Assembly: GCF_004322705.1 (NCBI RefSeq)
Contig: NZ_SIZZ01000002.1
Coordinates: forward strand, 62,001 to 126,000
Direction: 5' to 3'
Source of the DNA: Dyella terrae
GTDB taxonomy: Bacteria > Pseudomonadota > Gammaproteobacteria > Xanthomonadales > Rhodanobacteraceae
Length of the DNA stretch: 64,000 nt
How positions within the stretch are numbered: the first letter of the stretch is position 1; the number at the start of each line of letters is the position of its first letter. The notes under the pieces are model-generated. The model was not told the DNA's origin and searched no databases. It saw nothing but the letters and a program-made list of their open reading frames with translations. A program made the position numbers and the translations under genes. Shown here one piece after another: positions 1-64,000 of this stretch.

Positions 1-1356
1 GACAACGCCTTCCATCGCTCCATCGGCCTGTTCTCGGGCACGGCGATCAACATGACGCAGATGTGCGGCATCGGGCCGTTCATCACCATTCCCATCATGG
101 TCGCGGCGATGGGCGGGCCGCAGGCGGTGATCGGCTGGATCGCCGGCGCGATCCTGGCGATGGCCGACGGTTTGGTCTGGGCGGAGCTGGGTGCGGCGAT
201 GCCGGGCTCGGGTGGCACGTATGTCTACCTGCGCGAGGCCTTCCAGTACCGCACGGGCAAGCTGATGCCGTTCCTCTTCATCTGGACGATGCTGCTGGCG
301 ATTCCCTTGCTGATGTCCACGGGCATCATCGGCATGGCGGAGTACCTGGGCTTCTTCTTCCCGAACCTCGGCTGGTGGCCGGTGCATCTGGTGAGCCTGG
401 CGGCCACGGCGCTGGTGACGTGGTTGCTGTATCGGCGCATTGAATCGGTTCGTTCGATCACCGTGGCGCTGTGGGTAATCATGCTGGTGTCGGTGATCGG
501 TACGGCGGCAGCGGGATTCTCGAACTTCAACGCCGCCTTTGCATTTACCTATCCCGCCGATGCCTTCGGCAGTCGCTTCTTCGTGGGTCTGGGCGCGGGC
601 CTGATCATCGGCATATACGACTACCTCGGGTACAACACCACCGCTTATATCGGCGACGAGCTGCGCAACCCGGGGCGGACGATGCCGGGCTCGATCATCA
701 TCTCGGTGATCGCGATGATGTTCGTGTATTTGCTGCTGAACATCAGCGTGCTGGGCGTGGCGCCGTGGCAGGAGATCGCGCAGTCCAAGTCGGTGGCATC
801 GCTGGTGGTCGAGCGCAGCTGGGGTCATGCCGCGGCGGCGGTGATGACAGTGCTGATCATCGTGACGGCGTTTGCGTCCGTGTTCACCGGCTTGCTGGGT
901 GGATCGCGCGTGCCGTTCGAAGCGGCGCGGGACAAGGTGTTTCTGTCGGTGTTCGGGCGCCTGCACAAGAAGCATGGCTTCCCGCACGTTGCGCTGATCA
1001 CGATGGGCGTGGTGACGGGGATCGGTACGTTCTTCGATCTGACCGAAGTGATCAACATGCTGCTGACGGCGATCATCATCGTGCAGTCGCTGGCGCAGAT
1101 CGCGGCGCTGGTCGTGTTGCGCAAGCGTCAGCCGGGTCTGGCGCGGCCGTACAAGCAATGGTTGTATCCCGTGCCTTGCCTGGTGGCTGTGGTGGGCTGG
1201 GTCTATGTGTATTTCTCGGCGTCGACCTTGTCGTTGATCCTTTCGGGCGTGTGGATCGTTGCCGGGCTCGTGGTGTTTGCGGTGTGGGCGCGAGTTAACC
1301 AATCGTGGCCGTTCGCGCCGGTCGAGATTCGTGAAACCTATCTTGAGAAGCAGTGA
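1..1356 (+). CDS. APC family amino acid/polyamine permease (5' end outside window)
   Basis: The reading frame is open from the first base, so the true start lies upstream; 451 residues are visible. It is a polytopic inner-membrane protein with about eleven to twelve hydrophobic segments. The first segments contain GTAINMTQMCGIGPF and a GGTYVYLREAF-like stretch typical of the amino acid-polyamine-organocation superfamily. It ends 4 bp before the family-2 glycosidase start, which suggests one transcript. In that context it may import the amino sugar or a product released by the glycosidase, but the substrate cannot be read from sequence. Family is well supported; substrate is inference. Confidence 0.85.
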   Translation, partial: DNAFHRSIGLFSGTAINMTQMCGIGPFITIPIMVAAMGGPQAVIGWIAGAILAMADGLVWAELGAAMPGSGGTYVYLREAFQYRTGKLMPFLFIWTMLLAIPLLMSTGIIGMAEYLGFFFPNLGWWPVHLVSLAATALVTWLLYRRIESVRSITVALWVIMLVSVIGTAAAGFSNFNAAFAFTYPADAFGSRFFVGLGAGLIIGIYDYLGYNTTAYIGDELRNPGRTMPGSIIISVIAMMFVYLLLNISVLGVAPWQEIAQSKSVASLVVERSWGHAAAAVMTVLIIVTAFASVFTGLLGGSRVPFEAARDKVFLSVFGRLHKKHGFPHVALITMGVVTGIGTFFDLTEVINMLLTAIIIVQSLAQIAALVVLRKRQPGLARPYKQWLYPVPCLVAVVGWVYVYFSASTLSLILSGVWIVAGLVVFAVWARVNQSWPFAPVEIRETYLEKQ

Positions 1357-1360
1357 CGTC

Positions 1361-4075
1361 ATGAAGCGATCGATCAGGCAGGTGCTGTGGGTGGTGGCCC
1401 TTGGGTTTACGTCGGCGGCGAGCGCCCAGACGACGTACTCGACCACACAGGTGCCGGCCGATGCCGGGACGGTCACGCCGATCGGACGCTGGCTGATTCA
1501 GGACAGCGCGAAGGCGCAGGAAACGGGCGCCGCGATTTCTGCGGCCGGCTATGTCACCAAGGAGTGGTACCCGGTGACCGGGCGCGCCACAGTGATGGCG
1601 GGCTTGCTGGAAAATGGCGTCTTCAAGAACGACGTGTTCTACAGCGACAATCTGCGCGCGGTGCAGGTACCGGAGGCGAGCGGCAACCTGTTCGTGGTGC
1701 CGTGGTGGTATCGCACCGAATTCACGCTGGCGAAAGCGCCGGCGGGACGGCACACCTTCGTGCGCACCAACGGCATGATTGCGAGCGCCGATCTGTGGGT
1801 GAACGGTCATCTCATCGCCGATCATTCGAAAGTCGCTGGCGCGTATCCCGTGCGCGACTTCGATGTGACGAAATGGGTGCACGCCGGCACCAACGTGCTG
1901 GCGATGCGCGTGCAGCCGGGCGACCCGCGCATGAGTCTTTCGATCGGCTGGGTCGACTGGAACCCCACGCCGCCGGACAACAACATGGGGCCGTGGCGCG
2001 GCGTGGATATCGTGCAGAGCGGGCCGGTAGTGCTTAGCGATCCGCTGGTATCGTCGGACGTGTCGCTGCCCGATCTGGCGCACGCCTCGCTGGCGGTGAA
2101 GGTGACCGCGAAGAATCTTGATACCGTGGCGCATGAAGTGACGATCCAAGGCTCGGCGGCCGACGTGGCGCTGCAGCAGGAAGTGCGCCTGGCGCCGGGG
2201 CAGACCCAGGTCATTACGTTCACACCCAAAACCACACCGGGGCTGGCGCTGGATCGCCCGAGGATCTGGTGGCCCATCGGCATGGGCGAGCATCCGTTGT
2301 ATGCGATGGCGCTGACGGCGACTGTGGATGGCGCCGCGTCGGATCGCACGTCGACGAACTTCGGCATTCGCAGCGTCACGTCCCATCTGACGAAGGACGG
2401 CTACCGTCAGTTTGTTATCAATGGACTGCCCCTGCTGATTCGTGGTGCAGGCTGGGCGCCGGACATGTTCCTGCGTGACGATCCGGCGCGCATGGAAGCG
2501 GAGTTTGGTTACGTCGCCAACCTCGGCCTCAACACCATTCGCAGCGAAGGCAAGCTGGAAAACCAGCGCTTCTACGACCTGGCCGACCAGCACGGGATCA
2601 TGATCCTTGCCGGCTGGGAGTGTTGCGACAAGTGGGAGTCGGCGGCGAAGACGGGCGGCGAGCCGTGGAGCGCGGCGGACGAGACGGTGGCGCAGGAGTC
2701 GATGGCGAGCGAGGCGCGACTGTTGCGCAATCACCCGTCGGTGATCGGATTCTTCATTGGCAGTGACAATGCGCCGCCGCCGCACATCGCCAAGATGTAC
2801 GCCGATACGCTGGCGGCCGCTGACTGGACACTGCCCATCATTTCCGCGGCGGTGGACCAGGGCACGGCGGAGACTGGGCCCTCGGGCATGAAGATGGCCG
2901 GGCCGTACGACTGGATTCCACCTTCGTACTGGTATGCGGACAAGCTTGGCGGCGCCTTCGGATTCGACTCGGAAGTCAGCGCCGGCGCCACCATCCCGCG
3001 CATGGAAGACCTGGCACGCATGCTGTCGCCGCAGGAGCAGGAGGCGCTGTGGAAGTATCCCCAGGCGCGCCAGTACCACGCCTCGGCGGACTGGTCGACG
3101 TTCGCCGTGCTGACGCCGTTCGATGACGCGCTGGCGCATCGCTACGGCGCGCCGAAGAACCTCGCGGACTACGTTGCAAAGGCTCAGCTCGACAACTACG
3201 ACAACGTGCGCGCGCAATTCGAGGCCTTCAACGCACGCATGAGCGCGCAGAAGCCTTCGACCGGCGTGATCTACTGGATGCTCAACAACGCCTGGCCGTC
3301 GCTGCACTGGCATTTGTACGACTACTACATGAATCCAGCGGGCGCGTACTACGGTGCGAAGAAGGCCAACGAGCCGCTTCATATCCAGTACGCGTATGAC
3401 ACGCGGGACGTGGTGCTGGTCAATCACACGCGCGAGGCGGCGCGCGGACTGCGCGCCCATGTGCGCGTGCGCAACCTCGACGGCAGTGTGCGCTTCGAGA
3501 AGGATCTGGCCGATATCGGCATCGAGGGAAATCATGCGCAAGCGGTGATGACCGTGCCGGCGATCCGTGGCCTTTCGACGACTTACTTCGTTGAGCTGGA
3601 TCTTGCAGGCTCGGATGGCAAGGCGGTCAGCCGCAATGTCTACTGGCTTTCCACGCGCGAGGACACGCTGGACTGGGCGAAGTCGAACTGGTACCTGACG
3701 CCGCTGACGCAGTACGCGGACCTGACCGCGCTGCAGACCCTGCCGGCAGCAACGATCGAAGTTCACGCGACCACGCGGCGTGAAGGAAACGATGACGTGA
3801 CGACCGTGACGCTGTCGGTGCCGAAGTCATCGAAAGCACCGGCCGTGCAGCAGCATGTTGCGATCCGTCGCGGGGCCAGGGGCGATCTTGCGCTGCCCAT
3901 ACGCTGGACAGACAATGAGGTGACGCTCTGGCCCGGCCAGTCCGTGGAGCTGACCGCGCGCTATGCGTCGCAGGGTGCAGCGGCGGTGGTCGAGGTGAGT
4001 GGGTGGAACGTGCCGGCGCAAAGCGTTCCGGCATCAGGCAAACAGGCGTTGGTCTCGCAGGGATCCGATCATTGA
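1361..4075 (+). CDS. Secreted glycoside hydrolase family 2, exo-beta-D-glucosaminidase type
   Basis: 904 residues from the ATG at 1361, chosen because it begins a clean signal peptide (cleavage after ASA, residue 22). Order: sugar-binding N-domain, immunoglobulin-like domain, TIM barrel (about 340-640), C-terminal beta domains. The barrel has GWECCDKWE, then GSDNAP with Asp469 and DSEVSAG with Glu538. In ordinary family-2 enzymes the acid is an NE glutamate; the SD/SE arrangement is the hallmark of exo-beta-D-glucosaminidases such as CsxA, which release glucosamine from chitosan oligomers. It probably acts in the periplasm or outside. It lies between the permease and a LacI regulator. A beta-mannosidase-like activity is the alternative. 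Confidence 0.85.
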   Translation: MKRSIRQVLWVVALGFTSAASAQTTYSTTQVPADAGTVTPIGRWLIQDSAKAQETGAAISAAGYVTKEWYPVTGRATVMAGLLENGVFKNDVFYSDNLRAVQVPEASGNLFVVPWWYRTEFTLAKAPAGRHTFVRTNGMIASADLWVNGHLIADHSKVAGAYPVRDFDVTKWVHAGTNVLAMRVQPGDPRMSLSIGWVDWNPTPPDNNMGPWRGVDIVQSGPVVLSDPLVSSDVSLPDLAHASLAVKVTAKNLDTVAHEVTIQGSAADVALQQEVRLAPGQTQVITFTPKTTPGLALDRPRIWWPIGMGEHPLYAMALTATVDGAASDRTSTNFGIRSVTSHLTKDGYRQFVINGLPLLIRGAGWAPDMFLRDDPARMEAEFGYVANLGLNTIRSEGKLENQRFYDLADQHGIMILAGWECCDKWESAAKTGGEPWSAADETVAQESMASEARLLRNHPSVIGFFIGSDNAPPPHIAKMYADTLAAADWTLPIISAAVDQGTAETGPSGMKMAGPYDWIPPSYWYADKLGGAFGFDSEVSAGATIPRMEDLARMLSPQEQEALWKYPQARQYHASADWSTFAVLTPFDDALAHRYGAPKNLADYVAKAQLDNYDNVRAQFEAFNARMSAQKPSTGVIYWMLNNAWPSLHWHLYDYYMNPAGAYYGAKKANEPLHIQYAYDTRDVVLVNHTREAARGLRAHVRVRNLDGSVRFEKDLADIGIEGNHAQAVMTVPAIRGLSTTYFVELDLAGSDGKAVSRNVYWLSTREDTLDWAKSNWYLTPLTQYADLTALQTLPAATIEVHATTRREGNDDVTTVTLSVPKSSKAPAVQQHVAIRRGARGDLALPIRWTDNEVTLWPGQSVELTARYASQGAAAVVEVSGWNVPAQSVPASGKQALVSQGSDH

Positions 4076-4091
4076 CGACGCAAGGGCTTCC

Positions 4092-5099
4092 ATGTCGCGC
4101 GTGACCATCAACGATGTCGCCCGTGCCTCGGACACCTCGAAAAAAACCGTGTCGCGCGTGCTCAACAACGAGCCGAACGTGCGCGATTCGGTACGCGAGC
4201 GCGTGCTCGCGGCCGTGGCGGAACTCAATTATCGCCCGTTGACCTCCGCGCGCAGCCTCGCGACCAATCGCTCCTTCATGATCGGCCTGCTCTACGACAA
4301 CCTCTCGCCGAGCTACATCATGGAAGTGCAGGCCGGCGTGCTGGAGGCCTGCGAAGCGCAGCAGTACGGCATGGTGGTGCAGCCGCTGGTATCGACCGCG
4401 CCGGATTTCGTCGAGCGCGTGGAAGGCATCGTGTCGCGCCACCAGCCGGACGGCCTGATCCTCACGCCGCCGATCACCGATCACCCCAGGCTCCTAAGCT
4501 ACCTGCGCAAGGCGGATATTCCTTTTGCATCCATTGCGCCCCATCAGTCCAACGACTGCATCGGCGTCATCCTGCGCGAACGCGAGGCGGCCGCGAAGAT
4601 GGTGGCGCACCTGGTTTCGCTGGGGCATCGGCGCATCGCGCACATCATTGGCGACCCGAAGCATGGCGCTGGCATCTGGCGCCTGGCCGGCTATCGCGAC
4701 GGACTGAAGAAGGCCGGCCTCAAGGAAGACCCCGCGTACATGGTGCAGGGCCAGTTTTCCTTCGAGTCGGGCGTGGCGGCGGCGCGACGATTGCTGGCCA
4801 TGAAAGATCGTCCCACGGCGATTTTCGCCGCCGACGATGACATGGCTGTCGGCGCGATCTGGGCCGCCGCCGAAGCCGGCGTGTCGGTGCCCGGCGAGGT
4901 TTCCATCTGCGGCTTCGATGACACCACCATCGCCACCCAGGTGTGGCCCTTGCTCACCACGGTGCACCAACCCGTGCGCGAGATGGGCAAGCGCGCCACC
5001 GAAGAATTGTTGCTGCGCGTGCAGGGCAAGGGCGAGCCGCGCATGGTGGAAGTCGATTACGAAATGCGCCTGCGCGCATCGACGGCACCCGCCCCCTGA
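4092..5099 (+). CDS. LacI family transcriptional regulator
   Basis: 335 residues from the ATG at 4092, 16 bp after the glycosidase stop. The N-terminal helix-turn-helix (residues 3-27, with TINDVARASDTSKKTVSRVL) and the hinge NYRPLTSARSLATNRS match the LacI/GalR family. The rest is a periplasmic-binding-protein-like sensor ending in the usual GFDDTTIA motif near the C-terminus. Its position makes it the likely local regulator of the permease-glycosidase unit, with a sugar or glucosamine derivative as inducer; that ligand is inference. An in-frame start further upstream inside the glycosidase would add an unrelated tail and was rejected. Confidence 0.88.
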   Translation: MSRVTINDVARASDTSKKTVSRVLNNEPNVRDSVRERVLAAVAELNYRPLTSARSLATNRSFMIGLLYDNLSPSYIMEVQAGVLEACEAQQYGMVVQPLVSTAPDFVERVEGIVSRHQPDGLILTPPITDHPRLLSYLRKADIPFASIAPHQSNDCIGVILREREAAAKMVAHLVSLGHRRIAHIIGDPKHGAGIWRLAGYRDGLKKAGLKEDPAYMVQGQFSFESGVAAARRLLAMKDRPTAIFAADDDMAVGAIWAAAEAGVSVPGEVSICGFDDTTIATQVWPLLTTVHQPVREMGKRATEELLLRVQGKGEPRMVEVDYEMRLRASTAPAP

Positions 5100-5128
5100 T
5101 TCACATCATCCGAGTGAGGAATGCTTCC

Positions 5129-5965
5129 ATGACCGCCCCCAGCCACCCCTCCCGGACATTCCATTTCATCTCCGGCTTGCCGCGTTCGGGCACCACGCTC
5201 CTCGCTGCCATCCTCAACCAGAACCCACGCTTCCGCGCCGGCATGACCAGCCCGCTCGCGGACATCATGGGTGTGGTGATGGCCGAGGCGAGCAGCAAGA
5301 ATGACTTCGCTTTCGATGTCTCCGACGAACAGCGCGTGGCGGTGCTGCGGGGTCTGGTAGAGAACTTCTATTCGGTCGGTTCCGACGCGCAGGTGATCTT
5401 CGACACCAGCCGCCTGTGGTGCAGCCGCATGCAGCTGCTCAACACGCTGTTCCCGGGCGTCAAGGTGATCGCGTGCGTGCGGCAGCTGGCCTGGGTGCTC
5501 GACAGCATGGAGCGGCTGGTGCAGAAGCAGCCGGTCAGCGTCAGCAAGGTGTTCCGCTTCGATACCAATACGACGGTGTATTCGCGCGTTGAAGCATTGA
5601 CGGATCCGCGCGGCATGGTGGGCTTTGCCTATCAGGCGACCAAGGAGGCGTTCTACGGACGCTTCGCGCAGGATCATCTGTTGATGCTCACCTACGAAAG
5701 TCTGGTGGCGAATCCCGAGGCCGCCGTGCGCGCGGTGTATCGCTTCCTCGGAGAGCCGTGGTTCGATCACGACTTTGATCACATCGAGTACAACGCAAAT
5801 GAGTTCGACGCGCGCGTCGGCATGCCGGGGCTGCATTCGGTGCGGCCGAAGGTGGAGTCGATTGAAAGGCAGCCGATCCTGCCGCGTGATGTTTTCGGCC
5901 GCTTTGCGAATGAGGCGTTTTGGGCGGATCCGAAGAACAATGTGAATCAGGTGCCGATCGTTTAG
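5129..5965 (+). CDS. Sulfotransferase family protein
   Basis: 278 residues from the ATG at 5129, 29 bp after the LacI stop. The N-terminus carries the P-loop-like 5'-phosphosulfate motif SGLPRSGTTLL (about residues 13-23) of PAPS-dependent sulfotransferases. A second region near residue 115 (KVIACVRQLAWVLDSMERL) resembles the 3'-phosphate binding segment, and FYGRFAQDHLLMLTYESLV resembles the later helix of the fold. No signal peptide, so it is cytoplasmic. The acceptor is unknown. The stop codon overlaps that of the convergent AraC gene (5962-5965). It may be unrelated in function to the upstream sugar unit. Confidence 0.8.
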   Translation: MTAPSHPSRTFHFISGLPRSGTTLLAAILNQNPRFRAGMTSPLADIMGVVMAEASSKNDFAFDVSDEQRVAVLRGLVENFYSVGSDAQVIFDTSRLWCSRMQLLNTLFPGVKVIACVRQLAWVLDSMERLVQKQPVSVSKVFRFDTNTTVYSRVEALTDPRGMVGFAYQATKEAFYGRFAQDHLLMLTYESLVANPEAAVRAVYRFLGEPWFDHDFDHIEYNANEFDARVGMPGLHSVRPKVESIERQPILPRDVFGRFANEAFWADPKNNVNQVPIV

Positions 5966-6873
5966 TGGCGCGACCGGCGATACGCCGACGGCGTCACGCC
6001 GACGCGCTTGCGAAACGCCTTGGTGAAGGCCGATTCGGACAAGTAACCGATGCGCTCGGCCACGGTCGCCAGGGCCAGGTCCGTGCTCGACAGCAGGTTG
6101 CAGGCCAGCTGCATGCGCATGGTGGTGAGCAGGTCGATGGGTGACATGCCGCCCTTCTCACTGAACTGACGCGCGAACGTAGCCCTGGACATGTTCGCGC
6201 GGGCGGCGAGTGTTTCGACGGTCCAGTTTTCATGCGGCGACCTGATCATGGCGAGGATCGCGGCGCTAAGGCGTGGGTGGCTCAGCAGGCCCAGCAGCGA
6301 TGACGGAATCGCCTCGTGCTGCGAGTAAGTGCGTAATGCCATCACGAACAGCGCTTGGCTGAGCGCAGTGACGACGGCCAGTGCGCCTGGGCGCATGAGC
6401 GCCACTTCATGCCGGAGTATGGCGACGATGCCGTTGAGCGCGTCGATGGCCCCCTCGTTCGTCAGGCTGACGTGCAGGACGTCCGGCAAGGCGTGCATCA
6501 ACAAGTCGGTCGTGCCGCTTGCGTAAGTGAAGCGGCCACAGAGCAGGTCCAGTTCCACGGCGCCGTCGGTATTGCGGCGTTCGGGCAGCGCGCCGAGGCT
6601 ATCCAGCATCATCGGCATGGCGTCGGCCTCGCCGAGGCCATAAAGCGTGTGCGCCGCGCCACGCGGCAGCAGCACGAAGTCACCCGCCTTGAGCGTCATG
6701 TCGGGCTTGCCCCTGACTTGCAACCGTGCGGTGCCTGCCAGCACCAGGTGGAAGGGCGCTTCGCCCGGCCCGGCACTGTCATGGGGGATGTCGAACCGGC
6801 CGGCCAGCTGGCAGCGCAGGTCAAGGCTACCCTGGACGGCGGCGAGGTCGATGACACTGCTGAGGGCGTCCAT
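5962..6873 (-). CDS. AraC family transcriptional regulator (cupin-type sensor)
   Basis: 303 residues. The N-terminal half is a cupin-like sensor (LKAGDFVLLPRGAAHTLYG). The C-terminal 100 residues contain the two AraC helix-turn-helix motifs, including VETLAARANMSRATFARQF and VAERIGYLSESAFTKAFRK, ending in the usual GVTPSAYRR. It is transcribed away from the carboxymuconolactone-decarboxylase-like gene, sharing a 118-bp control region. That arrangement is common for this AraC subgroup, which often controls a neighbouring oxidoreductase or peroxidase-type gene. The effector is unknown. Confidence 0.88.
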   Translation of the reverse strand: MDALSSVIDLAAVQGSLDLRCQLAGRFDIPHDSAGPGEAPFHLVLAGTARLQVRGKPDMTLKAGDFVLLPRGAAHTLYGLGEADAMPMMLDSLGALPERRNTDGAVELDLLCGRFTYASGTTDLLMHALPDVLHVSLTNEGAIDALNGIVAILRHEVALMRPGALAVVTALSQALFVMALRTYSQHEAIPSSLLGLLSHPRLSAAILAMIRSPHENWTVETLAARANMSRATFARQFSEKGGMSPIDLLTTMRMQLACNLLSSTDLALATVAERIGYLSESAFTKAFRKRVGVTPSAYRRSRH

Positions 6874-6991
6874 GAGACGAATGCGCCAGAAAATGAGTGT
6901 GGCGAGTATTCATCAGCTCACGACTTCGGACAACACTGCTGCTGCCAGGGGAGCCGACACGCCGGCTCCCGGCTTATCGAGGACAGACACC

Positions 6992-7333
6992 ATGTTGGAT
7001 TGGCTGCAGTACCGCAAAGAACTGATGGGCCGCATCGGCGAGATCGGCGCCCTCAGCCCCGACACACTCAAGGGCTACCAGACCCTCTCAAAAGCCGGCC
7101 AGCAGGCCAATGTGCTTGGCGCGAAGACACGCGAACTGATCGCACTCGCCGTCGCCGTCACCACGCGCTGCGATGGCTGCATCACCGTGCATGTGGCGGA
7201 GGCGTTGCGGCATGGGGCCAGCAAGGAAGAGATCGCCGAAGCGTTGGGCGTGGCAGTCGCGCTGAATGCCGGTGCGGCGATGGTGTACTCCGCGCGTGTC
7301 ATGGATGCGGTGGCGGCGCATGACGCTCATTGA
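6992..7333 (+). CDS. Carboxymuconolactone decarboxylase / AhpD-like protein
   Basis: 113 residues from the ATG at 6992, preceded by a GAGGA ribosome site. It has the compact all-helical AhpD/CMD fold signature with a CxxC pair in TRCDGCITVHVAEALRHG, the redox-active dithiol with nearby histidine seen in AhpD-type alkylhydroperoxidases. True gamma-carboxymuconolactone decarboxylases usually lack the CxxC pair, so a peroxidase or oxidative-stress role is more likely than aromatic catabolism. It is divergent from the AraC regulator, which probably controls it. The longer in-frame upstream extension would overlap the AraC gene and has no family similarity. Confidence 0.85.
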   Translation: MLDWLQYRKELMGRIGEIGALSPDTLKGYQTLSKAGQQANVLGAKTRELIALAVAVTTRCDGCITVHVAEALRHGASKEEIAEALGVAVALNAGAAMVYSARVMDAVAAHDAH

Positions 7334-7364
7334 TTGAGGGTGCCAGAGGGCGGCGCGTCGCCGT

Positions 7365-9449
7365 TTATTCTTGAGGACAGCGGCGCGCTGCTGCAGGGCC
7401 CGCGTCGTAGATGGCGAACGTGCCGGATTGAAAGACGGCGGAGTGGTGATCCGGGTCCCAGGTGGGTTGGTGTGGCTGATCCACAACGAACCATCGGATG
7501 CTGGCTCCCGCGAGGCGCGCGCACGCACCCGGCCAATCGTCGGCATTGACCACGCCATCGATGACGGCGCTTCGCTCGCGTGCCAGCGTAGCCGAGGCCG
7601 CATCCTGCTTTTCGAGCAACTCTACGCGGCCAAGATAGGTGGGCACGTCGGCAAAGCTCACCAGTTCGGTCTGGCGGCTCTGCATGTATCCGCGCATGGC
7701 CTGACCACTGGTGGCCAGGATGTCGCCCGACTGCGAATGCTCACGCAAATAGGTGCCGGCCTGTGCAATGCCGGGCGCAATCGGACGGCCGTAGAAATCG
7801 GTCGCCCAGGGCATGTGCTTCAGCGAAGGCAGGCCAAGGCGAGCGTCACGCCCGACCACCATCACGACGAGAACCAGGAGGACGGACACGCCCAGGCTGG
7901 CGAGTTCGGCGCTGGGCGCACGAAAGGTCGGCAGGCATTCGCCTGCACGGGCAAAGCACCAAGCTACGACGATGGCGTACATCAGGACGAAGTGGCGATG
8001 CCTGAGCTCGGACGAGTCCGTGTTCAAGGTGGGAGCGAGCAGGATCAGTCCTGTGTACGTTGCGCAGAGCAACCACGGCAGCCAGTCAGCGGTTTCCCAA
8101 CGGCGACGGCGGACCTGGATGATCGTCATCACCGGAAGGATGAGCACCCAGATGCCGAGGGCCGCCACCAACATCAGTAGCGGACCGATAAGCAGGGCGA
8201 GGAACTCGTGGCCGGATGCCACCCATGCATGGAACGTTGCCGCGAGATGGGGAATCCCAAATCCCAGCGTTGACTCCATATAAGGAAGCGGCAGGAACAG
8301 GCTCTTTAGCGAAGGCTGCAACGCGAGCAAGGCCGCCGCGGCGCACAGCGCCACGATGAAGGCACCACCGACTGCCAGGGCCTGGGTGCGCCCTGATGTG
8401 CGCCACTTGCCCAGCAACCATGTACCGGCAAGTGCTGGCGCAAGCAGCACGAAGAAGTGCAGGCGAATTGCGACCAGGGATGCCAGCAGGGCAAAGCCAA
8501 GCGCCGTGGCGGCGCGTCGCTGGCTGCGCAAACCCAGCGTGACGCACGCTGCCGCCATCGCAGCGACACCGAGTGCATAACCGGTACCCGGTGCGGTGTA
8601 GAGCAGCCAGCGCACACCGAAGAAACCGTTCTCCATGCCGTAAGCCGCCGCATCCGGCAGGCACGCGACGATAACCACTGTTGCCAGCGCAATCGCCTTG
8701 TTCGTCAGCTGCGCCACCCAGGCATACAGACCGAGCGCACCGATCAGCAAGCCCAGTGGCAGCAGGGCGCATAGCGCGAGTGCAAGTCCGGGCAGGTCGG
8801 TCGGTGACAGCCATGCCGCCGCAAGAGCGTAGGTGCCATAGTGGTAGAGCGGTCGCGGTGTATCGGCGAGCAGGATGTTGCCGCGACTGATGGCGAGTGG
8901 ATCACCGAACGAGGCGATGGCAGTGCCATGAACGTAGTAGTCCGACCATGCCGGCAGGGAGCCACCCTTTGCCACCGTGGTTTGAAAGGCCGCCACGTCA
9001 CGACAGAAACAAGCGATCAGGATGGAAAGCACTGCGATCGCAAGGACATCGAACCAGGAACCTTGTTCCGAATCACTGTTCGATCGTATCGGCTTCCATA
9101 GCCAGGCGAGCAGAGTCAGGCCGGCCAGGGGGGCGAACGCCCAGGCTGCCGTCATGCCGAACGTCGAGCTCAGCGCCCAGGTCGCCAGCATGGTAACTGC
9201 GGCACCGACGACCCAGGCGGCTGGCAAAGGTGACGTCAATCGCAGGCTGGCGCGGGCAAGGATCCATTCGCCGCAGAGCGTCATCGTCGCGATGATGAGA
9301 AGCGATGCAAGCAGCGTTCGTGCGCCGTGGCCCGTGCCCGCAAGCAGGCACAGCCACGTCATGAAGCACGACATGATGAACACGCACGCGGCGCGCTGCA
9401 GCCATGGCCGGGCGACAAAGGTCGGGCGACGTGCGGAGAGTCCTGTCAT
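7365..9449 (-). CDS. Large polytopic membrane protein, GT-C glycosyltransferase-like
   Basis: 694 residues with about twelve to thirteen hydrophobic segments and a C-terminal soluble domain of roughly 170 residues. After the early helices there is a periplasmic-loop candidate, LPAWSDYYVHG, with acidic and aromatic residues where GT-C enzymes place their catalytic acid. GT-C enzymes take sugars from polyprenyl-phosphate donors on the periplasmic side. No exact family name is clear from sequence. It lies beside a GtrA flippase and a polyprenyl-phosphate glycosyltransferase, which would make it the transfer enzyme (the GtrC role) of that module. That role is inference; an uncharacterised membrane protein is the safe reading. 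Confidence 0.6.
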   Translation of the reverse strand: MTGLSARRPTFVARPWLQRAACVFIMSCFMTWLCLLAGTGHGARTLLASLLIIATMTLCGEWILARASLRLTSPLPAAWVVGAAVTMLATWALSSTFGMTAAWAFAPLAGLTLLAWLWKPIRSNSDSEQGSWFDVLAIAVLSILIACFCRDVAAFQTTVAKGGSLPAWSDYYVHGTAIASFGDPLAISRGNILLADTPRPLYHYGTYALAAAWLSPTDLPGLALALCALLPLGLLIGALGLYAWVAQLTNKAIALATVVIVACLPDAAAYGMENGFFGVRWLLYTAPGTGYALGVAAMAAACVTLGLRSQRRAATALGFALLASLVAIRLHFFVLLAPALAGTWLLGKWRTSGRTQALAVGGAFIVALCAAAALLALQPSLKSLFLPLPYMESTLGFGIPHLAATFHAWVASGHEFLALLIGPLLMLVAALGIWVLILPVMTIIQVRRRRWETADWLPWLLCATYTGLILLAPTLNTDSSELRHRHFVLMYAIVVAWCFARAGECLPTFRAPSAELASLGVSVLLVLVVMVVGRDARLGLPSLKHMPWATDFYGRPIAPGIAQAGTYLREHSQSGDILATSGQAMRGYMQSRQTELVSFADVPTYLGRVELLEKQDAASATLARERSAVIDGVVNADDWPGACARLAGASIRWFVVDQPHQPTWDPDHHSAVFQSGTFAIYDAGPAAARRCPQE

Positions 9450-9631
9450 GCAAACAAATCCTTGTCATGGATGTGACGCGATCGGTGGCGCTTCGACATC
9501 GGCCGGACGTCGGCCGTACAAAGGGCAGTGTACACTCCAGAACCACCACGCCCGGGCTCCGCCCGGCTTGCGGAAGGGATAACGAGACGCTGCGGCAGCA
9601 CGCGTGACTGCCGTCGGCTCATTGCGACAAA

Positions 9632-10414
9632 GTGGAGCGTCAATTCGTGGCCGTAGAGCAATTCAAACCGATCGCCGTCCAGTCACCGACGCGGCAGCCG
9701 TGGCTGTTTCGCGTGCGCTGCCTGCTCGACCTGCAATTGGCCACCATTGTCAGGTACCTGCGTCCGGAGCTCGCCAAACTCCATGGCCGGGTGATCGACG
9801 TTGGCGCGGGCGAATCGCCATGGCGCGACTGGCTACCCTCGTCGGTGACTTACCAGGGCATTGATGTCGGTAACGCCACGGAGTTCGGCATGAGTGCCGG
9901 CCATCCGGATGTCACGTACTACGACGGACGCATCATGCCTTTCGCCGATGCAAGCTTCGACAGTGCCCTGTGCATCGAGGTGTTGGAACACACGGAAGAC
10001 CCGGCGCTATGCCTGTCGGAGATCGCCCGCGTGCTCAAGCCCGGTGCGTCGCTGCTCCTGACCGTGCCGTGGTCGGCGCGTCGCCACCATATTCCGCACG
10101 ACTACCATCGGTTCACGCGCGAGCGCCTCGAGATCATGTTCGGCGAACATGGTTTCGAGAACGTCGAGATTCGCGAACGCGGCACCGATATTGGCGCCAT
10201 CGCCAGCAAGCTGGTGGTGCTTACAGCCCGGCTGGCGCAGCCGAAAGTCGACGTCTCGCTACTGTGGCGCATCCCGCTGCTGGTCCCCGTCGTGCCGGTG
10301 GCGCTGGGTTTCGTAGCGGCATCGCATGTATCCGAAGCCTTGGGCGCCGGTGCGAAGGAAGATCCGCTGGGCTACTTCGTCAAGGCGACGCGCGCCACAT
10401 CGAGCCGCGGCTAA
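9632..10414 (+). CDS. Class I SAM-dependent methyltransferase
   Basis: 260 residues from a GTG at 9632. The glycine motif VIDVGAGES (about residue 50) binds S-adenosylmethionine, followed by MPFADASFDSALCIEVLEH and ARVLKPGASLLLTVPW, the usual motifs of the Methyltransf_11 type. The last 70 residues include a hydrophobic stretch that may touch the membrane. It is the only plus-strand gene inside the minus-strand sugar cluster, and its stop overlaps that of gtrA by a few bases (10411-10414). Its acceptor is unknown; surface-sugar O-methylation is a reasonable guess. GTG was chosen because no ATG precedes the conserved region. Confidence 0.78.
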   Translation: MERQFVAVEQFKPIAVQSPTRQPWLFRVRCLLDLQLATIVRYLRPELAKLHGRVIDVGAGESPWRDWLPSSVTYQGIDVGNATEFGMSAGHPDVTYYDGRIMPFADASFDSALCIEVLEHTEDPALCLSEIARVLKPGASLLLTVPWSARRHHIPHDYHRFTRERLEIMFGEHGFENVEIRERGTDIGAIASKLVVLTARLAQPKVDVSLLWRIPLLVPVVPVALGFVAASHVSEALGAGAKEDPLGYFVKATRATSSRG

Positions 10415-10815
10415 TCCGCGTGCTCGACCTGCGCCTGAGGATGTGCGGGCGCAAACACAAGCTTCGATAGCAGCACGTAAGAAACCACCGCCATGAACGG
10501 CGTCAGGATGGCCTGGCTGACGATGGCGTTGTACGTGAGCTTGTTGAGCCACGCAATGAGCACAAGATTCATCGCGTACGTCAGCAGATACGCCGCGACG
10601 AAGCGGGGCAGGCGCCGGCGGGACACATCGAGAAACACGAAGTGGCCCGTAGTCAGGAAATTGAACACGATGCCCGCGAGGTTGCCGCCGATCAGGGCCA
10701 CCCAGGTCGGGCTGTGGGCAACCACGAACAACGCATACACGGTAAAACCGAACAGCGTGTTGAGGCCACCCACCAGCACGAACCGGATGAAGCGCAGTTT
10801 GAGCAGTTTACGCAT
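10411..10815 (-). CDS. gtrA: GtrA family membrane protein (polyprenyl-phosphate sugar flippase type)
   Basis: 134 residues with four predicted membrane helices. The N-terminus (KLRFIRFVLVGGLNTLFGFT) is the classic GtrA opening. GtrA proteins are thought to move undecaprenyl-phosphate-linked sugars to the periplasmic side for glycosylation of O-antigen or teichoic acid. The gene begins 8 bp inside the upstream methyltransferase, so it is translated from the same message. The same operon encodes a GtrB-type domain, which is the expected partner. The symbol is assigned by family membership. Confidence 0.85.
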   Translation of the reverse strand: MRKLLKLRFIRFVLVGGLNTLFGFTVYALFVVAHSPTWVALIGGNLAGIVFNFLTTGHFVFLDVSRRRLPRFVAAYLLTYAMNLVLIAWLNKLTYNAIVSQAILTPFMAVVSYVLLSKLVFAPAHPQAQVEHAD

Positions 10816-11731
10816 GGGCCTTCGGCTTGAAACCGGCCGCGGCCGTATTGCCCACGTTGATTGATAGCTTTACGCCATTCAGTCGCAGCCCTTCGAGCAC
10901 GCGGCCCATCGGCCGCTTGAGGCCTGCCGGTAGCGGCATCAGGCGGTGCCAATACGACAGGGCATACGTGTTGGTGAACGCATTCGCTTCGATGTCCACG
11001 TAACCGGCTTGCGCGAACAGGGCGCGAATGCTGTCGCGGGAAAACAGCTGCATGTGTTCGATGTCGACGATGGGTGATCGCTTGCCCAGCATGCGATTGA
11101 CCGGGTGTCGATAATCGTGCGTAACCGAGAGAAAGGCGCCGCCGGGTCGCAGCAAGCGAATCGCCGATTCGACAACCTCCAGCGGATCGCGCACGTGCTC
11201 AAGCGTCATGAAGCAGCAGATCATGTCGAACGATTCAGGCGCATAGTCGCCTTCGACGAAGATGCCTTCGCGAATCCAGGGGCGACGATGCTCCGGCGCG
11301 GCAGCAATGGCCGCCGTGGATGGCTCGATGCCTTCGACATGGCGGAATCCGATCGCCGACAATTTCTCCAGGAACACACCCGTGCCCGTGCCGATCTCCA
11401 GCGCCGAGTCGTGGGCGAGGCGACCGAGAACCTTGGCGAAAGCGTCTGCGTAGCTCGAGGCCGCGTCATTGGCTTCTTCGCTGCTGTCGTAGTCCGCGCT
11501 GTGATAGGCCTTGGCCAGTTCACCCTGGGACGGCGGACTGTCGACGTAGACCAGGTCGCAGGTGGGGCAACGAACCATCTGGAAGCAAAGTCGCTCCGGT
11601 TCCTTGCGTGAGGCAAAGCTGTAGCTGTTCAGCGCCGAGGTATCGATGCGCTCCTCCAGATAGACCTCTGCGTGGTCCGGGAAGCGCCGGCAAATCGGGC
11701 AAGGCCTGTGGTTTCGGTCAGCCGGTTGCAT
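10808..11731 (-). CDS. SAM-dependent methyltransferase with N-terminal zinc-binding cysteines
   Basis: 307 residues. The N-terminus carries two cysteine pairs (CPIC near residue 14 and CPTC near residue 55), a small zinc ribbon found in sugar methyltransferases of polysaccharide clusters. The core has LEIGTGTGVFLEKL (S-adenosylmethionine binding) and MICCFMTLEHVRDPLEVV. It lacks the long C-terminal domain of NovU/TylCIII-type sugar C-methyltransferases, so C- versus O-methylation cannot be decided. It lies between the epimerase-glycosyltransferase fusion (33-bp gap) and gtrA (8-bp overlap), so it probably decorates the sugar this operon makes. Confidence 0.8.
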   Translation of the reverse strand: MQPADRNHRPCPICRRFPDHAEVYLEERIDTSALNSYSFASRKEPERLCFQMVRCPTCDLVYVDSPPSQGELAKAYHSADYDSSEEANDAASSYADAFAKVLGRLAHDSALEIGTGTGVFLEKLSAIGFRHVEGIEPSTAAIAAAPEHRRPWIREGIFVEGDYAPESFDMICCFMTLEHVRDPLEVVESAIRLLRPGGAFLSVTHDYRHPVNRMLGKRSPIVDIEHMQLFSRDSIRALFAQAGYVDIEANAFTNTYALSYWHRLMPLPAGLKRPMGRVLEGLRLNGVKLSINVGNTAAAGFKPKAHA

Positions 11732-11763
11732 GGTGTCCTGTCTGTCGTGGATGGGGGCGGAAG

Positions 11764-13734
11764 TTACGGGTGCGCTTCGCCGCCGGTCTGCTCGGTGATG
11801 ACACCGTGGCGGATGAGGGCGGCGCGAATGAGGCGCGGACGCCCCTTCACTTCGATCATGATCTTGCCGATGTATTCGCCCACCAGTCCGATGCCAAACA
11901 GGTTGAGCGAGCCAAAGCCCAGTACGGCGATCAGCAAAGTGGTGATGCCGCGCGGCGCAATGTCAGGCCAGATCACGCGAAGCGTGGCGACCACGACGGC
12001 GGCGATCAGCGAAAGCACCAGCAGGCTGAGGCCCAGCGTGGTGAGCATGGTCAGCGGCACGTTGCTGAAGGAGAAGATGCCCTTCTTGGCCCAGTCGATG
12101 TTCTTGGCGAACGTGTTGGTCGTGCGACCGAACATGCGCTCGGGGCGCAGGTAGTCCACGCCCGTCTGGCGGAAGCCGACGTAGGCGCGCAGGCCGCGCA
12201 TGAACAGGTCGCGCTCCGTGCAGGCGAGCAGCCACTGGACCACCTTTCGGTCCATCAGCGAGAAGTCGCCGGCGTCCAGCGGAATCTTGACGTAGCTGAA
12301 AGCGGCGAAGACGCGATAGAACGCCTTGTACAGGAGGCCCCAGTGCCAGGGCATTTCGCGCTTGATGCGACGGCCGTAGACAACGTCGAAACCCTTTTCC
12401 CACTCGGCGTAGAAGGCTTCGATGAGTTCGGGCGGGTCCTGCAGGTCGCCATCGAGCAGCACGACGGCGTCCTTGGTCGCCAGCTCCATGCCACTGCGGA
12501 AGGCCATCTGCGAGCCGAAGTTGCGCGAATGGGTGATGCCGATGACGTGTGGATCCGTTTCCGACAGGAGACGGATCTGCTCCGCGCTGTCGTCGGGACT
12601 GCCATCGTTGACGAAGATGATCTCGTAATCGATGCCGATCTTGTTGAACGTTTCCGTCAGGCGCTTGTGCATGAACGGAATGGCCTGCGCATCCTTGTAG
12701 CAGGCGATGATCGCCGAGACGGAGCGACGGCGGGCCTGGGTCGTCTTCTTGGTGCGGCTGGCCAGCTCTTCGTCGGTGACGCCAACGAATGCCTTGGACA
12801 TGTCCAGCAGGCCGTCGGCCAGTGGAATGTTCGCCTTCCAGCCCATCAGGCGCTCGGCCTTGGCGGGATTGGAGTACCAATCCTGCAGATCCCAGGCACG
12901 GCCTTCCATGGTGCCGAACTTGGCCGGCTCGTCGATCTTGAAGAGCGAACGGGTCAGCTCGGCAAGCTCACCAATGGTGACACGCTGGCCGGCACCGATG
13001 TTGAAGTCCTCGCCGTACAGCGAGGGGTTCATCTTGGCGGCGGCCATGATGAAGGCCGCGCAGACGTCATTGACATGGACGAAGTCGCGCGAAGTGTGTT
13101 CGTTGACCAGCGGCGGCAGCGTGCCGGCGAGCGCTGAGCGCAGCAGATTGGGAATGAGTCGTGAGCTGTCTTCGAGGGCGCCATAGACCGAGTACAGGCG
13201 CAGGTTCACGCAGGGGAAGGCATGGCACTTGCCCATGTACTGCAGATACTCAGCCGTCGCCACCTTCGATACCGCGTAGTGACTGTTTGGCTCGCATCGA
13301 TCCGACTCTTCAGGCGCGGCACAGTTCATGCCGTACTCGGACGATGAGCCAGCATGCACGAACGCGGCAATCGACTGCTTGGCCAACAGCGAGACCAACA
13401 TCGTGATGGCGTTGAAGTTGGTCTGGTAGATCAGCTGCTGGTCCTGCTCGAACGAGTAGGCGCCATAGGCCACGCAATCGAACACGGTCTTTGGCGACGT
13501 GGCGCCGATGAGGTTCTTCACCGCGGCCGGATCGTTGAGGTTGGCCGCAAGGATGTTTTCTTCGGGCACGCCGGCCAGGCGCCAGTTGCGTTCGCGCTGC
13601 ACCACGGCATAGACGTCCGGGCGCACCGCGCGAATCATGTGGAACAGCGTGGCGCCGATAAAGCCGGTGGCACCGGTGACCAGGATGGGACCGGTCAGGG
13701 AGCGGATATGGAACGCGATATCGGGGTTGCTCAC
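11764..13734 (-). CDS. Fusion: NAD-dependent epimerase/dehydratase + polyprenyl-phosphate glycosyltransferase (GtrB-like)
   Basis: 656 residues from a GTG whose GTGA overlaps the upstream transketolase stop. Residues 1-320 are an extended short-chain dehydrogenase: Rossmann GATGFIG (21-27) and catalytic Tyr153/Lys157 (YAVSK), acting on nucleotide sugars. After a basic linker (about 320-340), residues 340-560 form a family-2 glycosyltransferase with VNDGSPDDS (375-383) and DGDLQDPPE (428-436). Two membrane helices follow at about 565-585 and 598-620. The second half matches the GtrB/dolichol-phosphate-mannose-synthase class, which loads a sugar on undecaprenyl phosphate. Both halves keep their key residues, so one chain may make and load the sugar. 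The frame is continuous, with no sign of a sequencing join. Confidence 0.88.
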   Translation of the reverse strand: MSNPDIAFHIRSLTGPILVTGATGFIGATLFHMIRAVRPDVYAVVQRERNWRLAGVPEENILAANLNDPAAVKNLIGATSPKTVFDCVAYGAYSFEQDQQLIYQTNFNAITMLVSLLAKQSIAAFVHAGSSSEYGMNCAAPEESDRCEPNSHYAVSKVATAEYLQYMGKCHAFPCVNLRLYSVYGALEDSSRLIPNLLRSALAGTLPPLVNEHTSRDFVHVNDVCAAFIMAAAKMNPSLYGEDFNIGAGQRVTIGELAELTRSLFKIDEPAKFGTMEGRAWDLQDWYSNPAKAERLMGWKANIPLADGLLDMSKAFVGVTDEELASRTKKTTQARRRSVSAIIACYKDAQAIPFMHKRLTETFNKIGIDYEIIFVNDGSPDDSAEQIRLLSETDPHVIGITHSRNFGSQMAFRSGMELATKDAVVLLDGDLQDPPELIEAFYAEWEKGFDVVYGRRIKREMPWHWGLLYKAFYRVFAAFSYVKIPLDAGDFSLMDRKVVQWLLACTERDLFMRGLRAYVGFRQTGVDYLRPERMFGRTTNTFAKNIDWAKKGIFSFSNVPLTMLTTLGLSLLVLSLIAAVVVATLRVIWPDIAPRGITTLLIAVLGFGSLNLFGIGLVGEYIGKIMIEVKGRPRLIRAALIRHGVITEQTGGEAHP

Positions 13735-14639
13735 GAAGGGTCTGCCAGGGCAAGGAGGAGGCTTTGGGGATCGAGGCCAGAAGCCTTGCGAAGGTAGTTC
13801 TGCGAGCCGTAACGCGGGTAATGGTGCGCGCGGGCGTAAAGATGGCTGATGCGCGCTTGCTTACCCTGTTTCATGAGGTACAGCGCGAATTCGGCGCCAA
13901 AGCTGCCTCGCTCGACGTGCTCCTCGGCCACGCACAGGTGGCCTGTGCGGTCGATCTGCTCGAGCAGTTCGGCGGGCGGGGCATGGCGATGAATGGGCAG
14001 CTCCGCGACGGCCCAGAGGCTGGGTCGGGTGGCCTCAGGCATCTCGCGCAGGACCTGGATGTAGGTCCCGGCGAGGGGGCCCACGGCGACGACGGGCGCG
14101 CCATGGCCCTTCAGCAGCTGACGCCACGGTGCATAGGCCGGCACCTCGAAATCGGCGGGCTGTTCGCCACGGCCGAGTCGGATGTAGCTGGCCGTGGAGC
14201 TGTCACCAGCCGCATCGATCACCGCAGGAATGTCCTGGTCGAACACCGGCACATAGGCCGTAAGGTTCGGCAGGGCCAGGAGGATGCCGTAGTCCTCGAT
14301 GGCGTGGTGGGTCGGACCCATCACCCCATAACCGTAGCCGCCACCATTGCCGACGAGCTTGACGGGCAGGTGGTGGAAGGCAATGTCATTGCGGATCTGC
14401 TCGAAGGGTCGTGCATAGCAGAACGGCGCAATGCTGTAGACCCAGGCGTCCAGCCCCTGGCGTGCCAGCGCGGCGGCGACCGAGATCATGTTCTGTTCGG
14501 CGACGCCCGCATTGATGAAGCGCTCGCCCATGGTTTGCTGCAGCGGTTCCAGCGCCATGAATCCAAGATCACCCGTCAGGAACACCATGTTCGGGTTCTT
14601 GGAGCGCGCTACCAGCGAATCACACAATGGCTTTCTCAT
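13731..14639 (-). CDS. Transketolase-like protein, C-terminal subunit
   Basis: 302 residues from the ATG at 14639, which overlaps the stop of the N-terminal subunit as ATGA. It contains the pyrimidine-binding and C-terminal regions of transketolase (VAEQNMISVAAALARQGL with the catalytic glutamate, and the later GPLAGTYIQVL region). Together with the upstream gene it makes one thiamine-diphosphate enzyme split into two chains. An upstream in-frame extension would read into the partner gene and is not needed. Beside nucleotide-sugar and glycosyltransferase genes it probably serves surface-sugar synthesis, not the pentose phosphate pathway. Confidence 0.85.
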   Translation of the reverse strand: MRKPLCDSLVARSKNPNMVFLTGDLGFMALEPLQQTMGERFINAGVAEQNMISVAAALARQGLDAWVYSIAPFCYARPFEQIRNDIAFHHLPVKLVGNGGGYGYGVMGPTHHAIEDYGILLALPNLTAYVPVFDQDIPAVIDAAGDSSTASYIRLGRGEQPADFEVPAYAPWRQLLKGHGAPVVAVGPLAGTYIQVLREMPEATRPSLWAVAELPIHRHAPPAELLEQIDRTGHLCVAEEHVERGSFGAEFALYLMKQGKQARISHLYARAHHYPRYGSQNYLRKASGLDPQSLLLALADPS

Positions 14640-15421
14640 GAACGCGAAAGCTCCTCGATCGCAAGCTGGTAGTGCTTTTCGTCGAGCGGAAGATAATGCC
14701 ACTCCATGCGGTTCTCCATGAACGACACGCCCTTGCCCTTGGTGGTTTCCAGCACCATGAGGCGTGGCCGGTCGGCGGGGCGGTCCAGTGATGCGCGAAT
14801 CTGCTCGAGGTCGTGGCCTTCGACGATCTGTACGTCGATATCGAAGCCTTGCAGCTTGTCCCAGAGCGGCGCCATGGACGCGACGTCGTCGGTGCCCCCG
14901 AAGCCCTGCAGGCGATTATGGTCGACCAGGATGGTGAGGTTCGTCAGCTTCTGGTGACAGGCGAAGATCAGGGCCTCCCAGGTGGAGCCCTCCTGCCATT
15001 CACCGTCCGAGGTCAGGCAGTACACGTGGCCCGACTCGCCCTTCAGGCGCTGCGCCAGTGCCGTGCCGGCTGCCAGCGACAGGCCATGCCCCAGGCTGCC
15101 GGTTGCAAACAGGACGTCTTTCAGTCCGCTGGCCGGGGGGTGGCCTGCGAGCAGGGTGTCGTCGCGGTGGAAGGTGGTGAGATCTTCGTCGCGGAGCTTG
15201 CCTGCGCTCCAGAGCGCCACATAGAGCGCGCCGGCGGAGTGACCCTTGGAAAGCACCAGGTGATCTTCCGACCCCATGCGCTCATTGAGCAGCACACTCA
15301 GTGCATCGATGCATGAGAGATTGCCGCCGATGTGGCCGACGCCGCTCTCGTAGTGCATGCGTACGAGCCGCTTGCGAATGTTGACCAGGTGACTGGCATC
15401 TAGCTGCGCGGGTGTTGTCAT
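14636..15421 (-). CDS. Transketolase-like protein, N-terminal subunit
   Basis: 261 residues from the ATG at 15421. The thiamine-diphosphate-binding half of transketolase is clear: HYESGVGHIGGNLSCIDAL, LSKGHSAGALY, GSLGHGLSLAAGTAL, and the GDGE-like metal-diphosphate motif as SDGEWQEGSTWEA followed by NRLQ. An in-frame extension of 36 residues upstream has no family similarity and was left out. It is the first gene of a minus-strand operon that continues with the C-terminal subunit, the epimerase-glycosyltransferase fusion, a methyltransferase and gtrA. The two-carbon donor and acceptor are unknown. Confidence 0.86.
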   Translation of the reverse strand: MTTPAQLDASHLVNIRKRLVRMHYESGVGHIGGNLSCIDALSVLLNERMGSEDHLVLSKGHSAGALYVALWSAGKLRDEDLTTFHRDDTLLAGHPPASGLKDVLFATGSLGHGLSLAAGTALAQRLKGESGHVYCLTSDGEWQEGSTWEALIFACHQKLTNLTILVDHNRLQGFGGTDDVASMAPLWDKLQGFDIDVQIVEGHDLEQIRASLDRPADRPRLMVLETTKGKGVSFMENRMEWHYLPLDEKHYQLAIEELSRS

Positions 15422-16003
15422 ATTGCTTGACGCTCTCGCTGTTCTCGCCGAAGTGGAGGTTTTGCCCCCACGAATCATCCCTGCTTCTGCCGGCATCCCT
15501 GTGCCGTGGAGAGGATCGCCAAAGGCCATTCCTGCAGAGTACTCAGATAAACCTTACTCGATTTGACACTGAAAAATGAGGTCCGAGACCTCAGGGATCG
15601 CTGCGTGCGGCTTCCTTTCGCCTCCGCAGATGGCTTCCGGCATGCCGTCATCATGAACTGCGCCATGCGATGCACCGCGTCATGACTCTGTGCATGGCCC
15701 TGGCGATCTGACCAGACTCAGTCCTTTCCCCGTGGCTCAGACGTTTCACTTGAGAATGTGTGCAACGCGTGATGAAGAGCAGCATGCCAGGTGACATCGG
15801 TCGCCAGTGGATTTTGCCGATGGAATGGCGTGGCGTGAGGTGAGGGTCTCCGGCGTCCTGGAAGCATCAGTGCGCCCCTCGTGCAGTGCGGTCCAAGATG
15901 ACATTCGCCGTGCCCACGCACGGGCGTGTTCTTCCCCGGTGCGACCCTTCTCGAATGCGGTCGGATGTGCGTCCTCCGTAATGCCACAACCGTGTCGCGG
16001 CGC
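15422..16003. other. Intergenic stretch before the transketolase operon; no gene found
   Basis: This 582-bp stretch between the transketolase operon and tRNA-Ile2 has no convincing coding frame on either strand; the open frames show no recognisable domain. It presumably holds the operon promoter (reading minus). It contains a 17-bp perfect-arm palindrome at 15577-15593, described separately. Confidence 0.5.
15577..15593. promoter_or_regulatory. Palindrome TGAGGTC-CGA-GACCTCA, possible operator
   Basis: Two perfect 7-bp arms are separated by three bases, about 155 bp upstream of the transketolase operon start. There is no T-run, so it is not a terminator, and the short spacer and symmetry suit a dimeric repressor. 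No regulator is assigned; the function is inference. Confidence 0.3.
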
Positions 16004-16079
<76 letters not shown>

Positions 16080-16242
16080 GTTGTTCCCAGCGCAAGGCGC
16101 GCTGCGCGGCCGGTCATGGTAGCCGCGCGATGGCGGAGCGTCGAGGGAGGCGGGCAAGGATCGGAGAACTCTTACGGTCTGACATCCGCTTTATGTGCGC
16201 GGGCGTAGCCTCGGGGGTCCCTTTGAGCGCTGGAGGCGGGTC

Positions 16243-16617
16243 ATGAGCACTGAATCGGTGGCGAAGCGGCTGGTGGTGTTGTGTCGGGAAGGGATGTACG
16301 AGGAGGCGCAGCGGGAGCTGTACTCACAGGACGCGCAGAGCATTGAGCCGGAAGGCGGGCCGCCGGGGTCGCTGGGTAACGTGAAGGGGCTGGACGCGAT
16401 CTTCGAGAAGGGAAAGAAATTCCAGGAATCGGTGACCGAAGTGCATGGTGGCTCGATCAGCGATCCGGTCGTGGCGGGGAACTGGTTTTCCTGCTCGATG
16501 ACGCTGGATGTGACGATGAAAGAGTACGGTCGCGTCAACATGACGGAGATCTGCGTCTATCACGTCAACAAGGAAGGGAAGATTGATCGGGAGCAGTTCT
16601 TCTATGACATGGGCTGA
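16243..16617 (+). CDS. SnoaL-like / NTF2-fold protein of unknown function
   Basis: 124 residues from the ATG at 16243. The pattern of an N-terminal helix pair, QDAQSIEPEGG, a long mid helix and a C-terminal beta sheet ending in EICVYHVNKEGKIDREQFFY matches small SnoaL-like (NTF2-fold) proteins. No signal peptide or membrane segment. It stands alone between tRNA-Ile2 and the REP pair, so context gives no function. The fold is fairly likely; activity cannot be stated. Confidence 0.65.
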   Translation: MSTESVAKRLVVLCREGMYEEAQRELYSQDAQSIEPEGGPPGSLGNVKGLDAIFEKGKKFQESVTEVHGGSISDPVVAGNWFSCSMTLDVTMKEYGRVNMTEICVYHVNKEGKIDREQFFYDMG

Positions 16618-16657
16618 GTGACGTCGCGCCGTTCGCGATGCCTTCTCCCACCCCGGC

Positions 16658-16868
16658 GTCATGCCTGCGCAGGCAGGCACCCAGTGGCGATGATGTTTGA
16701 ATTACGTCGTGCACGCACTGGCTGTCATGGTGGCGAAAGCCGCCATCCTTGAGTGAACACGCGCCGTTGTCGCCATGGATGCCGGCTTTCGCCGGCATGA
16801 CGGGCCTTGGGGGATGGGGTGAGAGCTGCGCGTGCTCGCCACTGGGTGCCTGCCTGCGCAGGCATGAC
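16658..16868. repeat. REP-like element: 33-bp perfect inverted repeat with an internal hairpin
   Basis: Arms at 16658-16690 and 16836-16868 are exact reverse complements over 33 bp. Each arm itself contains a CCTGCGCAGG palindrome. Midway, at 16779-16798, a separate ATGCCGGC/GCCGGCAT hairpin has a 4-base loop. This is the layout of paired REP sequences in inverted orientation, as described in many proteobacteria, where single-strand REP transposases (RAYT) mobilise such pairs. No RAYT gene is in the window. Confidence 0.7.
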
Positions 16869-16889
16869 GATGAAAAATGGGTCGGGCAT

Positions 16890-16920
16890 AAAAAAAGGCC
16901 CTGCAAATGCAGGGCCTTTT
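16890..16920 (-). terminator. Rho-independent terminator of rpoD
   Basis: The hairpin pairs AAAAGGCCCTGC with GCAGGGCCTTTT around the loop AAAT. Read on the minus strand it is followed by a run of T residues. It lies 22 bp after the rpoD stop codon. Confidence 0.85.
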
Positions 16921-16941
16921 CGTTTCATCGTTTCGCCGGAA

Positions 16942-18804
<1,863 letters not shown>

Positions 18805-18833
18805 ACCTACCGCCGCATATGCAGGAACCGATC

Positions 18834-18862
18834 AGTATAGCCATGTGATGCTTTTTTGACCA
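18834..18862 (-). promoter_or_regulatory. Probable rpoD promoter
   Basis: On the minus strand, TGGTCA (18857-18862) and TATACT (18834-18839) are separated by 17 bp, with the -10 about 30 bp from the start codon. The -10 matches sigma-70 consensus at five of six bases; the -35 matches four of six. Confidence 0.55.
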
Positions 18863-18979
18863 GTTTTCAAGTGATTTTACCGAAGGCTCGGGTACGCAAA
18901 AAGCGCGCCAAACGGCCTCTTCCGAAGATGTTTCGACGGAATTGCCGGGTTCTTGAGAGCGCATGCTGCAGCGCCGCGA

Positions 18980-19420
18980 TTACGGCGTCTCGAGCCAGAA
19001 AGTGACCGGGCCATCGTTGACCAGGTGTACTTCCATATGGGCGCCAAATCGCCCGATTTCCACCCGGGGGTGTGCCGCCCGGGCCAATTCGACCAGGCGG
19101 TCGAACCACCGGCGGCCTTCCTCGGGCGTGGCGGCGGTGGTGAAGCTTGGACGCATGCCCGAGCGGGTATCGGCGGCCAGGGTGAACTGGCTTACCAGCA
19201 GCAGCTCCCCGCCGGTGTCAGCCAGCGACCGGTTCATCCGTCCCTGCTCGTCGCTGAACACCCGGTAGCCCAGCAGGCGTTCCAGCATCCGTTTGGTCCG
19301 GGCTTCGTCGTCGCCGGGCTGGACGGCCACGAGGGCGAGGAGGCCGGGGCCGATGGCGCCGACGGTTTCGTGGTCGACGTCGACGCGGGCGGACTGGACG
19401 CGCTGGATGAGTGAAATCAT
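18980..19420 (-). CDS. dtd: D-aminoacyl-tRNA deacylase
   Basis: 146 residues, the family's usual length (E. coli 145). It shows the opening [13 protein letters not shown], the active-site motif [12 protein letters not shown] and the C-terminal cross-subunit [12 protein letters not shown] with its Gly-Pro motif. DtD removes D-amino acids (and glycine) mischarged onto tRNA, acting as a cytoplasmic homodimer. It is divergent from the lipid A acyltransferase, with the inverted heptamer repeat lying between the two. Confidence 0.95.
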
Positions 19421-19447
19421 GGGGCCTCGGGTGAGTTCGGCGGCTGC

Positions 19448-19605
19448 GCCGCCTGGGGGGTCGCTCGCTGGCGCTCGCTGTGAACAGTAAACAGTAAGAG
19501 CGGGGGCTGGAATATCGCGGACTGGCGTGGAGTTTGCCGTTTCTGTTTACCGTTCACCGTTCACCGTTCACCAGCGAGCGCCAGCGAGCGACCCCCCCAG
19601 GCGGC
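19448..19605. repeat. Large intergenic inverted repeat with heptamer array at the tip
   Basis: The left arm (19448-19480, 33 nt) and right arm (19572-19605, 34 nt) are reverse complements except for one extra C. The inner ends carry 7-bp repeats. On the right, TGTTTAC is followed by three copies of CGTTCAC (19544-19571); on the left about two complementary units (19480-19493). The whole lies between divergent dtd and the acyltransferase gene, so it is transcribed into the leader of at least one. The same modules recur at 20521-20646 and, in part, at 59524-59620. Confidence 0.75.
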
Positions 19606-19635
19606 AACGCCGCCGCTATCCCCTAAAATCGTCCG

Positions 19636-20517
19636 ATGCGTCCCGATATCTACCTTCTGTACCTGATTCTTCGCCTGCTCGGCCGGCTCCCCCTTCGCGT
19701 GCTGCACGGCGTCGGCGCGGCGATCGGCCGGTTCTCGCTGTGGCGGCACGGCAAGACCGTTCGCAATACCGAGGTGAATCTTCAAATCGTTCGCCCGGAT
19801 CTGGACGAGCCCGCGCGCAAGGCCTTGTTGCGCCAGGTGATGGAAGAGAGCGGCAAGTCGATCACCGAGATCGCCAAGATCTGGGGCAACGATGCCGAGC
19901 GGGTGCTGGAACTGGTCCGCGAGGTCAGGGGCGAGGCGCTGATGGACGAGGCCCTGGCGGCCGGCAAGGGGCTGATCATCGCGGCGCCGCACCTGGGCTG
20001 CTGGGAACTGCTCAACTACTGGCTGTGCAAGAAGACGCCCATGGCGATCCTCTACCGGCCACCGCGGATTGCCGCCGTCGAGCAATTGCTGCGCAAGGCC
20101 CGCGGGGCGCTGGCGCCGGAGCAGGTGCGAGCCGAGGGCGCCGGTGTGCGCACGCTGTTCAAACGGTTGGGCGCGGGCGGCACGGTCGGCATCCTGCCCG
20201 ATCAGAAGCCGCGCGAGGGCGAAGGCCAGTTCGCGCCATTCTTCGGACGCGAGGCGCTGACGATGGTGCTGCTGCCGCGCCTGGCGGCGCGCACGGGCGC
20301 GACGGTGCTGTTCTCGTTTGCCGAGCGCTTGCCGCACGGCGAGGGTTACCGGATCCACCTGCTGAAGGCACCGGAGGGATTGGCGGAGGTGGATCAGCTG
20401 CTTGCCTGCACGGCGCTCAACGAGGGCGTCGAGGCCTGTGTGCGGCTGGCCTTTGCGCAGTATCAGTGGCACTACAAGCGATATTCGGCCAACGACCGGC
20501 CAAGCCCTTACGGGTGA
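19636..20517 (+). CDS. Lipid A biosynthesis acyltransferase (LpxL/HtrB family)
   Basis: 293 residues. The acyltransferase motif HLGCWE (His-x4-Glu) near residue 118 is the catalytic pair of the family. GILPDQKPREGEG and the Arg-rich GRFSLWRHGKTVRNTEVN region are also typical. The N-terminus is hydrophobic and would anchor it to the inner membrane. It adds secondary acyl chains to Kdo2-lipid A. LpxL and LpxM cannot be told apart by eye. It sits upstream of the LPS core gene block, fitting the role. It is flanked on both sides by heptamer hairpin repeats. Confidence 0.88.
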   Translation: MRPDIYLLYLILRLLGRLPLRVLHGVGAAIGRFSLWRHGKTVRNTEVNLQIVRPDLDEPARKALLRQVMEESGKSITEIAKIWGNDAERVLELVREVRGEALMDEALAAGKGLIIAAPHLGCWELLNYWLCKKTPMAILYRPPRIAAVEQLLRKARGALAPEQVRAEGAGVRTLFKRLGAGGTVGILPDQKPREGEGQFAPFFGREALTMVLLPRLAARTGATVLFSFAERLPHGEGYRIHLLKAPEGLAEVDQLLACTALNEGVEACVRLAFAQYQWHYKRYSANDRPSPYG

Positions 20518-20520
20518 GGC

Positions 20521-20646
20521 CGCTCGCTGGCGCTCGCTGTAAGGCCGCCCGCGGAGCGGGCTGTAAACGGTGAACAGTAAACAGGCAAGAGCAAAGAGGT
20601 GGTTTCGCTTGCTCGTGCTTTGCTCTTACCTGTTTACTGTTTACAG
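20521..20646. repeat. Second heptamer hairpin repeat, 3' of the lipid A acyltransferase
   Basis: It begins with the 19-bp module (CGCTCGCTGGCGCTCGCTG, 20521-20539) also present in the 19448 repeat. A hairpin follows: left arm 20561-20596 (36 nt), right arm 20618-20646 (29 nt). The arms match except that the left holds one extra 7-bp unit (GTGAACA type) and one base differs. No poly-T run follows the stem. It lies between convergent genes. Confidence 0.7.
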
Positions 20647-20688
20647 CGTGCGTCAGCACGCGAATTCACAGGCGGCAACGCCGCCGGC

Positions 20689-21003
20689 CTACCGACCGAG
20701 TCGCCGCAGGAACACCGTCATTTCCTTCTCCGCCTGCTTGTCGCCACGAGCGCGGGCGGCGGTGATGCCATGGTGGTAGGCATCGGCTGCGGCGTCGTTG
20801 TCTTCGAGCGCCACGAGCGTCTTGCCCAGCAATTTCCAGGCGGCGGAATAACCGGGATCGAACTGCACGGCGCGGCGGAGCTCCTCGACGGCTTCCGCGT
20901 GACGTCCCTCGCCGGACAAGGCATTGCCCAGCGAGAATCGCAGCAGTGCGCCGTCGCGCGGCCCGCCGCACTGGGCGCGCAGGTTGTCGATCATCGTGCT
21001 CAT
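20689..21003 (-). CDS. Small TPR-repeat protein
   Basis: 104 residues. Two tetratricopeptide repeats are visible (SLGNALSGEGRHAEAVEELR and AAWKLLGKTLVALEDNDAA), giving a small helical protein-binding scaffold. The ATG at 21003 overlaps the stop of the upstream GT39 gene as ATGA, so the two are translationally coupled. No signal peptide. It may help the membrane glycosyltransferase assemble, but that is inference from coupling only. Confidence 0.8.
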   Translation of the reverse strand: MSTMIDNLRAQCGGPRDGALLRFSLGNALSGEGRHAEAVEELRRAVQFDPGYSAAWKLLGKTLVALEDNDAAADAYHHGITAARARGDKQAEKEMTVFLRRLGR

Positions 21004-22712
21004 TGCATCGAACGGAAGCGCCAGTCGTCGACCTGCACGATGCGGGTGGGATGCGTCGGTTCCGGTGGCGTGCGGCCCGCGCGCAGTTCGGCAAGCGACC
21101 TGGCCGGCCAGATCACGATCCAGCTGGAGCGGAACGGCTGCACCAGCAGCGGATAGCGCAGGTCGCTGGGCTGCAGCTTGTTGCCTTCCACGCGCGTGAT
21201 GATCAGGCCATCGGGATGTTCGCGCGCAAAGGTGTCGACGGATTCGCCCTGGGTCAGGTATTCGATCGGGCGGGTGAGGCGGCCCTCGAAGTGGAACTGG
21301 CCTTCGTACGTGCCGATCATGCCGATGGCGCGACCATCGGCATCCGCAGCCTGCAGCAGGTGCGCCGCCGGGCGCAGGTCGAAGTTCTGCCACATCGTCA
21401 GGGTGAACAGCGTGTTGAGCGCCAGCACGCCGATCAGTCCGGCCACCGCGAGGCGGCGCATTTCGCCGCGTCCGCGCAGCAACAGCAGGAGGCCCAGCAG
21501 CAGGAACACGACGCTGAAGAAGCGGCTGTAGTGCGAGAAGCTGTCGACGTACTCGCCATGCAGCGCGTCGCTGGCCACCAGGTTGGGCAGCACGAACAGC
21601 AGCACGGCGAACGCGATGCCACCGATGCCCAGCGGCCAGGTGCCCAGCCACGGCGTGGTGCCGAGGGTTGGATGACGCTCACGCAGCACGGCGACCGCAC
21701 CGGCGACCAGCAGCGCCGCACCGGCGAATTCGGGCAGCGGGTAATACAGCTGCTTGCCGCTGATCAGCGAGAACGCCAGCAGGATGGGCACCAGCCAGCA
21801 AAGGGCGAAGCGAATGCCCGGGTCCAGCGGACGGCGCAGCATGATGAGCGCGGCCCACGCACGCGGCCAGCCGCTGAAGGGGAACAGCAGCGCCGGGATC
21901 ATCGGCACGTACCACCAGAAGGGACGGGCGTGGTCGAAGGCATCGACGACGCGGCCGGCCGTCTGGGTAAAGAACAGGCGGTTGCGATAAGCCTCGCCGC
22001 CGGCGAAACCGGCCGGCAGTGCCCAGGCGAGCAGGATCGCGCCGCCAAGCAGCAGCCCCAGCACGCCGCGGACGTACCATTGCCTGCGGTTCTGGTTCGC
22101 CCAGTCGCTCCACAGCGGACCGAGCAGGAACGGGAAGGCCACGTGCAGGAACATCACCGGGCCCTTGGTCATCAGGCCGGCGCCCACGCACAGGCCGAAC
22201 AGCCACCAGCGCGGTTCCTCGCGATGGGCCTTGGGCGTCAGGCACAGCAGCGCCGCCAGCACCCAGACGGACAGCAGCACCTCGTACATGATCTGCAGGC
22301 CGAACAGGAACGCGTAGCCCAGCGCGAGCGCGATCCACGGCGCACCCTTGGCCACCCAGGGGCGGTTCGGGAACAGGCGGCGTGCCATCGTGGCGAGCAG
22401 CACCAGTTCGGTGCCGCCAAAGATGACTTCGAGGATGCGCGGCCACACGTCGTTGACGCCGAAGACGAACCAGCCGGCGTGGATCATCCAGAACAGCAGC
22501 GGCACCTTTTCGCTATAGGGCTGGCCATTGATGTGCGGCACCAGCCAGTGCCCGTGCGTGTACATCTCCCAGGCCACCGCCAGCGTGCGCGTGGAATACA
22601 GCGGCATCGGGCCGTGCGAGAAAATGGCAATCAGGGCAACCGCCGTCCACAGCGGCAGCCAGGGCCACAGGGATCGCAGGTGTTCGGAACGGCTGTAGGC
22701 GCTGGAGGGCAC
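21000..22712 (-). CDS. GT39-type (ArnT-like) membrane glycosyltransferase
   Basis: 570 residues from a GTG at 22712; no ATG precedes the first helix. About twelve membrane helices, with the first periplasmic loop carrying the MYTHGHWLVPHINGQPYSEKVPLLFW pattern (given here as its parts HGHWLVPHINGQPYSEK and PLLFW). This is the hallmark of ArnT/PMT enzymes that take a sugar from undecaprenyl phosphate and put it on lipid A or another acceptor in the periplasm. Donor sugar unknown. It overlaps a small TPR gene downstream. A paralogue lies at 29835-31562. Confidence 0.85.
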   Translation of the reverse strand: MPSSAYSRSEHLRSLWPWLPLWTAVALIAIFSHGPMPLYSTRTLAVAWEMYTHGHWLVPHINGQPYSEKVPLLFWMIHAGWFVFGVNDVWPRILEVIFGGTELVLLATMARRLFPNRPWVAKGAPWIALALGYAFLFGLQIMYEVLLSVWVLAALLCLTPKAHREEPRWWLFGLCVGAGLMTKGPVMFLHVAFPFLLGPLWSDWANQNRRQWYVRGVLGLLLGGAILLAWALPAGFAGGEAYRNRLFFTQTAGRVVDAFDHARPFWWYVPMIPALLFPFSGWPRAWAALIMLRRPLDPGIRFALCWLVPILLAFSLISGKQLYYPLPEFAGAALLVAGAVAVLRERHPTLGTTPWLGTWPLGIGGIAFAVLLFVLPNLVASDALHGEYVDSFSHYSRFFSVVFLLLGLLLLLRGRGEMRRLAVAGLIGVLALNTLFTLTMWQNFDLRPAAHLLQAADADGRAIGMIGTYEGQFHFEGRLTRPIEYLTQGESVDTFAREHPDGLIITRVEGNKLQPSDLRYPLLVQPFRSSWIVIWPARSLAELRAGRTPPEPTHPTRIVQVDDWRFRSMQ

Positions 22713-22773
22713 GGTTCGTTTCTTTTCGTGTCGGTGGGCGGAGGGTACGGGGTCGATCCGGAACGCCAGCGGA

Positions 22774-23802
22774 TTACGCCGGGCCCCAGTAGCCGATGCG
22801 GCGTCGCAGCTTGAGCTTGCGCCACCAGTTCAGCGGTTTGCGTTTGCGGTTGCGCGCACCCCTGGCAATGAAATCGTCGATCGCCTTGAGTACCCGCTCG
22901 CTGGAATGGCCGTCGCGGTACGGATGGATCGCATCGGCGTACTCGCGGATGGCCTGCATCAGTTCCGGCGGACGCGCCAGCGCACGCTCGATCGCCGGTT
23001 CGAATTCGCTGACCTCATGGATGTCGATCAGCTGCGGACCCGGGCGACGGTTCTTGAAGGTGACCACCGGCTTGCCAGTCAGCAGGAATTCGTTGAGTGC
23101 GGACGACGTGTCCGAACACATCATGTCGACCTGCGGGAACAGTTCGAGGATGTTGTCGTTCTCGGCAAACGTCAGGTGCTCGTTCTGCAGTGCCTTGAAC
23201 TTGGCCACCGTCTCCGGATTCATCTTCGGATGGAAGGTGACGATCCAGCGCCAGCGACCGTCGCGCGACAGGCGCTTCACTTCCTCGTACAGCGTTTCGG
23301 CGGCGCTCCACGACGGCGAGAACGTCGAGTGATAGAGGATCACCGGCGGCTGGCGCACGGGCGGCAGTGCGCCGGCGATCTCCTTCATGAAGGGGTCGAT
23401 CTTCGGCCAGCCGGTTTCGGCCACGGCGAAGTGGCCGAGCTGGTCGGAGATGGCCTGGAACTTGGCTGTGTCGCGCGGGCCGGTGGTGCAATACAGGTCA
23501 AAGAAGCCGCGGATGTAAATGTGGCGCGGCTTGCCGGCATCGAAACCGTGGAAGGTTTCCACTTTCACGCCGGGGAAGAAATGCGGCACGGCATTGCTGG
23601 AGGTGATCACCGCGCGCGGCTTCCACTTGCGCACTTCCTCGACGGTGAGCAGGCGCTCGCCTTCCTCCAGGTCTTCCGCGCCGGGGCCGTCGAAGAACCA
23701 GGCAGCCTCGTCGCCGCGCGCGCGGATGGCGTCCTGCACCGGGCGGAGAATGGCCAGCGCGTAGCGCTCGGAGCCGTAAAGGAGGTAGTGCTGCTTGCTC
23801 AT
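22774..23802 (-). CDS. CDP-glycerol glycerophosphotransferase-like protein (TagB/TagF type)
   Basis: 342 residues, cytoplasmic, with a basic C-terminal tail (KRKPLNWWRKLKLRRRIG) that could bind the membrane surface. The GT-B fold motifs are VILYHSTFSPSWS, WIVTFHPKMNP and CSDTSSALNEFLLTGKPVV, which match the nucleotide-binding half of teichoic-acid-type glycerophosphotransferases. Such enzymes move glycerol- or ribitol-phosphate from a CDP donor. It is 4 bp downstream of the WaaE-like gene, in the LPS core block, where it may add a phospho-substituent to the core; substrate is inference. Confidence 0.75.
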   Translation of the reverse strand: MSKQHYLLYGSERYALAILRPVQDAIRARGDEAAWFFDGPGAEDLEEGERLLTVEEVRKWKPRAVITSSNAVPHFFPGVKVETFHGFDAGKPRHIYIRGFFDLYCTTGPRDTAKFQAISDQLGHFAVAETGWPKIDPFMKEIAGALPPVRQPPVILYHSTFSPSWSAAETLYEEVKRLSRDGRWRWIVTFHPKMNPETVAKFKALQNEHLTFAENDNILELFPQVDMMCSDTSSALNEFLLTGKPVVTFKNRRPGPQLIDIHEVSEFEPAIERALARPPELMQAIREYADAIHPYRDGHSSERVLKAIDDFIARGARNRKRKPLNWWRKLKLRRRIGYWGPA

Positions 23803-23805
23803 GGG

Positions 23806-24621
23806 TCAGCGATCGATGCCGTGGCGATGGAGGGCCGCCTCTGCGAGGGCGACAGATTCGGGATTGTGACGCATCTCGAAGTAACGCATGCGCTTGTACA
23901 TGGCGTACGTCGCCGCGGTCTGCGCCACGATGAAGCCGCGCCAGCCGTCCAGCATGCCAAGGCGAAACACGTAGTCCTTGATGAAGGCCAGCCAGAACAC
24001 GAACGGGGCCTGCCACATGCGCACGGGCTTGCCCTTGTCCAGCCAGTCGCGGCACTTCAGTTCGGAATAACGCAGCACCTTGAGCTGCTTGTGCACCAGC
24101 GTCGGATTGTTGGTGTGATTGAAACGTCCATTGAGCACCGGCGCGTCGCCGTCGTACTTCAAGGATTCGTGTACGCGGGCGTCGGACCAGCGGGCGCGGC
24201 CGCGATGGTACAGGCGCGCCATCTTTTCGCCCATGGAAGGGAGATACCAGCGCATCGGCGCGCCCATGAAGACCGTACTGCGGCGAAGGACGACTGCAGG
24301 TATGTCGCTGGCCATCAGGGCCGGGAGCTTTTCCTGCAGCTCCTGGGCCAGGGCCGGGCTCAGGTACTCGTCAGCGTCGAGGAATAAGATCCACTCATGC
24401 GCGCACATGGCCTGCGCGGCGTTTCGCTGCGGGCCAAAGCCGAGCCAGTCCTGATGGACGACGCGGGCGCCGTGGGCCTGGGCAATGGCAACCGTGTCAT
24501 CGGTGCTGCCGCTGTCCACCACCAGCTTCTCCGCGGCGAAGGGCACGCTGTCGAGGCAGCGCGCGATGTTGTCGGCCTCATTGTGGGTAATGACGGCCAG
24601 GGTGATGGGGAACTCGGTCAT
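23806..24621 (-). CDS. LPS core glycosyltransferase family 2 (WaaE/KdtX-like)
   Basis: 271 residues. The GT-A nucleotide-sugar fold is shown by LAVITHNEADNIARCLDSV at the N-terminus, VVDSGSTDDT and the metal-binding WILFLDADEYL. The segment RLYHRGRARWSDARVHESL is characteristic of WaaE/KdtX-type inner-core glucosyltransferases. There is no signal peptide; it acts at the cytoplasmic face of the inner membrane. It is followed at 4 bp by the glycerophosphotransferase-like gene. Confidence 0.85.
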   Translation of the reverse strand: MTEFPITLAVITHNEADNIARCLDSVPFAAEKLVVDSGSTDDTVAIAQAHGARVVHQDWLGFGPQRNAAQAMCAHEWILFLDADEYLSPALAQELQEKLPALMASDIPAVVLRRSTVFMGAPMRWYLPSMGEKMARLYHRGRARWSDARVHESLKYDGDAPVLNGRFNHTNNPTLVHKQLKVLRYSELKCRDWLDKGKPVRMWQAPFVFWLAFIKDYVFRLGMLDGWRGFIVAQTAATYAMYKRMRYFEMRHNPESVALAEAALHRHGIDR

Positions 24622-24804
24622 GCGGGCATTTTAGCCAACCCGCCGGAGAGCGTCTCTGGCGGGGGCTGGACCGGGACGGGGCGGCGTTCGATTGGGCTTC
24701 ATATGGATCGTCTAAGATGCGCCACCGCGAGCGGGGGCTTGAGGAGGGTTGGCGTCGGGATTGCAACCGATGGCAGCCTCAAACGTTTCCTATGGAAGCT
24801 GGTG

Positions 24805-24825
24805 GGCCGGCACTGCCGGCCTTTT
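24805..24825 (+). promoter_or_regulatory. Hairpin with T-run in the leader of the next glycosyltransferase
   Basis: GGCCGGC and GCCGGCC pair around ACT (24805-24821) and are followed by TTTT. It sits 34 bp before the GTG start of the next gene, so as a terminator it would act as an attenuator. A 30-codon frame (24770-24862) runs through it and ends on the next start codon. Confidence 0.4.
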
Positions 24826-24858
24826 GGCATGGGCACGACTATGGAAAGGCGGTTGTAA

Positions 24859-25785
24859 GTGAGCGGAACGCATAGCAAATCCACGGGAAAGCCCGCCCAC
24901 CTGATCCTGGGGGCGGCGGCGGGATACACGCCGGACAAGATCCGACTCTTCGTCCAGAGCCTCCAGGCCGTCGGCTTCCGGGGGCGTCTGGTCCTGTTCG
25001 TCTATGCCAGTCAGATGGCCGACGTGCCGGCCATGGTGCACGCCCGCGCGCCGTCGCTGGATGTCGAATTCGTGCGCATTCGCGGTATCCGCGAACACTC
25101 GAAGTTCGTGCGCTCCTGCTACAAGCGCCTGTTCTCCGTCGTACCCGCCGAGCAGGTGCCCCGGCTCAAGCGCCGCATGCTGCGATTCCAGGGCATGCCC
25201 CATGTGACGCGGTACTTCCACTACGAGGAATACCTGGCGCGGCACCCCGGCTTCAGCCACGTGCTGCTCAGTGACGTGCGCGACGTGGTGTTCCAGGACG
25301 ATCCTTTCCACGGCGTGGGCGAGGGCCTTCACCTGGGGATGGAAACGCCGAGCCTGACCCTGGCCACCGAGCCGTTCGACCGCGACTGGCTGCTCGACGC
25401 CTACGGCCCGGCCATGCTGGACCGCATCGGCGATCGCCAGGTCTCCTGTTCGGGCGTGACGCTCGGCGACATGGCCTCGATGACCACGTATATCCGGCAG
25501 ATCCTGCGCGAGACCCTCGATCTCCCGTTCAGGAAGATGAAGACGCGCATCTACGACCAGGCCTTCCACAACAAATTGCTGCACTGTGGCGAGCTGGCGA
25601 CGGCCCATCTTTGCCAGCCGCTGGTGTCGCGCATCGCCACCCTGGGGTGCATGAAGCCCGAGGACTTTGTACTGACGGGCGACGGCCAGTTGCTGAATCG
25701 TGACGGCAACGTCGCGCCCATCGTGCATCAATACGACCGTCACCCCGTTCTGGTAGACGCCTTCGAGGCGAGAATGCCAGCCTGA
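24859..25785 (+). CDS. Glycosyltransferase, GT-A fold with DxD motif (family unclear)
   Basis: 308 residues from a GTG at 24859. The nucleotide-sugar-binding region reads FSHVLLSDVRDVVFQDDPF, with an Asp-x-x-Asp pair like that of GT-A enzymes. The N-terminal ILGAAAGYTPDKIRLFVQSL and the later CSGVTLGD also fit uncharacterised galactosyl/xylosyl-type transferases. No signal peptide. It is the first of a plus-strand run (two family-2 glycosyltransferases and the O-antigen ligase) in the LPS core block. Donor and acceptor are not inferable. Confidence 0.72.
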   Translation: MSGTHSKSTGKPAHLILGAAAGYTPDKIRLFVQSLQAVGFRGRLVLFVYASQMADVPAMVHARAPSLDVEFVRIRGIREHSKFVRSCYKRLFSVVPAEQVPRLKRRMLRFQGMPHVTRYFHYEEYLARHPGFSHVLLSDVRDVVFQDDPFHGVGEGLHLGMETPSLTLATEPFDRDWLLDAYGPAMLDRIGDRQVSCSGVTLGDMASMTTYIRQILRETLDLPFRKMKTRIYDQAFHNKLLHCGELATAHLCQPLVSRIATLGCMKPEDFVLTGDGQLLNRDGNVAPIVHQYDRHPVLVDAFEARMPA

Positions 25786-25882
25786 CCGGACACCGCTTCA
25801 AAACCCGAGCGGTGATGCGTCAGGCGAGGTGCAGGAGGCGCCGATCACCGTGGTAGCTCTTCACCGACCACACAGGATATCC

Positions 25883-26782
25883 ATGTCCCAAGCGCGCCCC
25901 ACCACCGTCTCGATGCTGATTTCCACCTACAACTGGAAGGAAGCCCTGGCGCTGGTCCTGCGCAGCGTGGCCGCGCAAAGCCGCTTGCCTGACGAAGTGA
26001 TCATCGTGGACGACGGCTCGCGCGAGGACACCGCGCAGTTGATTCGCGAGGCCGCCCGCACGTTCCCGGTGCCGCTGCGCCACGTGTGGCAGCCCGACGA
26101 GGGCTTTCGCAAGTCGCGCATCCTCAACTGCGGCATCGCCGCCGCCCGTGGTGAATACGTCATCCAGGTCGATGGCGACATGGTGATCCATCGCCATTTC
26201 GTGGCCGACCACCTGAGCCTGGCCCAGCCCGGCCGCTTCCTCCAGGGCACGCGCATCCGCACCACCGTGGAGGAAACCGCCCGTCTGATCGCCGGCGGCG
26301 CGCCGCGTTTCAGCTGGTTCACCGATGCTTACTATCGGGATGACAAGGATCGCGCGACGTACCACTTCGGGCGGCGCCACCACACCTTGCGACTGCCCTG
26401 GCTGGCGCGCCTGAAATCGCGCTCCAGCGGCCACCCCATGGGCTGCAACATCAGTTTCTGGCGCGAGGATCTGGTGCGGGTCAATGGTTACGACGAGCGC
26501 ATGCACGGCTATGGCAGCGAGGACCTGGAGATCGATATCCGCCTGCGCAATGCCGGCCTGCGCCGCAGCCAGATCAAGTTCGCCGCGCTGGCCTTGCACC
26601 TCGAACACCGCAGCGTCCTGCTCGGCGACCCGGCCGATCCGGAGTTGCCGAACAACAAGCTGCTCTTCGCGAGCCAGGATGCGCGCCTGATCCGCACCGA
26701 ACACGGTCTTGATCGCCACTTGCCCGATTTTGTCGAGCAGCCCGCGGATCTGCGCGAGCGATCGGTTGCCATGCATGAGTGA
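25883..26782 (+). CDS. Family-2 glycosyltransferase (LPS core), paralogue 1
   Basis: 299 residues from the ATG at 25883, with AGGAT upstream; an earlier in-frame ATG at 25829 would add an unconserved tail. GT-A motifs: STYNWKEALALVL, VIIVDDGSREDT, VQVDGDMV-like metal site (VIQVDGDMVIH) and the galactosyltransferase-type C-terminal signature NGYDERMHGYGSEDLEI. Its 3' end overlaps the ligase gene by 8 bp. It is clearly paralogous to the gene at 27989, which shares LPDEV, FPVPLRHVW and the DERM-GYG-ED motif. Cytoplasmic face of the inner membrane. Confidence 0.88.
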   Translation: MSQARPTTVSMLISTYNWKEALALVLRSVAAQSRLPDEVIIVDDGSREDTAQLIREAARTFPVPLRHVWQPDEGFRKSRILNCGIAAARGEYVIQVDGDMVIHRHFVADHLSLAQPGRFLQGTRIRTTVEETARLIAGGAPRFSWFTDAYYRDDKDRATYHFGRRHHTLRLPWLARLKSRSSGHPMGCNISFWREDLVRVNGYDERMHGYGSEDLEIDIRLRNAGLRRSQIKFAALALHLEHRSVLLGDPADPELPNNKLLFASQDARLIRTEHGLDRHLPDFVEQPADLRERSVAMHE

Positions 26783-27992
26783 AACGCTGTTGAACCACCA
26801 GGACATATCGGCCACGGCACCCGCGCCACTGGGCGTCGCCGGATGGCTTTGTCGTGTACTGATCGTAGGCATGGCCTGGCTGATCCTGGGCATGGCCTTC
26901 ATGCCGGCGGGGGTTTCCTACAACCCCGGCAAGCTCTATCAGCGCCTGCTGGGGCTGACCCTTTATCTCCCGGCGTTTGTCCTCCTGTTGATGCAGCCCC
27001 GGCGCATCGTGCCGTTCTGGCGGCAGTCGCTGATGCCCTGGGTCTTGCTGCTGCTGGCGTGGGCGTCGGTCACGCTGTTCTGGGGCCACGCCGGTCGCAA
27101 GGAAGACGTGCTTGGACACAACGTCAGCATCGTGCTGTTCCTGTTTGCCTGGCAGCAGGCGCTGGGTGGCCAGCAGGACTGGACGAAGCGCTTGCTGGTG
27201 ATCTGCGGGCTGGGCATGGCCGTCGCCGCGTCGATCGCGATTGTCCTGGATCTGATCAATCCCGTGGCGGACGCACGTCTGGAAGGTTTTGGCGTGATGG
27301 CCAATGCCAACCTGGCAGCGGGCGGCATGGGCGCCGCGCTGATGTGGCTTTGGCCCTGGCGCGCGGACGACAAGCGATGGATGGCGCTCAAATGGGTGGC
27401 GATCGCGGTGCTCGCTTTCGGTGTGTTGCTGACATTTGCCCGCAGCGCGATGGCGGCGATGTTCCTGGCCGTCATCGCCATGACGCTATGCACCGGTGGC
27501 CGGCGTGCCTGGTGGTTCGCCGGCGCCCTGGCCGTGCTGGCGCTGGTCGGCATGGTGGCGGGGGCGGATCTGCTCCTGGCGCGTGGCCTGTCGTTGCGCC
27601 CGGAGATCTTTGCCAGGGCGACCACGCTGTTCCTTGAACACCCGTGGCTCGGCGTGGGGCAAGGTACGCCGATCCAGCTCACCGCCGGCCATGAAACCCT
27701 CACCCACGCCCACAATATGTTCAGTCAGCTGGCGATTGAACTGGGCCTGCCCGGGCTCCTGTTGTGGACCGGCATCTGGCTGGCTGTCGGCTGGAAAGGG
27801 TGGACCCATCGCCACGATCCGCTGGGACGCGTGGTGCTCGGCCTGTGGCTGTTCGGCACGGTGCTGGTGCAGTTCGACCTGCCCTACCTGCTGGCCAGTC
27901 CGCGTCCGACCTGGCTGTTTACCTGGTTGCCGCTGGCGCTTTGCCTCTCGCTGGAACAGCGCTCCCTCACTCCTTCCGCGAATCCTGCATGA
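26775..27992 (+). CDS. O-antigen ligase family protein (WaaL-like)
   Basis: 405 residues with about ten to eleven membrane helices. The large periplasmic loop before the last helices contains the Wzy_C-type signature LGVGQGTP and LTHAHNMFSQLAIELGLPG with the conserved histidine. It is expected to join undecaprenyl-linked O-antigen (or a short glycan) to lipid A core in the periplasm. The ATG at 26775 overlaps the preceding glycosyltransferase by 8 bp and its stop overlaps the next start as ATGA. It could instead be a Wzy-type polymerase, but its place in the core block favours ligase. Confidence 0.82.
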   Translation: MSETLLNHQDISATAPAPLGVAGWLCRVLIVGMAWLILGMAFMPAGVSYNPGKLYQRLLGLTLYLPAFVLLLMQPRRIVPFWRQSLMPWVLLLLAWASVTLFWGHAGRKEDVLGHNVSIVLFLFAWQQALGGQQDWTKRLLVICGLGMAVAASIAIVLDLINPVADARLEGFGVMANANLAAGGMGAALMWLWPWRADDKRWMALKWVAIAVLAFGVLLTFARSAMAAMFLAVIAMTLCTGGRRAWWFAGALAVLALVGMVAGADLLLARGLSLRPEIFARATTLFLEHPWLGVGQGTPIQLTAGHETLTHAHNMFSQLAIELGLPGLLLWTGIWLAVGWKGWTHRHDPLGRVVLGLWLFGTVLVQFDLPYLLASPRPTWLFTWLPLALCLSLEQRSLTPSANPA

Positions 27993-28819
27993 AGGTCTCG
28001 GTCATCCTGCTCACCTACAACTGGCCTGGCGCACTCGAGTTGGTACTCCGCTCGCTGGCGCGGCAGACGCGATTGCCGGATGAGGTGATCGTGGCCGACG
28101 ACGGCTCGGGTCCCGAGACCCTGGCGGTTATCGATCGCGTGCGTGCGGATTTCCCCGTGCCGCTGCGGCATGTGTGGCACGAGGATCGTGGTTTCCGTGC
28201 GGCGCGCGCACGCAATCGCGGCATCGCGGCGTCGAGCGGCGACTACATCGTCCTGCTTGATGGCGACATGGTGTTGCATCCGCAGTTCATCGCCGATCAC
28301 CTGATGCTGGCGACACCCGGCGTGTTCCTGCAGGGCGGTCGCCTGAAGGCGAACACGGCCGAAAGCGCGCGCTTGCTGGCCGGTGGTAGGCCGGTGTTTG
28401 CGCCGTGGATCCCGGCGAATTTCCATGAATTCGATGGCACGCGTCGCCTGTATGCATTTCGCCAGCCGGCACTGGCGCGATGGAAGGCGAAGGGTCGCAA
28501 TGGCGGCCGCGTGATGAGCTGCAACATGAGCTTCTGGCGCGAGGACCTGCTGCGCGTCAATGGTTTCGACGAGCGCATGGAAGGTTACGGCGCGGAAGAT
28601 CGCGAGCTGGCGGTGCGCCTGGAAAACACGGGCCTGAAGCGACGGCAGCTGAAATGGTCGGCATTGGCGGTGCACCTGGAGCATCGCTCGAGGGCCCAGG
28701 AAGACGTGAACGATCCGACGCTACCCAACAACCGGCTGCTGCGTGAAACCGTGGAGCGCAAGGTGACGTGGTGCGAGCGGGGGATCGCCGATCACATGGG
28801 TGAATTCGTCACGCCGTGA
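27989..28819 (+). CDS. Family-2 glycosyltransferase (LPS core), paralogue 2
   Basis: 276 residues from the ATG at 27989, which overlaps the ligase stop as ATGA. Motifs: ILLTYNWPGALELVLRSL, VIVADDGSGPET, VLLDGDMVLH and NGFDERMEGYGAEDRELAV. Close in layout and sequence to the gene at 25883, so the two arose by duplication and now flank the ligase. The acidic DGD site and the C-terminal galactosyltransferase-like motif are kept in both, so both are probably active. Donor unknown. Confidence 0.88.
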   Translation: MKVSVILLTYNWPGALELVLRSLARQTRLPDEVIVADDGSGPETLAVIDRVRADFPVPLRHVWHEDRGFRAARARNRGIAASSGDYIVLLDGDMVLHPQFIADHLMLATPGVFLQGGRLKANTAESARLLAGGRPVFAPWIPANFHEFDGTRRLYAFRQPALARWKAKGRNGGRVMSCNMSFWREDLLRVNGFDERMEGYGAEDRELAVRLENTGLKRRQLKWSALAVHLEHRSRAQEDVNDPTLPNNRLLRETVERKVTWCERGIADHMGEFVTP

Positions 28820-28860
28820 CGGGAACCGGGCGGTGTGCCTTCTCCTGACGGGAGAAGGGG

Positions 28861-29835
28861 TCATGAAGCCGCGGAGCGATGGACGCAAGCCACGGCATCA
28901 CGCAGGCGCCCGGCGAATCCATCGCGATTGGATTCGAACCACGCACGCGCCGCCGACCCCAGACGGGTCAGGACGTGATCCGGCATGGCGATGCACCGTT
29001 CGATGGCCTGCTCCAGCGATGCTTCGTCCGCTTCATAGAGCGTGGCCAGATCCTGCGTGCCACTGGCGCGTGCCTGCACGAGTACGCCCCGGGCGCCGGT
29101 GACCAGCTCATTCATCGGCTCCGCATCGAGCGTAATCACCACGGCGCGGCAACTCATGGCCTCGACGAGGTAATGGCCGAAGCCCTCCGTCTGCGACGGG
29201 CACAGATGGAACACGTGTCGGTTCTGCAGCTCTTGATACGCCGTGTCGTCAATGTGATCACGAAGGAGCTGCACGTTCGGCGGCATGTCGCCCACGTCGA
29301 CGCGCTTGCGGCGCCAGGCGACGGTGAGCGTCGGCCATTCGGGATGGCGGGCCCACAGGTCGATCAGCTGGCGCGTGCCCTTGTTGCCGCTGCGGCCAGG
29401 GCCATGAAAGAACGTGCGCTCACGCGGGACGGCCGGCAGCAGGCGATCGGGGCTGTTAAAGCCGATGTAATGCGTGCGCACGCCCAGGGCGCCAAACAAG
29501 CGTTCCGCGTGGCGCGTCTTGACCCACGCCGCATCCATCGCGTGCAACTGCGCGCGATCCTTGTCGCGGAAGTATTCCGGGTTGGGGATCAGCACGTTGC
29601 GGTGCGCCGCACGCCAATATTCCGGACGAATGCGCTCGAGCATCAGGTTGATGTCGAACGCAGGCTTGCGCAGTTGCCATTGCAGGCGCGTGAGCAGCTC
29701 GGCGAAGCCGCCACGGTGCGGTAGCGCCGTCAGCTGCGCGTCGAGGCCGCCTTCGCGCAAGGCGTCGGCGAGCAGGTGCATGTCGCGACTGAGGCCGGCG
29801 CCGTTGTCACGGCCGATGACGTTCAGTCGCGTCAT
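28861..29835 (-). CDS. GT-B glycosyltransferase (family 4-like)
   Basis: 324 residues. The opening MTRLNVIGRDNGAGLSRDM is the donor-acceptor N-domain of GT-B enzymes. FHGPGRSGNKGTRQLI and CPSQTEGFGHYLVEAMSC supply the nucleotide-sugar-binding C-domain with the E-x7-E type pattern. No signal peptide. Its start overlaps the upstream GT39 stop by one base (TGATG), so they are coupled. Likely an LPS core enzyme; sugar unknown. Confidence 0.82.
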   Translation of the reverse strand: MTRLNVIGRDNGAGLSRDMHLLADALREGGLDAQLTALPHRGGFAELLTRLQWQLRKPAFDINLMLERIRPEYWRAAHRNVLIPNPEYFRDKDRAQLHAMDAAWVKTRHAERLFGALGVRTHYIGFNSPDRLLPAVPRERTFFHGPGRSGNKGTRQLIDLWARHPEWPTLTVAWRRKRVDVGDMPPNVQLLRDHIDDTAYQELQNRHVFHLCPSQTEGFGHYLVEAMSCRAVVITLDAEPMNELVTGARGVLVQARASGTQDLATLYEADEASLEQAIERCIAMPDHVLTRLGSAARAWFESNRDGFAGRLRDAVACVHRSAAS

Positions 29836-31562
29836 CAGTCAGCGGAGAACTGCGGCACGCGATCGACGTCGTCGGACGGCACGCAGCCGGGCTTTACCGC
29901 ATCGGCCTTGAACAGCCACCACTCACGGCGGTTGGCGTGGCCCAGGCTGACGGCCTTGCTGCGATCCACGCAATCGGCCATCACGGTATCCAGCGCGAAG
30001 ATCCAGCGGTGTGCCGGATCCTGCGCCTGCCAGGCAATGGCCTTGGCGTACTGCTCATGCCAGGGTTGGGTGAAACCAAAATCCACGGCCGGGCGATCGA
30101 GCATAAGCAGGTTCTGTTCCTTCCACGCGACCATGCCCAGTTCATCGCCGGCCGGTACCTTCTCGCGCACATCGGCCATCAGGCCAGCGGCGGAACTGGA
30201 ATCGTTGAGGATCGGGTAAGCCCACAGGCTCCACACCAGCCACATCACGGCCATGCCACCGCTGACGGCCCAGACGGCCTTGCGCACGCGCAGCGCGGCG
30301 ACCAGCAACAGCTGCGCCGCACCGATGGTGACGAACATCCACCACAGCGCATGGCCGCCGTCGTCGAAGCCGCGCGCGGTGGCGAAATCGGCGGCGAATT
30401 TCGGATGACTGACCAATGAGACCGCACCGACGCCAAGCATCGCCGCGCCCATCACGCCGATAAACACGAGGCCGGCGATACGCAGCCAGGTTTTCTGCAG
30501 CAGCTCACCCAGATACGGCGCGGTAACGACGGCGAGCATGGGCAGCGCCGGCATGATGTACACGTCGCGCTTGCCCTTGGGGATCGAGAAGAACACCAGC
30601 ACCAGCACGATCCAGCCGAGCAGCAACAGGATGCGGCCGTCCTTCTCCTTCAGCGCGCGCCACCAGCGCGGCAGCGTGCCGGGGTAGGTAAGCGAAAGCG
30701 GCAACCAGGTGAACAGCACGATCGGCACGTAATACAACGGCGAGTGGTGGTGATCCCACGACTTGCCGTAACGGCCGGCGGTCTGGTGGAAAAGGATGTC
30801 GTTGACGTAGCCGGCGTAAGCCGGATCGTTGGCATGCGCCTTTGCGCCCATCAGCATCGGCACCAGCCACAGCATCATCGCCAGCACCAGCGCGACGGCA
30901 CCCAGCGCCCAGCGCCACCAGGCACCTTCGCCCATGCGGGCGATGCCGTTCCATCGACCGAAGACGCCCACGAGATAAGGCACGAACAGGAACAGCGCGA
31001 GGACGCCGACGCCCTTGGTGATCACGCCCAGGCCGGCGCAGAAACAGCCGAGCCAGAAGGCGCGCCAGTTCGGGCCCTTGAGCATGTGCACCAACAGGCC
31101 CCAGTTCGCGGCGGTGATGTAGAACATCACCAGCGGGTCGATCTGCGCGCGTTTGACCTGGTACACGAACTGGAAGCTGATCAGCAGCGCGGCGGCGGCG
31201 TAGAGGCCGACCTGGCGGCTCCACAGGCGACGGCCGAGGTCATAGACGAGCGCGAGCGAGCCGAGCGCGGCCAGCAGCGAGGGCAGCAGGAAAGCGATCC
31301 GCCAGTTGCCGATGACGGTGTAACTGGCCGCTTCGAGCCAGAACAGCATTGGTGGCTTGTCCGAGTACAGCTCGCTGCCGCGATGGGGGAACAGCCAGTT
31401 GCCGCTTTCCACCATCTGCTTGGCGGCCAGGGCAAAGCGCGGCTCGTCCGACGGCCAGGGGTCGCGCAGGCCCATGCCGGCGGCGATCACCACGAAGGCG
31501 AACAGCATCAGCAGCCAGAAATAGCGACGTTCCTGCGGAGTGGCTTGGGAGACAACGGGCAT
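29835..31562 (-). CDS. GT39-type (ArnT-like) membrane glycosyltransferase, second copy
   Basis: 575 residues, about twelve helices. The first periplasmic loop has PWPSDEPRFALAAKQMVESG and LYSDKPPMLFWLEAA, the ArnT/PMT acidic-residue loop (DEP). IPKGKRDVYIMPALPM is a family signature near helix nine. It moves a sugar from a polyprenyl-phosphate donor to lipid A or another periplasmic acceptor. It is coupled to the downstream GT-B gene. The protein at 21000 is of the same type, so the locus carries two such enzymes. Confidence 0.87.
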   Translation of the reverse strand: MPVVSQATPQERRYFWLLMLFAFVVIAAGMGLRDPWPSDEPRFALAAKQMVESGNWLFPHRGSELYSDKPPMLFWLEAASYTVIGNWRIAFLLPSLLAALGSLALVYDLGRRLWSRQVGLYAAAALLISFQFVYQVKRAQIDPLVMFYITAANWGLLVHMLKGPNWRAFWLGCFCAGLGVITKGVGVLALFLFVPYLVGVFGRWNGIARMGEGAWWRWALGAVALVLAMMLWLVPMLMGAKAHANDPAYAGYVNDILFHQTAGRYGKSWDHHHSPLYYVPIVLFTWLPLSLTYPGTLPRWWRALKEKDGRILLLLGWIVLVLVFFSIPKGKRDVYIMPALPMLAVVTAPYLGELLQKTWLRIAGLVFIGVMGAAMLGVGAVSLVSHPKFAADFATARGFDDGGHALWWMFVTIGAAQLLLVAALRVRKAVWAVSGGMAVMWLVWSLWAYPILNDSSSAAGLMADVREKVPAGDELGMVAWKEQNLLMLDRPAVDFGFTQPWHEQYAKAIAWQAQDPAHRWIFALDTVMADCVDRSKAVSLGHANRREWWLFKADAVKPGCVPSDDVDRVPQFSAD

Positions 31563-31656
31563 GCGTGGGGTTCCAGGATCGGGACGCGTACGGGTCGGGC
31601 CGCGGGCGGGGCGGCCTTTGTAGCCCAGCGGCCCTTACCCGAGGCTTAGACGCGAA

Positions 31657-32949
31657 TCAGCGCTTTTCAAGCACGGCATAGTACATGCCGTCGAGATCGC
31701 CATCGCCAGGCAGGATTTGCCAACCGGGCTGGGCCAGATGGCCGTCGGGCAACGAGAAAGCGATGGCGTGGGCATCGGCGTGCTTATCGGCAAATGCTCT
31801 CACCACGGCTTCGTTCTCGGCGCGCAGCAGCGAACAGGTGACATAAACGAGCTTGCCGCCCTGGGCGAGCAGTGGCCACAGGCCCGCCAGGATCGCGCTT
31901 TGCTGGGCGACCATCGCCGGGATATCGGTCTCGCGGCGATGCAGACGCACGTCCGGGCGTCGACGCAACACGCCCGTGGCGGAGCAGGGCGCGTCCATGA
32001 GGATGCGGGCGAAGGGTTTGCCGTCCCACCACGTGGGCTGGCTGGCGTCGCCGACGATCAGACGGGCCTTGAGGCCCAGGCGATCGAGATTCTGCTGGAT
32101 GCGCTGGGCGCGCCCGGCGTCGAATTCCACGGCGGTCAGGTCGATATCGGCGCGTTCGAGCAGGTGGCAGGCCTTGCCACCCGGAGCGGCGCAGGCGTCG
32201 AGCACGCGCTGGCCGTCGCGCACGTCGGCGAGGTCGGCGGCCGCCTGGGCGGCGCCATCCTGGACGGCGAACAGGCCTTCGGCGAAACCCGGCATGCGGG
32301 TGACGTCGGTGCTGTGCGGAAGGACGATGCCGTCGGCGAGCCAGGGATGCGGCCCCGCCTCAATGCCGGCGGCTGCCCAGGTTGCGAGCAGCGCTTCGCG
32401 CGTGGTGCGGCGGCGATTGGCGCGCAGCATCAGCGGTGGCTCGATGTTGTTGGCGGTCATGACCGCATCGGCCTGTTCCGGCCAGTCGCGGGCGATGGCC
32501 TTGGCCAGCCACGCCGGATGGGCGTGACGGGTTTGCGGTTTCGCGTCGAGGGCAGCGAGGTGTTCGGTGCGTTCGCGCTGCCAGCGACGGAGGACCGCGT
32601 TCACCAGGCCGGCCAGGCGCGGGCGCTGGAGCGCGCGGGCGGCCTGCACGGTGGCGGCGACGGCGGCGTAATCCGGGAGTTCCAGGATTTCCAGCTGCAC
32701 CAGGCCCAGCACCAGCAGGGCATGGATGGCCGGTTCCTTCTGGCGCAACGGCTTCTCGAGCAGGCGATCCACGGCGGCATCGAAACGCAGCCACCAGCGG
32801 GCGCCGTCACTGACCAGGGCCATCAGCAGCGCGCGATCGCGGCTGTCGGGCAGGCGCGGGGCGTAGCGCTCCATGGCGTCGCGGGAGGATGCGCCGCGCA
32901 GGGCCACTTCAGCCAATGCCTGGGCGGCGAGGGCGCGGGTGTCGTTCAT
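31657..32949 (-). CDS. rsmB: 16S rRNA (cytosine-967-C5)-methyltransferase RsmB
   Basis: 430 residues from the ATG at 32949, which overlaps the fmt stop as ATGA. Residues 1-140 are the NusB-like N-domain. The catalytic domain has [17 protein letters not shown] (S-adenosylmethionine), [16 protein letters not shown] and VYVTCSLL, with the two conserved cysteines of the RNA m5C methyltransferases. It methylates C967 of 16S rRNA. The gene order def-fmt-rsmB is typical. A longer in-frame start would overlap fmt and was rejected. Confidence 0.95.
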
Positions 32950-33887
32950 CGGGCGGTACGCAGGTCGGCGCGGGCGTTGAGGAAATCGGCGGCCGTGATG
33001 CGCTTGCCGCCGGCGCGCTGCAACTCGGTCACCACCAGGGTGCCCTGGCCACAGGCGATGGCGATGCCGCGGGCGCTGGCGCCCACCACGGTGCCGGGGG
33101 CGGCCGATGGAGCGTCGTCGATGGCGGTGGCATTCCACACGCGCAGGTGTTCGCCGGCAAACTCGCCTTCGGCGACGGGCCAGGGATTGAAGGCGCGGAT
33201 CTGGCGTTCCAGCTCGAGCGCGGGACGCTGGAAATCCAGCCGGGCCTCCGCCTTGTCGAGCTTATGGGCGTAGATGACGCCTTCTTCCGGCTGCGGCTTG
33301 GCAGCGAGCGATTCGCCGGCCATGACGCGTCGCAGGCCTTCAGCCAGCGCGTTGGCGCCGAGCGCGGAAAGGCGATCGTGCAACGACCCGCCGGTGTCTT
33401 CGCGGGAAATCGGGGTGCGGCGTTCAAGGAGGACGGGGCCGGTGTCGAGGCCCGCTTCCATCTGCATCAGGTCGACACCGCTTTCGGTGTCGCCGGCGAG
33501 GATCGCGCGCTGGATCGGCGCGGCGCCACGCCAGCGCGGGAGCAGGCTGGCGTGGACGTTCCAGCAGCCGAGGCGCGGCAACGCCAGCACCTTGCGCGGC
33601 AGGATCAGGCCATAGGCCACGACCACCATGAGATCCGGCCGATAGGCGGCCAGCGTGTCGCGGGCCTCCTGGCTTTTCAGGGATTCGGGTTGCTCGACCG
33701 GGATGCCGGCATCGAGCGCGGCCTGCTTCACCGGGCTGGGCGTGAGCTTGCGGCCGCGGCCGGCCGGGCGGTCGGGCTGGGTATAGACGGCCACGACTTC
33801 GGCGCCGCTGGCGCGGCAGGCCTCAAGACAGGGAACCGAGAACTCCGGCGTGCCGGCGAAGACAACCCGCAGTGGCGCGCCGCTCAA
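32946..33887 (-). CDS. fmt: Methionyl-tRNA formyltransferase
   Basis: 313 residues from a TTG at 33887; the TTG forms a TTGA overlap with the def stop, and [12 protein letters not shown], the conserved opening, begins at residue 7. The 10-formyltetrahydrofolate site is [17 protein letters not shown] with its catalytic His. The C-terminal OB-like domain is present. It formylates Met-tRNAi for initiation, and def removes the formyl group later. TTG is the only start that keeps the full N-terminus. Confidence 0.95.
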
Positions 33888-34393
33888 GCGCTGGCCGCCT
33901 GCTTGCGCTGCTTTTCCATGCGCTTGAGCAGGAGCGAACGCTTCAGGGGCGACAGATAGTCGACAAAGACCTTGCCGGCGAGGTGGTCCAGCTCATGCTG
34001 GATGCACACGGCCAGGGGGCCTTCGGCCTCGACGATGAATTCCTTGCCGTCCACGTCGTTGGCTTTCACCTTCACTTTCAGGGCGCGGGTGACGTCGGCA
34101 TAGATGCCCGGGAAGGACAGGCAGCCTTCCTGATACACCTGCGAACCGTCCTTCTCGATGATTTCGGCGTTGATCAGCGCCAGGGGCTCATTGCGCTCGT
34201 CGCTCATGTCGGCCACCAGCACGCGCTGGTGCACGTTGACCTGCGTCGCCGCCAGGCCCACGCCATTGGCGGCGTACATGGTTTCGAACATGTCGGCCAC
34301 GAACTGCTTGAGCTCAGCGTCGAATACGCGCACGGGCTCGGCCTTGGTGCGGAGGCGCGGATCGGGAAATTCGAGAATGGTCAGGGTGGACAT
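33884..34393 (-). CDS. def: Peptide deformylase
   Basis: 169 residues, matching E. coli Def. The three family motifs are all present: [16 protein letters not shown] (metal-binding Cys) and [10 protein letters not shown] (HExxH-like metal-binding His and catalytic Glu). It removes formyl groups from new proteins using Fe2+. It is the first gene of def-fmt-rsmB, with fmt overlapping its stop, and is divergent from the LysM gene across a 189-bp control region. Confidence 0.97.
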
Positions 34394-34520
34394 TTCATAT
34401 ACCTCGGCGCCGAAAGTGCGGGCGATTTGGTGAAATCCAAGCCCGTGCGCCCTCTAGAATGAGCCTTATTGTACGCCGGCAAGCCCGTGTCTGGCAGGCA
34501 AATTTGCCAACTGGCGCTGC

Positions 34521-34548
34521 TTGCAGGCATGACTTGTTCGGTTAAACT
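34521..34548 (+). promoter_or_regulatory. Probable promoter of the LysM protein gene
   Basis: TTGCAG (34521-34526) and TAAACT (34543-34548) with a 16-bp spacer, 35 bp upstream of the start at 34583. Confidence 0.5.
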
Positions 34549-34582
34549 CGCCCGAGCATCGGGGGATGGGGGAATCCCGTTT

Positions 34583-35716
34583 ATGATCAGAAAGTCCATC
34601 GGGCTGCTGGCCGGCATGCTGGTCACTGTCGCCGTGTATGCCGCCGGAGCGCAGCTGCGTGCCGATCACCCGGACACGTATACCGTGCGCAAGGGCGACA
34701 CGCTCTGGGGTATCTCCGCGCGTTTCCTGTCCAAGCCCTGGCTCTGGCCGGAGATATGGCAGGCCAATCCGCAGGTTCAGAACCCGCACCTGATCTACCC
34801 GGGTGACGTGCTCAATCTTTCCTTCATCAACGGTCCGCGCCTTGGCCTGCAGCCGCGTGTGCGCACCGAAGGTGAGCCGGTCCCGGCGATCCCGCTGTCC
34901 CAGTTGCGCACGTTCCTCAAGGAACTGACCGTGATGGATTCGGGCGCGGTCAACGATCTGCCGTACGTCGTGGGTCTGGAAGAGGCCCGCCTGCGCGGCG
35001 CGGTTGGCCAGAACATCTACGTGCGCAATCTCAATGCCTCGCCGGGCCAGCGTTTCGCCATCGTGCGTCCCAGCCATGTGTTCCGCGGATTCAACGAAGA
35101 CGATCGCAGCGATGACTCCGACAAGAACGGCATCGTCGGCCATCTGATCGATAGCGACGTGTCGATGGTGCATGCGCCGTGGAGCGAGAACTTCCGCAAC
35201 GATGGCCATTACGGCCGTGGTCGCGACCTGGGCGTGGAAGTGGCGGTGATCGGCACGGCCGAAGTGTTGCGCACCGGCGATCCGACGACCTTGCTCCTGC
35301 TCGATTCCACGCAGGAAATCCGCAAGGGTGACCGCATCCTGCCGATCGACGACAAGCCCTACGACGCGTACTACTACCCGCACGCGCCCAAGGCGATCGC
35401 TCCCAATGCACGCGTGATCGCATTTGCTGACGCGCTGGATGCCGTGGGCCCGAACCAGGTGGTGGCGCTGTCCATCGGCGCGAAGGATGGCGTGGAAAAC
35501 GGCCAGACCTTCTCCGTGTGGCAGCCGGGCGAGACGATTGCCGACGATGTCGCTGGCAACAGCTGGAATCGCGGTACCTCGCCGCATGTGACCTTGCCTG
35601 AAGAGTTCATCGGCCATGTCATGGTGTTCCGCACTTTCGATCGTGTCAGCTACGGCCTTGTGATGGATGGCATTCGCCCGGTGAAGATGGGCGATCGCCT
35701 GACAATGCCTGAGTAA
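34583..35716 (+). CDS. Exported LysM domain protein
   Basis: 377 residues from the ATG at 34583; the frame is open upstream, but the signal peptide (MIRKSIGLLAGMLVTVAVYA) starts here. Residues 30-85 form a LysM domain (YTVRKGDTLWGISARFL, then LIYPGDVLNL), which binds peptidoglycan. The rest is a conserved domain of unknown function. It is a frequent neighbour of dprA and def in gammaproteobacteria and may help with envelope maintenance, but no specific reaction is known. It has its own promoter and a terminator. Confidence 0.85.
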   Translation: MIRKSIGLLAGMLVTVAVYAAGAQLRADHPDTYTVRKGDTLWGISARFLSKPWLWPEIWQANPQVQNPHLIYPGDVLNLSFINGPRLGLQPRVRTEGEPVPAIPLSQLRTFLKELTVMDSGAVNDLPYVVGLEEARLRGAVGQNIYVRNLNASPGQRFAIVRPSHVFRGFNEDDRSDDSDKNGIVGHLIDSDVSMVHAPWSENFRNDGHYGRGRDLGVEVAVIGTAEVLRTGDPTTLLLLDSTQEIRKGDRILPIDDKPYDAYYYPHAPKAIAPNARVIAFADALDAVGPNQVVALSIGAKDGVENGQTFSVWQPGETIADDVAGNSWNRGTSPHVTLPEEFIGHVMVFRTFDRVSYGLVMDGIRPVKMGDRLTMPE

Positions 35717-35747
35717 GATCCCGGCTCGAATCATCGAAGTACGACAG

Positions 35748-35774
35748 AACGGCGCGGAAATCCCGCGCCGTTTT
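35748..35774 (+). terminator. Rho-independent terminator after the LysM gene
   Basis: A perfect 10-bp stem (AACGGCGCGG / CCGCGCCGTT) with a 5-base loop and a short T run, 32 bp past the stop codon and 29 bp before dprA. Confidence 0.75.
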
Positions 35775-35802
35775 GCTGTCTGGTGCTGTCTAAACTTCCC
35801 GG

Positions 35803-36954
35803 ATGGACGAACTGGAAGAACTGAGGGCATGGATGCTCCTCCTGCGCACGCCGGGATTCGGCGCAGCCATGGTCCGGGAGGCCGTGGCGCGGGCTGACGG
35901 CACCGCCTGCGGCGCGCTGCGGCTGGTTCGTGAGCGCTGCGACGGTCTGGATGCCGCAGCTCAGGCCTGGCTGCGGCGACCGGACGAAAAGCGTCTGGAG
36001 GACGACCTTTGCTGGCTGTCCGAACCGCAACACGCCTTCGTGCGCTGCACGGACCTCGACTTTCCGCCGCTGCTGCAAGGCATCGACCAGCCGCCGGCGG
36101 CGCTGTTTGTCATGGGGGATGCCAGTGCGCTCCTGCGCCCGCAGGTGGCCGTGGTGGGCGCCCGGCAGGCGAGCATGTCGGGGCGGCTCCACGCGCGCGG
36201 CTTTGCAGGCGAGCTGGCGCGAGCAGGCTTCGTCATCACCAGTGGCCTTGCCGACGGGGTGGATGGCGCTGCCCATGAGGCGGCACTTGATGCGGGGCAG
36301 CCGACGGTGGCGGTGGTGGGTACCGGCGTGGACCGGGTGTATCCGTCAAAGCACCGTGGCCTGGCGCGACGGATAGCGGCATCGGGCGCGCTGGTGAGCG
36401 AGTACCCGCTCGATACTCCGGGCAAGGCCGATCATTTTCCCCGCCGCAACCGGATTCTCTCGGGTCTGGCCCTGGGGACGCTGGTGGTCGAGGCGGGTTT
36501 GCCATCGGGTTCACTGATTTCAGCCCGACTTGCTGCCGAACAGGGCCGGGAGGTTTTCGCTTTGCCCGGGTCCATTCATAATCCCCTGGCTCGAGGATGC
36601 CACCAGCTGATTCGGGACGGCGCGCGACTGGTTGAGTGCGCCAGCGAGATTGTCGAGGTGCTTGCGCCCCTGGCGGCCGATATGGGCGCCGAACTGGCGC
36701 GGCGACTTGGCTCAAGTCACGACGCATCGGCCGATACCCATGAAGCGACGACGGCCAGTTCGGTGGATACCGAGCTGCTGGAGGCAATGGGTTACGATCC
36801 GATCCTCATGGATGAGCTCGCCGAGCGTACGGGCCAGTCGGCCGGGACTTTGACCTCCCGGTTGCTGATGCTCGAACTCGATGGTCGGGTTGAGAGTCTT
36901 CCCGGCAATCGCTATGTCCGTCTCAAGAGCCCCGCGACCCGGCGGGGATGGTAG
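35803..36954 (+). CDS. dprA: DNA-processing protein DprA
   Basis: 383 residues. N-terminal helical (SAM-like) segment, then the Rossmann-like domain with VAVVGARQAS, GLADGVDGAAHEAAL and VAVVGTGVDRVYPSKH, and a C-terminal winged helix (DELAERTGQSAGTLTSRLLML). DprA loads RecA on incoming single-stranded DNA during natural transformation. In most gammaproteobacteria smg lies between dprA and topA; here only 149 non-coding bases separate them. Confidence 0.94.
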   Translation: MDELEELRAWMLLLRTPGFGAAMVREAVARADGTACGALRLVRERCDGLDAAAQAWLRRPDEKRLEDDLCWLSEPQHAFVRCTDLDFPPLLQGIDQPPAALFVMGDASALLRPQVAVVGARQASMSGRLHARGFAGELARAGFVITSGLADGVDGAAHEAALDAGQPTVAVVGTGVDRVYPSKHRGLARRIAASGALVSEYPLDTPGKADHFPRRNRILSGLALGTLVVEAGLPSGSLISARLAAEQGREVFALPGSIHNPLARGCHQLIRDGARLVECASEIVEVLAPLAADMGAELARRLGSSHDASADTHEATTASSVDTELLEAMGYDPILMDELAERTGQSAGTLTSRLLMLELDGRVESLPGNRYVRLKSPATRRGW

Positions 36955-37015
36955 GTCTGGCGAAAGGTATGCCTGGCGCAAAACCGCGCTGGGCCTCGTT
37001 TTCACGAGGTCCAGC

Positions 37016-37046
37016 TTGACGGCGCGTTCAGGGCATGCCTTTAACT
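37016..37046 (+). promoter_or_regulatory. Possible topA promoter
   Basis: TTGACG (37016-37021) with an AT-rich -10 candidate (TTTAAC or TTAACT, 37040-37046) 18 to 19 bp away, 58 bp upstream of topA. The -35 matches five of six bases; the -10 is weak. Confidence 0.4.
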
Positions 37047-37103
37047 AAATATAGGTAGGGCCCGCCCACGTAGCGGGCCCCAAGTTTCGGATACCCCTTT
37101 TTC

Positions 37104-39656
37104 ATGGCAAAGAACCTGCTCATCGTCGAATCCCCCGCCAAGGCGAAGACGATCAACAAGTATCTGGGCAAGGACTTCCAGGTCCTGGCCTCCTATGGTC
37201 ACGTCCGTGACCTCCGGCCCAAGGAGGGGGCGGTCGACCCCGACCATGGCTTTGCCATGGCCTACGAGGTCATCGACCGCAACGAAAAGCATGTCGATGC
37301 CATCGCCAAGGCGGCTCGCCAGGCCGACGACATCTACCTCGCGACCGACTTGGATCGCGAAGGCGAGGCGATCAGCTGGCATATCAGCGAGATTCTCAAG
37401 GAGCGCGGCCTGACCAAGGGCAAGCAGCTCCATCGCGTGGTGTTCTCGGAAATTACGCCCAAAGCGATCAAGGCTGCCGTCGCCGCGCCTCGCCAGCTTT
37501 CCCATGACCTGGTGGATGCCCAGCAGGCGCGTCGCGCACTGGACTATCTCGTGGGCTTCAATCTGTCGCCGGTGCTGTGGCGCAAGGTACAGCGCGGCTT
37601 GTCCGCAGGTCGCGTGCAGAGTCCGGCGCTGCGCATGATCGTCGAGCGCGAAGAGGAAATCGAAGCCTTCGTGGCGCGCGAGTATTGGACGATTGAAGCG
37701 GCACTTCGTCATCCGGAAGGCGATTTTTCGGCGCGTCTGACCAGGCTCAATGGCAAGAAGTTCGAGCAGTTCGACCTGACCAACGAGACCGATGCCTTTG
37801 CGGCCCGCGCTGCGCTGAAGGAAGCCGCGCACGGTCGCCTTACCGTCAGCGATGTGGGTAGCAAGGAGCGCAAGCGTCGCCCGGCTCCGCCGTTCACTAC
37901 GTCCACGCTGCAGCAGGAAGCCGCGCGCAAGCTTGGTTTCTCGACCAGCCGCACCATGAAAGTGGCGCAGGGCCTGTACGAAGGTGTGTCGATCGGCAGC
38001 GAAGGCAACGTCGGTCTTATCACCTATATGCGTACGGACTCCGTTGCCTTGTCCGAAGATGCCGTGGGCGAGCTGCGCCAGCTGATTGCGCGCGACTTCG
38101 GCAAGAAGGCGCTGCCGGATCACGCGCAGGTCTACAAGTCCAAGTCCAAGAACGCCCAGGAAGCGCATGAGGCGATTCGACCGACCTCGGCCATGCGTTC
38201 GCCGCGCGAAGTGTCGTCGTACCTCAACGAGGAACAGCGCAAGCTCTACGAACTGATCTGGAAGCGCACCGTGGCGTGCCAGATGATCCATGCCACGATG
38301 AACACCGTGTCCGTGGACTTCGACGTCAAGAACGTCGCAGGCGGCGATGCCGCGTTTCGCGCCACGGGTACGACCGTCGTCGATCCGGGCTTCCTGGCTG
38401 TATACGAAGAAGGTCGTGACCAGCGTAGTGCCGAGGATGACGATGAAGGTCGTCGCCTGCCGCGCCTGGAAGTAGGTGAGCAGGTCGCCCTGCACGACAT
38501 CGCTGCAGACCAGCACTTCACCGAGCCGCCGCCGCGCTACTCCGAAGCGAGCCTGGTGAAGACGCTTGAGGAATATGGCATTGGTCGCCCGTCCACCTAC
38601 GCCAGCATCATTCAGGTGCTTCTGAATCGCGAATACGTCCTTCTCGACAGTCGCCGCTTCAAGCCGACTGACGTGGGCCGCGCGGTGAGCAAGTTCCTGA
38701 CCCAGCATTTCACCCGCTATGTCGACTACGACTTCACCGCCAAGCTCGAAGACGAGCTCGATGCGGTCAGTCGTGGCGAAGAAGCCTGGGTGCCGCTGAT
38801 GGAACGCTTCTGGCAGCCGTTCAAGCAGCAGGTCGACGAGAAGACCGAAACGGTCGATCGCAGCGAAGCCACTGGCGCGCGCGAGTTGGGCACCGATCCA
38901 AAATCGGGCAAGCCCGTGTCCGTGCGTCTGGGTCGTTACGGACCGTACGCACAGATTGGCGACAAGGATCAGGACGAAAAGCTCCAGTTCGCCAGCCTGC
39001 GTACCGGGCAGAGCATGCATACCATCACGCTGGAAGAGGCCCTGGAACTCTTCAAGCTGCCGCGCCAGCTCGGCCAGGCGGAAAACGGCGACGACGTGAG
39101 TGTGGGCGTCGGCCGATTCGGCCCCTTCGTGAAGCAGGGCAGCACTTACGCTTCTCTGAAGCCCGAAGATGACCCTTACACGATCGAGCTGCCGCGTGCG
39201 CTGCAGATCGTGCAGGAAAAGCTCGAGATGCTGGCCAACCGCATCATCCTGGACTTCGGTAACGGCGTGCAGGTGCTCAACGGACGCTTTGGTCCGTATA
39301 TCACCGACGGTGAAAAGAACGCGCGCATTCCGAAAGACCAGGAGCCCAAGGAGCTGACCGAGGCCCAGTGCCTGGAGCTGCTGGCGGCGGCGCCGGTCAA
39401 GAAGGGCCGCGGTTTCAAAAAGGCGGCGGGCAAGAAGGCGGCGGCCAAGAAAGCACCTGCGAAGAAGGCTGCCTCCAAGTCGACGGCGACCAAGACCGCC
39501 ACCAAGACCGCCACCAAGAAGGCGGCGGCCAAGTCGACGACCGGCGCGGCGACGAAGAAGGCTGCCACCGCTACCAAGAAGGCCACCGTCAAGAAGACGG
39601 CGACCAAGAAAGCCGCCACCAAGAAGACCCCTGCCAAGAAGCCGGCTGGCGCCTGA
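37104..39656 (+). CDS. topA: DNA topoisomerase I
   Basis: 850 residues. Toprim domain (LLIVESPAKAKTINKYLG, ATDLDREGEAISWH), type IA core with the active-site Tyr in the GLITYMRTDS segment, and repeated C-terminal Toprim_C elements (GRYGPYAQIGD, GRFGPFVKQGS, GRFGPYITDGE). The last 80 residues (from 39405) are a lysine-alanine repeat like histone H1, replacing the zinc ribbons of E. coli TopA. It relaxes negative supercoils. tsaC starts immediately after its stop. Confidence 0.97.
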   Translation: MAKNLLIVESPAKAKTINKYLGKDFQVLASYGHVRDLRPKEGAVDPDHGFAMAYEVIDRNEKHVDAIAKAARQADDIYLATDLDREGEAISWHISEILKERGLTKGKQLHRVVFSEITPKAIKAAVAAPRQLSHDLVDAQQARRALDYLVGFNLSPVLWRKVQRGLSAGRVQSPALRMIVEREEEIEAFVAREYWTIEAALRHPEGDFSARLTRLNGKKFEQFDLTNETDAFAARAALKEAAHGRLTVSDVGSKERKRRPAPPFTTSTLQQEAARKLGFSTSRTMKVAQGLYEGVSIGSEGNVGLITYMRTDSVALSEDAVGELRQLIARDFGKKALPDHAQVYKSKSKNAQEAHEAIRPTSAMRSPREVSSYLNEEQRKLYELIWKRTVACQMIHATMNTVSVDFDVKNVAGGDAAFRATGTTVVDPGFLAVYEEGRDQRSAEDDDEGRRLPRLEVGEQVALHDIAADQHFTEPPPRYSEASLVKTLEEYGIGRPSTYASIIQVLLNREYVLLDSRRFKPTDVGRAVSKFLTQHFTRYVDYDFTAKLEDELDAVSRGEEAWVPLMERFWQPFKQQVDEKTETVDRSEATGARELGTDPKSGKPVSVRLGRYGPYAQIGDKDQDEKLQFASLRTGQSMHTITLEEALELFKLPRQLGQAENGDDVSVGVGRFGPFVKQGSTYASLKPEDDPYTIELPRALQIVQEKLEMLANRIILDFGNGVQVLNGRFGPYITDGEKNARIPKDQEPKELTEAQCLELLAAAPVKKGRGFKKAAGKKAAAKKAPAKKAASKSTATKTATKTATKKAAAKSTTGAATKKAATATKKATVKKTATKKAATKKTPAKKPAGA

Positions 39657-40229
39657 GTGACCCGGACGTTCACCCTGGGCGAACTGGACGCTGCCGCCTC
39701 GCTTTTGCATGGCGGCGGTGTGGTGGCCTATCCCACCGAAGCCGTATTTGGCTTCGGTTGCGACCCCCACAACCACGATGCCTTCCGGCGTCTGTTTGCT
39801 TTCAAGCAGCGTCCGCCCACGCAGGGCGTGCTGCTGATCGCGGAAACCTTTGAGCAGGTGGAGCGCTACATCGACCGATCCCGGGTACCGGATACGGTAA
39901 TGGCTGAAGTTCTGGCCAGCTGGCCGGGCCCGATCACCTGGATATTCCCGCGCTCAGGCGACGTACCGGACTGGGTGGCCGGGTCTCACGAGGGCATTGC
40001 CTTGCGCGTGACGGCTCACGCACCGGCTGCTGCGCTCTGCCGGGCCTACGGTGGCGCCCTGGTTTCAACCAGCGCCAATCCGCATGGCCAACCGCCGGCA
40101 CGCTCCGTCGCCATGCTTCGCGAATATTTCGGGGACACTGTCGATGGCATCGTCGACGCCCCCTTGGGACAACTCGACCGCCCCACCATGATTCGAGACG
40201 CCCTGACCGGCGCTATCATCCGTAGTTGA
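39657..40229 (+). CDS. tsaC: Threonylcarbamoyl-AMP synthase (TsaC/YrdC)
   Basis: 190 residues, the short (TsaC, not Sua5) form. The start is a GTG at 39657 that directly follows the topA TGA. Motifs: VAYPTEAVFGFGCDP near residue 24, FKQRPPTQG (ATP/bicarbonate pocket) and LVSTSANPHGQPPA near residue 136. It makes threonylcarbamoyl-AMP for the universal tRNA modification t6A at position 37. Gene order topA-tsaC is common in gammaproteobacteria. Confidence 0.93.
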   Translation: MTRTFTLGELDAAASLLHGGGVVAYPTEAVFGFGCDPHNHDAFRRLFAFKQRPPTQGVLLIAETFEQVERYIDRSRVPDTVMAEVLASWPGPITWIFPRSGDVPDWVAGSHEGIALRVTAHAPAAALCRAYGGALVSTSANPHGQPPARSVAMLREYFGDTVDGIVDAPLGQLDRPTMIRDALTGAIIRS

Positions 40230-40422
40230 CGCGAAACCTTCGCCAGACGCCTCGCGCGTTCATGAACGGTTTCCGCCATGCCGCTGGGGCAAGTGGGGAG
40301 GGATTCAGCGGCTCTTGTGAGGATGGGGGGAGCCTCACCGGTTCCGCAGTGCACCCTTGGCGCCCGGCTTACACGGGCGGCGCGGGCATGTCATGCCGAT
40401 TAGGGCAACAGGAGACATACGT

Positions 40423-41805
40423 TTGGCCATCGTCTACGACAGCTATCGCCAGGAACTGGCCGATTCGAGCTTGCCCCTTCTGGCAGCCGGTCAGCCCGGG
40501 CGCACCGTGGCGTGGCGCAATGGCGCTCCGATCAGCGCAGCGCAGTTTCTGGCCCACGTGCAGCAGGTCGCGGCGACGCTGCCGAGTGGCTCGGCTGCCG
40601 TCAACCTGTGTGAGGACCGATACGCGTTCCTCGTCGCCTTCTGCGCGATCGTCCTGCGCGGGCAAGCCAATCTTCTGCCCTCCTCGCGCGCGCCACAGGC
40701 GGTAACCGACGTCATGGCGGGCTATCCCGGAAGCTATGCCGTGGGTGAGCAGGCCCTTGAGCCGGCACCGCCCTCGTATCACCCGATGCCCACCCTGGTG
40801 GACCTGGCGCATGCGCCGACCTCTGTCGACGGATTCGTGGTGCCCCTCATTCCCGCAGACCAGGTGGTGGCCCTCGGCTATACCTCAGGCTCCACGGGCG
40901 TGCCCAAGTCCTATCCGAAGACCTGGCGGAGTTTCCATGCCAGCACAGCCGGCAACGTTCGCGTGCTGCACGCGCTGGTCGGCAAGCACTTCGACGTGGT
41001 CGCCACCGTGCCGCCTCAGCACATGTACGGCATGGAGATGTCGGTGCTCCTCCCGTTGCTGGGAGATGTCGCGGTCCATGCGGGACGGCCCTTCTTTCCT
41101 GCCGACGTGGCCGCCGCGTTGGCGCAAGTGCCTGGCCCCCGTGTCCTGATCATCACGCCGATCCACCTTCGTGCATTGGTCGAATCGGGCGTGACCCTGC
41201 CGCCGATCGCTGCCATGGTGTCGGCCACGGCACCGATGCCAGCCGAGCTCGCGCGCGAAGCCGAAACGCGATTTGGCGCGCCGTTGCTGGAGGTGTTCGG
41301 TTCGACCGAGACCTGTGTCATTGCCACGCGACGTGCTGCGGACGATGAGCCGTGGACCCTCTACGACGGTATCCACCTGCATCCTCAGCCCGACGGAACC
41401 GCGGTCGAGGCGCCTCAGCTCGACGGCCTGCTCACGCTGGCGGACATCGTCGTGCTGCAGGATGACGGACGCCGCTTCCGCCTGTGCGGCCGCCATGCCG
41501 ACTTGCTTGAAATTGCGGGCAAACGCGCATCCCTGGGCGATCTCACGCGTCGCCTGCTCGCCATTCCTGGTGTGCTCGATGGCGTGATGCTGCAACTTGA
41601 TGGCGACGTCATCGGCGTCAAACGCGTTGCTGCTCTGGTAGTCGCTCCCGATCTGGACGAGCAGACCATCCTGAACCGGCTTCGCGAATCGGTTGAGCCG
41701 CTTTTCCTCCCCCGTCCCCTTCGCCTGGTTTCCGCGCTGCCTCGCAATGAAACCGGCAAGCTTCCTCGCGCAGAGCTGATGGCCATGCTTGAAAAAGCTG
41801 GCTGA
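40423..41805 (+). CDS. AMP-dependent ligase (acyl-CoA/aryl-acid adenylating enzyme family)
   Basis: About 460 residues from a TTG at 40423, chosen for the AGGAGA ribosome site 8 bp upstream; an in-frame ATG at 40393 is the alternative. The P-loop-like adenylate motif YTSGSTGVPKSYPKTW, EVFGSTETCVIATRR and the C-terminal lysine region LPRNETGKLPRAELMAML are the family signatures. Similar ligases load an aryl acid in xanthomonadin/aryl-polyene pigment clusters, but none of the partner genes is here, so the substrate is unknown. It lies alone after tsaC. Confidence 0.78.
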   Translation: MAIVYDSYRQELADSSLPLLAAGQPGRTVAWRNGAPISAAQFLAHVQQVAATLPSGSAAVNLCEDRYAFLVAFCAIVLRGQANLLPSSRAPQAVTDVMAGYPGSYAVGEQALEPAPPSYHPMPTLVDLAHAPTSVDGFVVPLIPADQVVALGYTSGSTGVPKSYPKTWRSFHASTAGNVRVLHALVGKHFDVVATVPPQHMYGMEMSVLLPLLGDVAVHAGRPFFPADVAAALAQVPGPRVLIITPIHLRALVESGVTLPPIAAMVSATAPMPAELAREAETRFGAPLLEVFGSTETCVIATRRAADDEPWTLYDGIHLHPQPDGTAVEAPQLDGLLTLADIVVLQDDGRRFRLCGRHADLLEIAGKRASLGDLTRRLLAIPGVLDGVMLQLDGDVIGVKRVAALVVAPDLDEQTILNRLRESVEPLFLPRPLRLVSALPRNETGKLPRAELMAMLEKAG

Positions 41806-42319
41806 ACGAGGTTGTCCGGTTCCTGCCGCCGAGGTCTGTTGAGACAAACCCGCCAGGCCAACGAAAACCTGCCTGCTCGCGATAGTGATGCAGGGGCGAC
41901 GCCACAAGACGGTCCGCGCCATTCGCGCGGCCACCCATTCCCATTCGAGACCGCATCACCCGTTGGACACCGGAAGCTGCGTGGCTTTCGCGGGATGACG
42001 GAGACGGCTGCGACGGTGGGCGACTCCTGACCTGCCCGGATCGGGTCGTCCGCATGGCGAATGCAGCGATCATCGCCAGACCGCCGGTCTCGGCGAGTCT
42101 TGAGCCGGAAGGTGCCCAACAACAGCAACGCATGAAGGGTCACGCCGCAGGGGAAGCCGGGCCAGAGAGCCGCAGACGGGGCGGCTTCGGGAGATCCAAT
42201 CCACGGCGACACGTGGCGGCGATCGCCTGACAGGCGGACGCAAAACTGGCCGGTCCAGCACAGTCAGCCGCTACAATGGCGCGCTGCGTCAACGGGCGCC
42301 CAAAGAAGTGGAGCACGAC
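41806..42319. other. Gap between AMP-ligase and purD; no gene found
   Basis: About 510 bp. Open frames on either strand show no domain or codon pattern. A stretch near 41970-42005 (GCTTTCGCGGGATGACGG type) resembles degenerate copies of the short GC-rich intergenic repeat seen at 16779. The purD ribosome site is at the right edge. Confidence 0.4.
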
Positions 42320-43603
42320 ATGAAGGTTCTGGTCATCGGCAACGGCGGGCGCGAACACGCCCTGGCGTGGAAGCTCAAGCAGTCGCCGCGGGTCAGTGAA
42401 GTCATCGTTGCCCCGGGCAATGCCGGCACGGCACGCGAACGGGGCGTGCGCAATGCCAATGTCGCCGTGACCGATATCGAGGGCTTGCTGAAGCTGGCGC
42501 GCGAGGAAAAGGTCGAACTCACCGTGGTGGGACCCGAAGTGCCGCTGGTGGCAGGTGTCGTGGACAAATTCCGCGCAGCTGGTCTGCGCATCTTCGGCCC
42601 GCGCGCCATTGCCGCTCAGCTGGAAGGGTCCAAGGCCTTTGCCAAGGATTTCCTGCTGCGCCATAACATCCCTACAGCCCACTATGCGGTCTTCACTCAG
42701 CTGGAGCCGGCGCTGGCTTATGTGCGCAAACATGGCGCACCGATCGTCATCAAGGCCGATGGCCTCGCGGCGGGCAAGGGCGTGGTCGTGGCACTCACGC
42801 TGGCCGATGCCGAACTGGCGCTGCATGACATGCTCGGTGCCCACAGCTTTGGTGATGCATCGGCCCGCGTGGTCATCGAGGAATTCCTCGAAGGCGAAGA
42901 AGCCAGCTACATTGTCATGAGCGATGGAAGTCACGCGCTGCCCATGGCCAGCAGCCAGGATCACAAGCGTCGCGACGAGGGCGATCTTGGCCCCAATACT
43001 GGCGGTATGGGCGCCTACTCGCCTGCGCCGGTTGTCACGCCGGACATCGAAAAGCGCATTCTCAAGGAAGTCATCGAACCGACCTTGCACGGCATGGCCG
43101 CGGAGGGCGCGCCCTTCATTGGATTCCTTTACGCGGGCCTGATGATCGACAAATCCGGCACGCCCAAGGTCATCGAATTCAACGTCCGCTTTGGTGACCC
43201 CGAAACGCAGCCCATCATGCTTCGCCTGAAGTCCGATCTTCTGGAGTTGATTGAGTCGGCGCTCGATGGCGAACTCCACCACACATCGATCCATTGGGAT
43301 CAGCGTCCATCCATCGGCGTCGTCCTCGCTGCTGGCGGTTACCCGGGGAAGGTCCGTTCCGGTGATGCCATCGAAGGCCTCGATGCGCACTTCTCAGATG
43401 ACGTGAAGGTTTTTCACGCCGGAACCCGAACCGACGCGGATGGCCGCTCAGTCACCGCGGGTGGCCGTGTTCTCACCGTCTGTGCACTGGGCAAAGACAT
43501 CGCCGCGGCACGCGAAAACGCCTACGACGCGGTCGCGAAAATTCATTTCGACGGAATGTTCTGTCGCCGTGATATCGCACATCGAGCACTTCATCGCAGC
43601 TAA
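42320..43603 (+). CDS. purD: Phosphoribosylamine-glycine ligase
   Basis: 427 residues from the ATG at 42320 (E. coli 429). GNGGREHALAWKL is the conserved opening; a GTG at 42308 four codons earlier is a weaker option. ATP-grasp core: PIVIKADGLAAGKGVVVAL, then EEFLEGEEASYIVMSDG and DHKRRDEGDLGPNTGGMGAY, with VIEFNVRFGDPETQ. It joins glycine to phosphoribosylamine in the second step of purine synthesis. It is not beside purH here; a cupin gene follows convergently. Confidence 0.97.
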   Translation: MKVLVIGNGGREHALAWKLKQSPRVSEVIVAPGNAGTARERGVRNANVAVTDIEGLLKLAREEKVELTVVGPEVPLVAGVVDKFRAAGLRIFGPRAIAAQLEGSKAFAKDFLLRHNIPTAHYAVFTQLEPALAYVRKHGAPIVIKADGLAAGKGVVVALTLADAELALHDMLGAHSFGDASARVVIEEFLEGEEASYIVMSDGSHALPMASSQDHKRRDEGDLGPNTGGMGAYSPAPVVTPDIEKRILKEVIEPTLHGMAAEGAPFIGFLYAGLMIDKSGTPKVIEFNVRFGDPETQPIMLRLKSDLLELIESALDGELHHTSIHWDQRPSIGVVLAAGGYPGKVRSGDAIEGLDAHFSDDVKVFHAGTRTDADGRSVTAGGRVLTVCALGKDIAAARENAYDAVAKIHFDGMFCRRDIAHRALHRS

Positions 43604-43723
43604 GCCAAGCCTGACAAAGGTCGCGAGGGGGCCGGCTCCAGCCACGAGCCGCTCCTTCCGCTGCCCAGGTCACCGACTCCCAGGCTTGTACCTCGCCCTC
43701 CGTGTTCTACGTGAAGGTGTGGT

Positions 43724-44182
43724 CTAACCCTCAGGCAAATCTGTCAGTACGTGCATTGCGCCGTTAGCGTGCAGCCGCCTGCGGATGTGGGGGTAGTCAC
43801 AGACGTCATGCTCAAGGCGCGGGCCAGCCACGATAAGGCGCAGCACACCAGTGCCCGTATTGGTGAGCGAGTGCGCTGCGCCTAGACGTGCGAATCCCAT
43901 GAAATCGCCCGCACCGACGGCAAAACGCTCATCATCAATCAAAGCCTCACCACATCCTTCCACGATGTAGATGCATTCCTCCTCGTAGTGATGCCGGTGA
44001 TATTCCGTGGAATCCTTGCCTGGCGGAATGTCGATCAGGTGAAAACCAAACTGCGAGATACCGGTGGCGTCGGACAATGCACGCTTGTGGCGGAAAGATT
44101 CCGGATTAAGTGGATGGGCGTTGCTGACAGGCTCCATCTTCGCGATGGCATCGGCCTTCAGGAGCGATCGGGGATGACTCAT
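43724..44182 (-). CDS. Cupin domain protein
   Basis: 152 residues from the ATG at 44182; an upstream in-frame start adds seven unconserved residues. A cupin-2 barrel is seen in EYHRHHYEEECIYIVEGCGEA (motif 1, with metal-binding His and Glu) and AGDFMGFARLGAAHSLTNTG (motif 2). No signal peptide. Function of this subgroup cannot be read; such proteins bind metal and may be sugar-modifying or dioxygenase-like. It is convergent with purD. Confidence 0.75.
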   Translation of the reverse strand: MSHPRSLLKADAIAKMEPVSNAHPLNPESFRHKRALSDATGISQFGFHLIDIPPGKDSTEYHRHHYEEECIYIVEGCGEALIDDERFAVGAGDFMGFARLGAAHSLTNTGTGVLRLIVAGPRLEHDVCDYPHIRRRLHANGAMHVLTDLPEG

Positions 44183-44310
44183 GGGAGAAGCTCCGGACGT
44201 CACTGTGATGCCTCAGCATAGCCCCGGATCGGGGCGGCGGCCCATGGCCGCCGCCGGCGAGTCATGTTCAGGATCGTCTGGCGCTCATCGACGAACTCGA
44301 CGTTCAGTAC

Positions 44311-45276
44311 TCAGTGGGCCAACTTAAGTAGCGTGGAAGAAATCCATCCTTTGTTGCCTACGTCGTCCTCGACTTCCCACATGGCACCCTGCTTGTTGCC
44401 CGTTGGATACAGCAGTACGTCAGGCGTCACGTCACGAACCGACTTGCCTGAGCCATCTGCCCGCGATAACAGTTTGCCGGCCTTGTAGACAGTTACGGAT
44501 TGTTTCGCGTTGGCCTCTTTGGCGTCATCCGGAAGCCCACCGAGCTGGCGCACGAGCTCTGTATATGCCTGCAAGTAGGCAAGCGCCGTCACCTGGCCCA
44601 TTTCGGTGTTGGCGTAACCACCTACTGACGCGCTTCCCAGGCCGCCCGCACTGAAAAGACCTCCTGCCGCGCCGAAGCCTATGTCAGTCTTTTTGTAAGA
44701 GCCTTCGACCATCGCAACTTGTTCGGAACTGCGCACGTCGGTAACCGTCAGCACGACGTCTGCCGTGCGTGATCGAAAATTGATGCTGCCCAGCAGTGCG
44801 CCAGCGCCGCCTCCAATAAGTCCGCCAAGTGCCGCGGCACCGCCACCACCACCTGCATCGTTGTTGCTTGAAATGAAATCGGGAACCAGGATGTAGTCCG
44901 CGGCCTTGATCTGTCCCTTACCTACGGCGGACTGAACACGCAGCTGACCCTGGGAAGCGAGCTCGCGCTCTTTCATCGCGATGTCCATACCCACACCGCG
45001 ATCAACCAGCTTGAAGCATCCAGACTTGCTTATGTAAACCTTGATCAGCTTCGATGGGGCCGGCAACTGTTTTTCTGTCCACCAGTGCTTTCCGCCATCC
45101 GGCTCATGGACTGCGATCGAACCCAGATTCCTGGAACACTTGGGGATCTGTGCGGACATTTCCTTACGCTGTTCCTGAGCGGACTTTGGTATGAGTTCGG
45201 CGCAACCCGTCATGGACAGGCACATTATGGCTGCCGCAGCGCAGCTGCGAACGGAGAACTGAGTACGTCTTTTCAT
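44311..45276 (-). CDS. CsgG-like outer-membrane lipoprotein with C-terminal SH3-like domain
   Basis: 321 residues from the ATG at 45276, six bases after an AGGGA; an adjacent ATG at 45279 is possible. It has a lipobox ending SMTGC (Cys25), so it is lipid-anchored. The middle is CsgG-like: IKVYISKSGCFKLVDRGVG, AADYILVPDFISSN and VVLTVTDVRSSEQVAMVEG, with a glycine-rich membrane-type segment between. CsgG is the curli secretion pore; no curli gene is nearby, so a different role is likely. The last about 70 residues form an SH3-like module ending WEVEDDVGNKGWISSTLL, shared with the protein at 45624. Confidence 0.8.
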   Translation of the reverse strand: MKRRTQFSVRSCAAAAIMCLSMTGCAELIPKSAQEQRKEMSAQIPKCSRNLGSIAVHEPDGGKHWWTEKQLPAPSKLIKVYISKSGCFKLVDRGVGMDIAMKERELASQGQLRVQSAVGKGQIKAADYILVPDFISSNNDAGGGGGAAALGGLIGGGAGALLGSINFRSRTADVVLTVTDVRSSEQVAMVEGSYKKTDIGFGAAGGLFSAGGLGSASVGGYANTEMGQVTALAYLQAYTELVRQLGGLPDDAKEANAKQSVTVYKAGKLLSRADGSGKSVRDVTPDVLLYPTGNKQGAMWEVEDDVGNKGWISSTLLKLAH

Positions 45277-45623
45277 CATCAATCCCTGAAGTAATGGAAG
45301 GAACTGCCTCGCTTGGCGTTTCCTGTACTGCGCTTGCGAAGTATGTCGACGCGCGAACTCGGACTACATCGGGAGGATTCGCGCGAACTCGACCTATGGA
45401 GCGTCTTTGAATGTCAGGATTCACCGAGGACGTGTAAGCGCCACGAGGGTCGCCGTCGAATGCGAAGGTCAGCCAGGAAATTCATGCTGAAGTTCGCGCA
45501 GACTTCCGTCCGAGACACCTTCGCGGAGCGCGACGGCGAATGCAGGATATGCGTGCCTGGCAGCACGCATTGCAGTCAGTAGGGATGACAGCGCTACATA
45601 TTGCTGCGTACCGCACCATCGGC
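45277..45623. other. Gap between the CsgG-like and SH3-like genes; no gene found
   Basis: 347 bp; the open frames look like chance. It must hold the promoter of the CsgG-like gene (on the right, minus). Two similar CGCGAACTCG words lie near 45351 and 45383, of unknown meaning. Confidence 0.35.
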
Positions 45624-45980
45624 TCAGGGACTCCAGTTCGGCATGAGTCGCTTCGACGAGATCCAGCCCTTGAGACCGCCCGCGTCTTCAACCTGCCATA
45701 CATGCCCCTTTCTCTGTCCCGTGGGGAACACGAGGGCGCCCGGTGGAATGATGGCGATGTCACGCCCACCGGTTGCCTTCGTCTTGAGCACGCTAAGCTT
45801 TTTCACCACGGCAGTAGGTCCCGTGAATTTCCGTATCGAGCCCGAGACCGAAGTGTCTGTAGTCTGTGTGCGATGGGGCGGGAGCGGCTCCGAAGCCCGT
45901 GCAGGGAACGCTGCGCTGACCAGAAGCGTCAGCAAGCATGCGAAAGCTCCGGCAATCGATTGGCAATGACTTCGTGGCAT
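45624..45980 (-). CDS. Small exported protein with SH3-like domain
   Basis: 118 residues from the ATG at 45980, which begins a signal peptide (cleavage after PARA, about residue 29); an in-frame ATG at 46013 would lengthen the n-region. The C-terminal half is an SH3-like module (GALVFPTGQRKGHVWQVED, then GLKGWISSK) with about half of its positions identical to the end of the CsgG-like protein. It is on the same strand, upstream, so the two may act together in the periplasm. No homologue is recognised. Confidence 0.6.
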   Translation of the reverse strand: MPRSHCQSIAGAFACLLTLLVSAAFPARASEPLPPHRTQTTDTSVSGSIRKFTGPTAVVKKLSVLKTKATGGRDIAIIPPGALVFPTGQRKGHVWQVEDAGGLKGWISSKRLMPNWSP

Positions 45981-46321
45981 GACGAGACTTTGGGCCTGCG
46001 TTTCAGCGGTCATGTAGGGTTTCGGTCGCTCTCGGAGTGAACGCGTAGTTTCCTGGCATGGGTCGTATGTCGCATAGCGGCTCAATGCCTGGCTGCATGT
46101 CCGTCAAATCCCCATTTGCGTAAGTGATGTGCTGGTCAAATTGCAGCGAAGGCCCACGCGCGAATGGGCCATCACTTTCCGGGACCATCGCTCCAGACGG
46201 ATGGACGCCCCTGTCCAGGTTCCGGAGAATGCAACGTCAGGCGGATCATCGCGGTCGGCGGGTCTGCGCCCGATACAACTTCCCGCTACGCTATGGCCAG
46301 CCGAACCCGTCGAGGAAACGC
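45981..46321. other. Leader region upstream of the MFS-acyltransferase gene; no gene found
   Basis: About 340 bp between divergent genes. No conserved coding signal. The right end carries a GAGGAAA ribosome site for the plus-strand gene; promoters on both strands must lie here, but no good -10/-35 pair stands out. Confidence 0.35.
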
Positions 46322-48196
46322 ATGAGTCAGTTCGCCCTTTTAGGCAGTCGCCGGTTCTTGCCATTTTTCCTGACGCAGGCGCTGGGTGCGTTCAATGACA
46401 ACGCCTTCCGGAACGCCATGGTCATGCTGGTGGCATTTCAGATGTCACTGGATGACCAAACCGTGTCGCTGTACACAAATCTCGCGCCGGCATTGTTCAT
46501 CCTGCCATTCTTCCTGTTTTCCGCGACGGCGGGTCAGCTCGCGGAGAAGTACGAGAAAACGCGCATCATCCGCTACATCAAGCTCTTCGAGATCGCGGCC
46601 ATGGTGATTGCTGCCGTGGGTTTCATCACGCATCACACGACGTTGCTGCTCGTCGTCCTGTTTCTCATGGGTATGCATTCGACGGCGTTCGGACCAATTA
46701 AGTACGCGATCCTTCCGCAAGCGCTCAAGGCCCAGGAGTTGGTTGGCGGCAACGGCCTGGTGGAGACCGGAACACAGCTGGCCATGCTCATTGGCATGAT
46801 CGCCGGCAGCGCGCTCATGCTGATCGCTGGTGTCGGTCCGGTCGCGGCTTCGTGCGCGACGATTTTCATCGCCCTCATGGGGTACTTCGCCAGTCGCGCC
46901 ATTCCCCTTGCTCCTGCAACCGCGCCAAACCTGAAGTTCAGCTGGAATCCCTTCACTGAAACATCGAAAGTACTCAAGCTGACGCGCGACGATGCGGCTG
47001 TGTTCAATGCCGTGCTCGGCATTTCATGGTTCTGGTTCTTCGGCACGGTGCTGATTGCGCAGCTGCCCAATTACACGCGCATGAACCTCGGCGGCGACGG
47101 CACGGTAAACATGCTGGTGCTGACACTGTTCTCGATAGGGACGGGAGTCGGGTCGCTCCTGTGCGAGCGAATGTCGGGTCGCCGCGTCGAAGTGGGGCTT
47201 GTTCCACTCGGGGCATTCGGACTGACCCTTTTCGGGGTCGATCTATTCTTCGCCCGGTCGGGCCTGGCAACGGCGCATGGGCTGAACTGGCTGAGCTTCC
47301 TTCACAGTACCGGTAGTTGGCGCATCGCCTTCGACCTGACGATGATCGGTGTCTTCGCCGGCTTCTACGTCGTCCCCCTCTTTGCGTTCGTACAAAGCAG
47401 GACGCCGCCAGACAGGCTCTCGCGCGTTATCGCTGGAAACAACATTCTCAACGCGTTGCTGATCTGTCTCGCATCGGGCTTTGGGCTGGCACTGTCCGCC
47501 GCAGGTCTGCATCCGGCGCAAATCTTCCTCGCGACTGCCATTCTCAATGTCGCCGTCGCGGTTTACATCTTTACCCTTGTGCCTGAATTCTTGATGCGGT
47601 TCATCACCTGGATCCTGGTGAATACGCTCTATCGGGTGCGCGTGGACGGGACGCAGAACATTCCCGAAGAGGGCGCTGCGATACTCGTGTGCAACCACGT
47701 CAGCTACATGGATGCACTGTTGTTGATGGCCAATCTGCGTCGCCCCGTCCGCTTTGTCATGTACTACAAGATATTCGACATTCCATTGCTGAAATTCGTC
47801 TTCCGCACCGCAAAGGCCATCCCCATTGCGGGTCAGAAGGAGGATCCGGAAATCCTTCAAAAGGCTTATGAGGAGATCGACGCAGCGCTTGCCGATGGGC
47901 AGCTGGTCTGCATTTTCCCGGAGGGAGGGCTAACGAAGGATGGTGCCATGGCGCATTTCAAGCCGGGGGTCTTGCGAGTGCTCGACCGTCGACCGGTACC
48001 TGTCATTCCCATGGCATTGCGGGGACTGTGGGGAAGCGTGTGGAGCCGTCGCGATACGATGCTCCACCGTGCCCGCGTCCCACGTCGGTTCAGGGCGCGT
48101 GTAGAGCTGGTCGTCGGTCCGTCGATCGCTCCGGACTCAGTGCGGATGGATGCCATGGAAGAGCGTGTTCGTCAGTTGCGTGGCGATATGGCCTGA
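46322..48196 (+). CDS. Fusion: MFS lysophospholipid transporter (LplT-like) + PlsC acyltransferase
   Basis: 624 residues from the ATG at 46322. Residues 1-410 have about twelve helices and the LplT-type opening FLTQALGAFNDNAFRNAMVM. Residues 430-620 form a 1-acylglycerol-3-phosphate acyltransferase with NHVSYMDALLL (HxxxxD type) and CIFPEGGLTKDG. In E. coli LplT and Aas are separate, and Aas also has an acyl-ACP synthetase; that third domain is absent here. It probably imports and re-acylates lysophospholipid at the inner membrane. Confidence 0.88.
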   Translation: MSQFALLGSRRFLPFFLTQALGAFNDNAFRNAMVMLVAFQMSLDDQTVSLYTNLAPALFILPFFLFSATAGQLAEKYEKTRIIRYIKLFEIAAMVIAAVGFITHHTTLLLVVLFLMGMHSTAFGPIKYAILPQALKAQELVGGNGLVETGTQLAMLIGMIAGSALMLIAGVGPVAASCATIFIALMGYFASRAIPLAPATAPNLKFSWNPFTETSKVLKLTRDDAAVFNAVLGISWFWFFGTVLIAQLPNYTRMNLGGDGTVNMLVLTLFSIGTGVGSLLCERMSGRRVEVGLVPLGAFGLTLFGVDLFFARSGLATAHGLNWLSFLHSTGSWRIAFDLTMIGVFAGFYVVPLFAFVQSRTPPDRLSRVIAGNNILNALLICLASGFGLALSAAGLHPAQIFLATAILNVAVAVYIFTLVPEFLMRFITWILVNTLYRVRVDGTQNIPEEGAAILVCNHVSYMDALLLMANLRRPVRFVMYYKIFDIPLLKFVFRTAKAIPIAGQKEDPEILQKAYEEIDAALADGQLVCIFPEGGLTKDGAMAHFKPGVLRVLDRRPVPVIPMALRGLWGSVWSRRDTMLHRARVPRRFRARVELVVGPSIAPDSVRMDAMEERVRQLRGDMA

Positions 48197-48281
48197 TCGC
48201 TTTGGCTTGATTTGGGCGCGACCAACATGTCATCGACGATGGATGTGGCGAAGGGCATGCAAGGCGCGCCGCCCGCGCTCG

Positions 48282-49148
48282 TTAGCTCATCCAGCCCGCA
48301 ATCACGATCAACGCGACGACGCTCAACCAGGCGAGTAGCGCGCGGACGAAGGCGCTGCGCAGTCGCTTCAGCTCGGCCAGGACATCGCTGCGCTCTTCGG
48401 CGTACCCATCGCCAGCTTCGATATCGACCTGGATATCGGCACGTGCGGCGGCACCCAGGAAGCCGGGGCCGTCGCGCAGCCAGCTGCCGGGAATGGCCTG
48501 GCGATGCCACTCCTTCCACGCATGCACGACAGCATCCCAGTGGCCCACAAGGGCGAGGGTGAAAACGAGCAGCTGCGCGGGCAGCCAGTCCATGAAATGA
48601 GCGATGGCGCGCGAAGTGGATTTTGCTTCCGGATCCAGATCGAACGGGCCGCGCGCCAGGGTCTGCGCGAGTCGGTACAGCAGCGCGCCCGCGGGACCGA
48701 GAATGAAGAACCACAGCAGCACGCCAAAGCGGCGCCGCAGCGCGGCGTAGGCAACGGCTTCGCCGACCGCGATGGCGTTCCACGCGATCGGTTCGCCGTC
48801 ATCGGTTAGCGATTGCACGGCGGCTTGCTGGCTTGCTCCATCCGGCGCGCGCAGGATCGCCTCCAGGTCGGCCTCGTAAGCGTGAGGTCCGAAGGCATAC
48901 AGCAGCACAACCAGCGCGAATGCCAGCCGGAACAGGTCGGCCATCGGCAGAAGGCCAATCAACCACAGTGCGAGCAAACAAAGGGCTACCGGAACCAGTA
49001 GCGCAAGGAGCACGCGCCCCGTTCCCGAGGTGTCACCAATTTGCGTCACCCAGCGGCGAAAACCGCCATCGCCACGCCAGTGCGCAAGGTGGGGCTGCAG
49101 GTGGAGCAGACCGATGGCGATGAGGGCGGCGAGCAGACTGACGGCCAT
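48282..49148 (-). CDS. ampE: AmpE-like inner-membrane protein
   Basis: 288 residues from the ATG at 49148; nine extra residues from an upstream in-frame start were left out. About four to five membrane helices with AYALRRRFGVLLWFFILGP-type motif (here YAALRRRFGVLLWFFILGP) and HFMDWLPAQLL, which match the AmpE/CobD-related family. AmpE is a membrane partner of AmpD in beta-lactamase induction in enterobacteria; ampD is not adjacent here, so the name rests on family only. E. coli AmpE has 284 residues. Confidence 0.72.
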   Translation of the reverse strand: MAVSLLAALIAIGLLHLQPHLAHWRGDGGFRRWVTQIGDTSGTGRVLLALLVPVALCLLALWLIGLLPMADLFRLAFALVVLLYAFGPHAYEADLEAILRAPDGASQQAAVQSLTDDGEPIAWNAIAVGEAVAYAALRRRFGVLLWFFILGPAGALLYRLAQTLARGPFDLDPEAKSTSRAIAHFMDWLPAQLLVFTLALVGHWDAVVHAWKEWHRQAIPGSWLRDGPGFLGAAARADIQVDIEAGDGYAEERSDVLAELKRLRSAFVRALLAWLSVVALIVIAGWMS

Positions 49149-49503
49149 GCGAAGACTCCCGTACGTTGCTGGCATTGTAGCCGCGGGCTGGCTCGCTGGG
49201 CACGTCGGGTGTGAGGGCGACGCGTTCGGCTTCAGACCGCGGCGGATGCCTGTGTCGTTGTTGCTCGATCAGTCACGCGCGCTAGCTGGACGAATATCGC
49301 AGCGCGGGCGCCGGCAGTGCCCCATCGGTGACGCGCTGCGCTGCTGAGCATCACTTATGTTGCTTCGCTGTTCCGCCTGCCCAGTAGTGCGCCACGCTCA
49401 GTGATGGCTACTCACGGCTGGACTCACCCGGCCGGGCGAATCAACCAAGCCGGAAACACTACCGCGACCTGGCGGATGGACGGCGACTCATGGGGATGAG
49501 CAC
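49149..49503. other. Gap between ampE and nudC; no gene found
   Basis: About 355 bp. No credible open frame, hairpin with T-run or tRNA. The promoter of ampE must lie at the left edge. Confidence 0.35.
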
Positions 49504-50499
49504 TCAGGCCACCGGACGTTCGGCGCGCGCAGCGCGGGCGTCCCTCACTGCGGATTCAAGTTCGACGCCGGCGCGCATCTTCAACCAGTCCGATAACAAG
49601 CGATAGGACACCGAAAGCGGTGGCGATGGCAGAAAGCTTCCATCGGCGAGCCCGTCGAGAATCTGGGTGGGCGTAAACCAGCGGGCCTCTTCCAGCTCGT
49701 CGTCACGCAGACGGATCTCCGGTGAGAGTGCCTTGGCGAAGAAGCCCACCATCAGTGACGCCGGCAGCGGCCACGGTTGCGACGAATGGTAGAAAACATC
49801 ACCGACGGCGACGCCGGATTCCTCGGCGACTTCACGTCGCACCGCGTCTTCCAGCGCCTCGCCCGGCTCGATGAATCCGGCAAGCGTCGAGTATCGCCCT
49901 TTGGGCCAGCCGGCCTGGCGCCCGAGCAAGCACGCGCCCTCATGCTCTACGAGCACGATGATGGCTGCGTCGGTGCGCGGGAAATGCAGGCGGCCACATG
50001 AGGGATTGTTGCATTGGGCGCGATGGCCCGCGGCCACCATGACCAACTCGGTGCCGCAGCGGGCGCAATGAAGCGTCTCGCGTTGCCAGTGCGCCAGGCC
50101 TTTGGCATAGGCGAATAGCGCGGCTTCATCCGCAGGCAGTTGCAGCCCCGCATCACGAAGTCCTGCGCGCTGGGCATGGAGCGATTCCGCCAAACTGCCT
50201 GCGCGTTCCACGTCATCGACGGCAATCATGAAGTGCGGTCGCCCGTGGGCGATGCCCAGGAGACTGGCGCGATGATCGCCAAGCAGGCGTTCCCGTTCGG
50301 CGGCGGTCAACCAGCGCAGCAGCATGTCATCGCGCTGCACGAAGGTCTCGCCCAGCGGATCGATCACGATGAAACGTGCGCCAGCCGAAGCAGCGAGGTC
50401 GTTGACCCAGGCCGTGTCCTCGCGCCGTTCAGCCACGCGATCAAGCACCAGGCTGAGCCCGGCGAACGTGTTGGGCCGCGGCGGTGCGATCGGGGTCAT
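49504..50499 (-). CDS. nudC: NADH pyrophosphatase / RNA de-NADding enzyme NudC
   Basis: 331 residues. A zinc ribbon (HCARCGTELVM with the second pair in CNNPSCGRLHFPR) precedes the Nudix box GFIEPGEALEDAVRREVAEE, where the glutamates bind metal; the SQPWPLPASLMVGF segment marks NudC. It hydrolyses NADH and removes NAD caps from RNA. It is followed at 10 bases by erpA's stop region on the same strand, with the nudC start at 50499 just before erpA's end. Confidence 0.93.
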   Translation of the reverse strand: MTPIAPPRPNTFAGLSLVLDRVAERREDTAWVNDLAASAGARFIVIDPLGETFVQRDDMLLRWLTAAERERLLGDHRASLLGIAHGRPHFMIAVDDVERAGSLAESLHAQRAGLRDAGLQLPADEAALFAYAKGLAHWQRETLHCARCGTELVMVAAGHRAQCNNPSCGRLHFPRTDAAIIVLVEHEGACLLGRQAGWPKGRYSTLAGFIEPGEALEDAVRREVAEESGVAVGDVFYHSSQPWPLPASLMVGFFAKALSPEIRLRDDELEEARWFTPTQILDGLADGSFLPSPPLSVSYRLLSDWLKMRAGVELESAVRDARAARAERPVA

Positions 50500-50509
50500 G
50501 GGATGCCGT

Positions 50510-50887
50510 TCAGGCCGAGAATGACGAGCCGCAGCCGCAGGTGGTTTTGGCGTTTGGATTGCGGATCACGAACTGCGAGCCACTGAGGCTTTCCGCATAG
50601 TCGATTTCCGCGCCCATCAGGTACTGCAGCGACAGCGGATCGACCAGCAGGGTGACGCCTTCGCGCTCAAGCGCCAGGTCGTCCTCTGCCTGGGCTTCAT
50701 CAAACGTGAAACCGTACTGGAAGCCGGAACATCCGCCGCCAGAAATGTAGACGCGCAGCTTCAGTGCCGGATTGCCCTCTTCAAGGATCAATTCGTGCAC
50801 TTTGTGCGCAGCCGCTTCGGTAAACACCAGGGGTGCGCCGGTGCTGCGGTAATCGGGAACGGTAGGAAAGGGGACGACGGTATCCAT
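50510..50887 (-). CDS. erpA: Iron-sulfur cluster insertion protein ErpA
   Basis: 125 residues from the ATG at 50887; an upstream in-frame start adds 12 unconserved residues. A-type carrier motifs: [15 protein letters not shown] with the first cysteine, and [10 protein letters not shown] with the C-terminal CxC pair. It delivers 4Fe-4S clusters to targets such as IspG/IspH. It is upstream of nudC on the same strand, 10 bases away, so they may share a transcript. Confidence 0.94.
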
Positions 50888-51027
50888 GTGCTGCTTTATG
50901 GGGCCGCTGAGCGTTGGCTGCAAGGATACCGCGCCTGGACGGGCAGGGTGTCGCCCGCTGGTTGAGATGGTCAGCTTGGTGCCTCGCCCCGTCAGGCCAT
51001 GCCCTCCATGGCGCCAGGCAGGCCAAT

Positions 51028-51453
51028 TCAGGCCGGGACGGCGTCATCCAGGCCCAGTGCCGCCACCGGATCTTCCTGAGGGCGGGTAATCTGGTGCGAC
51101 ATCCGTCCATTCACCTGCGCACCGGCTGCCATTTCCAGCAGGTTGTAGCTGACGTCGCCCGAGATCCTTGCCTGGGGAGCCAGCTCCAGCTTCTCGCTCA
51201 CGACGATGTTGCCCTGCACCGGCCCATTGATGACCGCGTGGGGAACGCGAATGTCGCCCTTGATGTGGCCCGATTCGCTAAGGGTAAACACGGCGTCGGA
51301 ACCCTCGCCGATAACGGAGCCTTCCACGCGCCCATCCAGGTGCAGTGCGCCGCTGAAGCGCAGATCCCCCGTAACGGTCGTGCCGCGGGCGATGAGGCTG
51401 GTGTCATGGCTGTGGTCGGGCTGGGCGCGGTCGTTGCGCTTACGGCTTAGCAT
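51028..51453 (-). CDS. Bactofilin (polymer-forming cytoskeletal protein)
   Basis: 141 residues. The central beta-helix, with short repeats around [20 protein letters not shown] and [11 protein letters not shown], is the bactofilin DUF583 fold. It forms filaments at the inner membrane that help cell shape or envelope location. Its start overlaps the end of the upstream coiled-coil membrane gene by 14 bp. This order (coiled-coil membrane protein then bactofilin) suggests the two act together. Confidence 0.88.
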
Positions 51454-52192
51454 CGGTTTCCCCTTCGGTCTTTGTCATGGCACCAGCCAGAGCATCGCTC
51501 CACGCCACCGTGCGGGTGACGGGCGATCCGCCATCGGGCGTGACATCGATCCGGATTCGGTTCGGTCGCACGTCGGCCGGCAGCACGATGGTGGCGTGCA
51601 ATTGCTGGAAATACTTAAGCTTGAAGGGAATCCCTTCCTTCTGCGCGGCATCGCCCAGGCTTGCCCACGGCAACTGGACCACCTTGTTTGCGCGCAGCCC
51701 TTCCACGGTAACGGTGGCGATGCCAGCGATATCGTCGTTGCGGCGGGCGTTCTGGGTGAGACTGACCGAGAGGTTCCATCCGCGCGTCCCCTCGATCGGA
51801 CGCAAGCGAATTTCCTGGACGCGTACGCCCTCCTTCTGCGTGTCACTGCCCACCAGGCGGGCGTAGAAACCCAGATCGGCGCGCAAGCCGCTGATTTCTT
51901 CCTCGCGCTCCGTAAGGGAGCTGCGCAGCGACTGCTGCGCGATATCGGACACCTGGTTCGCGCGCTGCAGGTTGGCGACCTGCTGCTGCAGGGATTCGTT
52001 CTGGTCAGTCAGGGCGCGCACCTGCCGGTGCTCGCTGGCCGTGGGGGTGCCGCTGTGCACGGCCAGGCCAACGATCCATCCCGTCGCCACCATGCTGACC
52101 AGCCACGCACCGCCCAGCCACCACCAGCGACGCCGCGGAACGGCAGCGTCATGGGGGCGCACGACAAAGCGCGGTGGTGGGCGAGAAGCCAT
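51440..52192 (-). CDS. Inner-membrane coiled-coil protein (DUF6776-like)
   Basis: 250 residues from the ATG at 52192; 23 residues of upstream frame lack conservation. One N-terminal helix (WWWLGGAWLVSMVATGWIV, about 24-42) is followed by a coiled coil (LTDQNESLQQQVANLQRA) and a beta-rich domain. It is anchored in the inner membrane facing the periplasm. It overlaps the bactofilin gene by 14 bp. The DUF assignment is from layout and is moderate. Confidence 0.7.
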   Translation of the reverse strand: MASRPPPRFVVRPHDAAVPRRRWWWLGGAWLVSMVATGWIVGLAVHSGTPTASEHRQVRALTDQNESLQQQVANLQRANQVSDIAQQSLRSSLTEREEEISGLRADLGFYARLVGSDTQKEGVRVQEIRLRPIEGTRGWNLSVSLTQNARRNDDIAGIATVTVEGLRANKVVQLPWASLGDAAQKEGIPFKLKYFQQLHATIVLPADVRPNRIRIDVTPDGGSPVTRTVAWSDALAGAMTKTEGETDAKP

Positions 52193-52320
52193 GCTTGGCC
52201 CCGATTCGGCAAAACCCTGATATAGCCTTGAGTTGCCGGGAGCGTCAAGGAATCGCCGCACGCTTCAGATCGGCGTGCGGCGCATTCGGAAAGCTCTTAC
52301 GAAATTATTACGTCGACGTC

Positions 52321-52791
<471 letters not shown>

Positions 52792-52933
52792 TGTTGTTCT
52801 CCATGCAGCTTGGCCGACCGACTATACGAAGTTCGATCGTGCGATGACGGAACGCGAATGGAAATGGTTCGCCACAACGAAAGCCGCGCTCCCGCCGGAA
52901 GCACGGCTGACCAAACTACCTCGGGGAATGCTC

Positions 52934-53131
52934 TTAAGCCGTGACGATCGGCAAGGTCATCATGACCTGGTCGACGGCTTTGCTCAGGGTGGAGCGGGCT
53001 TCCTGCTCGCAGCAACCGCAGCAATCGGAACAGCCCGTGCGAGCCTGGAGCTCGGCAAAGCTATGCACGCCATCGGCCGCGGCGCGGCGGATGTCGTGGT
53101 CGGTGACGGCGTTGCACATGCAGATATACAT
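52934..53131 (-). CDS. bfd: Bacterioferritin-associated ferredoxin
   Basis: 65 residues from the ATG at 53131 (E. coli 64); an upstream in-frame start adds 13 residues over the Fur box and was rejected. The 2Fe-2S ligands are ICMC at residues 3-6 and CSDCCGCC from about residue 38. It donates electrons to bacterioferritin to release iron. A Fur-box match is 20 bp upstream, so it is expressed when iron is low. Confidence 0.93.
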   Translation of the reverse strand: MYICMCNAVTDHDIRRAAADGVHSFAELQARTGCSDCCGCCEQEARSTLSKAVDQVMMTLPIVTA

Positions 53132-53151
53132 GGCGCGCATTCGAACGCAAA

Positions 53152-53166
53152 TGCGAATGATTGTCA
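53152..53166 (-). promoter_or_regulatory. Fur box upstream of bfd
   Basis: TGCGAATGATTGTCA matches the 7-1-7 Fur consensus TGATAATNATTATCA at 11 to 12 of its 14 defined positions and lies 21 bp before the bfd start. It would repress bfd when iron is plentiful. Confidence 0.65.
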
Positions 53167-53196
53167 ACAATCTTCACATTGCCTGAGATCGGCCGT

Positions 53197-53745
53197 TCAG
53201 GCGGCCTCGCGGCCCTTGGTCGGCGGGCCGCCTGGATCGTCATGGGGCAGCGGGCCCAGCTCGAGGCTCAGCAGGGTTTCCACCAGCGGGGCAAACTGGC
53301 GAAGTGCCCGCTCGTAGACCTGGCGCTTGAAGTTCACCACGTGGTTGGCCGGGTACCAGAAATCCACCCAGCGCCAGATGTCGAACTCCGGCTTTTCGCT
53401 GGCATCCAGGCGCAGGGCGTCTTCGCCCCCGACCAGGCGCAGCAGGAACCAGACCTGCTTCTGGCCGATGCAGGTGGGGCGCTGGTGGTGGCGGATATAG
53501 CGGCTCGGAAGCTTGTAGCGCAGCCAGCCGCGCGTACTGCCAATGACTTCGACGTGCCCCGGGCACAGTCCGGTTTCTTCTTCCAGCTCGCGGTACATGG
53601 CCTCAAGCGGGGTTTCGTCGCTGCGCATGCCGCCCTGGGGAAACTGCCAGCCATCACGATTGACGCGGCGCGCCCAGAACAGGCGGCCGTCGGCGTTCAG
53701 CAGCACGATGCCCACATTGGGTCGGTAGCCATCGACGTCGATCAT
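53197..53745 (-). CDS. rppH: RNA pyrophosphohydrolase RppH
   Basis: 182 residues. N-terminal [21 protein letters not shown] and the Nudix box [20 protein letters not shown] are the RppH signature; the W-rich [12 protein letters not shown] segment is typical. It removes pyrophosphate from 5' triphosphate mRNA ends to start decay. It follows bfd upstream on the minus strand, with its own start at 53745. Confidence 0.94.
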
Positions 53746-53922
53746 GTCTTCTCCTGGGGGCTTACGGCGTTACGGTCGATCGGCAACACCTTGTTCCCGT
53801 GGACGATTCAACCACAGCGCGCAAATCGTCAGCAAGCGAAGGCTTGAACGTGATTCCAATCCACTTTAAACTGCCGGGCCCTCGCCGGGGTCAACCTATG
53901 ACTCCGCACTGCAGGAATCCGT

Positions 53923-53999
53923 GGCTAGGTAGCTCAGCTGGTCAGAGCGCGGCACTCATAATGCTGAGGTCGGCGGTTCGATCCCGCCTCTAGCCACCA
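53923..53999 (+). tRNA. tRNA-Met (elongator, CAU anticodon)
   Basis: 77 nt with encoded CCA. The acceptor stem GGCTAGG pairs with TCTAGCC. The anticodon loop is CTCATAA, anticodon CAU, and the flanking GCTCAGCTGGTCAGAGCGC is of the elongator metT/U type. It differs clearly from the tRNA-Ile2 at 16004. It lies 108 bp upstream of queD on the same strand. Confidence 0.88.
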
Positions 54000-54106
54000 T
54001 TTTCCTTCGCTTGGTTTTTTCCCTGGTTTCCGTGCATTCCCTCCGGTCGGCCCCGTGTCGCGGCGCTCATCGGGCGTGAACGGATCTCGACGATAGAATT
54101 CGGCCC

Positions 54107-54469
54107 ATGCACATCTTCAAGCTGTTCCATATCGAAGCCGCCCATCGCCTGCCCCACGTGCCGGAAGGCCACAAGTGCGCGCGCCTGCATGGCCATTCGT
54201 TCCGTGTGGAAATCCATGTGAGCGGCGAGCCCGATCCGAAGCTCGGCTGGGTGATGGATTTCGCCGACGTCAAGGCGGCCTTCGCGCCGCTTTACGACCA
54301 GCTCGACCATCACTACCTCAACGACATCGAGGGCCTGGAGAATCCCACCAGCGAGATGCTGGCGCGCTGGATCTTTACCCGATTGTCGAAAGACCTCCCG
54401 GGTCTGGACAAGGTCGTGGTCCACGAGACCTGCACCTCCGGTGCAAGTTGTAGCCGTGACAGTTTCTGA
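54107..54469 (+). CDS. queD: 6-carboxy-5,6,7,8-tetrahydropterin synthase
   Basis: 120 residues (E. coli 121). It opens with [11 protein letters not shown] and has [13 protein letters not shown], where the His residues bind zinc and the Cys is catalytic; HHYLNDI and the final [10 protein letters not shown] segment complete the active site. It makes the pterin precursor of queuosine from dihydroneopterin triphosphate. No other que gene is adjacent. Confidence 0.95.
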
Positions 54470-54527
54470 CGCGGCACAGCATTTCATCCGCTTGTCATAG
54501 TTCACTGTTTTACATGAACTTTTGAAG

Positions 54528-54557
54528 TTGGATCGATTCGTTCAGAAAAATTATATT
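54528..54557 (+). promoter_or_regulatory. Probable promoter of the phasin gene
   Basis: TTGGAT (54528-54533), 18-bp spacer and TATATT (54552-54557), 65 bp upstream of the phasin start, in an AT-rich island of an otherwise GC-rich region. Confidence 0.5.
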
Positions 54558-54622
54558 GCACCGCACCAAACGGCTTGCTAGGCTTTGTCCTACCAACCCA
54601 TCTTCCCGTGAGGGAGCAAGCC

Positions 54623-55015
54623 ATGTCGCAGCAACTGAACACCCAGGTTTTCACCTACGCCAAGCAGTTCATCGATAACGCCTTCAAGGCGCAGTCGGTT
54701 GCACTGAGCAGCCTGGAGAAGGTCGTTTCCCTGCAGGTCCGCGCGCTGGAGAGCCAGTCGCAGTCCGCCGCCGATTTCATCAGCGACGCGTTCGAAACCC
54801 GCGACGCCGATGGCCTGCGTTCCCTGTGGGAAAAGGGCGCTGCCGTGGCTCGCGAGAACTCCGAGCGTGCCGTCGCCCTGACCCAGGAAATCGCCGCTAT
54901 CTCCCAGAAGACCGCCGAGTCCCTGGGTGCGCTGGTGCAGGAGCAGCAGCAGGCCGCCAATGATGCCGTTGCCGCTCCGGTGGCTGCTGCCAAGAAGGCT
55001 GCTGGCGTCAAGTAA
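54623..55015 (+). CDS. Phasin family protein
   Basis: 130 residues from the ATG at 54623 after GAGGGAGCAAG; an earlier in-frame start adds 16 unconserved residues. Helical and amphipathic, with SQSQSAADFISDAFETRD and an Ala/Lys-rich tail (AAAKKAAGVK), as in Phasin_2 proteins that coat polyhydroxyalkanoate granules. No PHA synthase is nearby, so the role may be structural or stress-related. It has its own promoter and terminator. Confidence 0.85.
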   Translation: MSQQLNTQVFTYAKQFIDNAFKAQSVALSSLEKVVSLQVRALESQSQSAADFISDAFETRDADGLRSLWEKGAAVARENSERAVALTQEIAAISQKTAESLGALVQEQQQAANDAVAAPVAAAKKAAGVK

Positions 55016-55049
55016 TCGCTTTGCGTCGCGACCCCTCCGCGACGACCCA

Positions 55050-55078
55050 GGCCGGGCTGGCGACAGCCCGGCCTTTTT
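55050..55078 (+). terminator. Rho-independent terminator of the phasin gene
   Basis: A perfect 9-bp stem (GGCCGGGCT / AGCCCGGCC) with a 6-base loop and TTTTT. Confidence 0.85.
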
Positions 55079-55164
55079 GTTGTCCGCGCACATCTGCGCG
55101 TCCTCTTCCAGTGCACAAAGTGTGAATTTCCGCTGGCGGGACAAGTTGTCGCAGGGTTTTCAGC

Positions 55165-55194
55165 TTGTCGCTCCAAAGACCCCGCTGATATACT
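55165..55194 (+). promoter_or_regulatory. Probable promoter of the ATP synthase operon
   Basis: TTGTCG (55165-55170), 18-bp spacer and TATACT (55189-55194), 67 bp before atpI. It lies after the phasin terminator, so the atp genes start a new transcript. Confidence 0.6.
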
Positions 55195-55261
55195 TTTTCG
55201 GATTGAACCGTGGCCCGTCGCTGCATCGGTGCCGCCCAGTGCGAAACCGCGGGGACCTCAC

Positions 55262-55627
55262 GTGCTCAACAGTCTTGCCTCTGGCCGCCGTCTTGCGCTG
55301 CGCATCGTCATGCTGCAGCTGGGAATGGCGGTTGTTTTAGGCCTCGTCTTCCTCACGCAGGGCGTCCGCAGTGGTATCGCGGCCGCCTCGGGTGCTGCCC
55401 TTGTGGCGCTGGGTACCGCGCTGCTTGCTGCGCGCGCCTTTGCAGGATATGGCGGTGGCGGCATGACCATGGGCCGCCTGTTGATGGGCATGGTTTTGAA
55501 ATGGATCGCGATCGGCGGGGGGCTGATCCTGATCATGGGTAAATTCAAATTGCCGCCACTGGCCGCTATGACGGGGCTGGTGGCTGCGTACGCAATAAAT
55601 CTGCTGGCATTCAGATTCAAGGGTTAA
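55262..55627 (+). CDS. atpI: ATP synthase subunit I (AtpI)
   Basis: About 121 residues from a GTG at 55262; an in-frame GTG at 55229 is possible but has no ribosome site. Four hydrophobic segments, with GRLLMGMVLKWIAIGGGLILI near the third. AtpI is the conserved first gene of proteobacterial atp operons and may help c-ring assembly. atpB starts 3 bp after its stop. Confidence 0.8.
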   Translation: MLNSLASGRRLALRIVMLQLGMAVVLGLVFLTQGVRSGIAAASGAALVALGTALLAARAFAGYGGGGMTMGRLLMGMVLKWIAIGGGLILIMGKFKLPPLAAMTGLVAAYAINLLAFRFKG

Positions 55628-56464
<837 letters not shown>

Positions 56465-56517
56465 CGGTTGCTTTATCCGGTTTCGCTTTAATCCGCTTCG
56501 CCCTTAATCACCTTTAG

Positions 56518-56826
<309 letters not shown>

Positions 56827-56910
56827 TCAGGCGCGACAGGAGTCGCCGCGGCGCAATGGCGCTGCGGCGATCGGCGGTTTAACGCGTTACCGGAGTTATT
56901 TGGAAAGCTC

Positions 56911-57381
56911 ATGAATATCAACCTGACTTTCCTGGGCCAGATGGTCTCTTTTGCCATCCTGGTCTGGTTCACCACCAAGTTCATCTGGCCCCAGCTCAAT
57001 GCTGCCATCGAAGAGCGCCAGAAGAAGGTTGCCGAAGGTCTGGCCGCCGCTGAAAAGGCGCGCGCCGAACTGAAGGACGCCGACGCCAAGGTCGCCATCG
57101 AGATCAAGCAGGCCCGTCAGCAGGCTGCCGAGATCGTCGAGAAAGCCCAGCAGCAGGCCAACCAGATTGTCGACAAGGCCCGCGAAGACGCGGTTGCCGA
57201 AGCCGCGCGTCTGAGGGCTGCCGCCGCCGACGAGATCGTGAGCATGCAGCAGCGTGCACGCGAAGAGCTCCGTGGCTGGGTTGGCCGTCTGGCCGTGCAG
57301 GGTGCGGAAAAGATCGTTCAGCGCGAAATCGACGCGTCGGCCCACAAGGCCATGCTCGACCAGCTCGCAGCCGAGATCTGA
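56911..57381 (+). CDS. atpF: ATP synthase subunit b (AtpF)
   Basis: 156 residues, the E. coli length. One N-terminal helix ([19 protein letters not shown]) and a long charged coiled coil rich in Ala, Lys and Glu, which forms the peripheral stalk as a dimer. atpH begins 3 bp after its stop. Confidence 0.96.
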
Positions 57382-57384
57382 TCC

Positions 57385-57918
57385 ATGGCCCAGGCAATCA
57401 CTCTCGCCCGTCCGTACGCACGCGCCGCTTTCGAAGTGGCGCATGCGGCCGGCTCGCTGGCTGCGTGGTCGCAAGCGCTGTCCTTTGCCGCCCTGGTGGC
57501 AAAGGACTCGCGCGTGGCTGACCTCGGCACCGATCCTCGCGTGACGCACGAGCAGCTCGTCGCCCTGCACCTGCCGCAAGGCATGGGCAGCGACACGCCG
57601 TTCGCGAAGTTCCTGGGCGAACTGGCTGCCAACCGCCGCATGGCGCTGCTGCCGGAAATCGCCGATCTGTTCGAAGAACTCAAGCGTGAATCGGAGTCGC
57701 AGCTGCTGGTGAAGGTCACCAGTGCGATGGCTCTCGATGCCGCCCAGTCCGAACAGCTCAAGGCCTCGCTGAAGCGTCGCTTCAAGCGCGACATCGAACT
57801 GGAAACCCAGGTCGATGCATCGCTGCTCGGCGGCGTGGTGATCGACACCGGCAGCGAAGTGATCGACGGCTCCATTCGCGGTCGCCTGCAGCGCCTCTCC
57901 GGCGCGCTGACGCACTGA
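57385..57918 (+). CDS. atpH: ATP synthase subunit delta (AtpH)
   Basis: 177 residues, as in E. coli. ARPYARAAFEVAH is the conserved N-terminal segment and the C-terminal GGVVIDTGSEVIDGSIRGRL is the delta/OSCP signature. It links the top of F1 to the b-subunit stalk. It is followed by atpA after 57 bp. Confidence 0.96.
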   Translation: MAQAITLARPYARAAFEVAHAAGSLAAWSQALSFAALVAKDSRVADLGTDPRVTHEQLVALHLPQGMGSDTPFAKFLGELAANRRMALLPEIADLFEELKRESESQLLVKVTSAMALDAAQSEQLKASLKRRFKRDIELETQVDASLLGGVVIDTGSEVIDGSIRGRLQRLSGALTH

Positions 57919-57975
57919 CACAAGTTTCAAATCACCGGGTGCCGCTAGCGCGGCGCGAACCCAAGGATAACGACC

Positions 57976-59526
57976 ATGTCCAGCACCACCCTGAACCCGT
58001 CTGAGATCAGTGAACTGATCAAGACCCGCATCGAGCAGTTCAAGCTCGGCGCGGAAGCCCGCAACGAGGGCACGATCATCAGCGTGTCCGACGGTATCGT
58101 TCGCATCCACGGCCTGGCCGACGTGATGCAGGGCGAAATGATCGAACTGCCGGGCAACGCCTACGCCCTCGCGCTGAACCTCGAGCGTGACTCGGTGGGC
58201 GCGGTGGTGCTCGGTGAGTACCAGCACCTGCGCGAAGGCGACGTGGCCAAGACCACCGGCCGCATTCTCGAAGTGCCGACCGGTCCGGAACTGCTCGGTC
58301 GCGTCGTCGACTCGCTCGGCAACCCGATCGATGGCAAGGGTCCGATCCCGGCCAAGACCAGCTCGCCGATCGAAAAGGTCGCTCCGGGCGTGATCTGGCG
58401 TAAGTCGGTCGACCAGCCGGTGCAGACCGGTTACAAGTCCGTCGACTCGATGATCCCGATCGGCCGTGGCCAGCGTGAGCTGATCATCGGTGACCGTCAG
58501 ACCGGCAAGACCGCGCTGGCCATCGACGCGATCATCAACCAGAAAGACTCCGGCATTAAGTGCATCTACGTCGCCATCGGCCAGAAGCGCTCGTCGATCG
58601 CCAACGTGGTGCGCAAGCTCGAAGAGCACGGCGCCCTCGCCAACACGATCATCGTGGTTGCTTCGGCTTCCGAGTCGGCCGCCCTGCAGTACATCGCGCC
58701 GTACTCCGGCTGCGCCATGGGCGAGTACTTCCGTGACCGCGGCGAAGACGCGCTAATCATCTATGACGATCTGTCCAAGCAGGCCGTGGCCTACCGCCAG
58801 ATCTCGCTGCTGCTGAAGCGCCCGCCGGGCCGCGAAGCCTACCCGGGCGACGTGTTCTATCTCCACTCGCGTCTGCTCGAGCGCGCTGCCCGCGTGTCCG
58901 AGGAATACGTCGAGAAGTTCACCAACGGTGAAGTGAAGGGCAAGACCGGTTCGCTGACCGCGCTCCCGATCATTGAAACGCAGGCCGGCGACGTGTCCGC
59001 GTTCGTGCCGACCAACGTGATCTCGATCACCGACGGCCAGATCTTCCTGGAAACCGACCTCTTCAACGCCGGTATCCGTCCGGCCGTGAACGCCGGTATC
59101 TCGGTGTCGCGCGTGGGTGGTGCCGCCCAGACCAAGATCGTCAAGAAGCTGTCCGGCGGCGTGAAGCTGGCCCTGGCCCAGTTCCGCGAGCTGGCTGCGT
59201 TCGCGCAGTTCGCTTCGGACCTCGACCCGGCTACCCGCGCCCAGCTTGACCGCGGTCAGCGCGTCACCGAGCTGATGAAGCAGAAGCAGTACGCCCCGCT
59301 GTCGATCGCCGAGCTGGCTCTGTCGGTGTACGCCGCTGAAAAGGGCTACCTCGACGACCTGCCGGTCGACAAGGTGCTGCCGTTCGAGAAGGGCCTGCAC
59401 GCCTTCATGCACCAGAACCACGGCGAGCTGATGAAGAAGCTCGTCGCCACCGGTGACTGGAACAACGACATCGAAGCGACTTTCAAGTCGTCGATGGACG
59501 AGTTCAAGAAGACGGGCAGCTGGTAA
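57976..59526 (+). CDS. atpA: ATP synthase subunit alpha (AtpA)
   Basis: 516 residues. Walker [14 protein letters not shown] and the catalytic-interface [15 protein letters not shown]-region are in place, as are the regulatory-site ELIIGDRQ and the ISITDGQIF segment. It forms the non-catalytic subunits of the F1 hexamer. Its stop codon lies inside the first unit of a heptamer repeat that fills the gap to atpG. Confidence 0.98.
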
Positions 59527-59630
59527 ACGGCAAACCGTAAACGGTCAACGGGAGGAGCCGGTTCACACCATCTTCCCGTTGAGCCTGCGAAGCAGGTGGT
59601 CCCATCACCGTTTACAGCGCCGAAGGCGCG
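59524..59630. repeat. Heptamer repeat between atpA and atpG
   Basis: Four contiguous 7-bp units (TAAACGG, CAAACCG, TAAACGG, TCAACGG; 59524-59551) start on the atpA stop codon. About 50 bp later the complementary CCCGTT (59575-59580) and ACCGTTTACAG (59607-59617) allow partial hairpins. It is related to the units near 19480 and 20561. It does not interrupt the operon, as atpG follows at 59654. Confidence 0.65.
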
Positions 59631-59653
59631 ACTTAACTAAGCGAGCGTAGAGA

Positions 59654-60553
59654 ATGGCAAGCGGACGCGAAATCAAAACCAAGATCAAGAGCACGCAGAA
59701 CATGCGCAAGGTGACGCGCGCGCTCGAAATGGTCTCGGCCTCGAAAATCCGCAAGGCTCAGGACCTGATGAAGGCCTCGCGTCCTTATGCGCGCCAGATG
59801 CGCAAAGTGATCGCGCACGTGGCCCAGGCCAGCACCGACTTCAGCCATCCGTTCCTGCAGGAACGCGCGACGGTTGCGCGCGTGGCGTATGTGGTGGTGT
59901 CGACCGACCGCGGTCTTTGCGGTGGCCTGAACTCCAACCTCTTCCGCCGCATGCTGCCGGCCATCCGCGAGTGGCAGGACAAGGGCGTTGAAGTCGACGT
60001 GGTGGCGATCGGTCAGAAGGCCTCGCAGTTCTTCCGCCGCATCAAGGGCGTGAACCTCATCGGCAGCGTCACCCACCTGGGCGAGAAGCCCAAGCTCGAG
60101 CAGCTGGTGGGCGTGATCAAGGTCGTACTCGATGCGTTCACGGCCAACAAGGTCGATCGCGTGTTCCTGGCCTACAACGACTTCGTCAACACCATGACGC
60201 AGAAGCCGGCGCTCGATGCGCTGCTGCCGCTGCCGGTGGTGGCGTCGGAGATGGAAGCGTCCCAGGCGGCAGGCATCAAGCTCGAACAGTCGCACGACTG
60301 GGATTACATCTACGAACCCGATGCCGCGACCGTGCTGGAGCACGTGCTGACGCGTTACATCGAGTCCGTCGTGTACCAGGCCGTGATCGAAAACCTCGCC
60401 AGCGAGCACGCTGCGCGCATGGTGGCCATGAAGTCGGCCTCCGACAACGCGAGCAAGGTGATTGGCGAACTGACCCTGGTCTACAACAAGGCCCGTCAGG
60501 CCGCGATTACCCAGGAAATTTCCGAAATCGTCGGCGGTGCGGCGGCGGTCTAA
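59654..60553 (+). CDS. atpG: ATP synthase subunit gamma (AtpG)
   Basis: 299 residues (E. coli 287). [20 protein letters not shown] opens the N-terminal helix, and the C-terminal helix ends in [32 protein letters not shown] is the family motif. It is the central rotor shaft. A 127-bp gap with a heptamer repeat separates it from atpA. Confidence 0.97.
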
Positions 60554-60571
60554 GCGGTCTACGGTGGGTAG

Positions 60572-62077
<1,506 letters not shown>

Positions 62078-62102
62078 TCACGGGAATCGTGAGATGGGCA
62101 GG

Positions 62103-62125
62103 GGAAGCCGGCCTGGCCGGTTTCC
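62103..62125 (+). promoter_or_regulatory. Hairpin between atpD and atpC
   Basis: GGAAGCCGGCC and GGCCGGTTTCC pair (one wobble) around a single T, with only a short T pair after it. It lies in the 91-bp gap and could limit read-through or processing so that atpC is made at a lower level, but this is inference. Confidence 0.4.
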
Positions 62126-62168
62126 TTAAGCCCGATTCCCCGCTCCCGTTGAACCAAGCGAGAACACT

Positions 62169-62591
62169 ATGAGCACTCTTCGAGTCGACATCGTCAGCGC
62201 AGAAGCCGAGATCTTTCACGGTGAAGCCGCGATGGTCGTCGCCACCGGCGAAATGGGCGAGCTGGGCATTGCCCCCCGCCATGCGCCGCTGATCACGCGC
62301 CTGAAGCCGGGCCACGTGGACGTGGTGCTGCCCAACGGCGAGCGCCAGCAGTTCTGGGTTTCCGGCGGCATCCTCGAGGTGCAGCCGCAGGTCGTCACCG
62401 TGCTGGCCGATACGGCTGCCCGTGCTGCCGACCTCGACGAAGTCGCGGCGCAGCGCGCCAAGCAGGAAGCCGAGGACGCCCTGGCCAACCGCACCGACGC
62501 GGTGGAAATTGCCGAAGCCCAGGCCAAGCTGGCCGAAGCGCTGACGCAGCTGCAGGCCCTCGAGCGCATGCGCAAGAACCTTAAGCACTGA
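62169..62591 (+). CDS. atpC: ATP synthase subunit epsilon (AtpC)
   Basis: 140 residues (E. coli 139). The N-terminal beta sandwich starts [17 protein letters not shown] with the motif [14 protein letters not shown]; the C-terminal helix pair ends in RMRKNLK. It regulates F1 and couples it to the c-ring. Last gene of the operon. Confidence 0.96.
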
Positions 62592-62626
62592 GTGCGGCGC
62601 CCTCGTGGCGCAGCCTGGTGACCATG

Positions 62627-62647
62627 ACGCCGGCCTTGTGCCGGCGT
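62627..62647 (+). terminator. Probable terminator of the atp operon
   Basis: An 8-bp stem (ACGCCGGC / GCCGGCGT) with a 5-base loop, 36 bp past atpC. The T-run is very weak, so it may be only a stabilising hairpin. Confidence 0.4.
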
Positions 62648-62769
62648 TGTCGAATTCGGGGTACCGAACGGCCCGGCGAGAACGCGCCGTCTGAGGTGGG
62701 CCCGGACCCTTCACATCCGTGCCCCCCTTCATGCATTGTCGGTCCTCCCGGACCGGAGATACTCCACGC

Positions 62770-63297
62770 ATGAAGCGAACTGACGGTGCCCTCATCGCTG
62801 CTATCGTGCTGATCGCCGGTTGCGCCGCGCAGCGACCGGTGCCCCCGGTCGTCAAAGCCAAAGCGCCCTCGCACGGATCCTCGTCCTATGAAGCGGTCGA
62901 GCCGCAGGGCATGAAGCACTACCAGCTTGCGCTGGGGCAGGTCGCCAGCGGCGCCGGGCCCATCGCCCACGAAAGCCCCGCCTATCCCGCCTCCGAGCTG
63001 GGAGCTTGTCCCGAATCGGTCGACGTTCCTGCCCTGCTGGTCGTGGACGAGCAAGGCCAGGTCAGTGAGGCACGCATCGCCGCCGACACGCATGCGCCGG
63101 CATTCGACGACGCCGTGCGGGCGGCCGTGACTGGCTGGCGCTTCGAGCCGCTTCTCATCACGCATATGGCCGCCGATGCGAACGACGAAGCACATGTGGT
63201 GGATCAGAAGAAGCAGCCATTCAGCCTCAACTATGTATTCCATTTCAGGTGCAAGGCCGGGCAGGGCGCCGTGGTAACGGACGCAAGTCAGGGCTGA
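62770..63297 (+). CDS. Lipoprotein with a TonB-like C-terminal domain
   Basis: 175 residues from the ATG at 62770, which begins a lipoprotein signal (LIAGC, Cys18). Residues 90-155 resemble a TonB C-terminal domain ([34 protein letters not shown]), which in such proteins interacts with outer-membrane or envelope partners. It is between atpC and glmU, which is not a standard position, so its link to them is unclear. Confidence 0.75.
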
Positions 63298-63373
63298 CCC
63301 AGCCGGACGGCGTATGCCAGCCCGGCCCGGCGAAAGGCGCTGCTATGCTGCGCCGCTATCAGGGACCCGACGC

Positions 63374-64000
63374 ATGACCATGAAGAACAAGCCGCTTCAC
63401 GTGATCGTCCTCGCCGCTGGCGAAGGCAAGCGCATGAAATCGAGCAAGCCCAAGGTGCTGATGCCGCTGGCGGGCCGCCCCTTGCTCGAACACGTCCTTG
63501 CCGCCGCTCGCGCCCTGCAGCCGCAGGCCGTCCACGTGGTCTACGGCCATGGCGGCGACCAGGTGCTGAAGGCCTTCGATGGTCAGCAAGACCTCCGCTG
63601 GGCCCTGCAGGCCGAACGCCTCGGCACTGGCCACGCCGTGGCCCAGGCCCTCAAGAATGTGCCCGATCACGCCGCCGTCCTCGTGCTGTACGGCGACGTG
63701 CCGCTCACCCGCGTATCGACCTTGCAGCGACTGATCGGCACGGACGGTTCGCTTGCCCTGCTGACCACGCGCGTTCCCGACCCGAAGGGCTACGGCCGCG
63801 TGCTCCGCGATGGCAACGGCCTCGTACGCGCCGTTGTGGAAGAAAAGGACGCCGATGACGCCCAGCGCGCCATCAACCTGATCAACACCGGCATCCTCGC
63901 CGCCGAATCGGAAGCGCTCAGGCGCTGGACGTCGAAGCTTGATCGCAACAACGCCCAGGGCGAGTACTACCTCACCGATATCTTCGCCATGGCCGCCAGC
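63374..64000 (+). CDS. glmU: Bifunctional UDP-GlcNAc pyrophosphorylase / GlcN-1-P acetyltransferase GlmU (3' end outside window)
   Basis: Open to the window end; the first 209 codons are visible. The pyrophosphorylase half has [46 protein letters not shown] (metal site) and [11 protein letters not shown]. The acetyltransferase half lies outside. It makes UDP-GlcNAc for peptidoglycan and LPS. Its position after the atp operon is classic for gammaproteobacteria. ATG at 63374 is used; ATG at 63380 is also possible. Confidence 0.96.

Follow-up and report, generated by a model that had tools for sequence, protein, structure and literature searches.

A candidate Gtr-type surface glycosylation module in Dyella terrae that joins a split transketolase to an epimerase–GtrB fusion

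The analysed stretch of Dyella terrae DNA (hereafter the window) spans 64,000 nucleotides. Each named gene of the cluster is an open frame in the ORF listing of the window, and the locus is laid out as follows.

14636..15421, minus strand: tktN, ThDP-binding N-terminal half of a transketolase encoded as two genes (Pfam Transketolase_N, 4.6e-24)
13731..14639, minus strand: tktC, C-terminal half of that transketolase (Pfam Transket_pyr, 1.3e-19; Transketolase_C, 7.6e-07)
11764..13734, minus strand: fus, fusion of an SDR and a GtrB-like GT2 glycosyltransferase (Pfam Epimerase, 1.8e-41; Glycos_transf_2, 2.1e-24)
10808..11731, minus strand: MT1, SAM methyltransferase whose N-terminal part carries a CxxC...CxxC stretch (Pfam Methyltransf_23, 2.6e-27)
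10411..10815, minus strand: gtrA, small membrane protein of the GtrA family, putative flippase (Pfam PF04138, 2.3e-14)
9632..10414, plus strand: MT2, second SAM methyltransferase, on the opposite strand (Pfam Methyltransf_11, 5e-13)
7365..9449, minus strand: large polytopic membrane protein, candidate GT-C transferase (12 predicted membrane helices)
16004..16079, minus strand: tRNA-Met, whose 3' end is the island boundary (ARAGORN; homology with congeners)

Two of these starts differ from the listed frames. The listed tktN frame extends to 15529, position 15421 being an in-frame methionine (Met37 of that frame), and matches in relatives start at residues 36–52; the listed tktC frame starts at 14702, and the start that fits the relatives is Met22, an ATG at 14639. 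The tktN stop overlaps the tktC start by four bases (ATGA), as tktC does fus (GTGA). A preliminary description of the locus had named the split transketolase, the epimerase–GtrB fusion, a methyltransferase, GtrA and a large membrane protein within 7365–15421; open frames, Pfam and helix predictions bear out all of these, and what it overlooked is MT2, which sits between gtrA and the membrane protein gene. Its notion that the cluster brings its own sugar-making enzymes holds in part. Pfam and NCBIfam annotation of the window places no nucleotidyltransferase, 4,6-dehydratase or kinase gene in the module, and a nucleotide sugar must therefore come from the host, whose genome encodes one RmlB above cut-off and no CDP-glucose 4,6-dehydratase above its own cut-off.

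By their residues, TktN and TktC are members of the transketolase superfamily in split form. In the PDB, TktN matches best to 6yak, which is chain N of another split transketolase (1.1e-47), and the TktC family profile matches 6yaj at 3.6e-41. Eight positions were checked in TktN, and each is invariant at all loci that cover it. The conserved positions, which we take to be the ThDP/Mg-binding and catalytic residues of transketolase, are H130, D175, N205 and H278 of TktN (36/36 module loci), H66 and H97 of TktN (29/29 loci covering them) and D45, E69 and H132 of TktC (36/36). Pfam shows solely domains of the transketolase, DXP synthase and E1 dehydrogenase types in the pair, and not the acetohydroxyacid-synthase-like architecture of a YerE-type decarboxylase.

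The substrate site is where the module departs from ordinary transketolases. At the position of Ser385 (E. coli numbering throughout), module TktC has Met in 31, Gln in 4 and Gly in 1 of 36 loci; at the substrate-site residue His461 it has Gly in 35/35, and at Asp469 Met in 36/36. The housekeeping set Ser385/His461/Asp469 is thus absent from module TktC, and the D. terrae genome encodes another, ordinary-looking transketolase that keeps all three residues. The Carboxydothermus hydrogenoformans enzyme (6yaj/6yak), likewise a two-chain ThDP enzyme and the best PDB match of both halves, also shows Ser, His and Asp in the alignment, against Met (or Gln, Gly), Gly and Met in the module. As PMC5073344 reports for E. 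coli transketolase, Ser385 contacts the substrate phosphate, and the S385Y/D469T/R520Q variant shifted acceptor use away from phosphorylated aldehydes. Both phosphate-side arginines are kept in the module (R23 in 36/36, R178 in 34/36), so that sugar phosphates are still possible substrates.

The fusion protein consists of an SDR domain with the NAD-dependent epimerase/dehydratase fold (residues ~14–320; Pfam Epimerase at 17–247) and a GtrB-like GT2 domain (~337–640; Glycos_transf_2 at 340–499) with two membrane helices predicted by hydropathy count. In a Foldseek search with its structure model (pLDDT 77), the best match was GtrB (9nyc/5ekp), followed by Mth375 (6pnl/6pmh) and TM0509 (4zrm); the GtrB half is 34–36% identical to GtrB in this search, and ArnC was also matched. 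As modelled, the glycosyltransferase half is closest in structure to the polyisoprenyl-phosphate glycosyltransferase GtrB, and its catalytic aspartates (DGD at 428–430 and D433, kept in 38/38 loci) together with the C-terminal helices mark it as a GtrB-like polyprenyl-phosphate glycosyltransferase. ArnC and Synechocystis GtrB (sll0501) share the fold of this half at about 27–36% identity, but their PDB chains, of 307–363 residues, carry no SDR domain. Within the SDR domain, Y153 and K157 are kept in 37/37 loci.

The remaining genes are less constant. The genome_contigs set comprises 30 loci, of which L016 and L034 are cut by contig ends. MT1 (closest in the PDB to 2gs9, at 4.9e-11, and weakly similar to TcaB9, at 2.6e-04) was found in 20 of them, MT2 in 18, and GtrA, which has three membrane helices by hydropathy count, in 20, being undetected in ten, some of which are short contigs. 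The methyltransferases and GtrA are thus present in most module loci, while the membrane protein varies: its relatives from four module loci are 46, 25, 21 and 23% identical. The protein matches no Pfam or NCBIfam family at 0.001, its 12 helices come from a simple hydropathy count, and its structure model (pLDDT 47) is unreliable and too poor for a fold search. A large polytopic protein lies within 6.5 kb in 27/31 loci including D. terrae, a count made without a chance control. We regard the D. terrae protein as a candidate GT-C transferase. The GtrA-family protein nearby is in keeping with a Gtr module.

The preliminary description had looked to conserved synteny, and the tktN–tktC pair indeed accompanies fus at every testable locus (28/28 in the genome_contigs set; 36/36 with eight later loci; L044 repeats L009). 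The fus relatives are 49–84% identical and come from otherwise unrelated environmental bacteria, namely Pseudomonadota, one Eremiobacterota and one Bacteroidota MAG. The pair directly adjoins fus in 34 loci; one methyltransferase gene intervenes in L037 and two in L038. Distances of the TktN, TktC, SDR and GtrB parts co-vary (r 0.85–0.92, or 0.73–0.79 without L033, L035 and L039), and those of MT1 and MT2 do not (r 0.06). In L135 and L150 the transketolase is accompanied by an MT1-like gene and by a GtrB that stands apart, carrying no SDR domain, the sole SDR match of L150 (24–26%) lying elsewhere in the stretch; L163 resembles them and is cut by a contig end.

The module lies in an accessory island and probably moves laterally. 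It is absent from 5/5 Dyella congeners, and DNA homology with all five ends at 16002–16004, the 3' end of the tRNA-Met. One plasmid record of 72,556, from Methylobacterium aquaticum, has fus (61% identity; E<=1e-60). We rejected a phage origin, since none of 122 matching phage records at E<=1e-20 covers 80% of fus. Among the best 15 of these, matches fall in the GtrB half, where phage gtrABC genes are 36% identical, and a match in one Enterococcus record extends over 70% of the query (27%).

To place the transketolase among its relatives, we extracted TktC frames of 230–420 aa. Relatives were located at ~115 places, of which 80 were taken; from plasmids, 6 of 115 records were examined, besides the M. 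aquaticum record. Of 117 frames, five same-locus second hits, off-family by their residues, were dropped. The resulting 112 TktC represent 27/39 module loci (D. terrae and L009–L046), because frames absent or outside the length limits were unused, and 85/86 other stretches (L139 was lost); the 36-locus module count comes separately from tblastn. Because relatives were found with an rfb-operon TktC as query, the sample favours rfb-linked cases.

Nine of the 112 labelled TktC adjoin rfbF and rfbG (CDP-4-keto-sugar genes; at least 40% identity), placing the split transketolase where yersiniose operons have YerE. Since L101–L103 are near-identical, the nine amount to about seven independent cases; six have a partner SDR, three have rfbH, and L107 and L108 lack rfbH as well as any matched SDR. 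The Methylovirgula operon reads rfbF-rfbG-SDR-rfbH-tktN-tktC, with GT2 and GtrA genes next to it on the other strand, and the Paenibacillus operon reads rfbF-rfbG-MT-[SDR+TktN fusion]-tktC, its fusion protein being an SDR joined to the transketolase N half. D. terrae TktC is 33% identical to the TktC of each. Against a handful of references, the D. terrae SDR matches rfb-partner SDRs at 8e-20 and 8e-18 and RmlB at 9e-11; the Methylovirgula partner itself matches RmlB at 7e-20. A catabolic context, that is FGGY sugar kinases (some matching at 19–27% identity) or a RuBisCO-like protein, surrounds 17/112 TktC.

The His461 site is Gly in 27/27 module, 9/9 rfb-linked, 0/17 catabolic and 49/59 unassigned-context TktC. 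Ser385 is retained in 7/9 rfb-linked TktC, and its loss in the module is therefore not a sign of a keto-sugar substrate; the Asp469 site is changed in 17/17 catabolic TktC too. On these counts, residue changes were rejected as proof of function. A tree (SH-aLRT supports, quick search) was built from 111/112 TktC, L044 being equal to L009, and two own-genome rows that we take, by motif, to be transketolase and DXS. Module TktC form one clade (SH-aLRT 99), and a 50-row group (SH-aLRT 91, unstarred) holds the module and all nine rfb-linked TktC, with 17/17 catabolic TktC outside it. No branch has the two own-genome rows by themselves on one side. Separately, DXS lies on a long branch within the large glycan-side group; so does L174, beside the module.

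Known systems resemble the module in part. Gtr O-antigen modules of phages and bacteria likewise combine a GtrA-family protein, a GtrB-like glycosyltransferase and a variable large membrane protein, but here GtrB is fused to an SDR, with a split transketolase and one or two methyltransferases alongside. The yersiniose pathway shares the logic by which a ThDP enzyme and a reductase furnish a keto nucleotide sugar with a two-carbon branch, and relatives of the module transketolase occur in rfbF/G(/H) operons. YerE, which works on a 4-keto-3,6-dideoxy sugar, is described as a decarboxylase-type single flavoprotein using pyruvate (PMC12247030, PMC4753412), whereas the module has a two-gene transketolase-type enzyme, which would give a hydroxyacetyl branch. 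For the miharamycin and amipurimycin clusters of Streptomyces, the proposal is that a split-gene transketolase transfers hydroxyacetyl onto a keto-sugar; PMC12247030 counts 13 such putative enzymes, all from Streptomyces and none characterised in vitro. These serve in an antibiotic context, and we liken them to the module by their published description, not by sequence. Among the differences, we know of no GtrB or GtrA in those clusters.

The genes, their overlaps and synteny, the invariance of catalytic residues and the kinship of the transketolase to CDP-keto-sugar operons can be read from the DNA. With a probability of roughly 0.55, we propose a Gtr-type module in which the transketolase branches a keto-sugar with a hydroxyacetyl group before its loading, flipping and transfer. 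More specifically, the split transketolase would attach a two-carbon hydroxyacetyl unit to a nucleotide keto-sugar that the host provides or the SDR domain makes; the SDR domain would reduce or epimerise the branched sugar, much as the yersiniose ketoreductase, uncharacterised as of 2016 according to PMC4753412, would do. The fused GtrB domain, by homology, would put the sugar onto undecaprenyl phosphate, GtrA would carry it to the periplasmic face, and the variable polytopic protein, probably GT-C, would pass it on to LPS or another surface glycan. Modification of the sugar would fall to the one or two methyltransferases. We infer the branch chemistry, the sugar, the SDR step and the GT-C fold. 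Independent support for a two-carbon branch comes, at the level of gene context, from the transketolase relatives beside CDP-keto-sugar genes, a link seen for relatives (9/112) and not for the module. The interpretation offered in the preliminary description is therefore supported in part: the conserved split transketolase, SDR–GtrB, methyltransferase and GtrA set with its variable polytopic protein stands.

It is unlikely, by our estimate, that the module instead handles an unusual unbranched sugar, the transketolase making a ketose or aldose phosphate (e.g. a pentulose) that the host activates and SDR–GtrB epimerises and loads. Natural transketolase acceptors are sugar phosphates, both phosphate-site arginines are retained, and related split transketolases do occur in the 17 catabolic contexts; however, none of those 17 has the Gly shared by module and rfb-linked TktC at His461, all lie outside the module's tree group, the module lacks a kinase or nucleotidyltransferase, and the genome already has an ordinary-looking transketolase.

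Less probable still is editing after loading, with transketolase and SDR acting at the membrane on the undecaprenyl-phosphate-linked sugar held by the fusion. DprE1/DprE2, which edit decaprenyl-phospho-ribose, provide a model, and the SDR is fused to a membrane enzyme in loci that keep transketolase and fusion together, L135 and L150 keep the transketolase beside an SDR-less GtrB, and the module has no NDP-sugar genes. Relatives with readable context nevertheless pair such a transketolase and SDR with soluble CDP-sugar genes, and we know of no transketolase that acts on a lipid-linked sugar. That a surface glycan island gathered the transketolase for precursor supply, beside neighbours sharing no pathway, is disfavoured as barely credible: the island is accessory, unmatched beyond the tRNA-Met in 5/5 congeners, and MT1/MT2 distances vary independently, but the same pair recurs at 36/36 testable loci across several classes and 49–84% identity, with four-base overlaps and co-varying core distances.

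Two-carbon branched sugars occur in O-antigens and antibiotics. We suggest tentatively, at somewhat less than even odds, that bacteria use split transketolases widely to make surface sugars with a two-carbon (hydroxyacetyl/dihydroxyethyl) branch, a route so far overlooked, and that the module couples the branch to loading on undecaprenyl phosphate and to transfer in the periplasm, the branching perhaps taking place on the lipid-linked sugar. A single mobile cassette would then install a surface-sugar class not yet seen, and hydroxyl-bearing tertiary-alcohol sugars would join the reach of Gtr-type decoration. The compact, conserved cassette, with overlapping genes, a partner SDR and many relatives, offers a testable source of a branching transketolase, and the partner SDRs are candidates for ketoreduction of the kind uncharacterised for yersiniose in 2016 (PMC4753412).

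Three possible precedents were set aside. A Herbaspirillum paper has transketolase, in the text available, solely in a reference title. In Actinoplanes, PMC13390465 places a split transketolase in wps-2, alongside DegT genes, and not in the GtrA cluster gsf. Bradyrhizose was considered since one Bradyrhizobium carries the module (L024); PMC4743980 calls the synthesis genes unknown and points to an operon of eleven genes, among them one for a dTDP-glucose 4,6-dehydratase, and the word transketolase is absent from its main text.

The window derives from a genome of 4.22 Mb (9 contigs), and the genes of the module are arranged in it as follows.

Genes of the module, counted from tRNA-Met
to 14636, minus strand: tktN, one half of the split transketolase and the first module gene
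to 13731, minus strand: tktC, the other transketolase half, after tktN
11764-13734, minus strand: fus, the SDR-GtrB fusion, after tktC
10808-11731, minus strand: MT1, a SAM methyltransferase, after fus
10411-10815, minus strand: gtrA, a putative flippase, after MT1
9632-10414, plus strand: MT2, a SAM methyltransferase on the strand opposite to the rest of the module
7365-9449, minus strand: a polytopic protein of 694 residues

The tktN stop overlaps the tktC start in ATGA, and the tktC stop overlaps the fus start in GTGA.

A search of genome contigs returned 30 loci with fus relatives at 49-84% identity over the best segment. These loci span gamma-, beta- and alphaproteobacteria plus one Eremiobacterota MAG and one Sphingobacteriales MAG, whose contigs may be misbinned; Dyella and Rhodanobacter are among the named relatives (71-84% identity). 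The transketolase pair is present in the fus cluster at 28/30 loci, the remaining two (L016 and L034) ending at contig ends. With a plasmid locus and seven further genome loci added, the count is 36/38 with the same exceptions, L044 and L009 being one contig. More specifically, tktC directly adjoins fus in 34 of the 36 loci, with one methyltransferase gene intervening in L037 and two in L038. GtrA and MT1 are each found at 20/30 fus loci and MT2 at 18/30; in L023, L024, L031 and L035 the gene after MT2 belongs to a further protein family, which is a methyltransferase in both of those scanned. The large membrane protein is not the same from locus to locus. Of 31 loci, the window included, 27 have one or more proteins of 400-900 residues with 7 or more predicted helices no farther than 6.5 kb away, a count that carries no chance control. 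Distances of the TktN, TktC, SDR and GtrB parts co-vary across loci (r 0.85-0.92, or 0.73-0.79 when L033, L035 and L039 are omitted). MT1 co-varies less with these core parts (r 0.42-0.73), and MT1 and MT2 do not co-vary with each other (r 0.06, 12 loci).

At E<=1e-100, matches were obtained in 5/398 genomes of the phylum sample and 4/117 of the family sample, each including the window's own genome, and in none of the 5 other genus members in the family sample. In all five congeners, DNA homology with the window extends through rpoD and ends at 16002-16004, where tRNA-Met has its 3' end. Past this tRNA, the congeners' stretches (about 14 kb in four, 6.4 kb in one) contain no module protein match at 1e-6; apart from the tRNA, they gave only weak AraC-type hits, all in a single congener. 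The module is an accessory island beside a tRNA gene. The tRNA-Met gene (16004-16079) adjoins rpoD, and its 3' end is likely an island hot spot; compared mutually, the congeners' stretches past it gave no match over 300 bases at 1e-20.

Relatives of the transketolase occur in several other settings. The TktC query matched 115 plasmid records at 1e-15, of which the neighborhoods of 6 were inspected. On a Methylovirgula plasmid the order is rfbF-rfbG-SDR-rfbH-tktN-tktC, followed on the other strand by GT2 and GtrA genes. A Paenibacillus cellulosilyticus plasmid carries rfbF, rfbG, a methyltransferase with C-methyltransferase domains, an SDR-TktN fusion, tktC and an O-methyltransferase gene; the fusion (L064, 7172-9079) is a single chain of 635 residues whose annotation names nothing beyond an SDR oxidoreductase. 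An Azospirillum plasmid has tktN-tktC-epimerase-aldo/keto reductase-O-methyltransferase-GT. Two Streptomyces plasmids place split transketolases in natural-product-like surroundings, one (L066, 8204-11989) beside phosphonate (PEP mutase) genes with NRPS/PKS, the other (L067, 6636-9879) next to a DegT gene that is surrounded by LysW-type and adenylation genes; natural-product uses are possible for both. On a Vibrio nigripulchritudo plasmid (L068, 8027-12646), genes for a RuBisCO-like protein and an FGGY kinase come after the split transketolase, and sugar ABC transporter genes lie close by; this cluster is probably sugar-catabolic.

Using the Methylovirgula TktC as query, 85/398 phylum genomes matched at 1e-30, module copies included, and neighborhoods were taken from 80 of the 115 match places listed. 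Labeled by context, 112 TktC comprise 27 module, 9 rfb-linked (rfbF and rfbG matches at >=40% identity), 17 catabolic (FGGY-kinase or RuBisCO-like matches nearby) and 59 unassigned sequences. A partner SDR is matched in 6 of the 9 rfb-linked loci and rfbH in 3; L107 and L108 have neither a partner SDR match nor rfbH, and L101-L103 are nearly identical to one another. In a tree of 113 rows, module TktC form one clade (SH-aLRT 99) within a 50-row group (91, not starred) that holds all 9 rfb-linked and 15 unassigned TktC, with all 17 catabolic TktC outside it. A 27-row clade (L112-L158) consists of split transketolases with the motifs NTIA[STP]F and [AG][NS]GGG. A 4,6-dehydratase-like match (26-31%) lies nearby in 9 of the 27, the others having no readable context; these are possibly further branched-sugar enzymes.

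Module TktC were aligned with the Carboxydothermus split transketolase and human transketolase, onto which we transferred the E. coli numbers 385, 461 and 469. Both phosphate-site arginines are kept in the module. The Ser385 site is Met in 31/36 module sequences and otherwise Gln or Gly, the His461 site is Gly in 35/35 and the Asp469 site is Met in 36/36; Carboxydothermus and human have Ser, His and Asp, as does an ordinary-looking transketolase of the window's own genome in this alignment. An excerpt of PMC5073344 describes Ser385 of the E. coli enzyme as touching the substrate phosphate, and S385Y/D469T/R520Q as shifting the acceptor away from phosphorylated aldehydes. Across contexts, the His461 site is Gly in 27/27 module, 9/9 rfb-linked, 0/17 catabolic and 49/59 unassigned TktC. 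The Ser385 site is Ser in 0/27 module, 7/9 rfb-linked and 10/17 catabolic TktC, and the Asp469 site is never Asp in these three groups. Accordingly, only the change at His461, and not those at Ser385 and Asp469, sets the glycan-type enzymes apart from the catabolic ones. Judged by its substrate residues, the module enzyme is not a housekeeping transketolase.

RfbF and RfbG yield CDP-4-keto-6-deoxyglucose, and RfbH leads on to the 3-deoxy form. In yersiniose synthesis, as outlined in part of PMC4753412, YerE adds an acetyl group that is then reduced by a reductase uncharacterized in 2016. The simplest reading of operons combining rfbF/G(/H) with a split transketolase is, by analogy, yersiniose logic with a hydroxyacetyl donor, hydroxyacetyl being the unit that transketolase carries; the annotated neighbors at the Methylovirgula and Paenibacillus loci include no YerE. 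The architecture of the module transketolase is not that of YerE. According to PMC12247030 (section 2.3), hydroxyacetyl transfer is a proposed step in making miharamycin and amipurimycin, not characterized in vitro.

The keto-sugar of the module would have to be either supplied by the host or made by the SDR itself. In the host, one dTDP-glucose 4,6-dehydratase scores above the cut-off, at 499.9 bits, and no CDP-glucose 4,6-dehydratase scores above the cut-off for that enzyme. Among the few references compared, the window SDR is closer to the partner SDRs, with which it has GS[SQ][SA]EYG in common, than to RmlB; the Methylovirgula SDR is itself equally near RmlB. L135 and L150 combine a transketolase and an MT1-like gene with a separate GtrB (43-44%) that has no SDR domain, L150 having an SDR match of 24-26% elsewhere in the stretch; L163, cut by a contig end, resembles both. 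Since GtrB lacks the SDR domain in L135 and L150, the SDR may act at a later step rather than as the ketone source. The SDR-TktN fusion of Paenibacillus and the SDR-GtrB fusion of the window would place transketolase, SDR and GtrB in a single chain of steps.

In TktN, TktC, SDR and GT, every catalytic or cofactor position that was checked is invariant wherever covered, including Y153, K157 and the glycines of the SDR and the DGD of the GT. The model of fus (pLDDT 77) best matches Synechocystis GtrB, then epimerase-type SDRs. EvdS6, which part of PMC10338323 describes as an SDR releasing a keto-sugar, ranks 28th. For the large membrane protein, the model (pLDDT 47) is unusable.

As judged from its genes, the module resembles a Gtr system in having GtrA and GtrB; unlike Gtr systems, it has the SDR fusion, a constant transketolase and methyltransferases. 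No description of it was found in the open-access literature searched. Directly adjoining the module, the stretch 5962-7333 holds an AraC-type regulator, whose top NCBIfam match is RclR, under cut-off, and an AhpD-like gene divergent from it. Between the AraC-type gene and a LacI-type regulator lies a frame (4943-5965) which we take, by motif, to be sulfotransferase-like.
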